A stretch of 64,000 nt of DNA. Origin: Polyangiaceae bacterium (GTDB lineage Bacteria; Myxococcota_A; Polyangia; Polyangiales; Polyangiaceae). The notes under the pieces were generated by a model, which had not been told where the DNA came from, ran no database searches, and saw only the letters and a program-made list of their open reading frames with translations. Positions 1 through 64,000 of the stretch are shown here, piece after piece. Position 1 is the first letter of the stretch; every line of letters starts with the position of its first letter. The stretch spans positions 1 through 64,000 of the forward strand of contig JADLFU010000211.1 of NCBI GenBank assembly GCA_020849655.1, in the 5' to 3' direction. The position numbers and the translations under genes are program-made.

Positions 1-123
1 AGCCGGATTGGGCTGGAACCGCGCGCAGGCGTGGCCGTGCCACGTCGAGCACGGTTTCACCCAAGGCGGCCGAAGGACGCGAGGAATCCGGCGCTCGCGA
101 CGAAGGGCCCCCGAAATCCATGC
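1..123 (+). repeat. Dispersed structured repeat, copy A (truncated by window edge)
   Basis: This stretch matches 46229-46351 without gaps at about 90% identity (about 12 mismatches in 123 bases by eye). It keeps the hairpin CCGTGC/GCACGG (35-40 with 49-54, 8-base loop). A second hairpin around a GAA triloop (66-71 with 75-80) carries one G-A mismatch. Here the repeat does not lead into a kinase gene. It ends exactly at the stop codon of the convergent gene 124-1047. Most differences would change residues in any reading frame, so a coding role is unlikely. It could be an orphan leader, a small RNA or a mobile-element remnant. Its left part lies outside the window. Confidence 0.75.
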
Positions 124-1047
124 TCAGAACCTGCGCGCGAGCGACAGCCCGCCAGCGCCCGGGCCGAACCACGGCGCGATCGCGGTCTCGCGCCTCGGGC
201 TCGTCGCGAGCAGGTAGCCGCCCACGCCGAGGCCGGCCGCGCCGAGCACGAAGCTCACGCCGCTCACCTTGCCGAGCGTGCGCCCCGCGTCGGCCGCGTC
301 GGCGCCCGCCTGGTTGCAGCGCTTGTCTGCGTCGCAGTTGGCGTCGACAGTGGATTTCTTGCCGAGCACCATGACGCCGGTGACGACCCCGACGCCGAAG
401 ACGACCCCGCCCGCGCCGAGCGCGATCCACCCGGCGGTGCGCCTGCCGCCGCTCGAGCCCGCGGCGTCGGGCCGAGGCGCGGGGCCAACCGCTCCGTCCG
501 CAAGAGGCCCTGCATCGACCTCGAGGGACTGCTGCGCGCCCTCGGCGATCGTCACGCGCCTCGTGGCGGGCCGGCGCCCCGCCGCGCGCACCTCGATCTG
601 ATGCTCGCCCGGATCGACCGGGAGCGCGACGCCGAGGCTCGCGGCGCCGAGCTCGCTGCCGTCTCGAGCGACGACCGTGCCCGCGGGCGCGCTCGCCGCG
701 AGGCGGATCGTCAGCCGCGGGGTGCGCTTGTCGAGCCTGGCCGCGCGCGCGATCGCGATGGGGACGCGCTCGTCGCTCGCGGGGAGGCGCTGCGCGACCT
801 CCCGGAAGTACTGCCACGCGGTCGCGAGCTTCCCGAGCTTCTCCGAGCAGTCTCCGAGGTTGAACACGGTGCCGGGCGCGGGATCGAGGCGGTTCGACTC
901 CTCGAACTTCGCGCACGCCGTCGCGTGGTCACCCCTGTCGGCCGCCGCCCTGCCCTGCACGAAGAGCGCCTCGGCGGACGCGGCGTCGCCAGCGAAGGCG
1001 GCGGAGGAGGCGAGCAGCGGCGCGAGCAGCAGGCGGAGGCGCGGCAC
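124..1047 (-). CDS. Exported TPR-like protein with two C-terminal membrane segments
   Basis: This 307-residue protein begins with a signal peptide (about residues 1-19, AFA-G cleavage). A TPR-like helical region follows (about 25-100), with the motif common in myxobacterial proteins of this kind (ACAKFEESNRLDPAPGT). A beta-rich PEGA-like segment comes next (about 110-180). Two hydrophobic segments (about 206-229 and 261-281) flank a loop with two cysteines. It starts 48 bases after the kinase gene 1096-2505 on the same strand, so the two probably form an operon, with this protein as a membrane or periplasmic partner of the kinase. The exact function is unknown. Confidence 0.8.
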   Translation of the reverse strand: MPRLRLLLAPLLASSAAFAGDAASAEALFVQGRAAADRGDHATACAKFEESNRLDPAPGTVFNLGDCSEKLGKLATAWQYFREVAQRLPASDERVPIAIARAARLDKRTPRLTIRLAASAPAGTVVARDGSELGAASLGVALPVDPGEHQIEVRAAGRRPATRRVTIAEGAQQSLEVDAGPLADGAVGPAPRPDAAGSSGGRRTAGWIALGAGGVVFGVGVVTGVMVLGKKSTVDANCDADKRCNQAGADAADAGRTLGKVSGVSFVLGAAGLGVGGYLLATSPRRETAIAPWFGPGAGGLSLARRF

Positions 1048-1095
1048 GACGCGGAGCGTACTTCGCCGGCCGCGCGCTCGTCGACGACGAACGCG

Positions 1096-2505
1096 CTAGT
1101 GGCGCTTGTCGTAGGGGTTCGAGCCCGGCGCGGTCACGGGCTTCGTGTCGACGGGCGGCGACGCGGTGGGCGGGGGCTTGGCTCCAGGCTTGCCCGTCGG
1201 CTTGGTCGTCGGCGTCGCGGGGGGACGCTTCGTGCTCGCGGGCTTGGCGTCTGCGTGGGGCTCCGCGGCGCTGGGCGCCGGCTCGACGACGGGCTTGGCA
1301 TCGGTGGTCGCCGCGGGCGGCGAGGGCTGCGCCGCCGAGGGAGTGGGCGGCGCGGTGGCGATCTCGCCCAGCGTGCTCGGCTTCGGCTTGTCACTCGGAC
1401 GAAACGCGAGGAGCGCGACGACGCCCACGAGCACCGCCGCGCCGCCCGCGACGAGCGCCCACGGCACACGACGGGCGGGGGGCGTCGAGTGAGAGTCCGC
1501 GCCGACGACCATCGGGCGGCTCGCCGTCTCGTGGTGCACGATCGGCGGCGACGGGGTGGAGACGAGCGTCTCGCCGTCGTGCGTGATCACCGACGGAGGC
1601 ACGACCGTGACCCGCGTGTCGGTGAGCTCGAGCGCGAGCACGCCCTCGAGCGCGTCGCGCATCTGCCGGGCGGACTGCCAGCGATCGGCCGGATCGAACG
1701 CGCGCGCCTTGTCGACGAGGACGACGAGCGCCTCGGGCAGCGACGGCGCGACCTTCGCGAGCGAGCGCGCGGGGCTCGTCGCCGCGAAGATGAGGTACTC
1801 GTTGGCGGTCTCGGCGCGGTGCACGTTGTGCCCCGTCAGCAGCGTGAACATCGTCGCGCCCGCGGACCAGACGTCGCTCCGCTCGTCGACCAGCTCCGCG
1901 CGCCCTCGCGCCTGCTCCGGCGACATGAACGCCGGGGTGCCAAGGAGCGTCCCCGCCATCGTCCCTCCCGAAGACTGCCCCGACAGCTCGCGCACGCGCG
2001 CGATGCCGAAATCGAGCACCTTGAAGGTGCCGTCCTTCGTGAGGAAGAGGTTCTCGGGCTTGACGTCCCGGTGCACGATCCCCTGCTCGTGCGCGGCGGC
2101 GAGCACGTCGAGCAGCTTCGCCGAGAGGCCGACGATCTCCGCGACCGGCAGCCTGCCTCCGAGGCGCTCCCTGCGATCCTCGAGCGTCTCGCCGTCGAGC
2201 AGCTCCATCACGAGGTACGCCGCGCCGTCGTCGGTGACGTCGTCGTCGATGACCTTGACGGTGCCCGGGTGCTCGACGGTGTTCGCGACGTAGCCCTCGC
2301 GCAGGAACCGCTGCGTGATCGACTGATCGAGCGCGACCTCCGGGTGGAGGAGCTTCAGCGCGGCGCGGCTCTTGTTCCGGTGCGTGACGGCGAACACCGT
2401 CGCCATGCCGCCGACCCCGAGCACGGAATTGACCGTCCACTTCCCGCCGATCACGGTGCCGACTCGCGCCTCGGAGCGCTGCACGACGTCAGGGGACACG
2501 GCCAT
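1096..2505 (-). CDS. Membrane-anchored Ser/Thr protein kinase
   Basis: This 469-residue protein has a complete Hanks-type kinase domain: glycine loop GVGGMATV (30-37), lysine 51, HRDVKPEN (145-152), DFG (165-167) and SPE (195-197). One transmembrane segment (about 349-368) is followed by a long Pro/Ala/Thr/Lys-rich tail, presumably periplasmic. This is the usual PknB-like layout with the kinase inside the cell. No recognised sensor domain is present. The downstream neighbour 124-1047 is a likely operon partner. Substrates cannot be predicted. Confidence 0.93.
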   Translation of the reverse strand: MAVSPDVVQRSEARVGTVIGGKWTVNSVLGVGGMATVFAVTHRNKSRAALKLLHPEVALDQSITQRFLREGYVANTVEHPGTVKVIDDDVTDDGAAYLVMELLDGETLEDRRERLGGRLPVAEIVGLSAKLLDVLAAAHEQGIVHRDVKPENLFLTKDGTFKVLDFGIARVRELSGQSSGGTMAGTLLGTPAFMSPEQARGRAELVDERSDVWSAGATMFTLLTGHNVHRAETANEYLIFAATSPARSLAKVAPSLPEALVVLVDKARAFDPADRWQSARQMRDALEGVLALELTDTRVTVVPPSVITHDGETLVSTPSPPIVHHETASRPMVVGADSHSTPPARRVPWALVAGGAAVLVGVVALLAFRPSDKPKPSTLGEIATAPPTPSAAQPSPPAATTDAKPVVEPAPSAAEPHADAKPASTKRPPATPTTKPTGKPGAKPPPTASPPVDTKPVTAPGSNPYDKRH

Positions 2506-2573
2506 CGCGGCGGGAGACTACCAGACCGAGGTGCGTACGCCCGGCGCCGGCTGCGCCTTCCCGAAATAAGGAT

Positions 2574-2604
2574 GCGCCGCGGTGGGAGGCGACCACCGCG
2601 GCGC
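2574..2604 (-). terminator. Hairpin, probable terminator of the 55-residue gene
   Basis: A perfect 12-bp inverted repeat (2574-2585 with 2593-2604) encloses a 7-base loop. It lies about 70 bases past the stop of the minus-strand gene 2675-2842. On that strand it is followed by a short T-containing stretch (ATCCTTATTTC), weak but consistent with a factor-independent terminator. It also separates that gene from the kinase gene 1096-2505. Confidence 0.6.
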
Positions 2605-2674
2605 GCGAGAAGCGGGATGACGAAAGCCAAGTGCTGCGCCGCTGCCCCTCGGGCGCGGCGAGGCGCGGAGAGGG

Positions 2675-2842
2675 TCAGTCCTCGTCGAGCTCGAAGGGAT
2701 CCTTGTCCCAGTCGATGTTCTCGGCGTCGAACGTCGCCTCCTGGACCATGTCCTCCATCGAGAAGCCGACCTTGAAGGACGGGCGGATCTCGTCGCGGGT
2801 GAAGTCGGCGAACGTGCTGTAGAAGCTACGGGGAGCGGCCAT
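2675..2842 (-). CDS. Acidic 55-residue protein of unknown function
   Basis: I place the start at the ATG ending at 2842. It is preceded by GAAGGAG nine bases upstream, a good ribosome binding site, and the reading frame further upstream lacks protein character. The 55-residue product is soluble and acidic, especially at its end (DWDKDPFELDED), with aromatic residues near the N-terminus (SFYSTFADF). No family is recognised. It lies divergently from parA with about 320 bases between them, and a terminator hairpin follows it. The strong ribosome site and terminator argue that this is a real, independently expressed gene. Confidence 0.75.
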   Translation of the reverse strand: MAAPRSFYSTFADFTRDEIRPSFKVGFSMEDMVQEATFDAENIDWDKDPFELDED

Positions 2843-3164
2843 GGTCGTGTTCTCCTTCGGTGGGAAGCAGGCGGGGCGAGAGCGGCAGGACAGCGGCCAG
2901 CCGAACCGCCGCGCCGTCGCCCCAGAACGATCCCCGCAGCACCCGGAGCGTCGAAGCGCTCGGCTGGGCGGTGAGGACATCGTCGGGGAGCAAGGTCGGG
3001 CGTCGCATCGGCAAAACCACTTACACCTACATCTGGTCACACTGTATCCAGAACACCTTCATCCCCCAAGAAAGCGCCGTCGAATTGTCAAGCACCGAAC
3101 GACGAGGGGCGCGCGCGCTTGGCTTTGGTCGAGGCCCGCGGTACGGCGCCCACCTCCGAAGCCC
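2843..3164. other. Divergent intergenic region upstream of parA
   Basis: This 322-base gap separates the 55-residue gene (minus) from parA (plus). It is visibly more AT-rich than its surroundings around 3010-3100, which fits promoters for both directions. I could not assign convincing -35/-10 boxes. I saw no parS-like palindrome or other ordered repeat. Upstream extension of the parA frame here has no ParA character. Confidence 0.5.
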
Positions 3165-3929
3165 ATGGTCCAGAGCGCGCACGTCTTCGCCGTCGCAAAC
3201 CAGAAGGGCGGCGTGGGCAAGACCACCACCGCCGTGAACCTCGCCGCGAGCCTCGCCGCGGCCGAGCACCGCACGCTCTTGCTCGACTTCGATCCGCAGG
3301 GGAACGCGTCGAGCGGCGTCGGCGCGCACCCGCGCACGATCGATCGCAGCGTCTACGACGTCGTGTCGGGGCGGGCGACGCTCGCCGACGTCATCCGCCC
3401 GACCGAGATGCCCCACCTCTTCGTCGCGCCCGCGACACCGGATCTCGCCGGCGCGGAGCTCGAGCTCGTCGACGATCCCGCGCGCGCGACGCGGCTGAAG
3501 TCCGCGCTCGAGAGCGTGTCGGGCGCCGGGTACGCGTACGTGATCATCGACTGCCCGCCGGCGCTCGGCCTCCTCACGATCAACGCGCTGGTCGCCGCGG
3601 ACCGCGTGATCGTGCCGCTGCAGTGCGAGTACTACGCGCTCGAGGGCCTCACGCAGCTGGTCGCGACGATCGACCGCGTCCGCGCGTCGTTGAACCCGGA
3701 GCTCACGGTGGAGGGGATCGTGCTCACGATGTTCGACGCGCGGAACAACCTCGCCCACCAGGTCGCCGCCGAGGTGAAGAAGCACTTTCGCGTGTTCGAG
3801 TCGGTCATCCCGCGCAACGTGCGGCTCTCGGAGGCGCCGTCGCACGGCAAGCCCGCGCTGCTCTACGACGCGGCCTCGAAGGGCGCGCAGGGCTACCTCG
3901 GCCTCGCGCGGGAGGTGATCGGCGCATGA
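3165..3929 (+). CDS. parA: Chromosome-partitioning ATPase ParA (Soj)
   Basis: This 254-residue protein has the deviant Walker A box KGGVGKTT (about 14-21) near its start. It also has the ParA signatures DFDPQGNASSG, IIDCPP and VPLQCEYYALEG. Length and motifs fit chromosomal ParA, which binds DNA non-specifically when ATP-bound and is stimulated by ParB during origin segregation. The ATG at 3165 puts the P-loop where the family has it. Its stop overlaps the parB start by 4 bases. Confidence 0.95.
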   Translation: MVQSAHVFAVANQKGGVGKTTTAVNLAASLAAAEHRTLLLDFDPQGNASSGVGAHPRTIDRSVYDVVSGRATLADVIRPTEMPHLFVAPATPDLAGAELELVDDPARATRLKSALESVSGAGYAYVIIDCPPALGLLTINALVAADRVIVPLQCEYYALEGLTQLVATIDRVRASLNPELTVEGIVLTMFDARNNLAHQVAAEVKKHFRVFESVIPRNVRLSEAPSHGKPALLYDAASKGAQGYLGLAREVIGA

Positions 3930-4795
3930 CCCCGAAGGACAAGCCGCGCGCGCTCGGGCGCGGCCTCGACGCGCTCCTGCCGGTCGCGCCGGCGAGGGGG
4001 CCGGCGGGCGCGGACGCGGGGATGTTCGTCTGCCCGATCGAGCGGATCGTCCCGCAGAAGGGCCAGCCTCGGCAGCACTTCGACGCAGCAGCCATCGACG
4101 AGCTCGCGCAGTCACTGAAGGAGCACGGGCTGCTCGAGCCGCTCGTCGTGCGCAAGGTCGCGGGCGACAAGTACGAGCTCATCGCCGGCGAGCGCCGGTG
4201 GCGGGCGGCGCAGCGCGCGGGCGTCCTCGAGGTGCCCGTCGTCGTGAAGGACGTGAGCCCGGCGCGCGCGTTCGAGCTCGCGCTCGTCGAGAACGTGCAG
4301 CGCGCGGACCTGAACCCGATCGAGCTCGCCGAGTCGCTCGATCGGCTCCTGCGCGAGCACGGCCACACGCACGAGACGCTGGGCGGCGCGCTGAAGAAGG
4401 ACCGCACCACCATCACGAACGCGCTGCGCCTCCTGAAGCTCCCCGGGCGCATCCGGCGCTTCGTCGTCGACGGGCGGCTCTCGGAGGGGCACGCGCGCGC
4501 GCTGCTCGGCGCGCGGGACGAGCGCGCGATGGAAGGGATCGCCGACCAGGTCGTGAACGGGCGCCTGTCGGTGCGTCAGACCGAGGCGCTCGTGCGCGCG
4601 GCGACCAAGCCCGCCAAGGGCCCCGGCCAGCGCCCCGAGCAGCGGCCCGCGTCGGTGCGCGACGTCGAGGCGAGGCTGATGCGCCGCCTCGGCTGCAAGG
4701 TCGAGCTCGACGACAAGAAGGGCCGGGGGCGCGTCGTCGTGCACTACGGCAGCCTCGACGAGCTCGACCGCGTGCTCGCGATCATCGAGCGCTGA
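3926..4795 (+). CDS. parB: Chromosome-partitioning protein ParB (Spo0J)
   Basis: This 289-residue protein begins with the motif that contacts ParA (RALGRGLDALL, about 8-18). The ParB/sulfiredoxin-like domain follows, with the CTP-binding motif GERRWRAAQ. Next come a helix-turn-helix region (DRTTITNALRLLKLPGRIR) and a C-terminal dimerisation domain. It should load at parS sites as a CTP-dependent clamp and spread over nearby DNA. The ATG at 3926 overlaps the parA stop (ATGA), so the two are translationally coupled. I found no parS palindrome within the window. Confidence 0.95.
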   Translation: MTPKDKPRALGRGLDALLPVAPARGPAGADAGMFVCPIERIVPQKGQPRQHFDAAAIDELAQSLKEHGLLEPLVVRKVAGDKYELIAGERRWRAAQRAGVLEVPVVVKDVSPARAFELALVENVQRADLNPIELAESLDRLLREHGHTHETLGGALKKDRTTITNALRLLKLPGRIRRFVVDGRLSEGHARALLGARDERAMEGIADQVVNGRLSVRQTEALVRAATKPAKGPGQRPEQRPASVRDVEARLMRRLGCKVELDDKKGRGRVVVHYGSLDELDRVLAIIER

Positions 4796-4858
4796 CGCGG
4801 CGCAGAGAAGTCGCGGCGGCGTCACCTCGCTGTCACACGCGAGGCCGACAAAGCGCGC

Positions 4859-6115
4859 GTGCGCACCCGGATCCTGCTCACGCTGGTCGCCGCCTGCTCC
4901 TCCTCGATCGCCGCGGACCCGCCCCGCGCGCCCGAGCCGCGCGAGCAGAAGGCCAGGTGGTACGAGAAGCTGACGGTCCGCGGGTACGGGCAGGTCCGCT
5001 ACAACCGCCTCGGCGCGGACCTCGGCCTGTTCGGGGAGAAGAACGACCGCTACACGAGCCCGCTCGGCGACAGGTCGATCGGCCGCCGCAACGGCCTCTC
5101 GATCCGCCGCGCCCGCCTGATCGTGCAGGGCGACGTGACCGAGCGCGTGTTCGTGTACGTCCAGCCCGATTTCTCGAACACGATGGGCGACGCGACCCAC
5201 TTCGTGCAGATGCGCGACTTCTACGCTGACGTCGCCCTCGACGAGAAGAAGGAGCTCCGCCTCCGCGTCGGTCAGTCGAAGGTGCCCTACGGCTGGGAGA
5301 ACCTCCAGTCGAGCCAGAACCGCCTGACGCTCGACCGCAGCGAGCCGATCAACACCGCGATACCCGGCGAGCGAGACCTCGGCGTCTTCGCGTACTACGC
5401 GCCCGCGTCCCGGCGCGCGCTCTTCAAGCGGCTCGTCGACGACGGCCTGAAGGGCTCGGGCGACTACGGCGTCGTCGCGCTCGGAGTGTACAACGGACAG
5501 GGCGCGAACCAGGTCGAGAAGAACGACAGCCGCCACGTCGTCGCGCGCGTCTCCTACCCCTTCGAGGTGGGCGGACAGATCCTCGAGGCGGGCGTCGCTG
5601 GCTACTACGGGAAGGTCGTCGTCCCGCTCGGCGCCGGCGCCAACGTCCCGCGCATCGAGGACGCGAGCGGGCGCGACGTGAACGACCTGAGGGACATGCG
5701 CGCGCAGACCGCGTTCGTGCTGTACCCGAGGCCCGTGGGGCTCCAGGCCGAGGTCAACGTCGGCGTGGGCCCGGAGACGCGCGACGGCGTGCTGAAGGCG
5801 CGATCGCTGTGGGGCGGCTACGGGATGCTGACGGCCAAGATCGGCGCCTTCATGCCGTTCGTCCGGTACCAGCGGTACCACGGCGGCCGAAAATCGGAGA
5901 TCAACGCGCCGACCTCGCGCGTGTCAGAGATCGAGCCGGGCGTCGAGTGGCAGCCCGACAAGGCGTTCGAGCTCACCGTCAGCTACGCGTACGGGCGCCG
6001 CACCTGCGTCGCCGAGAGCAAGGACCACACGCGCTGCGGCTACGACGACTTCAAGGCGGGCTCGACCGGCGTCACCGGCCAGATGCTGCGCGTCCAGGCG
6101 CAGTTCAACTACTAG
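4859..6115 (+). CDS. Phosphate-selective porin (OprO/OprP family)
   Basis: This 418-residue outer-membrane protein starts with GTG at 4859 and has a signal peptide ending near SIA-A (about residue 19). The body shows alternating beta-strand patterns typical of OprO/OprP porins (VRGYGQVRYNRL, SIRRARLIVQGDVTERVFVYVQPDF, LRLRVGQSKVPYGWENLQSS). It ends in aromatic FNY, the usual signal for outer-membrane assembly. It would form a beta-barrel for anion, probably phosphate, uptake. No pho or pst genes are nearby, so the substrate is inferred only from the family. Its stop shares a CTAG with the convergent gene 6112-6369. Confidence 0.85.
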   Translation: MRTRILLTLVAACSSSIAADPPRAPEPREQKARWYEKLTVRGYGQVRYNRLGADLGLFGEKNDRYTSPLGDRSIGRRNGLSIRRARLIVQGDVTERVFVYVQPDFSNTMGDATHFVQMRDFYADVALDEKKELRLRVGQSKVPYGWENLQSSQNRLTLDRSEPINTAIPGERDLGVFAYYAPASRRALFKRLVDDGLKGSGDYGVVALGVYNGQGANQVEKNDSRHVVARVSYPFEVGGQILEAGVAGYYGKVVVPLGAGANVPRIEDASGRDVNDLRDMRAQTAFVLYPRPVGLQAEVNVGVGPETRDGVLKARSLWGGYGMLTAKIGAFMPFVRYQRYHGGRKSEINAPTSRVSEIEPGVEWQPDKAFELTVSYAYGRRTCVAESKDHTRCGYDDFKAGSTGVTGQMLRVQAQFNY

Positions 6116-6369
6116 GCGGCGACGGTCTCGCCCGAGACCTCCGCGGTCGCGGGGCCGTACGCCACGCAGCGCTCCTCCGCGACGATACGCAACAGCTCGT
6201 CCTTGCTGAGCAGCCCCGCGTCCATCGCCGCGCGCATGTACCCGTCGACGTAGCCGTGCGCGCGCGCCAGGCGGGCGTACGCCGCGCCGTCCGTGCGGGC
6301 CGCGAAGACATCCTTCAACATCGTGCGAAGCTCAGCGACAACCTCGGCCTTCTCGCGCATCGTCCTCAT
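6112..6369 (-). CDS. Small helical protein of unknown function
   Basis: This 85-residue protein is predicted largely alpha-helical, with no signal peptide or membrane segment. The C-terminal half (RCVAYGPATAEVSGETVAA) looks flexible. Residues 8-60 look like a two-helix unit (EVVAELRTMLKDVF, YARLARAHGYVDGYMRAAMDAGLLSKDELLRIV). I do not recognise the family. Its TAG and the porin's TAG lie on opposite strands of the same CTAG, so the two genes overlap tail to tail by 4 bases. Confidence 0.65.
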   Translation of the reverse strand: MRTMREKAEVVAELRTMLKDVFAARTDGAAYARLARAHGYVDGYMRAAMDAGLLSKDELLRIVAEERCVAYGPATAEVSGETVAA

Positions 6370-6460
6370 TCCTCCGGTGCACGGGGCCTTATCGGGGCCG
6401 CCGAGGCCGGGCCAACTTCGCGACGAACGGTCGCCGCAACGAGCCCGAGGATGACGCGCG

Positions 6461-7717
6461 CTACGGCCCCTCGACGAGCGCGACGCCGTCGCCCTCCACG
6501 CACACGAGCTCGTCGCCCACCGACGCGTGCGCGCTGACCGCGCCCGAGAGCGCGATGAGCGCGTCGGGGCGGGCCCACACCCGCTGCCCCGGCAGCACCT
6601 CGAGGCTCACCAGCGCGCGCGGCACCTCGAAGATCAGCGCGCCGCGCCCGGAGAGCAGCAGCCCCTCCACGCCCTCGGACGGGAACGCCTGCACCTCGAG
6701 GGCGAGCGCGGCGTCGAACGCCACGACCGCGTCCTCGCGCGCGAGCACGGTCTCGCCGTCCAGCTGGCACGCGACGAGCCGAAACCCGGTGCGCGGCGTG
6801 AGCCACAGCGCGCGCGCGCCGGTCACCGACGCGAGGGGCGCGGTGTCGCCGCCGAGCCGCGGCCCGCGCGCCTCCGCGCGGGAGATCGTCGCGTCACCGA
6901 TCACCGCGTGCACGACGCTCTGCCTGCACCTGGCCGGGCCGCGGGGAGACCAGAGCGCGCCCCCCTCTCCGAACGGCGCCACCCTGCCCTCGGCCGGCGG
7001 CGTCGCGAGGATGGTGCGGACGAACCCCTCGAGCGACGGCGCGAACCCGGCGCTCGGCGGCTCGCTCACCGACATCGGCAGCGGCGGCGGCGGGAGCGAG
7101 GGCCGCTCCGCTCGGACGGCGCCGAGGCTGACGGGGGGCGGCGCGCTCGGGCGCACGCTGGGCGGCGCGCCCCCGCCCGGAGGGAGCGACGGGAGCTCGC
7201 CTCGCGCGTCGGCGATCGCCTCGAGGATCGCGGTGACGCCGATCGACGCCGGGGGGCCGCCGAGCAGCTCGTCCATGCGCCGCGCCATGCCGTCGTGCCC
7301 CCCGCGCGAGAACGCGTCGCGAGCCCGTGCGTACTCGCCGAGGCGCTCGTGCGCGAGCCCGAGGTACCCCCACGCGCGGGGCAGATCGGGAGACTGCTCG
7401 AGCACGCCCTCGAGCAGGTTGCGCGCGAGCGACGGCTGGCCGGTCTTCAGGTAGCAGAGCGCGAGGTTCAAGCGCGGCGTGCGCTGGTCCGGGAAATCGC
7501 GGACGATCTCGGAGAAGATCCCGATCGCGCGCGGGTACATCCCGAGCCGGAAATACACGACCCCGAGCAGATCCTGGCTCTTCGGATCGAGCGGCCGCAG
7601 CCGCAGCGCCGCCTCGAGCTCCTCCTTCGCCTCGTGGACGTGATCGTCCTGCAGCAGCTCCGTCCCGCGGTAGAGGTGGAACAGGAAATCTTCGTTGGAC
7701 GGCGCGCGCGGGGGCAA
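6461..7717 (-). CDS. TPR protein with C-terminal AIM24-like domain
   Basis: This 418-residue protein starts at TTG (7717). Residues about 10-150 form several tetratricopeptide repeats (KEELEAALRLRPLDPKSQDLLG, then PRAIGIFSEIVRDFPD and LARNLLEGVLEQSPDLPRAW). A Pro/Ser-rich linker covers about 175-230. The C-terminal 150 residues are beta-rich and resemble the AIM24/TerD-like fold (GLLLSGRGALIFEVPRAL, LEVLPGQRVWARPDALIAL). TPR domains bind partners and the role of AIM24 domains in bacteria is unclear. It is divergent from the kinase gene at 7814 across 96 bases. Confidence 0.75.
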   Translation of the reverse strand: MPPRAPSNEDFLFHLYRGTELLQDDHVHEAKEELEAALRLRPLDPKSQDLLGVVYFRLGMYPRAIGIFSEIVRDFPDQRTPRLNLALCYLKTGQPSLARNLLEGVLEQSPDLPRAWGYLGLAHERLGEYARARDAFSRGGHDGMARRMDELLGGPPASIGVTAILEAIADARGELPSLPPGGGAPPSVRPSAPPPVSLGAVRAERPSLPPPPLPMSVSEPPSAGFAPSLEGFVRTILATPPAEGRVAPFGEGGALWSPRGPARCRQSVVHAVIGDATISRAEARGPRLGGDTAPLASVTGARALWLTPRTGFRLVACQLDGETVLAREDAVVAFDAALALEVQAFPSEGVEGLLLSGRGALIFEVPRALVSLEVLPGQRVWARPDALIALSGAVSAHASVGDELVCVEGDGVALVEGP

Positions 7718-7744
7718 CCGGGCTGTCGTACACCGGTGGGCCGG

Positions 7745-7757
7745 CGGGTGTCACCCG
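7745..7757. promoter_or_regulatory. Palindrome in divergent promoter region
   Basis: CGGGTG-T-CACCCG is a perfect 6-bp inverted repeat around a single base. It sits midway between the divergent starts at 7717 and 7814, in a position suited to an operator. A palindrome this short in GC-rich DNA may be chance. Confidence 0.3.
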
Positions 7758-7813
7758 GGGCGCCCGCGATCACTTGTGCGTCGCCGTCCTGACACGTGTT
7801 ACAACGAAGGGTG

Positions 7814-9259
7814 ATGGTGCAGGCGACCGGATATCCGTCCGCGGGGGAGGTCATCGACGGCAAGTACCGCATCGATCGCATGCTGGGGCAGGGCGGGATG
7901 GGCGCGGTCGCGGCGGCGTTCCACCTGCTGCGCAAGGCGCCCGTCGCGCTCAAGTTCATCAGCCCCGACATCGTGCGCGTGCCCGGCGCGGTCGAGCGGT
8001 TCGTCAACGAGGCGGTCGCCGCGTCGCAGATCGACTCCGACCACGTGGTCCGCATCTTCGACGTGGGGCAGATGCCGAGCGGCCTGCCCTACATCGTGAT
8101 GGAGATGATGTCGGGGCAGGATCTCGCCGTCGTGCTCGAGCGCGAGGGGCCGACGGGGCTGCCGGTGCCGCGCGCCGTGCACTTCGTGCTCCAGATCCTT
8201 CGCGCGCTGCAGGTCGCGCACGGGGCCGGGATCATCCACCGCGATCTGAAGCCCTCGAACGCGTTCGTCATCACGAAGGACGGCGAGCCCGATTTCGTGA
8301 AGCTCCTCGACTTCGGGATCAGCAAGATCACCCAGGACGCGAGCGAGAGCGCGCAGCACCTGACCCAGACGAACACCGGGCTCGGCACGCCGCTCTACAT
8401 GTCCCCCGAGCAGGCGCGCAACGCGCGCGACGCGACGCCCCGCAGCGACATCTACTCGGTGTCGGCGATCCTCTACGAGCTGCTGACGGCGCGGACGCCG
8501 TACCTCGCGGACACGCCGAACGATCTGCTCTTCAAGCTCTTCACGACCGAGCCCGACGACATCCGCGGGGTGCGCCCCGACGTCCCGGAGGGGCTCGCCG
8601 CCGCCATCCACCGCGGCCTGTCGAAGGAGCCGGCGGGGCGCCCCGCATCGGTGACCGAGCTCGCGGAGCTCATCGCGCCGTACGCGGACGCGCGCTCCGC
8701 CAGCATCGTCTCGAAGCTCGGCCCGTCGCGCTCCAGCCTCGTCTCCTCCGACCCGCAGGCCACGGTGATCGCGCCGTCGGGGCCGCTCGACAGGACGGCC
8801 ATCGCGTCGTCGACCGTAGGCGCCCGGACCGTGCCCGCTGCGCAGGGGGGCGGCGCGACCGAGCTGAACATGGGTGTGAGCGACGCGCCCGGCGGCGCCG
8901 CTCAGAAGAAGAAGAGCAACGCGGGGGTGCTCGCCGCCGTCGGCGTCGTCGCGGTGCTCGCGCTCGCGGGGGGAGGCGTCGCGCTCTCGCGCGGCTCGGC
9001 GACACCGGCCGCGACGACGCCGACCGCGCCGTCCGCGAAGCCCGCTCCGAGCCCGACCCCCGACCCAGCCCCAGCCGCGAGCGCGGCGAAGAGCGCCGCC
9101 CCCGAGGTCGCGCCCGTCGTCGACGCGCCGCCCGCGGCCACGAGCGCGACCGGCGCGAAGAAGCCCGCGGGCGCCGCCGCCCCGCCCGCGGCGCCGGGAG
9201 CTCCGCCCGCGACTCCTGCCGGAAAAAAGAGCCCGTTCAGCGCCGGGATCATGCAATAG
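7814..9259 (+). CDS. Membrane-anchored Ser/Thr protein kinase
   Basis: This 481-residue protein has glycine loop GQGGMGAV (25-32), lysine 47, HRDLKPSN (142-149), DFG (167-169) and SPE (197-199). A transmembrane segment (about 370-391) and a Pro/Ala-rich periplasmic tail follow. GTG 7811, ATG 7814 and GTG 7817 are all possible starts; I chose the ATG behind GAAGG. It heads a row with the PEGA protein (45 bases on) and the Cys-rich lipoprotein, probably one operon. It is divergent from the TPR/AIM24 gene. Confidence 0.92.
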   Translation: MVQATGYPSAGEVIDGKYRIDRMLGQGGMGAVAAAFHLLRKAPVALKFISPDIVRVPGAVERFVNEAVAASQIDSDHVVRIFDVGQMPSGLPYIVMEMMSGQDLAVVLEREGPTGLPVPRAVHFVLQILRALQVAHGAGIIHRDLKPSNAFVITKDGEPDFVKLLDFGISKITQDASESAQHLTQTNTGLGTPLYMSPEQARNARDATPRSDIYSVSAILYELLTARTPYLADTPNDLLFKLFTTEPDDIRGVRPDVPEGLAAAIHRGLSKEPAGRPASVTELAELIAPYADARSASIVSKLGPSRSSLVSSDPQATVIAPSGPLDRTAIASSTVGARTVPAAQGGGATELNMGVSDAPGGAAQKKKSNAGVLAAVGVVAVLALAGGGVALSRGSATPAATTPTAPSAKPAPSPTPDPAPAASAAKSAAPEVAPVVDAPPAATSATGAKKPAGAAAPPAAPGAPPATPAGKKSPFSAGIMQ

Positions 9260-9277
9260 TCACGGGCGATCAACGTT

Positions 9278-9297
9278 CCCGGCGCGCCGGGAGGAGG
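9278..9297 (+). promoter_or_regulatory. Palindrome fused to ribosome binding site of the PEGA gene
   Basis: A perfect 14-bp palindrome (CCCGGCGCGCCGGG, 9278-9291) runs directly into the ribosome binding site GAGGAGG (9291-9297), eight bases before the GTG at 9305. In RNA a hairpin here would abut or partly cover the ribosome site. It could act as an mRNA stabiliser or translation gate between the kinase and PEGA genes. A sequence with this GC content might also fold by chance. Confidence 0.45.
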
Positions 9298-9304
9298 GAA
9301 TCAC

Positions 9305-12300
9305 GTGAGGACATTTCGCACCCAGCTGGTGGCGTGGGCAACATCGATCTCGGTCGCCGCGGCCAGCCTGACGCCCGCCGTCGCGCTCGCGCAGGCGCCC
9401 GCTGGCGCGAAGCCCGCCGTCGCGAAGGGCAAGGTGAAGGCGACGAAGAGGAAGGGCCTGAAGGACTCGCTCTCCGGCGACGCGCGCGCGGCGTTCGATC
9501 GCGCGGTCACGCTCTTCGAGGCGAAGAACTTCGAGGGCGCGCTCGTCGAGTTCGATCGCGCGTACCAGGAGTCGAAGGACGCACGCCTGCTCTTCAACAT
9601 GGCCATCGCCGAGCGAGAGCTGAAGCGCTACTCGCGCGCCGTCGCGAAGCTCAACCAGGAGCTGAAGGAGGGCGCGGACACCCTCAGCGACGACGAGAAG
9701 AAGACCGCCGAGGAGGTGCTCGCGGGCCTGAAGGAGTTCACCGCGCCGCTCACGGTCGTCGTCAACGAGCCCGACGCCACGATCTCCATCGACGGCACCG
9801 ACGCGGGCAAGTCGCCGCTCGCGGGGCCGCTGACCACCGACGTCGGCGAGCGCACCGTGACGGCGAAGAAGGCGGGCTTCCTCGACGCGACCCAGAAGGT
9901 GAACGTCTCCGGCGGCGTCGCGGCGAAGGTCGACCTGAAGCTCGAGCCGTCCGTGAAGAACGGCAAGCTGTCGGTGAAGGCGCTCGGCGCGCCGACGTCG
10001 GTCGTCGTCGTCGACGGCGTCGAGGTGGGCCCCTCGCCGTGGCAGGGCGACGTGACGGCGGGCAAGCACACGATCGAGGTGCGCTCGAAGGGCTTCATCA
10101 CCGAGAGCCGCACGCTCGACATCGAGTACAACAAGACCAGCGCGATCGAGCTGTCCCTGCGCGTCGACGAGGGCAAGGCGTCCATCAAGACCGACAAGGA
10201 CTCGACCGAGATCTTCATCGACGGCACGCTGGTCGCGAAGGGCTCGTGGTCGGGCGCGCTCTCGAGCGGCGGCCACGGGCTCGAGCTCCGCCGCAAGGGC
10301 GCGAAGACGCTGCAGACCGAGCTCACCATCGCGACGGGCCAGACGGTCACCCGCGAGTACAAGCTCGAGTCGACGGGCGGCACGCCGTGGTGGGTGTGGG
10401 CCGGCGCGGGCGCCGTGCTCGTCGGGGGCGCGGCCGCCACCTACGTGCTCACCCGCCCGAAGACCGAGGACGCCCAGCCCGGCACCATCAGCCCGGGCAC
10501 CGTCTCGGTGGGGTGGAAGCTGTTAGCGAAGTCGGAGAGTCACGGAGTCGGTAGAGGAGGAGTCGACATGGCGATTCGGGCGAAGCGTGTGGTGAGCATG
10601 ACCCTCGGTGTGCTGGCGCTCGCGTCGCCGGCGCTCCTCGGCTGCGCGAAGAAGAAGCCGTCGGCGATCGTGGTGTCCCTGTCGAGCGAGGCGCCGGTGC
10701 CCGAGGAGCTCGACTACATGGAGGTCCTGGTGCAGCGGGGGGACGACACCCGGCTGCTCGGTCAGTACCCGCTGTCGGCGGCCGGCGACGCGCGCCTGCC
10801 GGGCACGCTGACCCTGCAGATGGACGACTCCCAGGAGGCGGGCGTCCCCATCACGATCACGGTGACGGCGTCGGCGGGGCAGAAGGCGCGCGTGCTCCGC
10901 AAGGCGACCCTGGGGTTCTCGGAGGAGAAGACGAAGCTGCTGAAGATGCCGCTCCGCTACTCCTGCTTCGATTTCAAGGAGCTCTGCTCCGCGACGCAGG
11001 AGTGCCTCGGGGGCGTCTGCCAGGACACCAAGATCGACGTCGAGAGCCTGCCTGACTACGACGACAAGCTGGTGTTCGGCACCCTCGCCCAGGGCACGTG
11101 CTTCGACGACACGGACGCCGGCTGCTTCGCGAACTCGACGACGCTCGAGGCGTCATCCGCCAGCCTGAAGGAGGCGGAGGACGGCTCCTGCACGCTGGCG
11201 CTCGGTGAGAAGGCGCGCGGCGGCAAGGGGCTCAACGTCGGGCTGCGCTGGGCGGCGTCAGGCGCGCTCGGACGCTTCGCTACGCTCGAGCGGGAGGACG
11301 GCCGGCTCGTCGAGGGGTTCTCCGCCGACGACGCGGGCAACCTCCGCCTGCCGCGGGGCCTGTGCGCCGCCATCAAGGACGGCCGCGTCACGGCCGTCCG
11401 CTCCTCCACGGCGTGCGCGACGAAGTCGCCGAGCCAGCCGCTCTGCGTGTTTCAACAGTCGGTGTGCAAGGCCGACAAGAAGCCCGCGACGCTCGCCACG
11501 AGCGCGTGCTTCCAGTGCATGTACGCGCCGGCCTCGCCGAAGAACTGCGCAGCCTCGCTCGACGCCGCGCGGTGCGACGACGCGAGCCGCGAGTACCTCT
11601 CGTGCCTCCTCGACACGCCGTTCGACGGCTACGAGTCTGCCAGCAGCTGCCCCGAGCCTCGCCGGGCGGCGTGCTCCGCGAAGCTCGGCGAGTGCGCGGA
11701 CGATCTGAACAGCGCCGCCTGCCGGCAGAAGTACGCGAAGCTGCTCGCGTACGTCGCGTGCACGGACGAGGTCAACGGCGGCCTCGCCGACGACAGCGCC
11801 GCCGACCTCGCCGCGGCGGTCGCGCGATGCCAGGCCCCGTGCGCGGCGGAGGGCTACCCCGCGGGGTGCGGCGGCTCGGTGACGATGGGCTACGTCGCGC
11901 CGCTCCCGGCAGGCACGTACGCCGACAGCAAGGGGAACTCGATCGTCGTCGGGCCGAGCGACGTGCAGCTGCGGTTCGGTGGCAAGGAGACGATCACGCT
12001 CGTCACCCACACGGCGGGGGCCCCCCTCGACGGCACGCTGTGGTATCCGGCCGAGGTCACGGACCCTGGGAACGAGCCCGAGGCAAACCTCGGCGGCTGG
12101 CCCAGCTACTACTACCCGCCGCTCGGCGAGAAGGTGAAGCTCTGGGTGAGCGCGCTGGCGGGCGATATCCGGGTCGACCTGACGACGTTCGACGCTGGCA
12201 CGCCGGGAGAGGGCTTCAACCTGGGCGGCCCGTTCGCCCTCGGCAGCGTCGGTGCGCCGACGGTGTGCACGTCCGCGTCCCAGCAGAAGAGCGCCTTCTG

Positions 12301-12589
12301 CGAGGGGAGCACGCTGGTGCTGTGCGATCCGCAGACCAAGAAAGAGCTCAGCAAGGCAGACTGTGGCGGCAAGGGTTGCACGAAGAACGCCGCCGACCAG
12401 AACGACGCCTGCGGCAGCGGGCCCGATTCTCCGGTGTGCATGAGTTCGACAAAGGAGAAGACAGAAGTGTGTGACGGCCAGGACCTGGTGACCTGCAACC
12501 CGAACACGCAGGCCGAGATCTCTCGGATGACCTGCCCCAAGAGCTGCATCCCTCAGCCTGACTCGTCCGATGTGTGCGGCGGACTGTAG
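9305..12589 (+). CDS. Composite frame: PEGA-domain protein running into a Cys-rich lipoprotein
   Basis: As sequenced this is one 1094-residue frame, but it looks like two genes. The first part has a signal peptide (about 1-30, AVALAQ-A) and a TPR-like region (about 55-140). About three PEGA-type beta repeats follow (158-350; IDGTDAGKSPLAG, VDGVEVGPSPWQG, IDGTLVAKGSWSG), then a membrane segment (about 361-381). It should end soon after PGTVSV. Removing one G from the four-G run 10510-10513 would give VGGSC and a TAG at 10524-10526. Instead the frame continues into a second signal peptide at 10568. PEGA proteins often accompany kinases such as 7814-9259. Confidence 0.7.
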   Translation: MRTFRTQLVAWATSISVAAASLTPAVALAQAPAGAKPAVAKGKVKATKRKGLKDSLSGDARAAFDRAVTLFEAKNFEGALVEFDRAYQESKDARLLFNMAIAERELKRYSRAVAKLNQELKEGADTLSDDEKKTAEEVLAGLKEFTAPLTVVVNEPDATISIDGTDAGKSPLAGPLTTDVGERTVTAKKAGFLDATQKVNVSGGVAAKVDLKLEPSVKNGKLSVKALGAPTSVVVVDGVEVGPSPWQGDVTAGKHTIEVRSKGFITESRTLDIEYNKTSAIELSLRVDEGKASIKTDKDSTEIFIDGTLVAKGSWSGALSSGGHGLELRRKGAKTLQTELTIATGQTVTREYKLESTGGTPWWVWAGAGAVLVGGAAATYVLTRPKTEDAQPGTISPGTVSVGWKLLAKSESHGVGRGGVDMAIRAKRVVSMTLGVLALASPALLGCAKKKPSAIVVSLSSEAPVPEELDYMEVLVQRGDDTRLLGQYPLSAAGDARLPGTLTLQMDDSQEAGVPITITVTASAGQKARVLRKATLGFSEEKTKLLKMPLRYSCFDFKELCSATQECLGGVCQDTKIDVESLPDYDDKLVFGTLAQGTCFDDTDAGCFANSTTLEASSASLKEAEDGSCTLALGEKARGGKGLNVGLRWAASGALGRFATLEREDGRLVEGFSADDAGNLRLPRGLCAAIKDGRVTAVRSSTACATKSPSQPLCVFQQSVCKADKKPATLATSACFQCMYAPASPKNCAASLDAARCDDASREYLSCLLDTPFDGYESASSCPEPRRAACSAKLGECADDLNSAACRQKYAKLLAYVACTDEVNGGLADDSAADLAAAVARCQAPCAAEGYPAGCGGSVTMGYVAPLPAGTYADSKGNSIVVGPSDVQLRFGGKETITLVTHTAGAPLDGTLWYPAEVTDPGNEPEANLGGWPSYYYPPLGEKVKLWVSALAGDIRVDLTTFDAGTPGEGFNLGGPFALGSVGAPTVCTSASQQKSAFCEGSTLVLCDPQTKKELSKADCGGKGCTKNAADQNDACGSGPDSPVCMSSTKEKTEVCDGQDLVTCNPNTQAEISRMTCPKSCIPQPDSSDVCGGL
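10568..12589 (+). CDS. Cysteine-rich lipoprotein, likely a separate gene within the composite frame
   Basis: The ATG at 10568 is preceded by GAGGAGGAG at 10554-10562, the best ribosome site in the area. It encodes a typical lipoprotein signal (MAIRAKRVVSMTLGVLALAS, lipobox LLGC, Cys26). The 673-residue product would be lipid-anchored after transport. It carries many paired cysteines (for example CFDFKELCSATQECLGGVC and later CQAPCAAEGYPAGC) and ends in two similar cysteine modules (CEGSTLVLCDPQT and CDGQDLVTCNPNT). These suggest disulfide-stabilised extracellular repeats. No enzyme domain is recognised. Its end is overlapped by the antisense tail of 12348-13952. Confidence 0.75.
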   Translation: MAIRAKRVVSMTLGVLALASPALLGCAKKKPSAIVVSLSSEAPVPEELDYMEVLVQRGDDTRLLGQYPLSAAGDARLPGTLTLQMDDSQEAGVPITITVTASAGQKARVLRKATLGFSEEKTKLLKMPLRYSCFDFKELCSATQECLGGVCQDTKIDVESLPDYDDKLVFGTLAQGTCFDDTDAGCFANSTTLEASSASLKEAEDGSCTLALGEKARGGKGLNVGLRWAASGALGRFATLEREDGRLVEGFSADDAGNLRLPRGLCAAIKDGRVTAVRSSTACATKSPSQPLCVFQQSVCKADKKPATLATSACFQCMYAPASPKNCAASLDAARCDDASREYLSCLLDTPFDGYESASSCPEPRRAACSAKLGECADDLNSAACRQKYAKLLAYVACTDEVNGGLADDSAADLAAAVARCQAPCAAEGYPAGCGGSVTMGYVAPLPAGTYADSKGNSIVVGPSDVQLRFGGKETITLVTHTAGAPLDGTLWYPAEVTDPGNEPEANLGGWPSYYYPPLGEKVKLWVSALAGDIRVDLTTFDAGTPGEGFNLGGPFALGSVGAPTVCTSASQQKSAFCEGSTLVLCDPQTKKELSKADCGGKGCTKNAADQNDACGSGPDSPVCMSSTKEKTEVCDGQDLVTCNPNTQAEISRMTCPKSCIPQPDSSDVCGGL

Positions 12590-13952
12590 CCGCGCGGGCG
12601 CGTAAGTGCACGCCGCCGACGAGCCACGCGTAGGCGGGCACCAGCACCTCCTCGGGTGAGGCGCCGCCCTGTGAGCTCGTGAGCGGCCGCTGGCTCGCGT
12701 CGAGTTTGAACCCATGGTCGCCGAACACGACGACGAGCGTCCGCTCCGCGCGCTGGGCGACGTGCTTCGCGAGCGCGTCTGCGGCGCGCCTGCACGCGGC
12801 GTCGAGGGCCACGTGATCGAGGCCGGGTTCGGCGAGGCGCGCCTCGATCGCATCGAGCTTGAATACATCCCTGCCAGCCACGCGGACACGACGCAGCGCC
12901 GCGGCCCGCTCCGAGCGGGCGACCAGCGCCGCGTCCGGCTCGTCGGCCCCGGCCAGCAAGGCGTCGAGGCCGCCGGCGAACGTCACCAGCTGGGTCGTCG
13001 TCGTCGTCGGCAACGCCGCCCACAAGAGCAGCCGCTCGGCGAGCGTCGCGCGCCCCTCGAGCGCCGCGCTCATCTGCGCGGTCACGCGCTCGCCAAGATC
13101 GAAGCGCAGCGCGTCCACCAGCACGAGCTCGACCGCGCGCGCGCCGTGCAAGCGCGCGATCTTCGCGGCGAGCCGCGGCAGATCGAGCACCATCGGCGGG
13201 CGCTTGTGCGTGACACGGAACGCCGGATGGGCCTCGGTGTAGCTCTTCGCGAACCCCGCTGCCCAGCGCGCGACGGCGGCGGCGGCGCGCTCCGGCAGCG
13301 ATCCTTGCGATGCGTGCTCGACGAGCGGCGCGTAGGCCTCGACGAAGACGCGCTCCACCTCGGCGAGCGGCCGGGCGCCCGTGGTCGCCTCGAGCGCGTC
13401 GACTCGCTCGAGCATCGCGCCGTCGTCGTCCTCCGCTGCGACCTCGCGCGGCTCGTCGACCGGCGCTCGGATCGCCAGCAGCGACGTGAGCGGCACGCTC
13501 GGGCCGTAGGCTCGATGCTCGCGCGCGTCCGCCGAGAGCACGAGCGAGACGGGGCGATCGCGCGTCGCGGACGCGAGCCACGCCAGCGTCTCTCCGTCGC
13601 GAGGATCGAGGCAGCCGTGCACCGCCACCGGCGCGAGCGAGCCGACGACGAGCAGCAACCCCTTCTGCCCCGCGAGGCGCGCGCGGAAGAGCTGATCGGA
13701 GAGCGCGGCGTCCATCGACTCGGCGCACGACGCGCCCGGCGGCGGCGCGCCGCGAGCGGCGAGGCGGGCATCGATCGCCGCCTCCACGTGCTCGGCGAGC
13801 GATCCCCGCGCCGCGCGGGCAGGGCTCGGCACGTCGATCCGCAGCCAGCCGTTCGCGAGGGCCGCGTGCGCGAGGGCATCGACCTCGGACGGCGCCGCGA
13901 GCGAGACGGCGCCGTGGAGCGCGAGCGCGTGAGGGGCCTCGCCGGGGAGCAT
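12348..13952 (-). CDS. PglZ-like alkaline-phosphatase-superfamily protein
   Basis: The ATG at 13952 gives up to 534 residues. The C-terminal half shows the PglZ/phosphatase-fold motifs: VELVLVDALRFDLGERV with a metal-ligand-type Asp, LPTTTTTQL and VVFGDHGFKLD. The N-terminal half is helical and unassigned. Recognisable sequence ends near VPAYAWLVGGVH. The frame then runs about 80 more low-complexity residues through the 3' end of the convergent lipoprotein gene, so the true end may be near 12600. PglZ proteins are known from BREX/Pgl phage defence, but none of the partner genes is here, so defence is not supported. Confidence 0.7.
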   Translation of the reverse strand: MLPGEAPHALALHGAVSLAAPSEVDALAHAALANGWLRIDVPSPARAARGSLAEHVEAAIDARLAARGAPPPGASCAESMDAALSDQLFRARLAGQKGLLLVVGSLAPVAVHGCLDPRDGETLAWLASATRDRPVSLVLSADAREHRAYGPSVPLTSLLAIRAPVDEPREVAAEDDDGAMLERVDALEATTGARPLAEVERVFVEAYAPLVEHASQGSLPERAAAAVARWAAGFAKSYTEAHPAFRVTHKRPPMVLDLPRLAAKIARLHGARAVELVLVDALRFDLGERVTAQMSAALEGRATLAERLLLWAALPTTTTTQLVTFAGGLDALLAGADEPDAALVARSERAAALRRVRVAGRDVFKLDAIEARLAEPGLDHVALDAACRRAADALAKHVAQRAERTLVVVFGDHGFKLDASQRPLTSSQGGASPEEVLVPAYAWLVGGVHLRARAATVRRTHRTSQAEGCSSWGRSSERSRPACSGCRSPGPGRHTLLSSPLSNSCTPENRARCRRRRSGRRRSSCNPCRHSLPC

Positions 13953-14005
13953 CACGGCGCGGATCCTCGCAGGCGAGGCCGAGCGCGGACCAGTTCTCGG
14001 TGACG

Positions 14006-14851
14006 CTATCGCTTGCTCTGCCGCGGCGGGGCAGGCAGCTCGTCGAGCGGGCGCAGGACGACGGAGAGGACAGGCTCGGGATCGCGCGAGGTCTGGCTCA
14101 ACGTCGCCGCGAGGCCGAACCGGACGGCGACGGGCGCGACGGCCGGCTCCGTCTCCGTCGCGGGGACGGCCGGGGTCTGCTTCATGAAGCTCCCGGTGAC
14201 AACAGCTGCCTTGCCGCGCGCCGCCGCGAGATCGATCCGCAGGGTCGCGCAGCTCGTGCTGATGAGCTGGCCCTCGCTCGTCTGCACCTGCCCGCTCTGG
14301 CTCGCGGGGACGACGAGGTGCACGCTGTCCGAAGCTCTGAAGCCGAACACCACCGCGCCGAGCGCGCTGTCGGCGATCCTCGCGAGCGGCAGCTCGACGC
14401 GGCCCGCGCGCGCGACGCCGAGGGTGAGCGGATCGACCCACAGATCGAGGACCGTCAGGGTCGCCACGCCGCCGGCGTCGCGCAGCGTCTCGACGCGCAC
14501 GGGGACGACACCCTCGGAGCGATCGAAGATCGCCGAGGTGGAGCGGAACGCGTCCCGCCCAGGCTGCGCGATCGCGAGGCACGCGTCGTCACCCGCGTCG
14601 GACGTGACCTCCATCGACGTACCGGGCACGGGCGGCGCGCGGTGAGACTTGCTCACCGCCACGGCCCCTCCTGCAGGCCCGCTGATCCGGATGCCGGGGA
14701 CCGACGCTCCGGCCGGGATCGAGCCAGGCCGGGACGAAGGCGCGGGCAACGGGGGGAGCTGCGCGGTCGGCAGCGCGCCGGCGCGCGGCGGCGTCCCCCA
14801 GGCGATCCCCGCGACGACCGAGATCGCGAGAGCGGCGCGAGGCGCGGTCAC
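14006..14851 (-). CDS. Exported protein of unknown function, coupled to the di-haem lipoprotein
   Basis: The GTG at 14851 overlaps the stop of the upstream gene by 4 bases (GTGA), giving 281 residues. It has a signal peptide (about 1-25; ALAISVVAGIAWGTPPRAGA). After a Pro-rich linker the rest is beta-rich without membrane segments (VATLTVLDLWVDPLTLG, VVFGFRASDSVHLVVPAS). No family is recognised. Translational coupling suggests it works with the di-haem beta-propeller lipoprotein in the periplasm. Confidence 0.7.
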   Translation of the reverse strand: MTAPRAALAISVVAGIAWGTPPRAGALPTAQLPPLPAPSSRPGSIPAGASVPGIRISGPAGGAVAVSKSHRAPPVPGTSMEVTSDAGDDACLAIAQPGRDAFRSTSAIFDRSEGVVPVRVETLRDAGGVATLTVLDLWVDPLTLGVARAGRVELPLARIADSALGAVVFGFRASDSVHLVVPASQSGQVQTSEGQLISTSCATLRIDLAAARGKAAVVTGSFMKQTPAVPATETEPAVAPVAVRFGLAATLSQTSRDPEPVLSVVLRPLDELPAPPRQSKR

Positions 14852-16809
14852 AGCGTCCTCAGGTAGGCCTCGAGCGCGTCGACGTCCTCCGCGGGGAGGT
14901 GGCTGACGTGCCCCATCTTCCCGTCGGAGCCCACCAGGAGCTCGCGCAGCGTGCGGTAACGGCCGTCGTGGAAGTACGGCGCGGTGCCGCCGACGAAGCG
15001 GAGCGACGGCGTGTCGAACTTCAGATCGGTGTCGGCCTTCGCCTTGCTCTGGACGTCGTGCGCCACGCCGTCGACCGCGGCGCCGCCCGTGTGGCACGAC
15101 GCGCACGCGGTCTCAGCGGACTCGAACACCGCCTTGCCTCGCGCGATGCGGGTCGCGGCGGGGCCGGCGGCGGGCGCGTGCGTCGAGGGCGCGCGCATGC
15201 CTCCTACGAACGCCTCGAGCGCCGCGATCTCGTGCTTCTCGAGGCCGCGCCCCCGCAGCCGCTGCAGCGTGTGGTGCAGGTGGCTGCCGACCGTGTCGCT
15301 CGCGCCGTTCCACCCGAACGGCGCCATGTCCGTGAGCCGCCCGGCGAGCATCGGGGTGTTGCGAGGGCCCTCGGGGGTCGACCACGTGAGCGAGTCGTCG
15401 CGACCGTCGGGGTGGCAGCTCGCGCAGGCCCGGCCGTCGGCGGCGATGCGAGTGTCGCCCGCCGCGTGGAACAGCCTGCGCCCGAGCGCGTAGTCTCCGT
15501 CGCGCGCGGCCTTCGCCTTGCGGGACACGGCGAGCATCGTCGGGCGCTTGGCCTCCTCGTCGAGCGCGATGACGCTGACGGCCTGGTCGAACTGTGACCA
15601 CACGATCGCGCGCCGACCCACCTGATCGACCGCGACCCCCGTCGGGCCGGACGCCACCTGCCAGCGGCGCCGCTCGGACTGGCGCGGATCGGCCGACGCC
15701 GCGTCGTACTCGACGACCGCGTCGATCCCGAGGCACGTCACGAGCATCGAGCGGCGCGCGGGGTCGACCGCGATCGCGCGGGGGAGCAGGCACTCTCGCT
15801 GCGCCTGCGCGACCTGCCCCTCGTGGGCCGCGATCTTCAGCGACGAGTCGAGCGGGGCCCCCGTGCCGTCGTCGATCACCGCGATGCTCGCGACCTCCGC
15901 CGCGCGGAACCCGTCGCCGTAGCCGCTCGTCGACTGCTCGGTGTCGCCCGGATCGACGAGCACCTGCGGCGCGAAGATGCGGCCCGGCGGGTCGACGCTC
16001 TTCGCGAGCGCGAAGCTCTGGCAGCCCATCCGCTCCGGCGCTCTCGGCTCGCCCCGGAGCAGCCCCGCGACCACGCCGCGCCGCCGGGGCCGAGACAGGC
16101 CCGCGTCTTCTCCGGTCATGTCGACGGTCCGCACGGGGTGATCGGGCGCCTTCAGGTCCACCGCGCTCATCCGCGAGCCGACGACGTGCGCGACGAAGGC
16201 CTTCGACCCGTCGTCCGACACGACGACGGCGCGCGGCTCACGCGCGAGCGTGACGCGGAAGCGGGTCGTCAGGTGGTCGGCGTCGAGGGCCGAGAGCGCC
16301 CTCCCCCACCCGCTCGTGACCAGGATGGTGGAGTCGTCCGGGGTCGCCGCGAGCGCGACGGGCTCGGCCGGGAGGTCGACGGCGCAGAGCGGCGCGAGCG
16401 GGCGCTCGGGGGAGTCGGCGGGCTCGAGCACGGCGACCTGCGAGCGATCGCGCAGCGACACGAGCACGCGGCCATCCTTCGTGACGAGCACCTGCGACGG
16501 CGCGCCGCCGATCTGGGTGACGGAGAGCTCCTCCCCCTTCGCGACGTCGACCGTGTGCACGACGCCGTCGTCCTCGTCGGCGATGTAGGCGATCGTGCGC
16601 GATCCGAGCCGCGCGAGCGCGACGGGGGAGCTCTCTCGCCGCTCGTCGGCCCGCGCCGCGCCCACGCCCGGCGCGCGTCGCTCGCAGCGCGCGCTCGCGA
16701 CCGCCTGGCTCGGGGTCACCGCCGCCCCCGTCGGCTTCGCGCCTCCGCACCCGGCCAGCGACGCCGCCAGCCCCCCGAGCCCGAGCACCGTGTAAACCGC
16801 CGATTTCAT
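14848..16809 (-). CDS. Beta-propeller lipoprotein with two c-type haem sites
   Basis: I place the start at the ATG at 16809, giving 653 residues with a lipoprotein signal (lipobox LAGC, about residue 21). Residues about 60-430 form a YVTN/WD-like beta-propeller (VLVTKDGRVLVSLRDRSQVAVLEP, ILVTSGWGRALSALDADH). The last 230 residues resemble cytochrome c peroxidase/MauG-type domains with two CASCH haem sites (CASCHPDG and CASCHTGG), plus TPSLRFVGGTAPYFHDGRYRTL. It is probably a periplasmic electron-transfer or oxidising protein. Substrate unknown. It is coupled to 14006-14851. Confidence 0.85.
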   Translation of the reverse strand: MKSAVYTVLGLGGLAASLAGCGGAKPTGAAVTPSQAVASARCERRAPGVGAARADERRESSPVALARLGSRTIAYIADEDDGVVHTVDVAKGEELSVTQIGGAPSQVLVTKDGRVLVSLRDRSQVAVLEPADSPERPLAPLCAVDLPAEPVALAATPDDSTILVTSGWGRALSALDADHLTTRFRVTLAREPRAVVVSDDGSKAFVAHVVGSRMSAVDLKAPDHPVRTVDMTGEDAGLSRPRRRGVVAGLLRGEPRAPERMGCQSFALAKSVDPPGRIFAPQVLVDPGDTEQSTSGYGDGFRAAEVASIAVIDDGTGAPLDSSLKIAAHEGQVAQAQRECLLPRAIAVDPARRSMLVTCLGIDAVVEYDAASADPRQSERRRWQVASGPTGVAVDQVGRRAIVWSQFDQAVSVIALDEEAKRPTMLAVSRKAKAARDGDYALGRRLFHAAGDTRIAADGRACASCHPDGRDDSLTWSTPEGPRNTPMLAGRLTDMAPFGWNGASDTVGSHLHHTLQRLRGRGLEKHEIAALEAFVGGMRAPSTHAPAAGPAATRIARGKAVFESAETACASCHTGGAAVDGVAHDVQSKAKADTDLKFDTPSLRFVGGTAPYFHDGRYRTLRELLVGSDGKMGHVSHLPAEDVDALEAYLRTL

Positions 16810-17100
16810 GTGCGCCTCCGCATTACGGTCGTCCACTCCCGATCTCCCCGCTGCACGTCGCCGTCAGGACGAAATCCGTGACATCGATGTCAGCCAGATA
16901 GTTCCCCAGACGAACGATCTGCGCGTCGGGCTCTTTCACGGGTGGACAAAATCGTACCGAGGGTTAGCTTCGAGCGGCCCCCGAGGGTGTCGGCCATTGA
17001 ATCCCGAGTAAGCACGAACCCGGAGCGCAACATGCGTCGCCGTGTGCACGCCTGGACCCACGGGTCACCAGGAAGCCTGAAGCGACGGGACGCGCCCCAC
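16810..17100. other. Intergenic region without a recognised gene
   Basis: This 291-base gap lies between the ABC protein gene and the start of the di-haem lipoprotein gene, both on the minus strand. It has lower GC near 16850-17000 and should contain the lipoprotein promoter. I saw no convincing ORF, hairpin or repeat in it. Confidence 0.4.
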
Positions 17101-18702
17101 CTAGCGACTCGCTAGGGGTTCACCGCCGCCGCCCTCGGGGGCGCTTGTTCGCGCGGCGGGCGCGGTCAGCGTGACGATCTGGTCGGCGAGCGCGAGCACC
17201 GCGGGCGCGTGGGAGGCGAGGACGACCGCGGCCCCGCGGCGGCGGAGCGCGGCGAGCGCGTCTACGACCACCGAGAGCCCGGTCGCGTCGAGGCTCGCCT
17301 CGGGCTCGTCGAGCAGCACGAGCGGCGCGTCGGACGCGACCGCGCGCGCGAGCCCCAGCCGCTGCCGTTGCCCCAGCGACAGCGCCGCCGTCGGCGTGCT
17401 CAGCCCCTCCGCCGCGAGGCGGTCGCCGAGGCCGACCAGCGCGAGCGCGTCGTCTCGGGCGGAGTCGCCCGCCGCGCCGGACAGCTCGAACGCGCCTCCG
17501 ACCGTCGCGTCCTCCTCGACGAAGGCAGGAGACCGCAGCAGGAACGCCCTCGGTGACCGAGCGCGCGGATCCACCTCTCGGCCGTCGAGCGCCACGACAC
17601 CCCGCGCCGGCGGGACGAGCCCCGCGAGGACCGCGAGGGCAGTGCTCTTGCCGCTGCCGTTCGGACCCTGGAGCGCGACGACACGCCCTGGGCCCACGCG
17701 CAGCGACAGCTCCCAGAGCGCGTCGACGCCGGCGCCTGCGTACCGATACGCCACGCGCTCGAGCGAGACCTCGCGAGCGTCCACGCGCGCCGGCAGCGGG
17801 CGCACGTCGAGCACACGCGCGGCGAGCTCGTCCACCATCGGCGCGTCTCGGACCCAGCTCATCCAGCCTTGCGCGAGCCCGGCGAGCGCGGGGAGCAACG
17901 ACGCGACGACGACCGCGTCGGCGAGGACGGACATCGGCGCGCGGCCGTCACGCGCCGCCAGCGCCACCGCGCCCGCGACCGAGAGCGCCGCCGCGACCGT
18001 GGGGATGCGCCCCGCCAGGCTCGACAGCACGTCCGACGCGCGCGCCGCCGCGACGTACCGGCGCGCGCTCTCTCTCGCGCGAGTGAGGAGGTGCGCGTCG
18101 CGCCCTCCCGCGACGAGCTCGTCGCGACCGGCGAGCGCGGTCTCGAGATCGCGGGCGACCGGCGCGAACGATCGCCACGCGGCGTCCGACGCGCGCGCCG
18201 CGACGCCGCGGATCGAGAGCGACAGCGTCGCGGCGACGAGCAGCGCGAGGGCGCCGACCGCGAGCGTGCGCGAGGGGAGCGCGGTCGCGGCGAGCGCCGA
18301 CGTCACGACGATGGCGGCGCCGTCGACCAGCACGGCCGGCGCCGCCACGAGGAGCAGGTGCTCGGCCGCGAACAGGCCCGCGGTGACGCGCGCAGGATCG
18401 AGCTCACCACGGGGATCGGTCGGCGGGGCGAGCAGCCCGCGGGTCGTGATCTCGAGCAGCGCGCCTCGCGCGCGCGACGCCGCCCAGAGCCGCGCGAAGC
18501 TCCCGGCGCTCAAGAGCGCGCCGAACGCGAGGGCCGACACGGCGGCGCGCGCCACGCCCTCCTCGGCCGCCGACAGCGCGCCCACCGTGACAGCGACGCG
18601 CGCGAGCAGCGAGAGCGCCATCGAGCCCGTGAGCCACGCTCGTGCGCGCCCGTCGAGCGACCGCGCCGCGAGGCGACGACGCGCGCTCATCGCTCTCGCC
18701 AT
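17101..18702 (-). CDS. ABC transporter, fused permease and ATPase
   Basis: This 533-residue protein has an N-terminal membrane domain (about 20-290, roughly six hydrophobic segments) and a C-terminal ATPase. The ATPase has Walker A GPNGSGKST, signature LSLGQRQRLGLARA, Walker B LVLLDEPEASLD and the H-loop ASHAP. The layout resembles CydC/CydD-type exporters, but the membrane half is very Ala-rich and gives no substrate clue. A second possible start lies four codons in. It probably works as a homodimer. It follows radA by 88 bases on the same strand. Confidence 0.85.
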   Translation of the reverse strand: MARAMSARRRLAARSLDGRARAWLTGSMALSLLARVAVTVGALSAAEEGVARAAVSALAFGALLSAGSFARLWAASRARGALLEITTRGLLAPPTDPRGELDPARVTAGLFAAEHLLLVAAPAVLVDGAAIVVTSALAATALPSRTLAVGALALLVAATLSLSIRGVAARASDAAWRSFAPVARDLETALAGRDELVAGGRDAHLLTRARESARRYVAAARASDVLSSLAGRIPTVAAALSVAGAVALAARDGRAPMSVLADAVVVASLLPALAGLAQGWMSWVRDAPMVDELAARVLDVRPLPARVDAREVSLERVAYRYAGAGVDALWELSLRVGPGRVVALQGPNGSGKSTALAVLAGLVPPARGVVALDGREVDPRARSPRAFLLRSPAFVEEDATVGGAFELSGAAGDSARDDALALVGLGDRLAAEGLSTPTAALSLGQRQRLGLARAVASDAPLVLLDEPEASLDATGLSVVVDALAALRRRGAAVVLASHAPAVLALADQIVTLTAPAARTSAPEGGGGEPLASR

Positions 18703-18790
18703 GGGGAACGAGCTCTGTGGTGCATGCGGGCGCGCTCGCCTGAGCGCCTGCCCAACGATCTACCTGGCCTCACCGCGCGACGGGAGCGGA

Positions 18791-20152
18791 TCAGCCCATC
18801 TGGTCGATCGCCTCCTCGAGCGAGCGCACCGGGACGAGCTCGACGCCGTCTCGCTCCGCGGCCGTCGTCCGCTGGGCTGTTGACGCGGGAAGGAGCACGC
18901 GCCGGAAGCCCATCGCGCGGGCCTCGGCGAGGCGCGCCGCGCACCGGGGCACCCCGCGCACCTCGCCGGCGAGCCCCACCTCGCCGAAGGCGACGAGATC
19001 GTCCGCGGCCGGGCGCGCGAGGAAGGCGCCCGCGACCGCGAGCGCGACCGCGAGGTCGACCGCGGGCTCCTCGATGTGCAGCCCGCCGGCGACGTTGACG
19101 AACACGTCCGCCTGCCCGAGCTCGACCGAGGTGCGACGCTGGAGCACCGCGAGCAGCATCGCGAGGCGCGCGCCGTCGACCCCGGTCGCGCTGCGCCGCC
19201 CGGCGCCCACACCCGGGTGACCGACGAGCGCCTGCACCTCGACGAGCAGCGACCGCGCGCCCTCGGCCGTCGCCGCGACGATCGAGCCGCTCGCCCCTCG
19301 CGGGCGCTCTGCCAGGAACATCGCCGACGGCTGCGCCACCTCGCGCAGCCCCTCCTGGGTCATCTCGAAGAGCCCCACCTCGGTCGCCGAGCCGAAGCGG
19401 TTCTTCGTCGCGCGCAGCGTGCGAAACGCGTGGCCGCGCTCGCCCTCGAACGACAGCACCGCGTCGACCAGGTGCTCGAGCACCTTCGGCCCCGCGAGCC
19501 CTCCCTCCTTCGTGACGTGACCGACCAGGAACAGCGCGGTCCCCTCCCGCTGCGCGAGATCGACGAGGCGCATCGTCACCTCGCGCAGCTGCGTGATCGT
19601 GCCCGCCGGCGAGCCGAGCCCGGCGTCCCGCACCGCCTGCACGCTGTCGACGACCATCGCCAGCGGCCACACCTGGGCGACCTCGTCCTCGATCTCGGCG
19701 AGCTCGCTCACGCCGAGCACGCGCAGCGTCGTCTCGCCGAGGCCGAGGCGCCGCGCTCGCAGCGCCACCTGCGCGGCCGACTCCTCCCCGGACACGTAGA
19801 GCGCCGGGCCGGAGCGCGCGCACGCGCCGAGCGCCTGGAGCAGCAGGGTCGATTTTCCGACGCCGGGGTCTCCGCCGACGAGCACCGCGCCGCCCGGGAC
19901 CGCCCCGCCGCCGAGCACCCGGTCGAGCTCTCCGATCCCGGTGCCGACGCGGTACACGGTGTCGGTGGGCACCTCGCTCACGGGGAGCGCCGCCGATCTC
20001 GCGCGCCGATCGCCGCGCTTCTGCGCCCGCGCCGCCGTCGCCGCGAGCTCCTCGAGCGAGCCCCACGCGTCGCACGCCGTGCAGCGCCCCACCCACTTCG
20101 GTGCGTGCGCGCCGCACTCGCGGCACGCGTACGCGACGCTGTCCTTGGCCAT
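18791..20152 (-). CDS. radA: DNA repair protein RadA (Sms)
   Basis: This 453-residue protein has the full RadA pattern. It has a four-cysteine zinc finger (C10, C13, C24, C27), a RecA-like Walker A (GGDPGVGKST, about 93-102), the RadA-specific KNRFG motif (about 245-255) and a Lon-like C-terminal domain (DVFVNVAGGLHIEEPAVDLA). RadA drives branch migration of recombination intermediates. The start is fixed by the zinc finger. The end of the mobA frame overlaps its first 175 bases. Confidence 0.96.
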   Translation of the reverse strand: MAKDSVAYACRECGAHAPKWVGRCTACDAWGSLEELAATAARAQKRGDRRARSAALPVSEVPTDTVYRVGTGIGELDRVLGGGAVPGGAVLVGGDPGVGKSTLLLQALGACARSGPALYVSGEESAAQVALRARRLGLGETTLRVLGVSELAEIEDEVAQVWPLAMVVDSVQAVRDAGLGSPAGTITQLREVTMRLVDLAQREGTALFLVGHVTKEGGLAGPKVLEHLVDAVLSFEGERGHAFRTLRATKNRFGSATEVGLFEMTQEGLREVAQPSAMFLAERPRGASGSIVAATAEGARSLLVEVQALVGHPGVGAGRRSATGVDGARLAMLLAVLQRRTSVELGQADVFVNVAGGLHIEEPAVDLAVALAVAGAFLARPAADDLVAFGEVGLAGEVRGVPRCAARLAEARAMGFRRVLLPASTAQRTTAAERDGVELVPVRSLEEAIDQMG

Positions 20153-20739
20153 GACCGCTTATCGACCGCTCGCGCCGCGGCTTGCGAAAAATCGCCCCCT
20201 AAGAGCGCGGCGAGGTCGGCGACCTCGTCCACGTCGGCGAGCTCGGCCCACTCCGCCGGCGACAGCGGCAGCTCCCTGGCGGACAGCTCGTGGAGCAGGC
20301 CCTGGACGGACAGCGCGCCGCGCGCGAGCCGGGCCTGCGCGAGCGCGAGCGCCTCACCTGGCAGCCGCGAGAACATCGGCTCGAACCGCCCCTCACGACG
20401 CGGCGCGACCGCGCCCTCGCTCGACGCGAGGCGGGCGAGCAGCGCCGCGCTCACCTGCGGGAGATCGCCCCCGACCACGACGATCGCGTCAGGGGCCGCG
20501 TGCGCGAGCGCCGCGACGACGGCCGCGAGCGGCCCCCTGCCCTCGCCCGCGTCGTCGAGCCGCGGCAGCGACGGCCCGAAGAGCGCGCGGTTCGAGACGA
20601 CCACCGGCGAGAGCCCGGCGGCGCGACACTCGTCGGCGAGGCGCGCGACGATCGTGCGCCCATCGCGCGTCGGCAGCAGCCACTTCGGCGCGCCGCCGAG
20701 GCGCTTCGCCGAGCCGCCGGCCACGATCGCCGCGATCAC
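19978..20739 (-). CDS. mobA: Molybdenum cofactor guanylyltransferase-like protein
   Basis: GTG at 20739 overlaps the moeA stop by 4 bases. The N-terminus shows the nucleotidyltransferase motif IVAGGSAKRLGGAPKWLL; GPLAAVVAAL and VVVGGDLPQV follow, as in MobA, which attaches GMP to molybdopterin. The family usually ends near residue 195. Here the frame continues about 60 Arg-rich residues, antisense to nothing but overlapping the radA start in another frame, so the real stop may have been lost or the tail may be non-functional. The moeA neighbour supports a cofactor role. Confidence 0.82.
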   Translation of the reverse strand: MIAAIVAGGSAKRLGGAPKWLLPTRDGRTIVARLADECRAAGLSPVVVSNRALFGPSLPRLDDAGEGRGPLAAVVAALAHAAPDAIVVVGGDLPQVSAALLARLASSEGAVAPRREGRFEPMFSRLPGEALALAQARLARGALSVQGLLHELSARELPLSPAEWAELADVDEVADLAALLGGDFSQAAARAVDKRSWPRTASRTRAASAARTHRSGWGAARRATRGARSRSSRRRRRGRRSAAIGARDRRRSP

Positions 20740-21938
20740 AGATCGCCGAGCCGCACGACCGAGACCGCCGCCCCCTCCTCGAGATCGCCCGCCTCCGCCG
20801 GCAAGGCGACGAGCGCGGTCGCCGCCGCCAGGCCGACGAGCGCGCCGGAGGCCTGGTGCGCGACGGGCGTCGCGATCAACTGATCATTCTTCACATCCAG
20901 GGTCGCCCGCAGGAACTCGCTGCGACCGGGCCGTCGCCGCACGGCGCGCGCGAGCCTCGCGGGGAGCCACGGCGCGACGGGCGCGCGGTCGCCGGAGAGC
21001 GTGCGCAGCAGCGGCACACCGAAGAGCGCGAACGTCACGAGCGCGCTCACCGGGTTGCCCGGCAGCCCGAGCACCCACGTGGCGCCGCGCCGGCCCACGG
21101 CGAGGGGCTTGCCGGGCTTCATCGCCACCTTCCAGAAATCGATCTCGACCCCGGCCGCGACCAGCGCGGGCCGCACGACGTCGTGGTCGCCGACGGAGAC
21201 GCCGCCGATCGTCAGCAGGAGATCCGCGCCGCGGAGCGCGTCCTCGACGGCGCGCGCCGTCGCCGCACCATCGTCGCCCACCGCGGGGCAGACCCTCACC
21301 CTGCCGCCGGCGCGGACGACCATCGCCGCGAGCGCGAGCCCGTTGGACTCGGGGATGGACGCGGGGCGCGGGCAGGAGCCGGGCGGCCGCAGCTCGTCGC
21401 CGGTCGCGAGGATCACCACCTCGGGGCGCCGCGCGACCAGGACCTCTCCGCGATCGAGCGACGCGAGCAGCCCCACCTGCGCGGGGCCGAGGCGCGTCCC
21501 CTTCGCGAGGGCGAGCGCGCCCTCCTCGAGATCTTCACCGCGCCGCCGCACGTTCGCGAGGGCGGCGGGGCGCGCGCGGAAGACCGCGACGTCGGCCTCG
21601 CGCGCGACGTCCTCCTGCATCACGACGGCGTCGGCGCCCTCCGGCAGCACCGCGCCCGTGAAGATGCGCATCGCCGCGCCGGGCGCGAGGGGCTCGGGCG
21701 CCGCGCCCGTGCGGGACTCGCCGCGCACCGGCAAGCGGGTCGGCGCATCGACCGTGAGCTCGGCGACCCGCACCGCGTACCCGTCCATCGCCGAGGTATC
21801 CCACGGGGGCACGGGGGCGCGCGCGTGGACGTCCTCGGCGAGCACGCGCCCGTCCGCGGAGAACAGCGGCACGCGCTCCGCGACCGGGTGAGCCTCGCAG
21901 CCCGCGATCCTCGCGCGCGCCTCTTCGAAGGAGAGCAT
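20736..21938 (-). CDS. moeA: Molybdopterin molybdenumtransferase MoeA
   Basis: This 400-residue protein has the MoeA signatures PPWDTSAMDGYA, GAVLPEGADAVVMQED, ATGDEL, LTIGGVSVGDHD and GLPGNPVSA. MoeA inserts molybdate into adenylylated molybdopterin. It lies 16 bases after the composite lipoprotein frame and is coupled to mobA. No molybdenum enzyme is seen nearby. Confidence 0.95.
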   Translation of the reverse strand: MLSFEEARARIAGCEAHPVAERVPLFSADGRVLAEDVHARAPVPPWDTSAMDGYAVRVAELTVDAPTRLPVRGESRTGAAPEPLAPGAAMRIFTGAVLPEGADAVVMQEDVAREADVAVFRARPAALANVRRRGEDLEEGALALAKGTRLGPAQVGLLASLDRGEVLVARRPEVVILATGDELRPPGSCPRPASIPESNGLALAAMVVRAGGRVRVCPAVGDDGAATARAVEDALRGADLLLTIGGVSVGDHDVVRPALVAAGVEIDFWKVAMKPGKPLAVGRRGATWVLGLPGNPVSALVTFALFGVPLLRTLSGDRAPVAPWLPARLARAVRRRPGRSEFLRATLDVKNDQLIATPVAHQASGALVGLAAATALVALPAEAGDLEEGAAVSVVRLGDL

Positions 21939-21954
21939 CGCGAGAACCTCTCTC

Positions 21955-23361
21955 TCAGAAGAGCGCCGGAGGGAAGAGCGTCGGGCCCAGCTTGGGCTTC
22001 GTCTGCGCGTCGCCGAGGAGCTTCCACCCGCCGCCCAGATCGACCTGCACGTCGACGGGCTCGATGGGCTTCGCGCAGCGCACCACGAACACCTCGATGG
22101 GGACGTCGCCCGCGGAGATGGCGCGCGACGGCTCGTCCGACGTCTTGTCGGCCCACGGGAACCCGTGCACCTCGAGGAACAGATCGTTCGTGTTCGCGCT
22201 GCCGACCTTGTCGCCGACGAACGCCCAGACGCCGTCCTCGACGCTGTCGTCCGCCTCGCGAATCTTCAGCGGGCCCCCGGGGTGCTTGATCGTGCCCTGG
22301 TACCAGACGAAGAAGTTGAACTGGTCGGAGAGATCGGTGCCGCCGTTCAGCTGGAACCCGTCGACGTTGGTGACAGAGAACGAGTTGCTGCCCTGCGGCT
22401 CCTTCCACGTGCGCAGCTTCGCGCCGGCGACGGTGTCGGTGCCGAGCTTGTCCTTGCTGGTCTTGCCCCGCGCGAAGTCGAACAGCAGCGGGTAGTCGAA
22501 CCCGCCGACGCCCGACGTGCAGAAGGCGTCCGACACCTCGCCGGAGCTGAACACGTTGACCGTCGCCGTCAGGCCGTCGGTGGGCGCCGCGAGCGCCCCC
22601 TCGGTGTATGTCTCCTTCTGGCCGCCCGCCGCCTGGAGCTCGAGCGTGCGGGGCGCGCCAGGGAGGATCTTCACTGTGAACTCTTGCTTCTTGCCGTTGT
22701 TGGGTGACACAGGCCAGCCCGCGGGCGACATGACAGTGGTCGTCAGCGTCTCGCCGTCCGACGCCACGGAGAACACCCGCAGCTCGCGCGCCCGCGAGGG
22801 CCCCCAGGGGTTCATGATCTCCGCCCACTGTAGCGAGTCCGCGTCGAACTCCAGCTGAAAGGCGCGCGTCACGGTGCCCGCGCCCTTCTGCCTCGGCGCG
22901 GCGCCGTGCCAGGTGGACTGTCCCAGGTCCTTCAGCAGCTGCGCCGCCTTCGAGCCGGTCGAGCCCCCCTGCCCCGCCTTGCCACCCGCTCCGCTCGCGC
23001 CCCCTCCACCTGCGCCACCCGCGCCTCCTCCGCTCGCGCCGCTTGCGCCGCTTGCACCGCCTGCGCCGCCACCGCCCCCCGAGCTGGCGCCCGACGCTCC
23101 CGCACCCCCCGCGGCGCCGCCGAGGCCGGACGCGCCGGCTGTCCCCGAGCCCCCTGCGCCCGCTGGGCTCCCCGCCGCGCCTGCCACGCCTCCGGCGGCG
23201 CTCCCCGCCGCCCCGCCAGGACCCGCGCCGGCCGCGCCGCCAGGCGGCGCCGGGTCTTCACTCGCGTCTCCTCCTCCGCAGCCAAGTGACAGCGTCGCCG
23301 CCGCGCACGCCGACGCGGCCGCGCGCCGCCGCCAGCGTGACCACAGCGCCCCTGCCAGCAA
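21955..23361 (-). CDS. Gly-rich lipoprotein, likely a separate gene within the composite frame
   Basis: A possible TTG start at 23361 gives LAGALWSRWRRRAAASACAA, with a basic then hydrophobic stretch and the lipobox LSLGC, a usable lipoprotein signal. It overlaps the sorting tail of the phospholipase-like part. About 110 residues of Gly/Ala/Ser linker follow, then a folded domain of about 300 residues (AFQLEFDADSLQWAEIMNPW, GSNSFSVTNVDGFQLNGGTD, IEVFVVRCAKPIEPVDVQVD). I do not recognise this domain. The start is uncertain. Confidence 0.55.
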   Translation of the reverse strand: MLAGALWSRWRRRAAASACAAATLSLGCGGGDASEDPAPPGGAAGAGPGGAAGSAAGGVAGAAGSPAGAGGSGTAGASGLGGAAGGAGASGASSGGGGGAGGASGASGASGGGAGGAGGGGASGAGGKAGQGGSTGSKAAQLLKDLGQSTWHGAAPRQKGAGTVTRAFQLEFDADSLQWAEIMNPWGPSRARELRVFSVASDGETLTTTVMSPAGWPVSPNNGKKQEFTVKILPGAPRTLELQAAGGQKETYTEGALAAPTDGLTATVNVFSSGEVSDAFCTSGVGGFDYPLLFDFARGKTSKDKLGTDTVAGAKLRTWKEPQGSNSFSVTNVDGFQLNGGTDLSDQFNFFVWYQGTIKHPGGPLKIREADDSVEDGVWAFVGDKVGSANTNDLFLEVHGFPWADKTSDEPSRAISAGDVPIEVFVVRCAKPIEPVDVQVDLGGGWKLLGDAQTKPKLGPTLFPPALF

Positions 23362-25626
23362 CAGCCAGGCCCACCCTCGGGGTGCGCTGCCCGACGCGCC
23401 GTCGCCCGGCACCGCGCACGCGCAGCCGCCGCCGTCGTCCGCCGCGTCGGGGGTGGCCGCGTTGCCTGGCGCGGCCCCGGACGCGCCCGAAGCGCCCGCC
23501 GATGAGGTGGTGCCCGCCGATCCGCGCCCCGCACCACCGGCGGCGCCGCCCGCCCCCGATGACTGTGAAGCGCCGCCCGCCCCCGATGACTGTGAAGCGC
23601 CGCCCGCCCCCGCCACGGAGGCGCCCCCGGCCCCGGCCGCGCCCGCCGCGCCGCCAGCGCCCGGCAGAGGGGGATCAGGCAGCCCCGGCACCGCGAGATC
23701 GAGGCACGGCGGCGCCTTCGCGCCGAGGGCCGGCGGGTACGCGCGGCTGACCGAGCCGTCATGCGCGGGGTCGGCGAGCAAGGCGTCGAGCTCCACGAGC
23801 GCGCACGTGGAGGTCGTCGGCGCGGCGGCGAACTTGCTCAGTGATCCGTCGTGACACTCGGCGGGGCTGTCGTCCGTCACCTGCGCGGTGAAGGTCTTGC
23901 CGCCCTCCACGACCGTGAGCGAGCCCTTGACGTCGACGCCGAGCGGGAACACCGCGGCGCGCAGGTAGTCACACAGCCCCGCCTGCATCCACCGCGGGGT
24001 GTGCGACGCGTCGAACGACGCGGGCCCGACGCCCACCGGATCATCGCCGACGGGCAGGACGAGCTTGTGCTCCGTCAGGGCGGCCGCCGCCACGTTGAAG
24101 GAGTGCAGGTACAGGCCGCTCGTGTAGAAGTGGTCGATGGGCGTCCCGCTCAGGCCCGCGCCAGCGGCCTTCTTCAGCCTCGTCGCGTACTCGGCCTCGA
24201 TGGGGCCCTTCTGCTGATCGTAGGCGTCGACGAGCGTCAACAGGAACGACTTGGCCTCGTCGACCACGTACTGCTTGATGCCCTCCTTGATGGGATCCAC
24301 GACCGGCGCGAACGCTGCCTTCACGATGTCGGAGACCTTGATGTTCAGGCCGAGCGAGTTGAGGGTGTTCTGGGTCGAGATGAGCCAGTCGGGCGCGACG
24401 GCCTGCACCACGCTCTCGTAGTCGATGGTGGTGATCTGCGACGCCCAGCTCGTCATCGGGAGGAACGCCTGGTCGATGTCGGCCTTGGTCACGCCCAGGC
24501 CCTGGCTCTGCGGGGTGAGCGGCGTGTTGAGTTTGTTCGACAGCTGCTCGATGGTCGACAGCTCGGCGGGCAGGAGGCCGCGCAGATCCGCGCCGAGCTT
24601 GTCGCTCACCTTGTCGAACACGGGTGGCAACATCTGGCTCTGCGCGTCGAACCTCGGCGCCAGGAGGCCCGCGTAGACGAAGTACTTGGCATACAGCGAG
24701 GCGCAGCTGGCGGAGCAGGCGGTCGTGTCGTCCTTGGTGCCGAGCTTGCCGTCGGGCCCGGCCTTGACCTGCAGCTGGGCGCCCTCGGGCGTCGACGGGC
24801 TCTGCATCGCCTTCACCGCTCCCTGCAGCTGGCCGCGGAGCGCCTCACGCTGCGCCTCGACGCGCGAGACATAGTACGGCGCGAGGGCGAGGTGGTCGGC
24901 GGCCGCGAGCCCCGACTTCTGCAGCACGGTGACGAACGAGGCCCCGGGGTTGCCGGCCGCGGCGGCGTCGAACTTCTGCTTGCTGTGGTGCGCCATCATG
25001 GCCCAGAGCGGGCTCGTCTCGTCCATGTACGTGCGCAGGACGAAGCCCTTCGGGATGGCGTGCAGCAGCTGGCCAGAGGCGAAGTCGGTGGGGCGCGCGG
25101 CGTAGGCGGAGGCCTGGATCATCTCCTCGGCGAGGATGTGCCGCACGACGTTGGTGAAGCTCTGCTGGCGCGCGGAGGTGATCGGCGTGAGCGTGAAGGT
25201 CTCGCCGGACATGTAGTTGACGTAGTGGTGGGCGACCGCGTCCGTCGCCCCGTGGAGGAAGCAGCCCATCGCGTACGCCCGCTCCTCCGGGATGAGCGCC
25301 GCGTCGTACAGCAGCTGACACTGCTCGTACGGGCGGACGCCGATGGCGTGCGACGGATCGGTCATGCCGGGGAACACCATGTTGTCCGGGCCGATGGCGC
25401 CCGCGCGGAAGGCCGCCGGCTGGTTCAGCACCGCGTCGACATCCTCTTGCTTCCAGGTGACGACGTGCCCGCTCACCTTCAGCTGGACGCCCCCGCCGCC
25501 GTCGATGAGCGCCTCACGGACGTCGTTGGCGAGCACGATGTGCAGGCGCGTCGAGAAGGCGCGGGCGCTCCCCGGCGTGACCAGCGCGAGCGCGGCGGCG
25601 AACAGTGCGGCGGACTTTCGGGTCAT
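21955..25626 (-). CDS. Composite frame: phospholipase C-like protein with MYXO-CTERM-like tail, merged with a lipoprotein
   Basis: As sequenced this is one 1223-residue frame, but it appears to join two genes. The first part has a signal peptide (about 1-23, SARA-F) and resembles zinc-dependent phospholipase C-like proteins (FSTRLHIVLANDVREAL, YAMGCFLHGATDAVAHHYVN with clustered His/Asp). A Gly-Ala-Ser linker follows. A sorting-type tail ends it: GGGCACAVPG, a hydrophobic stretch (WAWLLLAGALW) and SRWRRR near 23323. A stop is expected there but absent. The frame passes directly into a lipoprotein signal. It starts inside the end of the lipin-like gene on the same strand. Confidence 0.7.
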   Translation of the reverse strand: MTRKSAALFAAALALVTPGSARAFSTRLHIVLANDVREALIDGGGGVQLKVSGHVVTWKQEDVDAVLNQPAAFRAGAIGPDNMVFPGMTDPSHAIGVRPYEQCQLLYDAALIPEERAYAMGCFLHGATDAVAHHYVNYMSGETFTLTPITSARQQSFTNVVRHILAEEMIQASAYAARPTDFASGQLLHAIPKGFVLRTYMDETSPLWAMMAHHSKQKFDAAAAGNPGASFVTVLQKSGLAAADHLALAPYYVSRVEAQREALRGQLQGAVKAMQSPSTPEGAQLQVKAGPDGKLGTKDDTTACSASCASLYAKYFVYAGLLAPRFDAQSQMLPPVFDKVSDKLGADLRGLLPAELSTIEQLSNKLNTPLTPQSQGLGVTKADIDQAFLPMTSWASQITTIDYESVVQAVAPDWLISTQNTLNSLGLNIKVSDIVKAAFAPVVDPIKEGIKQYVVDEAKSFLLTLVDAYDQQKGPIEAEYATRLKKAAGAGLSGTPIDHFYTSGLYLHSFNVAAAALTEHKLVLPVGDDPVGVGPASFDASHTPRWMQAGLCDYLRAAVFPLGVDVKGSLTVVEGGKTFTAQVTDDSPAECHDGSLSKFAAAPTTSTCALVELDALLADPAHDGSVSRAYPPALGAKAPPCLDLAVPGLPDPPLPGAGGAAGAAGAGGASVAGAGGASQSSGAGGASQSSGAGGAAGGAGRGSAGTTSSAGASGASGAAPGNAATPDAADDGGGCACAVPGDGASGSAPRGWAWLLLAGALWSRWRRRAAASACAAATLSLGCGGGDASEDPAPPGGAAGAGPGGAAGSAAGGVAGAAGSPAGAGGSGTAGASGLGGAAGGAGASGASSGGGGGAGGASGASGASGGGAGGAGGGGASGAGGKAGQGGSTGSKAAQLLKDLGQSTWHGAAPRQKGAGTVTRAFQLEFDADSLQWAEIMNPWGPSRARELRVFSVASDGETLTTTVMSPAGWPVSPNNGKKQEFTVKILPGAPRTLELQAAGGQKETYTEGALAAPTDGLTATVNVFSSGEVSDAFCTSGVGGFDYPLLFDFARGKTSKDKLGTDTVAGAKLRTWKEPQGSNSFSVTNVDGFQLNGGTDLSDQFNFFVWYQGTIKHPGGPLKIREADDSVEDGVWAFVGDKVGSANTNDLFLEVHGFPWADKTSDEPSRAISAGDVPIEVFVVRCAKPIEPVDVQVDLGGGWKLLGDAQTKPKLGPTLFPPALF
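23543..23612 (-). repeat. 27-bp direct repeat in Gly-rich linker
   Basis: Two perfect 27-bp copies (23543-23569 and 23570-23596) and a partial third encode GGASQSSGA units in the linker of the phospholipase-like protein. The repeat length is a multiple of three, so copy number can vary without breaking the frame. Confidence 0.8.
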
Positions 25627-26887
25627 CGGGGCGAGCCTCGGGTAAGGGACAGAGCGCGGGCAAGGCGGCGAATTCCGGCAACAGTGTCGAGTAGGTCTCG
25701 ATGCGGCGCGCGCCGCTGACGGTGTCGTCGAACTGGAACATGATGCGCTGGTTCTTCGGCGAGATCTTGGCGTTCTCGTACCCCGCCGCGTCGGTCGCGG
25801 TGTTGCCGAAGGCCCACGCCGGCACGAGGCCGTGGGCGGCGATCCACGCGAGCTCGTCCGTCTTGAACGTCGTCGCCGCGCCGCCGAGCGCCCCCGTCAG
25901 CCCCTGCGTGGTGTGCACGATCCCCTGCGGGAACCCCTGGGCCGTGATGAACTCTCGGGTGCGCGCGACGAGGTACTCCGGGCGCGCCGTCAGGTACATC
26001 GGGCGGTAGCCGCGCTTCGCGAGCGCCGAGAGCGCCTTCGCGGCGTCCGGGTGCGCGGGGGAGATCGCGCCCGTCAACAGCGACTTGTACTCCTCGGTCT
26101 CGGTGAGGGTCAGCGTCCCGTCGACGTCGGAGACGAACATCGGCTGGCCCTTCGGGACGATCTCGAGGAACACGTCGGTCGAGCTGAGATCTCCCTTCAC
26201 GACGAGGTGCACGCGGTGCCGCCCGAGGCCGAGGGTCTTGCCAGCGGGGATCTGGAAGAACACGCGCCCGCCGGAGTCGTCGACGTGCTCCGCGGCGGGG
26301 TGCGAATTCTCCTTCGTGGTGACGGCGGTGCCGAGCTTCTCCCAGGCGCCCTGGCAGTCACGGAGCAGGTACAGATCGACGTCCTCGCCCTTCAGATCCT
26401 TGTCGACGGGCGCGCCGTACGCGAACTTCGCGATGACCCACTGCGCGTCGCCGGGGTTGAGGAAGAGATCACGGCCTCGGTGCGAGGCGCCGAACACCGC
26501 GATCCCGTTCGACAGCAGATCGTTCCAGCTCGACTTCGGCCCCGGGTCGGGCGGCGCGGCGTCGCACGGGGGCGGCAGCGCGCAGTCCTTCGGCGGCCCT
26601 CCGCCCGCGCCGCCCGTCGTCGCGCCCGCGCTCCCGCCGCTCGTGCCCGCGCCACCGCCGCTCGCGCCCGCGCCACCGCCGCTCGTGCCCGCGCCACCGC
26701 CGCTCGTGCCCGCGCCACCGCCGCTCGTCGCGCCGGCCTGGCTCGCGCCTGCGCCGCCCGCCTGCGCCTTGCCCGCGGCGCCGCCCTCGCCCTCCTCGGC
26801 GTCGACGGGCGCGTCGACCGCGGTGGAGGAGGCGCCGCACGCCACGAGGAGGGAGAGGGAGCAGAGCGCAGAGAAGAGCAGCCGCAT
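25514..26887 (-). CDS. Lipin/Ned1/Smp2-type (LNS2) phosphatase lipoprotein
   Basis: The ATG at 26887 begins a lipoprotein signal (MRLLFSALCSLSLLVAC, lipobox LVAC, Cys17), then a repeated GGGAGTS linker. The C-terminal half has HAD-phosphatase features of the LNS2 family: FVSDVDGTLTLTE with the DxDxT catalytic motif, GYRPMYLTARPEYL, and a K plus FGNTATDAAGY region. LNS2 proteins include phosphatidate phosphatases. The outer location here suggests action on external or periplasmic lipid phosphates. The frame runs 113 bases into the next gene, so its natural end may be earlier. Confidence 0.8.
   Translation of the reverse strand: MRLLFSALCSLSLLVACGASSTAVDAPVDAEEGEGGAAGKAQAGGAGASQAGATSGGGAGTSGGGAGTSGGGAGASGGGAGTSGGSAGATTGGAGGGPPKDCALPPPCDAAPPDPGPKSSWNDLLSNGIAVFGASHRGRDLFLNPGDAQWVIAKFAYGAPVDKDLKGEDVDLYLLRDCQGAWEKLGTAVTTKENSHPAAEHVDDSGGRVFFQIPAGKTLGLGRHRVHLVVKGDLSSTDVFLEIVPKGQPMFVSDVDGTLTLTETEEYKSLLTGAISPAHPDAAKALSALAKRGYRPMYLTARPEYLVARTREFITAQGFPQGIVHTTQGLTGALGGAATTFKTDELAWIAAHGLVPAWAFGNTATDAAGYENAKISPKNQRIMFQFDDTVSGARRIETYSTLLPEFAALPALCPLPEARPDDPKVRRTVRRRARAGHAGERPRLLDAPAHRARQRRP
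26634..26728 (-). repeat. 21-bp tandem repeat encoding GGGAGTS
   Basis: Four nearly identical 21-bp units (26634-26654, 26655-26675, 26676-26696, 26697-26717) plus a degenerate fifth encode the flexible linker after the lipid-anchor cysteine. Only the second unit differs in its middle (Ala for Thr). Such repeats readily change copy number and would alter the reach of the domain from the membrane. Confidence 0.85.
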
Positions 26888-26946
26888 CCGCCCGAGTGTG
26901 GAGGAGATCCGGCGCGGCGGGAAGCGCCCGCCGCGCGCGCGCGCCG

Positions 26947-27306
26947 TCAGAAGCTCGCGCCGTCCACCTGCTTCACGGGGAGCGTCGAGAGATCGACGCC
27001 GTCGAGGCAGCGCACGTTGACGGCGACCGAGGGCTTGCCGTCGGGGCCGTCGCCGCGACCGAAGGACTGCACGCCGCAGGTGCGACAGAACAGGTGCGCG
27101 ATCTTCTTCTTGTTGAACCGGTACTCGGTGAGGTGGTCGGCGCCGGCGTCGAGCGTGAACGCGTCCGCGGGGACGAACGTGAGCAGCCAGCCGCGGCGGC
27201 GGCAGAGCGAGCAGTTGCACTGCATCACGCCGGAGAGGTCGAGGTTCACCGTGAAGCGCACGGCGCCGCAGTGGCAGCTCCCAGAGTAGGGCTTGGGGTC
27301 GGACAT
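26947..27306 (-). CDS. GFA-family zinc protein (Gfa/CENP-V type)
   Basis: This 119-residue protein has the GFA pattern: SGSCHCGAVRF, then MQCNCSLCRRRG, FNKKKIAHLFCRTCGVQSFG and VNVRCLDGVDL. The paired cysteines bind structural and catalytic zinc. The founding member was described as acting on S-(hydroxymethyl)glutathione, but most bacterial members have no proven substrate. It is divergent from the acyl-CoA dehydrogenase gene across 80 bases. Confidence 0.9.
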   Translation of the reverse strand: MSDPKPYSGSCHCGAVRFTVNLDLSGVMQCNCSLCRRRGWLLTFVPADAFTLDAGADHLTEYRFNKKKIAHLFCRTCGVQSFGRGDGPDGKPSVAVNVRCLDGVDLSTLPVKQVDGASF

Positions 27307-27386
27307 GGGCGCGCATGCTGCGGGAAGGCGGCGCGAAGATCGACGCCAATCTTTCCTCGCGCCGCTGTGTGTGTAGCCTCCCGCCC

Positions 27387-28532
<1,146 letters not shown>

Positions 28533-28585
28533 CCGCGCGCCCTTGCTTCTGCCGGCGAGGAAGGGCAAGAGCGAGCGCCCCGAAG

Positions 28586-29395
28586 ATGACCACCGTCCAC
28601 GTCGGCCTCCCCTCGCTCCGCGGGAGCCTCGCGCGCTACGCCGAGCGGTTCGATCTGCTCGAGGTGCGGCCCGTCGACACGCCCCTGCCGAAGCCCGCGA
28701 AGACGCGCGCGTGGCGCAAGGAGGTGCCGCCGGCGTTCGTGTTCAGCGTCGTCCTGCCGTCGATCGTCTCCTCGCTGCGCCAGACGCCGGAGGCCGACGC
28801 CGCGCTCGCGACGACGCTCGAGCACGCGGCCGCGCTCGAGGCGCGGTGCCTCGTGCTCGTCACCCAGCCGGACGTCACGCCGACGGCGCTGAACAAGCGG
28901 CGGCTCGCGGCGCTCGTGGAGCGCCTGCCGCGCGACGTCGTCACCGTCGCGTGGGAGCCGCGCGGGCTCTGGTCGACCGAGGAGACGGGCGCGCTCGGCC
29001 GCGAGCTCGACCTCGCGATCGTGTCGGACGTCACGCGCGACGCTCCCGCGCGCGGGCCCGTCCTGTACACGCGGCTGCGCGGGATCGGCGCCGGCGCGCG
29101 CTCGTCCGCGGCGGGCCTCGAGCGCGCGCGGCTGGCGTTCTCGGGGCGGCGCGGCGTGTACGCGGTCGTGGAGTGCGACGGCGCCGCGCGCGTGGCGAAG
29201 GCGCTCCGGGAGCCGCTCGCTCCCGCCGCGCGCGTGGCGGCCGGCTCGGTCGTGCGTCCCGCCGCGCGCCTGTCGGCCGAGGACGAAGAGCAGGGACCGC
29301 GAAGCGGACCGCCGCGGCGTCGACCTCGGACGCGGCGGCGCACGCGGCGGAGGCGGCCCTCGCGTCCGGATCCACGGCGGTCGAGGCGGCGCTGA
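28586..29395 (+). CDS. DUF72 family protein
   Basis: This 269-residue protein resembles DUF72/YecE proteins, a TIM-barrel-like family of unknown function. The matching region is VHVGLPSLRGSLARYAERFDLLEV, then RKEVPPAFVFSVVLP and VTVAWEPRGLWSTEE. The last 40 residues (after AEDEEQ) are an Arg/Pro run that probably is not part of the original protein, so the natural stop may have been lost near 29290. The next gene overlaps this tail in another frame. Confidence 0.75.
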   Translation: MTTVHVGLPSLRGSLARYAERFDLLEVRPVDTPLPKPAKTRAWRKEVPPAFVFSVVLPSIVSSLRQTPEADAALATTLEHAAALEARCLVLVTQPDVTPTALNKRRLAALVERLPRDVVTVAWEPRGLWSTEETGALGRELDLAIVSDVTRDAPARGPVLYTRLRGIGAGARSSAAGLERARLAFSGRRGVYAVVECDGAARVAKALREPLAPAARVAAGSVVRPAARLSAEDEEQGPRSGPPRRRPRTRRRTRRRRPSRPDPRRSRRR

Positions 29396-30279
29396 CGGGC
29401 TGGCTCGCGCTCGGCGGCGCGACCTCGTGGGCGCTCTTCGCGCCGGTCACGGTCGCGGTCGGCGGGGGCGGCGAGGGAGCGGCCTTCGTCGATGGCCGGG
29501 CGCGGCAGCCGGGCAAGGGGCTGGTCCGCCCGCTGCGGTACGCCTCCGACCCGGACGTCCCGACGATCGCGCGGGTGTCGGTGCCGGCGACGGGCGCGGT
29601 CCTCGCCGCGGCGGCCGCGCTCTTCGGCGCTCGATCCAGCCAGGTCACCGCGGCCGGCCTGAAGGCCGCGAAGCGCGCGGGGGCGACGGCGCGGGCGAGG
29701 ATGCTCTCGCACCTCGCGACGGCGCCGCAGCGCGCGCTCACGGAGCCCGAGTTCGCCGACGCGCTGCTCTCGGCGGCGCCGCGCATCCGGGGCGCGATGA
29801 TCGGCGGCGAGGACCTCTCGGAGGTGCTGGTCGAGGTGTGCCACACGCCCACCCGAGCGACGATCGCGGGCCGCGCGGTCGCGTCCCCGCCGTGGTCCGA
29901 TCCGATGGCGACGCGCGGGCGCACGGACGCGGTCGTCGCCGTCGACCGGCAGGGCTCGGTCGCGGCCGTCGTGATCGACGCGGCGCTCGCGACGTTCTCG
30001 CTGTTCGACGGCGAGCTCGAGCTGCCGCTCGCGGCGGCCGGCGTGCGCAAGGGGGTGCCCCGCGTGCGGCCGGCGGCGGCGCTCCCGTCCCCCGCGTCCG
30101 TCGCGCTGGTGACCGACGCCGACGGCTCCACGCACGCGATCGCGGGGCTCGACGCGCCCGTCGGCGAGCGCCTGCTGACGGCGCTCCTCCCCGGCCCGGC
30201 GGCGGCCCGCGCCGTCCTCGGGGGCGTCGTGTCCGGCACGCGGTCCGCGTACGCGCGCGCCTCGGACGCCCCCGCGTAG
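29296..30279 (+). CDS. Weakly gamma-glutamyltransferase-like protein, start unresolved
   Basis: Protein-like sequence begins at about 29299 (AKRTAAASTSDAAAHAAEAA) and ends at 30279, about 327 residues. The N-terminal pattern (HAAEAALASGSTAVEAALTG, then VAVGGGGEGAAFVDG) recalls the start of gamma-glutamyltransferases, but no catalytic Thr motif is convincing. No ATG, GTG or TTG sits in this frame near the start; the nearest GTG is far upstream inside an Arg-rich stretch. A start-codon mutation, rare start or frameshift with the DUF72 gene would explain this. Confidence 0.5.
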   Translation, partial: TAKRTAAASTSDAAAHAAEAALASGSTAVEAALTGWLALGGATSWALFAPVTVAVGGGGEGAAFVDGRARQPGKGLVRPLRYASDPDVPTIARVSVPATGAVLAAAAALFGARSSQVTAAGLKAAKRAGATARARMLSHLATAPQRALTEPEFADALLSAAPRIRGAMIGGEDLSEVLVEVCHTPTRATIAGRAVASPPWSDPMATRGRTDAVVAVDRQGSVAAVVIDAALATFSLFDGELELPLAAAGVRKGVPRVRPAAALPSPASVALVTDADGSTHAIAGLDAPVGERLLTALLPGPAAARAVLGGVVSGTRSAYARASDAPA

Positions 30280-30298
30280 GGCGCGCGACGCAACGCCT

Positions 30299-30330
30299 TG
30301 AAACACGCGTTTCAGCTGGCTGAAACACGC
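30299..30330 (+). promoter_or_regulatory. Upstream activator sites for the sulfur operon
   Basis: TGAAACACGCGTTTCA (30299-30314) is an inverted repeat TGAAAC-N4-GTTTCA. A second TGAAACACGC half-site begins at 30321, 22 bp on, about two helical turns. The sites lie about 80-105 bp before the sigma54 promoter, the usual place for activator hexamers. A perfect copy of the same architecture lies inside the activator gene (33497-33512). I infer that the sigma54 activator 33106-34434 binds here. Confidence 0.65.
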
Positions 30331-30391
30331 CAGCCGCGGCGGCGCGCGGCGCCCGCGGCAGATCGCGGCGCCCCTGGGCGCGCGCGGGCGC

Positions 30392-30405
30392 GGCACGAGG
30401 CTTGC
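30392..30405 (+). promoter_or_regulatory. Sigma54 (-24/-12) promoter of the sulfur operon
   Basis: GGCACGAGGCTTGC matches the sigma54 consensus, with the essential GG (30392-30393) and GC (30404-30405) exactly 12 bp apart. Transcription would begin about 12 bases on, near 30417, only about two bases before the ATG at 30419, which implies an almost leaderless mRNA. The sigma54 activator encoded at the end of the operon supports the call. Confidence 0.75.
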
Positions 30406-30418
30406 TCCAGGCGCCGCC

Positions 30419-31267
30419 ATGCTCCTCGTCGCGGCTCTCCTCTCGGCTGGCATCGGGGCCACGCTCGGCCTGCTCGGGGGCGGCGGCTCGGTGCTCACGC
30501 TCCCGATGCTGGTCTACGTGCTCGGCGTCGCGCCGAAGGACGCGATCGCGGCCTCGCTGCTGGTCGTGGGCCTCACGAGCGCGGCGGCGGCGGCGGGGCA
30601 CGCGCGGGCCGGGCGGGTCGACGCGCGGCTGGGGCTCTCGTTCGCCGCGGCGGCGATGCTCGGCGCGTACCTGTGGGGCCGAGCGGCGCGGCTCGTGCCG
30701 CCCGGCCTGCTGCTCGCGGGGTTCGGCGCGGTGACCCTCGCGGCCTCGGTCGCCATGCTCCGCGGTCCGCGCGCGTCGGCGAGGACGCGACCTCGCTCGG
30801 CCCCGACGCTCGCCGCGATCGCGCTCGCGGTCGGCGGGGTGTCCGGCCTGGTCGGCGCCGGCGGCGGGTTCGTGGTCGTGCCGGCGCTCACGCTGCTCGC
30901 CGGCCTGCCGCTGCCGCGCGCCATCGGGACCTCGCTGCTGGTCATCGCGCTGCAGTCGCTCTCGGGCTTCGCGGGGCACGCGGCGGACGCCCACCTCGAC
31001 GTCGCGCTGCTCGCCGTCGTCTCGTCGGCGTCGATCGCGGGGAGCGCGGCGGGCGTGGCGCTGTCGCGCCGGGTGCGCGCCCTCGACCTGCGCACAGCCT
31101 TCGGCTGGCTCGTGCTGGTGACCGGCGCGGCGATGCTCCTCGCGCAGCTCCCCGCGGCGGTCACGCGCGCGCTCCACCTGCCGTCCCTCGCCGCCGGCGC
31201 GGCGCTCGTCGCGCTCGCCTGGGCGGTCACGCGGCTGCGCGCGTCGACCTCGCCGCCCGCTCGCTGA
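30419..31267 (+). CDS. TauE/SafE sulfite-exporter family membrane protein
   Basis: This 282-residue membrane protein has the two-fold repeated motif of the family ([20 protein letters not shown] near the start, and [20 protein letters not shown] near residue 145) and about eight hydrophobic segments. TauE/SafE proteins move sulfite, sulfoacetate or related organosulfur anions across the inner membrane. It is first in the sigma54-controlled run with two YeeE/YedE halves, a persulfide-dioxygenase-type hydrolase and the regulator, pointing to export or transport of sulfur oxyanions. Confidence 0.88.
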
Positions 31268-31305
31268 TCCGATCCCCCACAGCCCATAGAGACATCTCCA
31301 CCTCC

Positions 31306-31740
31306 ATGCACATCTCCTCCTCGTTCACTCCGCTGTCCGCGCTCGCGGGCGGCGCCCTCATCGGTCTGTCTGCGTCGATCCTGTGGTGGACGCACGGCCG
31401 CGTCGCCGGCGTGAGCGGCCTGCTCGGCGGGCTCGTCGACCGAGACGGCGCGGACCGCGACGAGCGCCCGTGGTTCTTGCTGGGCCTGGTCGCCGCGGGC
31501 GCGCTCTTGCTGGTGGCGCGCCCGTCCGCCTTCCCCTCCGCGCACGCGCCGCTCGCCGTCACCGCGGTCGCCGGGCTGCTCGTCGGCGTCGGCACGCGGC
31601 TCGGCAGCGGCTGCACGAGCGGCCACGGCGTCTGCGGCCTGAGCAGGCTGTCGCCGCGCTCTCTCGCGTCGACGCTGACGTTCCTCGCCACGGGCGCCGC
31701 CACGGTGCTCGCCGTCCGCCTGCTCGGGGGCGGCTCGTGA
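31306..31740 (+). CDS. YeeE/YedE sulfur transport protein, first half
   Basis: This 144-residue protein has about four membrane segments and the conserved motif [19 protein letters not shown], whose cysteine is essential for passage of thiosulfate-type sulfur in the YeeE/TsuA family. It represents one half of the family's fold; the coupled next gene supplies the other. GTGA overlap with that gene indicates stoichiometric synthesis. The ATG at 31306 is 38 bases after the TauE stop. Confidence 0.88.
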
Positions 31741-32195
31741 AGGCGCGGGCGGCCGCGCTCTCGGCCGGCGCGCTGTTCGGGGTGGGGCTCGGCGTCTCGG
31801 GGATGACCCTGCCCGCGAAGGTGCGCGGCTTCCTCGACGTCGGCGGCGACTGGGACCCGAGCCTCGCCTTCGTGATGCTCGGCGCCATCGGCGTCCACCT
31901 CGCCCTCTTGCGCGCGACGCGCGCGCGACGCGCGCCGGTGTTTCACCCGGTGTTTCACCCGCCGACGACCGCGCGGATCGACGCGCCCCTGCTCGCGGGC
32001 GCGGCCGTGTTCGGCGTCGGCTGGGGCCTCGGCGGCGTCTGCCCCGGGCCCGCGATCGTCCACCTCGGCGCCGGCGGCGCCTCGGCGTGGACGTTCGTGC
32101 TCGCGATGGTCGCGGGCATGGCCCTCCACGGCGCGGCGAGGCGCGCCCTCGCGCCGCGCCCTCCGCTCCGCGCCGAGCAGGCCGACACGCCATGA
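31737..32195 (+). CDS. YeeE/YedE sulfur transport protein, second half
   Basis: This 152-residue protein starts with GTG overlapping the previous stop. It has the complementary YeeE motifs [21 protein letters not shown] and [17 protein letters not shown], including a conserved cysteine. Together with 31306-31740 it should form a complete split transporter, as in the two-gene versions common in proteobacteria. Its middle contains a duplicated VFHP from two GTGTTTCACCCG copies. The stop overlaps the next start (ATGA). Confidence 0.88.
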
Positions 32196-33100
32196 CGACC
32201 ATCCTGCCCATCTTCGACCCGGTGACCTCCACCCTCACCTACGTCGTCTTCGATCCCGAGACGCGCGACGCCGTCGTCATCGATCCGGTGCTCGACTTCG
32301 ATCCGGTCGGATCGTTCACGGACACCCTGCGCCTCGCGGAGCTGGAGGGGTTCCTCCGCGCGCGCGAGCTGCGCGTCCGCTACGTGTTCGAGACGCACGC
32401 GCACGCCGACCACCTCTCGGGCGCGCAGCGCCTGAAGCGGCGCTTCGGGGCGAAGATCGCCATCGGCGCGCGCATCACCGAGGTGCAGCAGGAGTTCCAG
32501 CGGCTGCTCGATCTGCCGCCCTCCTTCCGCGCCGACGGCGGGCAGTTCGACCACCTCCTGTGCGACGGCGAGCGCGTCCTCGCGGGGTCGATCGCGGTCG
32601 ACGTGATCGCGACCCCGGGGCACACCCCCGCGTGCGTCTCGCTCCTCATCGGCGACGCGGTGTTCACCGGCGACGCCGTGTTCCTCGAGGACCAGGGCAC
32701 GGGCCGGTGCGACTTCCCGCGGGGCAGCGCCGACGAGCTCTACACGTCGGTGCACGAGCGCCTCTACGGGCTCCCCGACGAGACGCGCGTGTTCGTCGGC
32801 CACGACTACCAGCCGAACGGGCGCGAGCAGCGGTTCGAGACGACCATCGGCCGCCTGAAGCGGGAGAACGTGCAGCTCCGTGCGGGAACCTCGCGAGACG
32901 AGTTCGTGAGGCTCCGCGAGGCGCGCGACGCGACGCTCGCGGCGCCGCGGCTGCTCTACCAGAGCGTGCAGGTCAACCTCGACGCGGGGCGCCTGCCGCC
33001 GGCCGACGCGCACGGCGTCCGGCGGCTGCGGGTGCCGGTGAACCTCTCCCGACCGACCGACGACGACGGGACGCCGCTGGACGTGAAACATGTTACGTAG
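32192..33100 (+). CDS. Metallo-beta-lactamase-fold hydrolase, persulfide-dioxygenase type
   Basis: This 302-residue protein carries the HAHADH metal site (about 69-74), [38 protein letters not shown] and a final [11 protein letters not shown]. The latter part is characteristic of ETHE1/Blh-like persulfide dioxygenases, which oxidise glutathione persulfide to sulfite. Sulfite would be a natural substrate for the TauE exporter in the same operon. No rhodanese domain is fused. It starts at ATG overlapping the YeeE stop. Confidence 0.88.
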
Positions 33101-33105
33101 CGCCG

Positions 33106-34434
33106 ATGAAGCATCGCGAGCCGCCGTGGGACGCCGCCCTGACGGCCGCGGCGGGCGCCTGCGTCCTGCTCGACGCGGACCTCCGCGTGCGCTTCGCGAC
33201 GGACGCGGCCGCGCGGCTCCTCGGCGGTCCGGTGCCGGTGGGCATCTCGGCGCCCGCGTGGCTCTGCGGCGACAGACCGAAGCGGCCGATCGCCGAGGCG
33301 CTCGCGGCGGGGCGCCCGGTGCACGGGGTCGTCCCGCGGCCCTCCGCGGGCGCAGGCGGGCGCGCGCTCTCCGTCCGCTCGCTGCCGCTCCACGAGGGCG
33401 CCCGGCTCGTCGGGTGGATGCTGATCTTCGGCGAGGCCGCGAGGCCCACGGACGGCGAGGTGCAGCTCTTCGGGATGTGGACGCAGGATCCGTCGATGAA
33501 ACGCATGTTTCACATCCTCGAGAAGGTCGCGCGGGACGACGTCACGGTGCTCGTCCGGGGCGAGACGGGCTCTGGCAAGGAGCTCGTGGCGGCCGCGGTG
33601 CACGGGCTCTCCTCCCGCTCACGCGGGCCCTTCCGCGCGATCAACTGCGCCGCGCTGCCGGGGACGCTGCTCGAGAGCGAGCTGTTCGGCCACGTGAAGG
33701 GCGCCTTCACCGGCGCGGTGCGCGACATGAAGGGGCATTTTCAGCTCGCGCACGGCGGCACGCTCCTGCTCGACGAGGTCGCTGAGCTGCCGCTCGAGCT
33801 GCAGGCGAAGCTCCTGCGGGCGATCGAGACGCGCGCGGTCGTCCCCGTCGGCGGGCGCGAGCCCATCCCGATCGACGTGCGGATCGTCTCGGCGACGCAC
33901 CGCGCGCTGCGGGCGGAGGTCGAGGCGGGGAGGTTCCGCGCCGATCTCATGTACCGGCTGCGCGTGATCCCGGTGTTCCTGCCGCCGCTGCGTGAGCGGC
34001 CGGGCGACGTCGCCCTGCTCGTCGACAAGCTGGTCCCGGAGCTGAACCTGCGCAGCCGCCGCGCCGTCGCGCGCGTCGAGCCCGCCGCGCTCGCCGCGCT
34101 CGAGCGCTACGACTGGCCGGGCAACGTGCGCGAGCTGAAGAACGTCCTCGCGTACGCCTTCGCGATCGGGGACGGCCCGGTGCTGTCGCTGTCGGATCTG
34201 CCCCGCGACGTGCTCGACGCCGACGCCGTCACGGGCTCTTCACCGGCCGCGGAGGGGCGCGCCGACGCGAGCTCACCGGAGGCCGCGCGCATCACGCGGG
34301 CGCTCGCGCGCGCGACCGGCAACCGCGAGCACGCGGCGAGGTTGCTCGGCGTCAGCCGCGTGACCCTGTGGCGGCGGATGCGCGCGCTCGGCCTCGACGA
34401 GCCCGCCCGGCGCCGGTCCTCACCGAGCGCATGA
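33106..34434 (+). CDS. Sigma54-dependent transcriptional activator, probably FisR-like
   Basis: This 442-residue protein has an N-terminal PAS-like region (about 10-120), an AAA+ domain with Walker A GETGSGKE (about 152) and GAFTGA (about 199), then a Fis-type helix-turn-helix ([22 protein letters not shown]). GAFTGA contacts sigma54. The sensory region has only two cysteines in its first 60 residues (C19, C54), possible sensors of sulfane sulfur as in FisR regulators of other bacteria. It starts five bases after the hydrolase stop. It probably activates the promoter at 30392. Confidence 0.87.
33497..33512. promoter_or_regulatory. Perfect TGAAAC-N4-GTTTCA site inside the activator gene
   Basis: TGAAACGCATGTTTCA is a perfect palindrome with the same geometry as the site at 30299. 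A lone TGAAAC lies at 33084-33089, just before the activator start, and two GTTTCA half-sites lie at 31940 and 31952. An intragenic site could mediate feedback on the regulator. Binding is not shown. Confidence 0.45.
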
Positions 34435-34467
34435 CGCCGCGCAAGATCGTGTGTAGCGCGCCGCTCG

Positions 34468-35067
34468 ATGCGCCTGCTCCTCGCCTCGGCCTCGCCGCGC
34501 CGCCGCGAAATCCTCGCGACGCTCGGGCTAGCCTTCGACGTGCACCCGGTCGACGCGGACGAGTCCGAGCGGCCCGGCGAGGCGCCGCGCGCCTACCTCG
34601 AGCGCGTGGTCGGCGCGAAGCTCGCGCTCGGGCGGACGATGGCCGAGGCGCGAGGGCACGACGCCGTCCTGGTCGCCGACACGACCGTCGTGCTCGACGG
34701 CGCGATGCTCGCGAAGCCCGCGGACGCCGCTGACAACCGGCGGATGGTGCGCCGCCTCGCGGGTCGCTCGCACGAGGTGATGACGCGCTTCGCGGTCGCC
34801 GCGACGAGCGGCGCGTCGCACGCAGAGACCGTCGTCACCCGCGTCGACGTGCGGCCGCTCGACGACGACGCGATCGCCGCGTACGTGGCCACCGGCGAGG
34901 GGCGCGACAAGGCCGGCGGCTACGCGATCCAGGGGCTCGGGATGTTCGCGGTCAGCCGCATCGAGGGCTCCTACACGAGCGTCGTCGGCCTGCCGGCGGC
35001 GGAGGTGGTGGCGGCGCTCCGTGGCCTCGGCCTGCTGGCGAGGTTCCCCCTCGGGCCCGCGGCGTGA
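34468..35067 (+). CDS. maf: Maf-family nucleoside triphosphate pyrophosphatase
   Basis: This 199-residue protein has the Maf motifs LLASASPRRREIL at the start, ADTTVVLDG, and EGRDKAGGYAIQG. Maf proteins hydrolyse dTTP, UTP or modified nucleotides to monophosphates and limit their incorporation. The downstream gene overlaps it by 4 bases (GTGA). Confidence 0.93.
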   Translation: MRLLLASASPRRREILATLGLAFDVHPVDADESERPGEAPRAYLERVVGAKLALGRTMAEARGHDAVLVADTTVVLDGAMLAKPADAADNRRMVRRLAGRSHEVMTRFAVAATSGASHAETVVTRVDVRPLDDDAIAAYVATGEGRDKAGGYAIQGLGMFAVSRIEGSYTSVVGLPAAEVVAALRGLGLLARFPLGPAA

Positions 35068-36440
35068 GGCGCGGCGCCGCGATCGCGCTGATCGTCGCCT
35101 CGGCGGCGCGCGTCGCGGTGCTCGTGTGGGCGTGGGGCAGGTTCCCCGCGACGGCGGACGGGCACTACTACGACGTCCTCGCCGATCGCCTCGCGCGCGG
35201 GCTCGGGTACACGTGGGCGTGGCCCGACGGCGCGGTCACGTACGCGGCGCACTACCCGGTCGGCTACCCCGCGGCGCTGTCGATCGCGTACCGCGCGCTC
35301 GGATCGGGCGCGGCGGCGGCGGGCGCGCTGAACCTCCTCCTCGGCGTCGCCGCGTCGGTCGCGGGCTGGGCCCTCGCGCGAGACGCCCTGGGGCCGCGCG
35401 CGGCGCTCGCGGCGGCCCTCGCGGCGGCGCTCGAGCCCGCGCTCTTGCTCTACCAGCCCGCGGTGATGACGGAGGCGGTGACGGCGCACCTGCTCCTGCT
35501 CGCGGCGTGGCTCGTCGTCGCGACGAGGCGACGAGCGGGGCGCGCGGCGTGGCCGTGGCTCGCCGCGCTCGGGGTCGCGATCGGGGCGGCGACGCTCGTC
35601 CGGCCGCAGTCGCTGCTGTTCGCGCCGCTGTTCGGCGCGGTCGCGCTGTCGACGTCGGCGCGCGCGCGCGTCCTCGGCGCGGCGCTCGTGACGGCGGCGG
35701 CGCTGGTCGTGTGCGCGCCGTGGACGGCGAGACATTGCGCGCGCATGGGCGCGTGCGCGCTCGTCTCGGTCAACGGCGGCTGGAACCTCCTCATCGGCGC
35801 CGCGCCCGGCGCGACGGGGCACTGGGCGCCGGTGGGCGTGCCGGACGAGTGCAAGACCGTGTTCGACGAGGCGAAGAAGGACGCGTGCTTCGGCGCCGCC
35901 GCGCGCCGCGACATCGCGCGCGCGCCGCTCGCGTGGCTCTCGCTCGCGCCGAAGAAGCTCGCCGCGACGTTCGACTACGCGGGCGCCGCGCCGTACTACC
36001 TGCACGCGTCGAACCCGGGCGCGTTCTCCTACCGCGCGAAGGCGCGCGCCGCGGTCGTCGAGACGGTCTTCCACCGCGCGCTGCTCGTCGGCGCGCTGTG
36101 GGCGCTCGCGCGGATGGCGGGCCCGAGGCGGCGCGCGCGCGCGGCGCTCGCGGTCGTCGGCAGCGCCTGCGCGCTCGCGGGGATCGTGACCCGCGACGCG
36201 GCGGGCGGGTGGATCGCGCACCTAGCGCTCGTGCCGATGGTCGCGCTGCTCGGTCGCCGCGCGCTCGGCGCACCCTCGCTCGTGCCGCTGTCGGCTGCAG
36301 CGGTGGGCGCGACCGCGCTCGTGCACGCCGTCTTCTTCGGCGCGGGGCGGTACTCGCTCCCTGCCTTCCCCTTCATCGCGCTGCTCGCGGCGGGCGCCGT
36401 CTCGCCGCTCGCGTCGTCACCCAGAGGAGAGCCCACATGA
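35064..36440 (+). CDS. Polytopic membrane glycosyltransferase-like protein
   Basis: This 458-residue protein has about nine hydrophobic segments and an N-terminal GHYYDVLADRLARGLGYTW plus PVGYPAALSIAYR, typical of the GT39/PMT-like (ArnT-type) family that uses polyprenyl-phosphate sugars. A periplasmic loop around 225-300 is hydrophilic (NGGWNLLIGAAPGATGHW). The acceptor is unknown. It is coupled to maf before it and 36437-37147 after it. Confidence 0.8.
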   Translation: MRRGAAIALIVASAARVAVLVWAWGRFPATADGHYYDVLADRLARGLGYTWAWPDGAVTYAAHYPVGYPAALSIAYRALGSGAAAAGALNLLLGVAASVAGWALARDALGPRAALAAALAAALEPALLLYQPAVMTEAVTAHLLLLAAWLVVATRRRAGRAAWPWLAALGVAIGAATLVRPQSLLFAPLFGAVALSTSARARVLGAALVTAAALVVCAPWTARHCARMGACALVSVNGGWNLLIGAAPGATGHWAPVGVPDECKTVFDEAKKDACFGAAARRDIARAPLAWLSLAPKKLAATFDYAGAAPYYLHASNPGAFSYRAKARAAVVETVFHRALLVGALWALARMAGPRRRARAALAVVGSACALAGIVTRDAAGGWIAHLALVPMVALLGRRALGAPSLVPLSAAAVGATALVHAVFFGAGRYSLPAFPFIALLAAGAVSPLASSPRGEPT

Positions 36441-37147
36441 TCCCGGACACCCTGCCCACCGCGCCCGCGGGCTTCAGCTGGCGCGCGCGCTACGCCATCC
36501 GCGCCCGCGAGCGCCGCGCCTTCCACACCGTGCTCGACGCGGACAAACTCGTCGATCCGTCCCGCGCGAGCCACGTCTCGGTCGGGCGCGACGCGGACGG
36601 CCTGTTCGTCCAGCTCCGCCACCCCGTGCTCGGCGGCGAGATCGCGGAGGACATGCGCTTCGACGAGGCCGACGGGCGGCTGCTCACGCGCGCCGTCCTG
36701 CGCGAGGTGCGCGACTCGACGGGCGGCCTCGCGCGCCGCGAGGAGGTGCTCCAGTTTCACCACGCGACGCTCGGCCTCCCGACGTCCGCCTACCCGGAGG
36801 TCGCGCTGCCGTTCGTGCTCGCGTTCTGTCAGCACGACGGCAAGCGCCGCTCGCTGTTCGCGTGGATCAACGATCGGTTCGTCGCGCGCGTGTACGTCGA
36901 CACCATCGGCCGCGCCACGCTCGACCTGCCCATCGGCCGCAGGGACGCGATCGAGGCCGTGATGTACCCGGATCTGAACGACTGGGTCTCGCTCGGCGCC
37001 GTCATCACGCGGCTCGCGAGGCCGCTCCTGCCGAAGTACCGCATGTGGTTCGACGCGGAGCCGCCGCACGGCGTCCTCCGGTTCGAGGGGCCGTACGGGC
37101 CGCCGGGCGCGCCCGAGATCGTGCTGTCGCTGAGCGAGCTCGGCTGA
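36437..37147 (+). CDS. Cytosolic protein of unknown function
   Basis: This 236-residue protein has no signal or membrane segment. It is mixed alpha/beta (FVQLRHPVLGGEIAEDMRFD, LFAWINDRFVARVYVDTIGR, YRMWFDAEPPHGVLRFEGPY). I do not recognise the family. ATGA overlap couples it to the glycosyltransferase, and its stop is directly followed by the stop of the convergent gene 37148-37417. Confidence 0.65.
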   Translation: MIPDTLPTAPAGFSWRARYAIRARERRAFHTVLDADKLVDPSRASHVSVGRDADGLFVQLRHPVLGGEIAEDMRFDEADGRLLTRAVLREVRDSTGGLARREEVLQFHHATLGLPTSAYPEVALPFVLAFCQHDGKRRSLFAWINDRFVARVYVDTIGRATLDLPIGRRDAIEAVMYPDLNDWVSLGAVITRLARPLLPKYRMWFDAEPPHGVLRFEGPYGPPGAPEIVLSLSELG

Positions 37148-37417
37148 CTACCGCGTCGCCGCCACGATCGCCGCGAGCGCCGAGAGCGCGCCCTCGACGA
37201 CCGCGCGCGCCGCGGGCTCGACGACGTAGCCCGGCGCCGTCACCTCGACGCCGCCGTCGGCGATCTCCCGGAACCCGGCGCGCGCCGCGTACCGCGCGGC
37301 GACCTCGGCCGCGAGCCCCTGCCCCGAGGTGCGCGCCGTCGCGCGCAGGATGGCCGCCTGGCCGCGCTCGCCGATCTCGGCGACGAGCACCTGCCGGACG
37401 AAGCGCGGATCAACCAC
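37148..37417 (-). CDS. Small protein of unknown function next to a MoaD/ThiS carrier
   Basis: This 89-residue protein (GTG start at 37417) is mostly helical with a central beta part (FREIADGGVEVTAPGYVVEP) and no cysteine or membrane segment. It overlaps the end of the MoaD/ThiS-like gene by 8 bases on the same strand, so the two are probably coupled. The sequence resembles no family I can name; a role in carrier handling is only a guess from position. Confidence 0.6.
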   Translation of the reverse strand: MVDPRFVRQVLVAEIGERGQAAILRATARTSGQGLAAEVAARYAARAGFREIADGGVEVTAPGYVVEPAARAVVEGALSALAAIVAATR

Positions 37418-37679
37418 CCGCGATCGCGGGCACGACGCTCAGCTGATCGTCGGCCTTCACGGCGGTGTCGAGGCCGTCGAGGAAGCGGATGTCCTCCTCG
37501 CCCAGGTAGATGTTGACGAAGCGGCGGACGCCCTTCTCGTCGAGCAGGCGGTCGCGCAGCCCCGGGTGCTTCTGCTCGAGCGCGTCGATGAGCGCGCGCA
37601 CGGTCGCGCCGTCCGCGGAGACCTCGTCGGCGCCGCCCGTGAGCGTGCGCAGCGGAGTGGGGATTCGCACAGTCGCCAT
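37410..37679 (-). CDS. MoaD/ThiS-family sulfur carrier
   Basis: This 89-residue beta-grasp protein (VRIPTPLRTLTGGADEVSAD, LRDRLLDEKGVRRFVNIYLG, DDQLSVVPAIAGG) ends in the Gly-Gly needed for thiocarboxylate formation. It fits the longer 'ubiquitin-like' MoaD type used in CysO-like cysteine synthesis or cofactor synthesis. No activating E1-like enzyme or cysteine synthase is adjacent, so the pathway is open. The molybdenum genes at 20-22 kb are far away. Confidence 0.88.
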   Translation of the reverse strand: MATVRIPTPLRTLTGGADEVSADGATVRALIDALEQKHPGLRDRLLDEKGVRRFVNIYLGEEDIRFLDGLDTAVKADDQLSVVPAIAGG

Positions 37680-37723
37680 GATGTTGCGCCGCTCTGTATG
37701 CCTTGCCCACCGGGGCGGCAAGC

Positions 37724-38572
37724 TCACGCGCCGAGCTCTCGCGCGAGCCGCTCGCCCACCCGTTGCCCGAGCTCGACGCCGCGCTGGATCTTCTCCGCGC
37801 TCTGCGTGAGCCGTGAGAGCGGCAGATCGGGCGGCGGCTCGACGAGGATGACCTCGCCCCGCGCGACGGCGCCGGCGAGCCGCCCCATCAGCGCGTTGTG
37901 GTGCTCGTGCTGCGTCTCGCTGAGCTCGCGCGCGCCGGGAGGGACGATCAGCTTCAAGGCGACGCGCTCCCACAGCGCCGGCGGCGGCTTCTTCGTCTGC
38001 ATCGGCCGCGTGAGGATGACGACCGTCGGCCCCGGGTACTCCTCTGCCAGCGGCTCGTCGAAGGGCACCGGCGAGCCGATCCCCCCGTCGATGAAGCGGC
38101 GGCCCTCGACCTCCACGATGCGGTTGTAGCCGACCGGCAGCGCGAGCGCGGCGCGCAGCCACGTGAGCAGGTTGTCCCGCGTCGGTCGCGCCACCACGGC
38201 GCGCCTCGCGTCGATGTCCGTCGCGGTGAAATACAGGTGTGTCCTGCCCGACGTCGCGCGATCCAGATCCAGGCGATCGGACAGCGCCTCGTCGACGATC
38301 CAGTCGACGTCGAGCCCCGGCTTGCCCCACGGCGTGAACTGCCTGCGCCAGTTGACCATCCGGTTGCCGGGGATGACGGTGCGCCACATCTCGATGGCGA
38401 CGTCGATCTGGCCCGCCGCGGTGAACGCGGCGTTCAGCGCGCCCGACGACGATCCGATGACCGCGTCCGGGACGACGCCCGCGCGGGACAGCGAGTGGAT
38501 GACCCCCGATGCATACGCGGCGCGCACGCCGCCACCTTCGAGCACCAGCTTCACGGCGGCGAGCGCTCTCAC
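37724..38572 (-). CDS. Patatin-like phospholipase
   Basis: This 282-residue protein has the patatin dyad: LVLEGGGVRAAYASGVIHSL (oxyanion Gly-rich loop), nucleophile serine in GSSSGALNAAF, and catalytic Asp in FIDGGIGSPVPF. It most resembles the bacterial YjjU/RssA group, which cleaves acyl esters of phospholipids. It has no signal peptide. It follows a membrane kinase and is one of three patatins in this window, but there is no sequence proof of a common pathway. Confidence 0.9.
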   Translation of the reverse strand: MRALAAVKLVLEGGGVRAAYASGVIHSLSRAGVVPDAVIGSSSGALNAAFTAAGQIDVAIEMWRTVIPGNRMVNWRRQFTPWGKPGLDVDWIVDEALSDRLDLDRATSGRTHLYFTATDIDARRAVVARPTRDNLLTWLRAALALPVGYNRIVEVEGRRFIDGGIGSPVPFDEPLAEEYPGPTVVILTRPMQTKKPPPALWERVALKLIVPPGARELSETQHEHHNALMGRLAGAVARGEVILVEPPPDLPLSRLTQSAEKIQRGVELGQRVGERLARELGA

Positions 38573-38599
38573 GGCCGCGGCGGCGCGCCAAGCGGGCGG

Positions 38600-40501
38600 T
38601 CAGGGCGCCGCCGCCTCTCGCCGCTGCCCTCGCCACGAGAGCGCGAGCGCGCCGAAGCCGAGCAGCGTGGCCGTGCCGAAGATCTCGAGCGGCCACGCGG
38701 GCGCGAGCTTCGTCGCGAGCGCCGCGACGAAATACGCCGCGGAGACCGACAGCGCGCGCCTGTCCCACAGCGCCCCGACCACCGTCCAGCCCATGCCGAG
38801 CCACAGGAGGAAGAGCGCGAGCGCCGCCCCGAACGACAGCCCGCACCACCACCCGAACACCCAGTGCGCGACGAGGCCGACGCCGCCCGCGATCGCGGTG
38901 AAGCCGATGCGGCGCTGCGCGTCGTTCTGCGCCTTGCGCTGCAGCCACCGGTGGGTGCCGAGCACGAGCAGCACGTGCACGCAGATGGCCAAGAGCGCCT
39001 CGCGGTACCCAATCTCGGCGCCCGTGCGCCTCGCGACGACGCTCGTGCCGAGCGAGGCGATGAACCAGAAGATCGCCATGCCGAGCAGCGCGAGCGAGCG
39101 GTCGTCGGCGCCCGCCTCGGTGTCGGCCTGCTCGCGGAACCGCTCGAGCTCCTGGAACCTCGCCTCCCTCAGCTGGGCCCGCGCCTCCGACTCCTCGACC
39201 GCGCGCACCACGGCGGGGTCGGGCGACGAGAGCTCGGCGAGCAGCACGCGCGCGGCGCGCGGGTGATCGTGCCGGAGCTCGTAGCCGATCATCTCGACCG
39301 TGACCGCCGAGACGCCGGCCTTCGCCGCCGGGTTCTCGGCCCAGGTGATCAGCGCCTGTCGAAACCCGAACCGGCTCTCCGAGAACGCCTCGTGGACGAG
39401 CGCGGGCTCGATCGCGGCGCCGCCTGCCTCCCGCTCGAGGAGCGCGCGCAGGGTCTCCTGGCGCCGGGACGCGGCCTCGGCGAGCTCGCGCGAGCTCTTG
39501 TGCCGGCGAAACGCGGAGATCGCCGCCGCGAGCGACGACGCGCCGTCGAAGCGATCCGCGGGCTCGCGCGCCATCGCCCGCCGCAACACGCCCGCGAGCT
39601 CGGCGGAGACCTCCGGGCCGTACGCCTGCGGCGCCGACTCGTAGGCGAGCGCGAGCGACTGCACCGGCGTCGCGGCCTCGTGCGGGGCGCGCAGCGTGAC
39701 GAGCTCGTGGAGGATCCCGCCGAGCAGGTACACGTCCGACCGGGGCGAGAGGCGATCGGCCGCGCCCGCCGCCATCTCGGGGGCCATGAACGCGGGCGTG
39801 CCGGAGATCCCCGCGGCCTCACGCGCGAGCGGCAGGCGCGAGTCCTCGCGGAGCGAGACCGCGATGCCCCAGTCGACGACGTACACCTCGCCGAACGCGC
39901 CGATCATCACGTTCTCGGGCTTCAGATCGCGGTGCAAGACGCCGCGATCGTGGGCGTAGGCGACGGCCTGGCAGACGCGCTCGAGCACGTCGAGGTGCGC
40001 GTCGAAGAGATCGTCCGACCTGCGAAAGTAGCGGCGCGCGAGCGCCGTGTCGTGGATGAGCGCCGACCACGGCGCGCCCTCGATGCGCTTCATCACGAAC
40101 AGCGGCGAGCCGTCCTTCGCGGTGCCGAGCAGGTAGATGGGGACGATGTTCGGGTGCTCGAGGCGGCCCGTCACCCACGCCTCGCGGAGGAGCTGCGCGC
40201 TCGCGGCGACGTCGACGGCGCCGCCCCTCGGCACCTTCACCGCGACCTCGCGCCCCAGCGCCACCTGCTCCGCCGCGAGCACGCGCCCCATCCCGCCCTC
40301 ACCGAGCAGCTCCCCGAGGCGCACGTCGGCGTCGTGGCCGACGGCGTCCTCCGTGAAGATCGACGGCAGCCGCGCCTTCGAGACGAGCTCGGGCAGCGTG
40401 GGCGACGCGAGCGTCCCGCCCTTGTCGAGCGCGAGCGTCGCCTCCTCGACCCCGATCGTCGCGAGGACTGTGCGGTACCGCGCGAGGGCTTCGTCCGACA
40501 T
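38600..40501 (-). CDS. Ser/Thr kinase with multi-pass membrane C-terminus
   Basis: This 633-residue protein has a kinase domain (about 62-330) with GEGGMGRV (67-74), lysine 89 and HRDLKPEN (190-197). The DFG motif is DWG (210-212), a change seen in some myxobacterial kinases that need not prevent metal binding. The second half carries a helical linker and about six hydrophobic segments (for example LLGMAIFWFIASLGTSVVA and SVSAAYFVAALATKLAPAWP), unlike the single-anchor kinases elsewhere here. It probably senses a membrane signal. Patatin genes lie on both sides. Confidence 0.9.
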   Translation of the reverse strand: MSDEALARYRTVLATIGVEEATLALDKGGTLASPTLPELVSKARLPSIFTEDAVGHDADVRLGELLGEGGMGRVLAAEQVALGREVAVKVPRGGAVDVAASAQLLREAWVTGRLEHPNIVPIYLLGTAKDGSPLFVMKRIEGAPWSALIHDTALARRYFRRSDDLFDAHLDVLERVCQAVAYAHDRGVLHRDLKPENVMIGAFGEVYVVDWGIAVSLREDSRLPLAREAAGISGTPAFMAPEMAAGAADRLSPRSDVYLLGGILHELVTLRAPHEAATPVQSLALAYESAPQAYGPEVSAELAGVLRRAMAREPADRFDGASSLAAAISAFRRHKSSRELAEAASRRQETLRALLEREAGGAAIEPALVHEAFSESRFGFRQALITWAENPAAKAGVSAVTVEMIGYELRHDHPRAARVLLAELSSPDPAVVRAVEESEARAQLREARFQELERFREQADTEAGADDRSLALLGMAIFWFIASLGTSVVARRTGAEIGYREALLAICVHVLLVLGTHRWLQRKAQNDAQRRIGFTAIAGGVGLVAHWVFGWWCGLSFGAALALFLLWLGMGWTVVGALWDRRALSVSAAYFVAALATKLAPAWPLEIFGTATLLGFGALALSWRGQRREAAAP

Positions 40502-40540
40502 CGGCGGCGCGAGCCTACCGCGGGGCGCGCGCGCGGACGC

Positions 40541-41287
40541 TCAGATCTCGTGGAGCTCCGCGAGCTCGGCGTCGAGCGCGCGACGCGCCCCCTCACGAGC
40601 CCGCTCGAGCGCCGCCCCGCCGTCCCCGAGCCGGAAGGGCCCGAGCCGGGGCAGTCCATGGATGACCAGCGAGACCATCCCCGCGCGCCGCGGCACGACC
40701 AGCTCCTGCTCGCGTCGCCACGGAGACCGGCTCGCCAGGTGGTGCAACAGCACCCGCTCGCCCGGAGCCACGCCGCGGAGGCCGGGGCGGTCGGCGACGC
40801 CGCCGTCGACGAGCAGGCGACGGCCGCGCCGCACGGGGTGAAACAGGCCGGGGACGGCACAGGACGCGACGAGCGCGGGCGCGACCTCCCCCGAGGTCTC
40901 CACGTCGACCTGGCGGCGCACGAGGTCGAAGACGCTCACGAAGCACGGCGCGCGGCACCGCTCGAAGGACCGCGCGCCGAGGGTCTGCTCGAGCTTGTGA
41001 CGAAACCGCTCCCCTCGCAGCAGGCCGGCGCCCAGGCCTGGATCCCAGAAATCCTCACGGCGGAGGCGCGCCAGCTCGTCCCGCAGCTCGGCGGCGGAGC
41101 GCCCCGAGGCCCACAGCCCCGCCACCAGCGCGCCCGCGCTCGAGCCGCCCACGCGCGCCGGGGCGAGGCCCGCGTCCTCGAGCGCCAGGAGCACCCCCGC
41201 GTGCGCGAAGAACCCGAAGAAGCCCGACGACATGACGAGCGTGAACGGCGCGGCGGCGAGGTGCTCACCCAGGGTCGTCGCGGTCAC
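40541..41287 (-). CDS. Patatin-like protein
   Basis: This 248-residue protein has the nucleophile motif [12 protein letters not shown] and the Asp in [12 protein letters not shown]. The Gly-rich loop that forms the oxyanion hole is altered ([13 protein letters not shown] rather than GGGxRG). This may weaken activity or change specificity. Its start overlaps the stop of the VIT/vWA gene by 4 bases, so the two are coupled. Confidence 0.82.
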
Positions 41288-44200
41288 AGGGGCGCCTTCA
41301 CGTCCTCCGGTTGCAACTCAATTTTCTTCACTTGCACAGCGAAGGCCTTGCCGTCCCACTCGAGGACGACGAGCGTCGCCTTCACGGCGCGACGGGGCTC
41401 GCTCTTCCACGACAGCGCCCACGCGCCGCTCTTCCACGTGTCGCCGCTCGTCAACAGTGACACGAGGCCCGTCTGGCCGGCGTCGGTCGCCTCGCCGGCG
41501 AGGCGCTCCTGCTTCGCGTCGGCCGCGCCCAGCGTCAGGCGGGCGTCGAGATCCTCCCACGCGACGATCGACAGCGTCCCCGGACCGCTGAACAGCGACA
41601 GCTCCTTCAGCTTGCGCGCGATGGCCCCGCGCTCCGTCCCGGCCGGCGGCGCCGCCCACAGCTGCCCGAGCCTGGCGCCAGACCACAGCCGCGCCCAGTG
41701 TCGGGGATCGTCGGGCCCCGGCGTGCCCTCGCCCGTCGCCACCTGCCGCTCGATCCGGAGCGCCTCGTCGACGCGCCCCGCGCCGGCCGCCGCGGCCGCG
41801 AGCCGGAGCCACGCGGTCGCGCGCTTGCCGTCGAGCTCCGTCAGCGTCTTGTACTGGCGGTACGCGCCGCCGTACCAGCCGTTGCGCAGGAACACGTCGC
41901 CGAGCGCCTGGCGCGACGCCGCGCTCTCGCCGTCGAACTCCACGATCTCGGAGTAGGTGCGCTGGGCCTCGTCCGTCTCCTTCGCGTCCGCGAGCACGTC
42001 GCCGAGCGCGAGCGCCAGCGACGGCGTCATCAGCCCGCGGTCGCGCAGCCGCCGGCCGTACGCGAGCGCCTCGCCACCCTGGCCGGCCTTCGCGAGCGCG
42101 CGCACCAGCCGGAAGTCTCCGTTGGGATCGCCTGGCGCCTGCAACATGGCCTCACGGATGGTCTTGACGCGGTCCTCCGGCTTCGCGTCGAGGACGTCTC
42201 TGTCCACCTTCTGCCAGTCGACGCGCCCGCCGTAGAGCGCGCGCCCGACGGCCGCGGAGAGCCGCACGTCGACCGTCCTGCGCAGCACGGCCTGCGCGAC
42301 GTACCGCTGCGCCTCCCGCTCGCCGGCGAAGTGGCCGAGCACGGCCTCCGCCGCGTCCTCGGTGGTGATGCGCGCCTGCAGCAGATCGAGCAGCGCCGCC
42401 TCGTCACGCCAGTCGGGCAGCTCACAGCCGCCGCGCGCGAGCTCGAACTGGGTCAAGAGCTCCCGCGCGCCGGTGGCCTGCTTCATCCGCTTCTTCCACA
42501 GGACGACGCGCTCCGCGAGCGGACGGCTCGCCGCGTCGCTGCACGTCGACGGCTGACGGCGCGCCACGATCAGCTGCGGCGTCGACGGCGGCGTCGAGTG
42601 CGGCGGCGCCGGCGTCGGCTTCTGCGGGGGCGCGGGCGCGGCGGGGGCGCGTTTGTCAGCGGGGCGAACGGCGACGGGCTTCGGCGTGGGCGCGGGGGCG
42701 TCGTCGACGTCCCCGACCTTCGCCTTCTCGCGTCCCGGGGCGGCCGGCGCCGCGCCCCCGCCCCGCGCGTCGAGCCCGCCGAGGCCGAGGCCCTTCGACA
42801 GCCCTCCGCCGCCCGTCCCCGCGCCGATGCCCTGCTGCTGCGAGGGATCGGGCTCTGTGGGCGGCCCCGCCACGGTCGGCGCCACCGGGGCCGCGACCGC
42901 GGCGGGCGCGCCAGGTCGAGGCGCCGGGGCGGCCTCGGACTTCGTCATCGGAGACTCGTCCTCCGTCGCGGCCTGCGCCTCCGCCCTGTCCGCGGGCGCG
43001 CTCCGCTTCGCGCAGCCCGCGGTCGCGCCTGGATCGACGGCGGCGCCGAAGAGCGCGGCGAGCTCGTGCTCTCGCTGGTCGGAGGCGAGCTCGGTCAGCC
43101 GGACGCCCCGCAGCGGCGACCTCCGCCTCCTGACGCCGGAGCGCGCGTAGGCGGCCTCGCTGTCGAGCGCGAGGATGCTGGTGAAGGGCGTCATCAGCCC
43201 GTACTCGACGCCGAGATCGAGGATCTTCGCGCGGTGCTCCTCGGGCGACGCGCCGCTGCCAGCGAGCCTGCGCGCGTACTCCGCGGCCCACAGCCTGGGC
43301 ACGAGGCTCGTGACGATCCCGCTCTCGAGCGGCACCGCGTACTCCCGGGAGAACGGCTGACCGAACAGTCGCCCCTTCACTGTCACCTTCTCTGGCAGCT
43401 TGTGGTGCGTCCGCGCCAACAACAAGAGCTCCTCGCCGCGCGCGAGCTTGCCCGTCGCGGAGAGGAAGGGCTGATCCAGCCCCGCGCCCAGGCCCACCTC
43501 GAGCTCCGTCACCGTGGGGGTCTTCACGGCCGCGATGAGGCGCAGCGCCTCGCCGGTCGCGCGCTCGGCCTCGTCGACCCGCACCAGCTGACCGCCGCCC
43601 GTTCGCGCGAGCTCCCCGAGCAGCGGGTGGTTCGCCTCGGTGCCGACTGCGACCGCGAAGAACCGCGCGCGCGAGCCGGTCAGCGAGCGCCTCAGCCTGT
43701 CCACCAGCGCCTCCGGGGTCGCCTCGCCGGACGTCGCAAGGCCGTCTCCGACGTAGAGGATCGCGGGTTGCTCGGCGCCGTGGAGGCGCTCGAGCGCCGG
43801 CTCGAACATCGCCCCGAGATCGGTCGCGCCGCCCGCGGTGTGCTCCGCGAGCTTCTCGAGCGCCTTCGCGATCTCCGCCTCCGTCGCGGCGGCCTGGCCC
43901 TTCTCCGGGTAGACGACGGTGGGCTTCACGTCGAGCGCCACCACGCTGAACCGATCGGCCTCCGACAGCGCGCGGAGGATCGCCTCCGCCGTCGCCCCGC
44001 GGAGCGCGCGCTCGCGCTCGTCGCCGCCCGCGGAGGTGTCGACGACGACCACCACCTCGCCCTTGACCGCCGGCGCCTTCGCGAAGTCCTGGTCGGGCAC
44101 GTAGCGCAGCATCACGTAGTCGGCCTGGTCTCCGCCCGAGGCGAAGCGCCACGCGCGCACCGCGGGGGGCGGGGACTTCCTCGCGAGCTCGAGCTGGAAG

Positions 44201-45465
44201 TCCGCGCGCGGCTGGTACCCGCTGCGCCTCATCGTCACGCGTCGCCCGCCGTCCTCCACCGAGGCGTCGAGCGAGGAGGCGACGTCGAACGCGCCGGACT
44301 TGTCACCGAGATCCACGCTCAGTGAAAACTCATCATACCTGACACCGTCCTCCGCGCGGAGCGGGTACACGTAGCGGGTCTTCGCGTCGACCTGCGGGAG
44401 CACCTCGAGGTACCGCAGCACCACCCTGCGCGTGCCGTTCGCCGCGATGGGGAAGATGCGCGCGCGGTACGAGAGGCCGTCCACCCACTCGAGGATCGCG
44501 GGATCCTGCGCGCTCCTCTTCGCCGCGTCGTACCTGGCGGCGGCCTCCTTCTTCTCGATGACCTCGCCCTCGACGAGCTGACCGTTCGTCTCGAGCGCGA
44601 AGCTCGTGACGATCGCGCGCGCGGGGACCGTGAACCAGTAGTAGCCCTCGATCGCGCTGCCGCCCGGGTTGGAGAACGTCTGGTCGACCTCCGTCTCGGC
44701 GAGCCCGTCGCGCAGGACGACCTTCACGAGCTGCTTCGCGATGCCGAGCTTGCGCGCGGGCGCGCCGGCGCGGCCGCCCTCGATCCCGTAGATGCGCCCC
44801 GCGCCGCCGCCGACGCTCCCGCGGCCGGGCCGCGCGTCACCCATGCCGCCCGTCCAGTCTTGCCAGAACGCGACCTGGCCGAGCTTCGGCGCGCCCGTCG
44901 CGGTGGCCACGGCCTGCTCGCCCGCGTTGATCTCGACGCGCCCGCCCGGCGACGAGAGCACGGCGAGGCCGCGCGCCACGTACACGGTGACCTGGTCGCC
45001 CGCGCGCGCGACGGAGAGCCCCGCGTCGGACGCAGTCAGCAGGTGCGCGCCGACCTTGAAGGTGACCGCGTCTCCGTCGATCTTCGGCGCCTCGAGCCAC
45101 ACCTCGCCGGCGCGCAGCTCGACGGCGGCCTGCCCGAGCAGGACGTCGCTCTCTCCTCGCATGAACACCGACGCGCCGTCGCCCGAGCGGACGAGCGCGC
45201 GCGAGCCCTTGCCCGTCGCGACCCGGGCGCCGGAGGGCAGCGGCGCGCCCGAGACCGCGCGCTCCGCCTTCGCGCCCTCTCCGACGGTGACGTCGCCCGC
45301 CGCGAGCTCGAGGCGCGCGCCGATCGTCCGCGACGGCTGGTCCGCCTCGCGGTGCGGCGCCTTCAGCACCCGGTGGAGCACGAAGACGACGACGAGGCAT
45401 GCGATCGTGCCGAGCACGATCGCGCGGAGCGGCCCGGGCAGGGCGCGCGGCTTCGAGGGGGTCAT
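41284..45465 (-). CDS. Large VIT/vWA-domain membrane protein with FecR-like and TPR regions
   Basis: This 1393-residue protein has a transmembrane anchor (about 15-31) and a FecR-like beta domain (about 48-200; [20 protein letters not shown]). A VIT domain follows (about 240-370; [25 protein letters not shown]), then a vWA domain (about 460-630). The metal site reads DTSAG instead of DxSxS, so metal binding may be altered. A Pro/Ala linker and C-terminal TPR-like helices ([35 protein letters not shown]) complete it. VIT-vWA proteins usually mediate protein contacts. It probably projects into the periplasm. Confidence 0.87.
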
Positions 45466-45601
45466 GGCGGGGCTCTCCGGTGCGAGGCGCGGGCGGGGGT
45501 CGACTCGCCGCGATCCAGACGGGCGAGTGAAGCGACGGGTCTAGCCCCGAGAGTACACTGGCGCGTCGCTCCCCGGACGCCGACGCGGTAGCCACGCCGG
45601 G

Positions 45602-46120
45602 GTGCGCCGCGTCGTCGCCTCGCTCTTCGCGCTCTTCGCGCTCGAGGTGCTCGTGCTCGCGGGCGTCGCGCCGCGCGTGGGGTGGCTGCCGACGCTCGGC
45701 TGGATGCTCGGGACGGCGCTCGCGGGCGCGGCGCTCGCGCGCTCGCAGGGGCTCGGCGTGCTCGACCGCTGGATCGCGCGGATGGCCGAGCGCGAGCAGC
45801 CCGAGGAGGGCCTCGTCGACGGCCTCCTCGTCCTCACGGGCGGCGCGCTCCTCGTGCTGCCGGGCCTCGTCGGCGACGCGGTGGGCGCGCTCCTCCTGGT
45901 GCCGCCGTTGCGCCGCGTGGTGGCAGAGCGCGTCCGGCGTCGCGCACAGGGCTGGGTGCCAGAGGGCGGCGTCGAGATCCTCACGTGGTCCACCCGCGCA
46001 CCGCCCGACGACGATCACGGCGACGACGCCCCGCGCGAGATCATCGACGTCGAGGGCGTCGCGGTCGACGACGATCGTCCGCTGCTCCCGCCCGCCCGCG
46101 GCGCGCGACCGCCGGAGTGA
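45602..46120 (+). CDS. fxsA: FxsA-family membrane protein
   Basis: This 172-residue protein has the FxsA pattern: two N-terminal membrane segments (LFALFALEVLVLAGVAPRVG, LGWMLGTALAGAALAR) and a third region GLLVLTGGALLVLPGLVGDAVGALLLVPPLR. A long acidic cytoplasmic tail follows. FxsA of E. coli is known for relieving phage exclusion; its normal role is unclear. GTG start at 45602 matches the family start. It is divergent from the VIT/vWA gene. Confidence 0.88.
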   Translation: MRRVVASLFALFALEVLVLAGVAPRVGWLPTLGWMLGTALAGAALARSQGLGVLDRWIARMAEREQPEEGLVDGLLVLTGGALLVLPGLVGDAVGALLLVPPLRRVVAERVRRRAQGWVPEGGVEILTWSTRAPPDDDHGDDAPREIIDVEGVAVDDDRPLLPPARGARPPE

Positions 46121-46185
46121 AGGGGCCTTGGCCGAGCGCGCGGGTCGCCCCGCGTGTTAGATCATCGCCGCTTGAGCATGGATGT

Positions 46186-46347
46186 CGGGAGCCCAAGGAG
46201 CGAGAGCGGGAGTCCGAAGCGGAATTCGAGCCGGATTGGGCTGAACCCGCGCGCAGGCGTGACCGTGCCACGTCGAGCACGGATTCACCCAGGGCGTCCG
46301 AAGGACGCGAGGAGCCCGGCGCGCGCGACGAAGGGATCCCGAAACCC

Positions 46348-46351
<4 letters not shown>
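46186..46351 (+). ncRNA. Structured 5' leader / dispersed repeat, copy B
   Basis: Bases 46229-46351 match the window start (1-123) at about 90%. As RNA this region can fold into an outer 7-bp stem AGCCCAA/TTGGGCT (46190-46196 with 46236-46242), a hairpin CCGTGC/GCACGG (46263-46268 with 46277-46282) and a perfect hairpin GCGTCC-GAA-GGACGC (46294-46308). GGGATCCC follows just before the kinase ATG at 46348. There is no Shine-Dalgarno before that ATG. It may be a structured leader that controls kinase translation, or a repeat family that carries promoters. Confidence 0.5.
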
Positions 46352-50690
<4,339 letters not shown>

Positions 50691-50694
<4 letters not shown>

Positions 50695-51935
50695 AGCGGA
50701 GACTCGCCCTCATCCTCTCCGGCGGCGGCGCGCGCGGCGCGTACGAGGTCGGCGTGCTCTCGTACGTCCTCGACGATCTCGCGCGGCGACGAGGTCGCCC
50801 GCCGCGCATCGATCTGCTCTCGGGCACGAGCGTGGGCGCGATCAACGCCTGCTACCTCGCCGCGCACATGAGCGATCCGACCGACGGCGTCCGGCGGCTC
50901 GCGCAGATGTGGCGGGCGCTCCGCCTCGACGACATCCTCGGGTTCGGCGCGCGCCACGCGCTCTCCTTGCCGCGCGTGTTGACCGGCGGGCCGGGATCGC
51001 TCGGCGCGGGGCTGTTCGACGTCTCACCGATCCGCGCGCTCATCGAGCGCGAGATCCGCTGGCGCGACATCGAACGATCGCTGCGCGAGCGGAGCCTCTC
51101 GCTGCTCAGCGTCTCGGCGACCGAGGTCTCGACGGGGCGCACGGCGGTGTTCATGCAGACGGGCCCGCACGGCGCCTTGCCGACGACGGCGCCCCCGCGC
51201 ACGGTGCTGCGATCGGCGCGCATCGGGCCCGAGCACGCGCTCGCGTCCGCGGCGATCCCGGTGCTGTTCCCGCCGGTGAAGATCGGCGCGGAGCTGTACT
51301 TCGACGGCGGCGTCCGCCAGAACACGCCCATCTCGCCGGCGCTGCGGGCGGGCGCGACGCACGTCTTCGCGATCGGGCTGTCGCGAGAGGAGCGCGGCAT
51401 CCCGGCGCCCGGCGAGACGCGCGCGCCGGGGGCGGCCTTCCTGATGGGCAAGGTGCTGAACGCCGTCCTGCTCGATCACGTCGACGCCGACATCGAGCTG
51501 CTCCGCAGGCAGAACGCCGTGCTCGACGACGGCGAGCTCGCGTTCGGCCCCGACTTCGCCGCCACGCTGAGCCGCGCCGCCTCCGTCTCCGGGCGCGCGG
51601 CCTACCGGCGCGTGGAGCACGCGATCGTGCGCCCGACGGAGGACATCGGCCGGCTGGCCGCCGATCACCTCCGCGCGGGGAGGACGAAGAGCGGCTCGCG
51701 CGTCGTGCGCCGCCTGCTCGGGCTGCTCGACGTCGGCGTCGGCACCGAGTCCGACCTCGTCAGCTACCTCCTCTTCGACGGCGAGTTCGCGTCGCGGCTG
51801 ATCGATCTCGGGCGCGCGGACGCGGCGGCGCGCCGCGACGAGCTGCTCGCGTTCTTCGACGGCGACGACGCCCCGCCCGAGCCCAGCGACGACGGGCCGA
51901 TGAGCCTGACGCCGCCGCCTCCCGTGATCGGGTAG
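50691..51935 (+). CDS. Patatin-like phospholipase coupled to the kinase-ATPase gene
   Basis: This 414-residue protein has the full patatin signature: LILSGGGARGAYEVGVLSYV, GTSVGAINACYLA (nucleophile Ser) and LYFDGGVRQNTPISPALRAG (Asp). A 160-residue C-terminal extension has no assigned domain. ATGA overlap with the 1448-residue kinase gene indicates coupled synthesis, so its lipase activity may be controlled by that kinase. It has no signal peptide. Confidence 0.92.
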
Positions 51936-52017
51936 CGCTGCCCGCCTGGCGCGCGCGTCGGCCTGCGCAGACGGCGCGTCCCTATCGGCCGCGGCGCCCG
52001 CTTGCTAGAGCCCGGTC

Positions 52018-54735
52018 GTGCTGCCAGCGGTCGGCGCGGACGCGCTCTACGTCATCGATCTGTCCGGGTACGTGTTCCGCGCGTACCACGCCATCACCAC
52101 GCCGCTCACCAGCCCGTCGGGAGAGCCGACGCACGCGACGCTCGGCACGCTGACGATGCTCGAGCGGCTGATCGTCGAGCGCAAGCCGAGGCGGATGGTG
52201 CTCGCGATGGACTCGCGCACGCCGTCGTTCCGCAAGGAGCTGTACGCGGACTACAAGGCCACGCGCCCGCCGACGCCGCCGGATCTGCGCCAGCAGATGG
52301 CGCGGTGCGAGGAGATCGGGCGCGCGCTCGGGCTCGCGATCGCGCAGCGCGACGGGGTCGAGGCCGACGACGTGATCGCGACGCTCGTCGATCTCGCGCG
52401 CGCGGCGCGGCTGCCGGTCGTCATCGCCTCGGCCGACAAGGATCTGATGCAGCTCGTCGGCGGCGACGTCGTGCAGTGGGACACGATGCGCAACAAGCTC
52501 TACGGGCCCGCCGAGGTGAAGGAGAAGCTCGGCGTCGCGCCGGAGCGCGTGCGCGAGCTGCTCGCGCTGACGGGCGACTCGTCCGACAACGTGCCGGGGG
52601 TGCCGTCGGTCGGTCCGAAGACGGCGACGGAGCTGCTCTCGCAGTTCTCGTCGATCGACGATCTCTACACCCGGCTCGACGCGCTCCCGCCCAACAAGAA
52701 GCGCCTGCGAGAGGCGCTCATGGCGAACGAGGCGAGCGCGCGCCTCTCCCTCGAGCTCGTCACGCTGAAGCGCGACGTGCGGCTCGATCTCTCGATCGAC
52801 GAGACGCGGGTGGGCGCGCCGGACGTGCCGCGGCTGAGGGCGCTGTACCGTGAGCTCGGGTTCCGGCGCCAGCTCGCCGCGCTGCCCGACGAGCCGGCGA
52901 GCGGCGCGCCCCCGTCGTCGCGCAAGGAGCCTCCGCGCGCGGCGCCCGCCGAGGTGCGCCCCGCGACGACCGAGATCGTGCGCGATCTCGGCGCGCTCCT
53001 GCGGACCGCGGCGCACGCGGCCGCCGCCGACCACGTGACGCTGCGGCTCGTGGTCACGCAGCCGGACGCGATGCGCGCGGCGATCGTCGGCGTCGGGCTG
53101 CTCGCCGGGGGGCGCGCCGCGTACGTCCCGCTCGCGCACCGACGGCTCGACGCCGGCCCCGAGGTGCCGCTCCCGGACGCCTTGCGCGCCCTCGCCCCCG
53201 CCCTCGCGCGGCCGCTCTCGGGGCACGATCTGAAGCGCGACTCGGTCACGTTGCGCCGCCACGGCGTCACGCCCGGCGCGCACGCGTTCGACGCGCAGCT
53301 CGCCGCCTTCCTGCTCGATCCCGAGGCGCGGGTGGATCTTCCGGCGCTCGCCGACGCCCGCCTCCAGGTCGCGCTCTCGTCGCTCGACGCGCTCGCGAAG
53401 CCCGCGCGGGGCAAGGCCACGCCGATCGATCAGCTCGATGTCGACGAGGTCGCGCGGCTCGTGTTCGCGGAGCTCGACGCCGTGGCGCGCCTGCGCGCCG
53501 AGCTCGAGCCGAGGCTCGAGGAGGCCGATCTCTCGCGGGCCTTCTCGTCGATCGAGCTCCCGATCTCGGAGCTCCTGGTCGACGTCGAGCTCGCGGGTGT
53601 GAAGGTCGACGTCGCGCGGCTCGCCGAGCTCGGCGCGCTCTGCCAGGCGGAGCTCGCCGCGCTGGAGGCGCGCGCCCACGAGGCCGCGGGCCACCCGTTC
53701 AACCTCGGCAGCCCGCGGCAGCTGGAGACGGTGCTGTTCGACGAGCTCGGCCTGCGCGTCGTCAAGCGCACGAAGACCAGCCGCAGCACGGATCACGAGG
53801 TGCTCGAGGCCCTGTCGGACGATCACGCCCTCCCCGCGATCATCCTCGAGCACCGGCAGATCGCGAAGCTCGAGGGCACGTACATCGTCGCCCTCCCCGC
53901 GCAGGTGAACCCCGACACGGGCCGCGTGCACACGACGTTCGCGCAGGCGGTGGCGGCGACGGGGCGGCTGTCCTCGGTCGATCCGAACCTGCAGAACATC
54001 CCGATCCGCACCGAGCTCGGCCGCCGCATCCGCGCGGCGTTCGTCGCCGAGCCGGGCCACGCGCTCGTGTCGGCCGACTACTCGCAGATCGAGCTGCGCG
54101 TGCTCGCGCACCTGTCGCGCGACCCGGTGCTCGTCGACGCCTTCACGACCGGAGAGGACATCCACACGCGGACGGCGATGGAGATCTTCGACAGGCCCGC
54201 GGACGCGGTCGACGCCGACCAGCGCCGCGCCGCGAAGACCATCAACTTCGGCGTCATCTACGGCATGGGCGACGGCGCGCTCGCGAAGCGCCTCGGCATC
54301 CCGCGCAAGGAGGCCGCGAGCTTCATCGACGCGTACTTCAAGAAGTACGCGGGCGTGCGCGCGTTCCTCGATCGCGTCGTCGCGACCGCGCGCGCGACCG
54401 GGAGCGTCTCGACGCTGGCGGGGCGGCGCCGGTTCTTGCCCGATCTGTCCCACGCGAACCGCGCGGTGCGGCTCGCCGCCGAGCGCGTCGCGCAGAACAC
54501 GCCCATCCAGGGCAGCGCGGCCGATCTGCTGAAGCTCGCGATGATCGCGCTCCGCGAGCCGCCGACGCCGAGCGCGCGGATGATCCTGACCGTGCACGAC
54601 GAGCTGGTCTTCGAGGTCGACGCGGGCGAGGTCGACGCCGCGCGCGCCGCCGTCAAGCGCGCGATGGAGGGCGTGATGACGCTGGCGGTGCCGCTCGTCG
54701 TCGAGACGTCGGCCGGGCCCTCGTGGTCGAAGTGA
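52018..54735 (+). CDS. polA: DNA polymerase I
   Basis: This 905-residue protein has the 5'-3' nuclease domain (1-290; VIDLSGYVFRAYHAI, ASADKDLMQL, GDSSDNVPGVPSVGPKTA), a 3'-5' exonuclease-like domain and the polymerase domain. The polymerase motifs are SADYSQIELRVLAH (A), RRAAKTINFGVIYG (B) and VHDELVFE (C). In the exonuclease-like domain the expected DxE site is missing (VVTQPDAM at that place), though GHDLKRDS resembles the second motif, so proofreading is probably lost. The GTG start at 52018 is supported by the nuclease domain. Confidence 0.95.
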   Translation: MLPAVGADALYVIDLSGYVFRAYHAITTPLTSPSGEPTHATLGTLTMLERLIVERKPRRMVLAMDSRTPSFRKELYADYKATRPPTPPDLRQQMARCEEIGRALGLAIAQRDGVEADDVIATLVDLARAARLPVVIASADKDLMQLVGGDVVQWDTMRNKLYGPAEVKEKLGVAPERVRELLALTGDSSDNVPGVPSVGPKTATELLSQFSSIDDLYTRLDALPPNKKRLREALMANEASARLSLELVTLKRDVRLDLSIDETRVGAPDVPRLRALYRELGFRRQLAALPDEPASGAPPSSRKEPPRAAPAEVRPATTEIVRDLGALLRTAAHAAAADHVTLRLVVTQPDAMRAAIVGVGLLAGGRAAYVPLAHRRLDAGPEVPLPDALRALAPALARPLSGHDLKRDSVTLRRHGVTPGAHAFDAQLAAFLLDPEARVDLPALADARLQVALSSLDALAKPARGKATPIDQLDVDEVARLVFAELDAVARLRAELEPRLEEADLSRAFSSIELPISELLVDVELAGVKVDVARLAELGALCQAELAALEARAHEAAGHPFNLGSPRQLETVLFDELGLRVVKRTKTSRSTDHEVLEALSDDHALPAIILEHRQIAKLEGTYIVALPAQVNPDTGRVHTTFAQAVAATGRLSSVDPNLQNIPIRTELGRRIRAAFVAEPGHALVSADYSQIELRVLAHLSRDPVLVDAFTTGEDIHTRTAMEIFDRPADAVDADQRRAAKTINFGVIYGMGDGALAKRLGIPRKEAASFIDAYFKKYAGVRAFLDRVVATARATGSVSTLAGRRRFLPDLSHANRAVRLAAERVAQNTPIQGSAADLLKLAMIALREPPTPSARMILTVHDELVFEVDAGEVDAARAAVKRAMEGVMTLAVPLVVETSAGPSWSK

Positions 54736-54754
54736 GCCGGCGAGCCGGCGGAGC

Positions 54755-55513
54755 TCAGCGCGCGACGAGGGCCGAGGCCCGGAGGCCGCGCGCGCGCAGC
54801 AGCGCCGCCTCGGCCGCGCCCGGCACCACGCGCCGCTGGGACGGGCGTCGGTCGGTGGCCCAGCACACGACGGGGGCGTCGTCTGCGCCGTCGTCCTCGG
54901 CGCCGTGCCGGATCTCGGCGAACACGCCGAGCTCGAGCGCCACGCCGTGCAGGTCGCGCAGCGCGAAGCTCGGGTGGACGCCGTTGCGGCGCAGATCGCG
55001 CACCGTGTCCGCCTGGATCACGAACACGAGCTCACGCACGCGCCAGAAGGCCCCGAGGTACCCGCGCCAGTGCGCGCGGTTCCACGCGCCCATGTGCAGG
55101 TACTGCCGCTCGTTGTGGGTCGACACGTGACCGTGCAGGTGCGCGTCGCCGTGCCACGAGTACGGCGCCCACAGCTCGCACAGCGCCCCGTCCGCGGCGA
55201 CGCGCGACAGCTCGCGCCACACGGGCAAGGGGTCGGGCAGGTGCTCGAGGCAGTGGGAGCTGAAGATCTGCCCGACCGATCGATCCGCGAGCGGCAAGGG
55301 GTGCTGCGTGAGGTCGACCACGTGATCGACGCCCGGCAGGCTCATCTGATCGACCCCGACGAACCCAGGGCGCTTCTTCGCGCCGCAGCCCACGTCGATC
55401 GACGCGAGCGGCGCCACGGCGTGCGCCTCGGCGAGCTCGAGGTGCGGTGGGCGAGAGCGCCGCGCGGTGTCGACGAGCAGCGCGCGTGCGCGACCGAGGA
55501 GGCCATCTGTCAT
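54755..55513 (-). CDS. SAM-dependent methyltransferase
   Basis: I choose the ATG at 55513 (252 residues) because the 34 codons before it are Arg-rich and unlike protein. Residues 37-60 carry motif I (SIDVGCGAKKRPGFVGVDQ), with a later acidic stretch (VVDLTQHPLPLAD) and FSSHCLEHLPDPLPVWRELS as in Methyltransf_11 enzymes. The region after it (HGDAHLHGHVSTHNERQYLH) is His-rich and unusual. The substrate is unknown. It is convergent with polA across 19 bases. Confidence 0.83.
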   Translation of the reverse strand: MTDGLLGRARALLVDTARRSRPPHLELAEAHAVAPLASIDVGCGAKKRPGFVGVDQMSLPGVDHVVDLTQHPLPLADRSVGQIFSSHCLEHLPDPLPVWRELSRVAADGALCELWAPYSWHGDAHLHGHVSTHNERQYLHMGAWNRAHWRGYLGAFWRVRELVFVIQADTVRDLRRNGVHPSFALRDLHGVALELGVFAEIRHGAEDDGADDAPVVCWATDRRPSQRRVVPGAAEAALLRARGLRASALVAR

Positions 55514-55620
55514 GGAGAGATCGCATGCGGGGGTCCGGCGACGCGCGCAACCGGAAACGCTCCGACCTGGCGGGCGGCAGCGACGGCGCCCGGCGAAGCG
55601 GGTAGCCTCCCGCACCGCCC

Positions 55621-57237
55621 ATGACGCGCCTCTCCGCGCCGATCTTCCGCTTCAACGACGACCGCGGCGCGCTGGTGGACGAGGTCGTCCGGCGCGTGAC
55701 CGCGGGGCGCCGTGATCCGCAGGAGACGCTCAGCGACGCCATCTACCACGAGGTGCGCAGGCTGACGGCGACGGCGCCGCGTGGCGACGAGCTCGGGAGG
55801 TGGCGCGCGCTCGCCCGGCGCGTCGGCGACATGACCCCGCGCGAGCTCACCACGGAGGTCGAGGCGCTCGCGCGCGCGCACGCGACGGACGTCGCCGGCA
55901 ACTTCGATCCGCGCGTCTACGCCGTGGCGACCCGCCTGATGCCGCCGGTGCTCGGGGCGCTCGTCGCGCCGATGACGACGATGACGTCGATGCGGCGCCT
56001 CGTCGACGCGGCCGCGCTCGGCGACCGCATCACCGTCGAGGGCTCCATCGCGCACGTCCGCGCGCTCTCGGAGCTCGGCACCGTCGTGTACGTGCCCACG
56101 CACCTGTCGAACATGGACAGCATCGTCTTCGGCTACGCGCTCGAGCGCGCGGAGCTGCCGCCCGCGACGTACGGCGCCGGCAAGAACCTCTTCACGAACC
56201 CGGTGCTGTCGTTCTTCATGCAGAACCTCGGCGCCTACAAGGTCGACAGGCGCCTGCGGCACGCGCTCTACAAGGACGTCCTGAAGGCCTACTCGTGCCT
56301 CCTGATCGAGCGCGGCTACCACTCGCTGTTCTTCCCCGGCGGCACGCGCTCGCGCTCGGGCGGCGTCGAGCGGCGGCTGAAGCTCGGGCTGGCGGGCACC
56401 GGCGTCGAGGCGTTCGTCCGCACGTCGCTCGCGGGCGCGCCGCGGCGCGTGTTCTTCGTGCCGGCGACGATCGCGTACCTGGTGACGCTGGAGGCGGAGA
56501 CGCTCATCGAGGACTTCCTCCACGAGTCGGGGAAATCCCGCTACATCATCGAGGACGACGAGTCGTCGCGCTGGGAGAAGGTCGCGAGCTTCTCCAACAA
56601 GCTGCTGAAGCACGACGGCGGCGTGGTCGTCCGGTTCGGCGCGCCGCTCGATCCCTTCGGCAACCTGGTCGACGAGCAGGGCGACAGCCTGAGCCCGCGG
56701 GGCCGCGTCGTCGATCCGCGCTCGTACGTGACGAACCGCCGCGGCGAGGTCGCGCACGACGCCGACCGCGACGCCGAGTACACGCGCGAGCTCGGTGACG
56801 CCATCTGCGGCTCGTTCGCGAGGAACACCGTCGTGCTCGCGACGAACCTCGTCGCCGCGGCGATGATGAACCGCCTCCGCGAGAGCGCGGGCACCGACGA
56901 CATCTTCACGCTGCTCCGCGTGAGGCAGCGCGCGCCCGCGACCAGGCACGACGTCGCGCGCGACGTCGCCGCGCTGCGCGATCGGGTCGCCGTGCTCGAC
57001 CGCGACGGGCGGGCGCTGCTCGGGCGCAGCCTGCGCGCGGCGACGGGGGAGGAGATCCTCGGCGAGGCGCTGCGCGCGTGGCGCGGGGCGCACACGTCGC
57101 CCGTGATCGAGGAGCGCGGCGGCGAGCTGTCGATAGGCGACGCGCCGCTCGTCTTCTACTACCAGAACCGCCTCGCCGCGCACGGCGTCGCGCTCGACGT
57201 GCTCGCCCCGCGCCGCGCGGACGGAGGCGCGTCGTGA
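55621..57237 (+). CDS. Glycerol-3-phosphate acyltransferase-like protein (PlsB type)
   Basis: This 538-residue protein has the acyltransferase motifs HLSNMD (H-x4-D catalytic pair), GAGKNLFTNPVLSFFMQNLGA, FFPGGTRSRSGG and VPATIAYLV. These match PlsB/GPAT enzymes, which put the first acyl chain on glycerol-3-phosphate. No clear membrane segment is present. It is coupled to gpsA, which makes glycerol-3-phosphate, by a GTGA overlap. Confidence 0.85.
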   Translation: MTRLSAPIFRFNDDRGALVDEVVRRVTAGRRDPQETLSDAIYHEVRRLTATAPRGDELGRWRALARRVGDMTPRELTTEVEALARAHATDVAGNFDPRVYAVATRLMPPVLGALVAPMTTMTSMRRLVDAAALGDRITVEGSIAHVRALSELGTVVYVPTHLSNMDSIVFGYALERAELPPATYGAGKNLFTNPVLSFFMQNLGAYKVDRRLRHALYKDVLKAYSCLLIERGYHSLFFPGGTRSRSGGVERRLKLGLAGTGVEAFVRTSLAGAPRRVFFVPATIAYLVTLEAETLIEDFLHESGKSRYIIEDDESSRWEKVASFSNKLLKHDGGVVVRFGAPLDPFGNLVDEQGDSLSPRGRVVDPRSYVTNRRGEVAHDADRDAEYTRELGDAICGSFARNTVVLATNLVAAAMMNRLRESAGTDDIFTLLRVRQRAPATRHDVARDVAALRDRVAVLDRDGRALLGRSLRAATGEEILGEALRAWRGAHTSPVIEERGGELSIGDAPLVFYYQNRLAAHGVALDVLAPRRADGGAS

Positions 57238-58211
57238 GGGCCGACGCGGTCTGCGTGCTCGGCGGCGGCCTCTGGGGGCGCGCGCTCGCCTCCGCGGCGG
57301 CGCGCGCGGGCAGCGCAGTCACGTTGATCACCTCGCGGTCGCTCCCGGCGCTCGAGGGCGTCGCGTGCACGCCCGAGGTCGGCGTCGCGGCCGACCACAC
57401 GCTCATCGTCGTCGCGGTGCCGAGCGCGCACGTGCGCGACGCGGCGACGCGCCTCGCGCCGCACCTGTCGGGCGCGCACTTCCTCGTGCACGGCGTGCGC
57501 GGGCTCGTGGGCGACGCGCAGGCGACGGTGTCGGACGTCCTCGCGGAGGAGACGCCGGTCAAGCGGCTCGGCGCCCTCGGCGGCCCGGTGCTCGCGGCGG
57601 AGCTCGCGGAGGGCGAGCCGAGCGTGATGGTCGTCGGATCGAGGTTCCGTGAGGTCGTCGACCTCGTGCGCGAGCGGCTGGGCACCGAGACGCTGCGCCT
57701 GTACGCGACCCGGGATCTGCGCGGGCTCGAGTGGGCCTCGGCGCTGACGGGCTGCTACGCGATCGCGATCGGCTACGCGCTCGGCGCGGCGGCGGGGCCC
57801 GGGCTCGTCGCGGCGTTCACGACGCGCGTCGCGCACGAGGCCGCGCGCGTCGCGTACGCGGCCGGCGGCGAGACGGCGACGGCGCTCGGGCTCGGCGGGC
57901 TCGGAGATCTGCTCGCCGCGTCGGGCCAGTCGACGCGCCCCGAGATCCTCGTCGGGCGCGCGCTCGCCGCGGGGGCCTCGATCGCGGACGCCGCCCGCGC
58001 GACCGGCGAGCGCGTCGAGGCGATCCCGCTCCTGCCGCGCGTCGCCGCGTGGAGCGCGCGAGCCCGCGTGCGCGCGCCCATCCTGACCGCGCTCGTCGGC
58101 GCCCTGTCCGGTGAGGCCCCGAAGGAGGCGCTGATCCGCGCGCTGATGAGCGCGCCGATCGTGGAGTTATCCCGCGAGGAGGAGGCTAGGAGCGGGGCGC
58201 GCGCAGCGTGA
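57234..58211 (+). CDS. gpsA: Glycerol-3-phosphate dehydrogenase GpsA
   Basis: This 325-residue protein starts at GTG overlapping the acyltransferase stop. It has the dinucleotide motif VLGGGLWGRALASAAARAG, VVAVPSAHVRD, VHGVRGL, GALGGPVLAAELAEGEPS and GLGGLGDLLAAS. GpsA makes sn-glycerol-3-phosphate from dihydroxyacetone phosphate with NAD(P)H, the precursor for the coupled acyltransferase. Its end overlaps the convergent metallophosphoesterase gene by 26 bases. Confidence 0.92.
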   Translation: MRADAVCVLGGGLWGRALASAAARAGSAVTLITSRSLPALEGVACTPEVGVAADHTLIVVAVPSAHVRDAATRLAPHLSGAHFLVHGVRGLVGDAQATVSDVLAEETPVKRLGALGGPVLAAELAEGEPSVMVVGSRFREVVDLVRERLGTETLRLYATRDLRGLEWASALTGCYAIAIGYALGAAAGPGLVAAFTTRVAHEAARVAYAAGGETATALGLGGLGDLLAASGQSTRPEILVGRALAAGASIADAARATGERVEAIPLLPRVAAWSARARVRAPILTALVGALSGEAPKEALIRALMSAPIVELSREEEARSGARAA

Positions 58212-59337
58212 TGATCGCCAGCTCCGGCGCGGCGCCCACCCGCAGCGGCAGGCCCGTGGTGCCGAGGCCCGCGCTCACGACCAGCGTGGAGGGGCCGCGC
58301 GAGTAGCGACCCCAGCGGTACGCGTGCGCGAGGTTCGCGAGGCTCAGCTCCCGCGCGAAGAACGGGACGGCGATCTGCCCCGCGTGCGTGTGGCCCGAGA
58401 GCACGAGGCCCGCGCCGAGCGCCGCCGCGTCGTCGAACAGATCGGGATCGTGCGCGAGCAGCACGGTCGGCACGTCGCGCGTCCCCTCGAGCGTCGCGTC
58501 GAGATCGGCGCGCCCCGTCCACGTGTCGTCGACGCCCGCGACGCACAGCACGGCGGCGCCGCGCGAGACGAGGTGCCGCGCGTTCTTCAGCGCGCAGACG
58601 CCGCGCGCGCGGAGGCGCGCCGCGAGATCGTCGTTGTCGAAGTAGTCGTGGTTCCCGAAGGAGAGGAAGACGCCGAGGCGCGCCGGGAACGACGCGACCA
58701 CGCGCGCCGCCTCCTCGTGGAACGCGGTGCCGGACGTGACGAGATCGCCCGTGACGGCCACGAGATCGACGTCCTCGCGCCGGACGAGCTCCACCCAGCG
58801 CGCGACCGCGCGCGCGCCGAGCAGGCCGCCGACGTGCAGGTCGGAGAGGTGCGCGATCCGCAGCCCGTCGAACTCGGGCGACAGCCCCGGCAGCGACACC
58901 TCGAGGCGGCGCACCCGCACCCAGCCGGGCAGCACGTACGTCCCGTACGCCGTCAGCAGCGAGAAGGCCGCGTACACCGCGAAGGCGACGTCGAGCACGT
59001 GCGCCGGCGCGACGATCCGCGCGACGGGCGCCGCGAGCAGGGTGACGGGCGCCGCGCCGAGGCAGGCCGCGAGGTGCGCGAGGTACGGGCGCTCCCACAG
59101 CGCCTCCCACGCGCCGCGCGGTCGGTCCCACATCAGCGGCCGGAGCCGCGCGCGGATCAGCGCCGCGAGGCAGACGGCGACGCCTGTCCCCCACGCGAGC
59201 GGCCATCGGAGCCCCGCCCACGCGAACGGCGCGGCCGCGGCGAGCGCGAACGGCGCGTGGATCGCGAGCGCGAGCGCGACGACGACGCGGACGAACGCGC
59301 GCCTCCTCGGGCGCCTCTGCGGATCGAGCGGCGGCAC
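58186..59337 (-). CDS. Membrane metallophosphoesterase
   Basis: This 383-residue protein has four or five N-terminal hydrophobic segments (about 15-150), then a calcineurin-like phosphoesterase domain. That domain shows HLSDLHVGG (metal-binding), AVTGDLV, FGNHDYFDN, LLAHDPDLFD and LSGHTHAGQ. It resembles the YkuE/YaeI group, some members of which cleave UDP-diacylglucosamine-like substrates. The exact substrate is not visible. A 15-base gap precedes it from the MglA-like gene on the same strand. Confidence 0.88.
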   Translation of the reverse strand: MPPLDPQRRPRRRAFVRVVVALALAIHAPFALAAAAPFAWAGLRWPLAWGTGVAVCLAALIRARLRPLMWDRPRGAWEALWERPYLAHLAACLGAAPVTLLAAPVARIVAPAHVLDVAFAVYAAFSLLTAYGTYVLPGWVRVRRLEVSLPGLSPEFDGLRIAHLSDLHVGGLLGARAVARWVELVRREDVDLVAVTGDLVTSGTAFHEEAARVVASFPARLGVFLSFGNHDYFDNDDLAARLRARGVCALKNARHLVSRGAAVLCVAGVDDTWTGRADLDATLEGTRDVPTVLLAHDPDLFDDAAALGAGLVLSGHTHAGQIAVPFFARELSLANLAHAYRWGRYSRGPSTLVVSAGLGTTGLPLRVGAAPELAIITLRAPRS

Positions 59338-59352
59338 GCGGGCGAGCGGCGC

Positions 59353-60075
59353 CTACTCGTCGAACTTCGGCACCCGCCCCGCGCCCGGGATCGGGATGCT
59401 CATCTGCGACGACGGCGGCCGGCCGACCGGGTACATCGACGCGCGCGCGCCTGGCAAGATGGACGGCGTGCGCCCCTCGGGCAGCGTCGCGGGGTCGGCG
59501 ACGAGCGAGAGGCACAGCTTCGTGATGAGCTTCAGCGTCTCGAACACGCCCTGCCCGTTGACGGCCGACGCGGCGACCTCGGCCACGCCGTGCGGCACCG
59601 ACAGCTCGGTGCGCAGCTCCTCGATCGAGAGCACGTCGGGCAGATCGCGCTTGTTGTACTGGATGACGAGCGGCAGCACGTTCACGTCGTCGCCCTGGAG
59701 CAGGAGGTTCTCCTCGAGGTTGCGGATGGAGTCGAAGTTGAGATCGAGCGCGGCGCGCTGGCTGTCGACCACGAACACGACGCCGTCGACGTTGCGCAGC
59801 ACGAGCCGCCGCGTCTTGTCGTACGCGATCTGCCCCGGCACCGTGCAGAGGTGCAGGCGGATCGTGTAGCCCTTGTACTGCCCGAGGTGCACGGGCATGA
59901 AATCGAAGAACAGCGTGCGCTCCGTCTCGGTGTCGAGCGAGAGGAGCTTGCCGCGCAGATCCGCGCGCGTGTTCGCGTGGAGGTGGCGGAGGTTCGTCGT
60001 CTTGCCGCCGAGACCTGGGCCGTAATAGACGATCTTGAGCAAGATCTCGCGGACGGCGTGCTGGACGACCGGCAT
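59353..60075 (-). CDS. MglA-like small GTPase
   Basis: This 240-residue protein resembles MglA: LKIVYYGPGLGGKTTNLRHLH (P-loop), ETERTLFFDFMPVHLGQYKG (switch I region), TVPGQ (in place of the usual DxxG switch II), and QYNKRDLPD (base specificity). MglA is the Ras-like polarity switch for gliding in myxobacteria. This version has a 45-residue Pro/Ser-rich C-terminal tail. No mglB partner is adjacent, so it may be a paralogue with another role. Confidence 0.9.
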   Translation of the reverse strand: MPVVQHAVREILLKIVYYGPGLGGKTTNLRHLHANTRADLRGKLLSLDTETERTLFFDFMPVHLGQYKGYTIRLHLCTVPGQIAYDKTRRLVLRNVDGVVFVVDSQRAALDLNFDSIRNLEENLLLQGDDVNVLPLVIQYNKRDLPDVLSIEELRTELSVPHGVAEVAASAVNGQGVFETLKLITKLCLSLVADPATLPEGRTPSILPGARASMYPVGRPPSSQMSIPIPGAGRVPKFDE

Positions 60076-60118
60076 GGACTGCCGGCAACTATAGACTGAT
60101 TTGGGTCACGCGCGCGGC

Positions 60119-61696
60119 TCACGCGGACGGGCGCGACGACGGCGTGCCGAGCCACTCGAAGAACGTGCGCATCCCCGCCTTCTGCTCGGGCGGCATGAAC
60201 TCGAAGTTCCGGCCTCGGTCGATGATCTCCCAGAAGTCCTTCGTCGTGACGCGCTCGAGCTCGTGGCGCATGGCGAGGAGGCGGTCGGGCAGCTCGTTCG
60301 CCATGTCGTCGCGGATCATCTCGGCCTTGTCGCGCGCGCCGACGGCGAGGTAGTACGCCGCGAGCTTCACCTGCGCCTTGCGGACGCCCTTCAGGCCCTG
60401 CTCCTTCTCGCGCTCGGAGGCGGGCATGTCGAGGTCGAGGAAGATGCGCAGCATGGCCTCCTGATCGGGGTTCTGCACCTCGTGCGCGAGCGCGCAGAGC
60501 GTCGAGATGTCGTAGGCGACCGTCTCGGCGACGAACGCGAGGTTCATCTGGAAGCTCGTGTGCCCGTAGTACTTCATGTGACCCGTCGCGGTGCGCGCGT
60601 CGGCCCAGCGCCCGGCGCGCAGCAGCGACTCGACGAAGAGGCGGTACTGGTTGAGGACGTTGTAGGCGGTCCGCACGTCCTTCGCGTTGAGCGTCGCGCG
60701 CAGGTACGAGTTCATGAACCGGAGCGTCAGCGTGATCAGCTCCTGGTCGCCGGCCGCGATCGCCGCCTCGCCGATGTACCGCGTGTTGATCGCGACGAGG
60801 TAGTTGATGTCGCGCATCTCGCCGAGCGCCTCGTTGTAGATGGCGAAGTACTGGCGCATCACCTTCCACTCGACCCAGCAGCGCTGCGCCTCGAGATCGT
60901 GCAGCGACTCCGGGTCCATCGCGACGAAGTCGGGGTTGCGCTTGATGAGGTCGCCGACGAGCAGCCACCTGGCGTCGGCGCGCGCCTTGACGGGCAGGTA
61001 CGAGACGACGAGATCCTTCAGCGCGTCGACGGCGTTCGACGCGATGATCTTGTCCTTGCCGGAGATCGACGCCGAGACGATGTCGGTGAGCTCCTCCATC
61101 GCCGCGAGCGTCCTCGCCTGGCGCTCGTCGCGGAGCGCGGGGTCGCCCGAGAGCGCGCCCTGCTCCGCCACCCGGAGCGCGTCGCGGCGGATGCGCGTGA
61201 TGATGCTCGCGGGCTCGAGGAACCGGAACACGTACGCGAAGTACGGCGCCATCAGCACGAGGCCGCCCGTCGTCGCGAGGAGCATCGCCATCAAGGTCAC
61301 GCGCGGCGCGAACCCCGCGCGCAGCGAGACGGACAGCCAGATGCCGGCGACGCACGTGATGACGTAGTAGGCCATCACGACGACGTTCGTGCGGTCGGAG
61401 AAGAACGTCTTCGTGACGCCCTGGTACCGGCTCGCCGACAGCTGCACGACGATGCTGACGACCGTGATCACGATGCCGAGCACCGCGGCCACCATCGCGG
61501 CGAGCGCGCTCACGGCGTCGGTGATCTTGTCGGGATCGAACCCGATGTACCGCGCGAGGAACGTCGCCGGGTGGTCGTTCGCGGGGCCGCCCGTGTACGC
61601 GTGATCGAGGGCGTACAGGCCGAAGAACAGCGCCGTCGCCGCGACGAACAACAGCACCATCGGGCGCAGCCAGAGCTGTCGGAAGTCCTTGCCCAT
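60119..61696 (-). CDS. DUF2254-type membrane protein
   Basis: This 525-residue protein has four N-terminal membrane segments (about 12-180; MVLLFVAATALFFGLYALDH, AMVAAVLGIVITVVSIVVQL). The motif IVVQLSASRYQGVTKTFFSD and the FLEPASIITRIRRDA region fit DUF2254. A long cytoplasmic helical part (about 190-525) follows. No transport or enzyme activity is known for the family. It is divergent from the kinase gene 61760-63343 across 63 bases. Confidence 0.75.
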   Translation of the reverse strand: MGKDFRQLWLRPMVLLFVAATALFFGLYALDHAYTGGPANDHPATFLARYIGFDPDKITDAVSALAAMVAAVLGIVITVVSIVVQLSASRYQGVTKTFFSDRTNVVVMAYYVITCVAGIWLSVSLRAGFAPRVTLMAMLLATTGGLVLMAPYFAYVFRFLEPASIITRIRRDALRVAEQGALSGDPALRDERQARTLAAMEELTDIVSASISGKDKIIASNAVDALKDLVVSYLPVKARADARWLLVGDLIKRNPDFVAMDPESLHDLEAQRCWVEWKVMRQYFAIYNEALGEMRDINYLVAINTRYIGEAAIAAGDQELITLTLRFMNSYLRATLNAKDVRTAYNVLNQYRLFVESLLRAGRWADARTATGHMKYYGHTSFQMNLAFVAETVAYDISTLCALAHEVQNPDQEAMLRIFLDLDMPASEREKEQGLKGVRKAQVKLAAYYLAVGARDKAEMIRDDMANELPDRLLAMRHELERVTTKDFWEIIDRGRNFEFMPPEQKAGMRTFFEWLGTPSSRPSA

Positions 61697-61703
61697 CGGC
61701 CGC

Positions 61704-61726
61704 GCGAGGCTAGCGCAAAGCCTCGC
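61704..61726. promoter_or_regulatory. Inverted repeat in divergent promoter region
   Basis: GCGAGGCT (61704-61711) and AGCCTCGC (61719-61726) form a perfect 8-bp inverted repeat with a 7-base spacer. It sits in the 63-base gap between the DUF2254 gene and the kinase gene. It may be an operator serving both, or a short hairpin; no binding protein is evident. Confidence 0.4.
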
Positions 61727-61759
61727 CCCGCGGCGCGCGGTGTCGTAGGTTCTCGGCGG

Positions 61760-63343
<1,584 letters not shown>

Positions 63344-63352
63344 GCGGGCGCG

Positions 63353-64000
63353 ATGTCCGGCGCCGATCTGCCGTCCTCGCTGGGCGCGCCGCCCCCCGCC
63401 GAGCGAGGCCCCGACGAGGCGCCACCGGGCCCGCTCGCCAGGCTGGCGGCCCGCTTCACCGGTCTCGCCGAGCGGTACCTGCCGGACGCGTTCGTGTTCG
63501 CGCTCGTCGCGACGGCGCTCGTCGTCGGCGCGGCGACGCTGACAGGGAGCGCGACGCCCCTCCAGGTGTTGCAAATGTGGGGTGACGGATTCTGGGATCT
63601 CCTCCCCTTCACGCTGCAGATGTCGCTCGTGATCATCACGGGCTACGTGCTCGCGACGTCGCGGCCGATGGTCCGCGTGATCGCCGCGCTCGCCGGGGTG
63701 CCGCGCGGCCCGCGCGCGGCCGTCGCGTGGGTCGCCCTCTTCGCGATGGCGTCGTCGTGGTTCAACTGGGGGTTCTCGCTGATCTTCTCTGCGATGCTCG
63801 CGAAGGAGACGGCGCGTCGGCACGCGCGCGTCGACTACCGCGCGGTCTGTGCGGCCGCGTTCCTCGGGCTCGGCAGCGTCTGGGCGCAGGGGCTCTCGGG
63901 CTCGGCGGCGCTGCAGATGGCGACGGCCTCGGCGATGAGCAAGGAGGTGCGCGAGATCGTCGCGGGCGGCGGCGTGATCCCGGGCGGCGTGATCCCGCTC
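63353..64000 (+). CDS. Short-chain fatty acid transporter (AtoE family), partial
   Basis: The ATG at 63353 begins a frame that runs off the window after about 216 residues. A Pro/Gly-rich N-terminus (about 35 residues) precedes membrane segments with the AtoE pattern: ARFTGLAERYLPDAFVFALV, MWGDGFWDLLPFTLQMSLVI, GYVLATSRPM and SSWFNWGFSLIFSAMLAKE. AtoE proteins take up short-chain fatty acids such as acetoacetate or butyrate. The C-terminal half lies outside. Confidence 0.82.
   Translation, partial: MSGADLPSSLGAPPPAERGPDEAPPGPLARLAARFTGLAERYLPDAFVFALVATALVVGAATLTGSATPLQVLQMWGDGFWDLLPFTLQMSLVIITGYVLATSRPMVRVIAALAGVPRGPRAAVAWVALFAMASSWFNWGFSLIFSAMLAKETARRHARVDYRAVCAAAFLGLGSVWAQGLSGSAALQMATASAMSKEVREIVAGGGVIPGGVIPL

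Follow-up and report, generated by a model that had tools for sequence, protein, structure and literature searches.

The closest described systems to the repeat analysed here are short palindromic elements. The Correia elements of Neisseria (NEMIS/CREE) are short, non-autonomous and present in many copies, with terminal inverted repeats, a target duplication and an end-to-end hairpin, and they are reported with promoters, an IHF site and RNase III binding or cleavage (PMC2229807, PMC2649163). ERIC and RUP are palindromic MITEs of 107-127 bp, ERIC being co-transcribed with its neighbours (PMC2229807, PMC3049150). Insertion at a stop/start junction with a terminal ATG was not encountered in the portion of the ERIC and RUP literature covered. 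Rickettsia palindromic elements (RPE) add in-frame peptide segments inside proteins.

We analysed a 64,000-nucleotide stretch of a Polyangiaceae bacterium genome (the window), in which a structured repeat lies at the 5' end of a giant kinase gene. This repeat is almost certainly a MITE of a newly found family that, judging from the sequence comparisons below, inserted into the ancestral TTG start of the kinase (TTGAG). It is accordingly the scar of a transposon rather than a leader shaped by evolution to control the kinase gene. The family is undescribed within reach of the searches made, and its kind is already known. The features are listed below; G000 is the genome of the window and G001 is a congener.

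46157 to 46164, plus strand: possible promoter -10-like motif TTAGATCA, seen with the flanks side by side and similar in G001
46172 to 46176, plus strand: left target-site duplication TTGAG (ancestral kinase TTG start plus AG), identical to the empty site TTGAGCGAC in G001
46177 to 46350, plus strand: MITE copy at the kinase, CATGG...CCATG, 174 bp (covariance-model match and copy alignment)
46177 to 46194, plus strand: left terminal inverted repeat CATGGATGTCGGGAGCCC, pairing with the right end
46333 to 46350, plus strand: right terminal inverted repeat GGGATCCCGAAACCCATG, pairing with the left end
46348 to 46350, plus strand: putative kinase ATG start, supplied by the element and in frame with the kinase
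46348 to 50694, plus strand: kinase gene, 1448 aa, with Pkinase, AAA_16 and TPR domains (Pfam)
46351 to 46355, plus strand: right target-site duplication CTGAG, its first base differing from TTGAG
1 to 122, plus strand: second MITE copy, right part (covariance-model match 1-127, cut off 5' by the contig end)
123 to 127, plus strand: target-site duplication CTCAG of the second copy

The MITE is like the Correia elements in its shortness, terminal inverted repeats, target duplication, end-to-end hairpin and many copies beside genes. However, Correia elements have TA at their termini and target, while the MITE targets YTSAR, and their 24-bp terminal repeats are unrelated in sequence to the MITE by eye. 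ERIC and RUP are likewise palindromic MITEs, but they have a different sequence and a TA target. RPE share with the MITE the character of a palindromic mobile repeat in or at genes, but the MITE interrupts genes or sits at gene ends. Its 174 bp and a 5-bp duplication together are not divisible by 3, so RPE-type in-frame read-through does not apply. A protein-coding, RPE-like element was considered and rejected (at such a GC content open frames are frequent, and the element's length disrupts the frame). In the open-licence literature, no described MITE of this kind was found in myxobacteria.

The covariance model matched the kinase copy, one of the sequences from which it was built, over its full length (196 bits over 46172-46355, which is the whole repeat including the flanking duplications). 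Two things fixed the edges of the kinase copy: the point at which similarity gives way in the flanks, and the empty site. Copies aligned with their flanks start with CATGGATTTCGGGAGCCC and end with GGGATCCCGAAATCCATG, and the terminal inverted repeats (CATGGATTTCGGGA...TCCCGAAATCCATG) are near-perfect. Full copies are mostly 174 or 175 bp, within the range of MITEs (about 100-600 bp), and have no transposase gene; they are dispersed between unrelated flanks with sharp element edges, and have matching duplications and empty sites. Sequence variation among copies is about 10%. Three copies (L064, L073 and L081) have internal deletions and keep both ends, as expected of MITEs. The initial annotation described a 120-nt leader ending before the kinase ATG and recurring at the window start with about 90% identity. 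The recurrence was confirmed (46229-46355 against 1-127, 90% identity over 127 nt), but the unit is a 174-nt element plus duplications, and the ATG lies inside it. What stood was the view of a structured, repeated, non-coding element forming the kinase leader and fitting no named element: an Rfam scan gave no family matching the repeat at the gathering score.

Instead of the two copies first seen, about 60 copies or fragments are present in G000 (draft assembly, 6.56 Mb, 307 contigs) according to the core pattern and the covariance model, and about 15 in G001. Searching the region against the whole draft genome gave at least 40 strong copies. The core pattern was found at 47 places (46 close and one doubtful) and the reversed control pattern at none, while the covariance model gave 59 matches in G000, a few of them antisense on palindromic copies. 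Many contigs of the draft genome begin or end inside MITE copies, and the copies thus explain where the assembly breaks. The second copy in the window, at position 1, consists of the right part only because the window's contig starts inside it. The in-frame TGA stop of a minus-strand gene (124-1047) is at 124-126, inside the CTCAG duplication of this copy.

The insertion target has the form YTSAR on both sides, and the flanks are otherwise unrelated. Duplications were counted at 34 two-flank sites, and two more sites cut by contig ends were set aside. The central TSA was identical in 26 of the 34 and all five bases in 19; most misfits were at the base bordering the element, where G is favoured on the left side and C on the right. 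The duplicated stretch comprises no less than the central TSA (which is TGA or TCA), and in many cases the full five bases. Its length is ambiguous between 3 and 5 bp, because the element-adjacent base often differs from the native base.

The congener G001 provided empty sites. The FxsA-kinase gene order is common to G000 and G001, and the kinase proteins are 93% identical over the first 300 residues. The G001 kinase junction reads GGGCTTGAGCGACGCG, without the element and with the site intact. The TTG in this empty site is likely the kinase start codon; kinase homologues in two other genera (L055 and L061) begin ATGAGCGA- at the corresponding position. A further dozen or so orthologous loci are also element-free in G001, with clean empty junctions at L003, L004, L009, L013, L018, L020 and L030 among them.

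In the window, the kinase ATG is formed by the last three bases of the MITE, which ends in CCATG, and the junction reads ATG CTG AGC GAG, with the element's ATG in the reading frame of the original first codons. At a distance of 176 bases from this ATG, the left TTG is out of frame, and in the right duplication copy the ancestral TTG is CTG. The element's ATG is thus the only near in-frame start, indicating that the insertion replaced the kinase start codon, and the ATG at 46348 would be the one used. The empty congener site would then document, with unusual clarity, a MITE turning a TTG start into an ATG at a regulatory kinase, and annotators should be warned that in such genes the start codon is part of a transposon end. 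As first reported, no Shine-Dalgarno sequence was found before the kinase ATG. It is equally absent before the TTG in the G001 empty site, so the leader is not what accounts for the missing ribosome-binding site, whose lack is older than the insertion. A similar TAGATC-like motif is present in both species immediately upstream of the insertion point and may be a promoter; with a promoter at this position the element would be the entire kinase leader. A 1439-codon open frame (46285-50604, minus strand) is antisense to the kinase and is a candidate frame only.

Compared with its shuffled versions, the kinase copy has a more stable fold on either strand (z -4.3 and -4.6). The 34-copy consensus forms a single long, end-to-end hairpin. 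Double changes affected 14 of 49 pairs compared to 5.4 in shuffles, 13 of the 14 being in the two outermost helices; in the terminal helix, 8 of 15 pairs had double changes across copies. The initial annotation had pointed to two other stems, CCGTGC/GCACGG and GCGTCC-GAA-GGACGC, and would have given up its proposal if further copies did not exist or if substitutions broke the stems uncompensated. Further copies do exist and compensatory changes are found in the terminal hairpin, but not in the two named stems. Both are present in the kinase copy; neither shows covariation, and neither is supported as a conserved structure. GCGTCC-GAA-GGACGC is perfect only by virtue of one private base (the middle T-A pair is present in one of 34 copies), and one arm of CCGTGC/GCACGG varies without compensation. 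For the kinase mRNA, the prediction places the AUG in the closing stem with all of its bases paired. The TTG of the empty-site leader is also predicted to be mostly paired, and for this reason a change in translation cannot be claimed from the fold.

Relative to genes, the 33 two-flank sites with gene calls (home-made codon model, with Pfam-confirmed and strong genes as its training set, applied to flanks joined back together across the site) comprised 15 in-frame TGA stops within the duplication, three starts, nine intergenic positions and six in predicted coding sequence. In these regions the remaining YTSAR sites were 159 coding, 14 intergenic and five at stops; compared with these, the copies are strongly depleted from coding sequence. 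The excess of stops over intergenic positions was modest (15:9 for copies vs. 5:14 for other YTSAR sites, p = 0.03). Single flanks were assigned with a version of the codon model whose error on its own training set was 7 of 47 gene pieces. With it, 23 of 27 genes pointing at the element ended on the duplication's TGA, and 17 of 25 pointing away from it were in frame with the element's ATG (one third expected in both). At L003, L009, L018, L029 and L091 the insertion site is an overlapping stop/start, that is, the MITE separates overlapping genes at several loci besides the kinase. Clustering of copies before kinase genes was not supported, as they are found at the stops and junctions of various unrelated genes, which by eye from translations include SbcD, endonuclease III, an ArsA/ParA-like ATPase, a lipoprotein and others. 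Much of the site pattern is expected from a TGA-containing target together with selection against broken genes, and targeting beyond these two is not proven. Two copies break genes, judged by eye: L011 (G000:C129) in a GDFN-motif endonuclease/exonuclease-like gene and L014 (G000:C87) in a ygiQ-like radical SAM gene. At L012 (G000:C108, 1508-1691) a copy has inserted close to the 5' end of what, by eye from its translation, is an IS256-like transposase gene.

These data bear on three other explanations. The strong fold, the covariation, the start codon buried in the closing stem and the location directly 5' of the kinase would all suit a dedicated mRNA leader, riboswitch-like or thermosensor-like, which regulates translation of the kinase and has spread to other genes by duplication. 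Such a leader, raised in the initial annotation as a possible means of translational control, is nevertheless very improbable: copies lie in either orientation with respect to genes, chiefly at the 3' ends of genes and in intergenic positions, and some are inside genes (the two gene-breaking copies); the repeat is absent from the G001 kinase gene, whose empty site lacks a ribosome site just the same; no Rfam family matched; and target duplications and empty sites, hallmarks of transposition, show insertion, the empty sites already weakening this explanation. Still more remote is a REP/BIME-type palindrome mobilised by a RAYT (Y1 HUH) transposase, even though the element is palindromic, short, in high copy and often at gene 3' ends. 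HUH single-strand transposition proceeds without target duplications, which are present here, and the genome has no Y1_Tnp match.

A third explanation adds to the MITE reading and does not exclude it. After landing, copies may have been selected for effects on the expression of their neighbours, such as mRNA stability or operon uncoupling. The hairpin covariation, which includes G-U pairs beyond the terminal repeats, and the modest excess at stops argue for such retention; but covariation can also arise from the needs of transposition, the stop excess is small and depends on rough gene calls, and the copies vary by about 10%, several with the internal deletions noted above. We consider retention for regulatory effects rather unlikely, although clearly less so than the two preceding explanations.

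The MITE inserts at YTSAR, duplicating at least TSA, and is likely mobilised in trans by a DDE-type transposase. At the kinase, insertion into TTGAG left the upstream TTG out of frame and the element's terminal ATG at the head of the gene, as its putative start. With the putative promoter upstream, the kinase mRNA would have a strong hairpin at its 5' end, with the AUG inside the closing stem, and this predicted leader hairpin may reduce kinase translation. Elsewhere the element is tolerated where its target overlaps a stop codon or a stop/start junction: the TGA stop is preserved by the upstream duplication, and the downstream side keeps or gains a start. Tentatively, an element with a TGA-containing target and outward ATG ends could slip into stops and stop/start junctions, leaving both genes intact and swapping in its own start and a hairpin leader. 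If this is true, gene junctions are safe havens for the element and translation is uncoupled within operons. The family offers a testable system for the survival of short mobile hairpins in gene-dense, GC-rich genomes.

Any autonomous parent is expected to carry the ends GCATGGATTTCGGGA. No autonomous element or transposase with MITE ends was found in the draft assembly, which breaks at repeats, in searches covering DDE_Tnp_1, DDE_Tnp_4 and Y1_Tnp. DDE_Tnp_1 (PF01609) had three matches, none of them flanked by MITE ends, and Pfam searches of the assembly for DDE_Tnp_4 and for Y1_Tnp, the transposase of REP/RAYT systems, gave none. Not every MITE in the literature has a known parent. The IS1031 subgroup of the IS5 family makes 3-bp TNA target duplications, which the TSA core of the MITE duplication fits; however, a cognate transposase with MITE ends was not found in the draft assembly, so IS1031-type parentage is only a guess.

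The exact core pattern had no match in 84,980 species genomes, a set that possibly does not contain the source genome, and a DNA search of 184 genomes of the order found the element in G000 and G001 only, among the best few candidates per genome. A weak match was seen in G036. With the covariance model, two full-length diverged copies (L117 and L120, 97% alike) were found in G108, which belongs to another genus of the family. They have the ends TCCTAGATTTCGCG...CGCGAAATCTAGGA (TCCTAG...CTAGGA) and TCA duplications. These ends differ from those in G000 and yet still pair, so both arms changed together; the difference also makes the terminal ATG a feature of the G000/G001 branch. One of the two G108 copies is located at the TGA stop of a long open frame.
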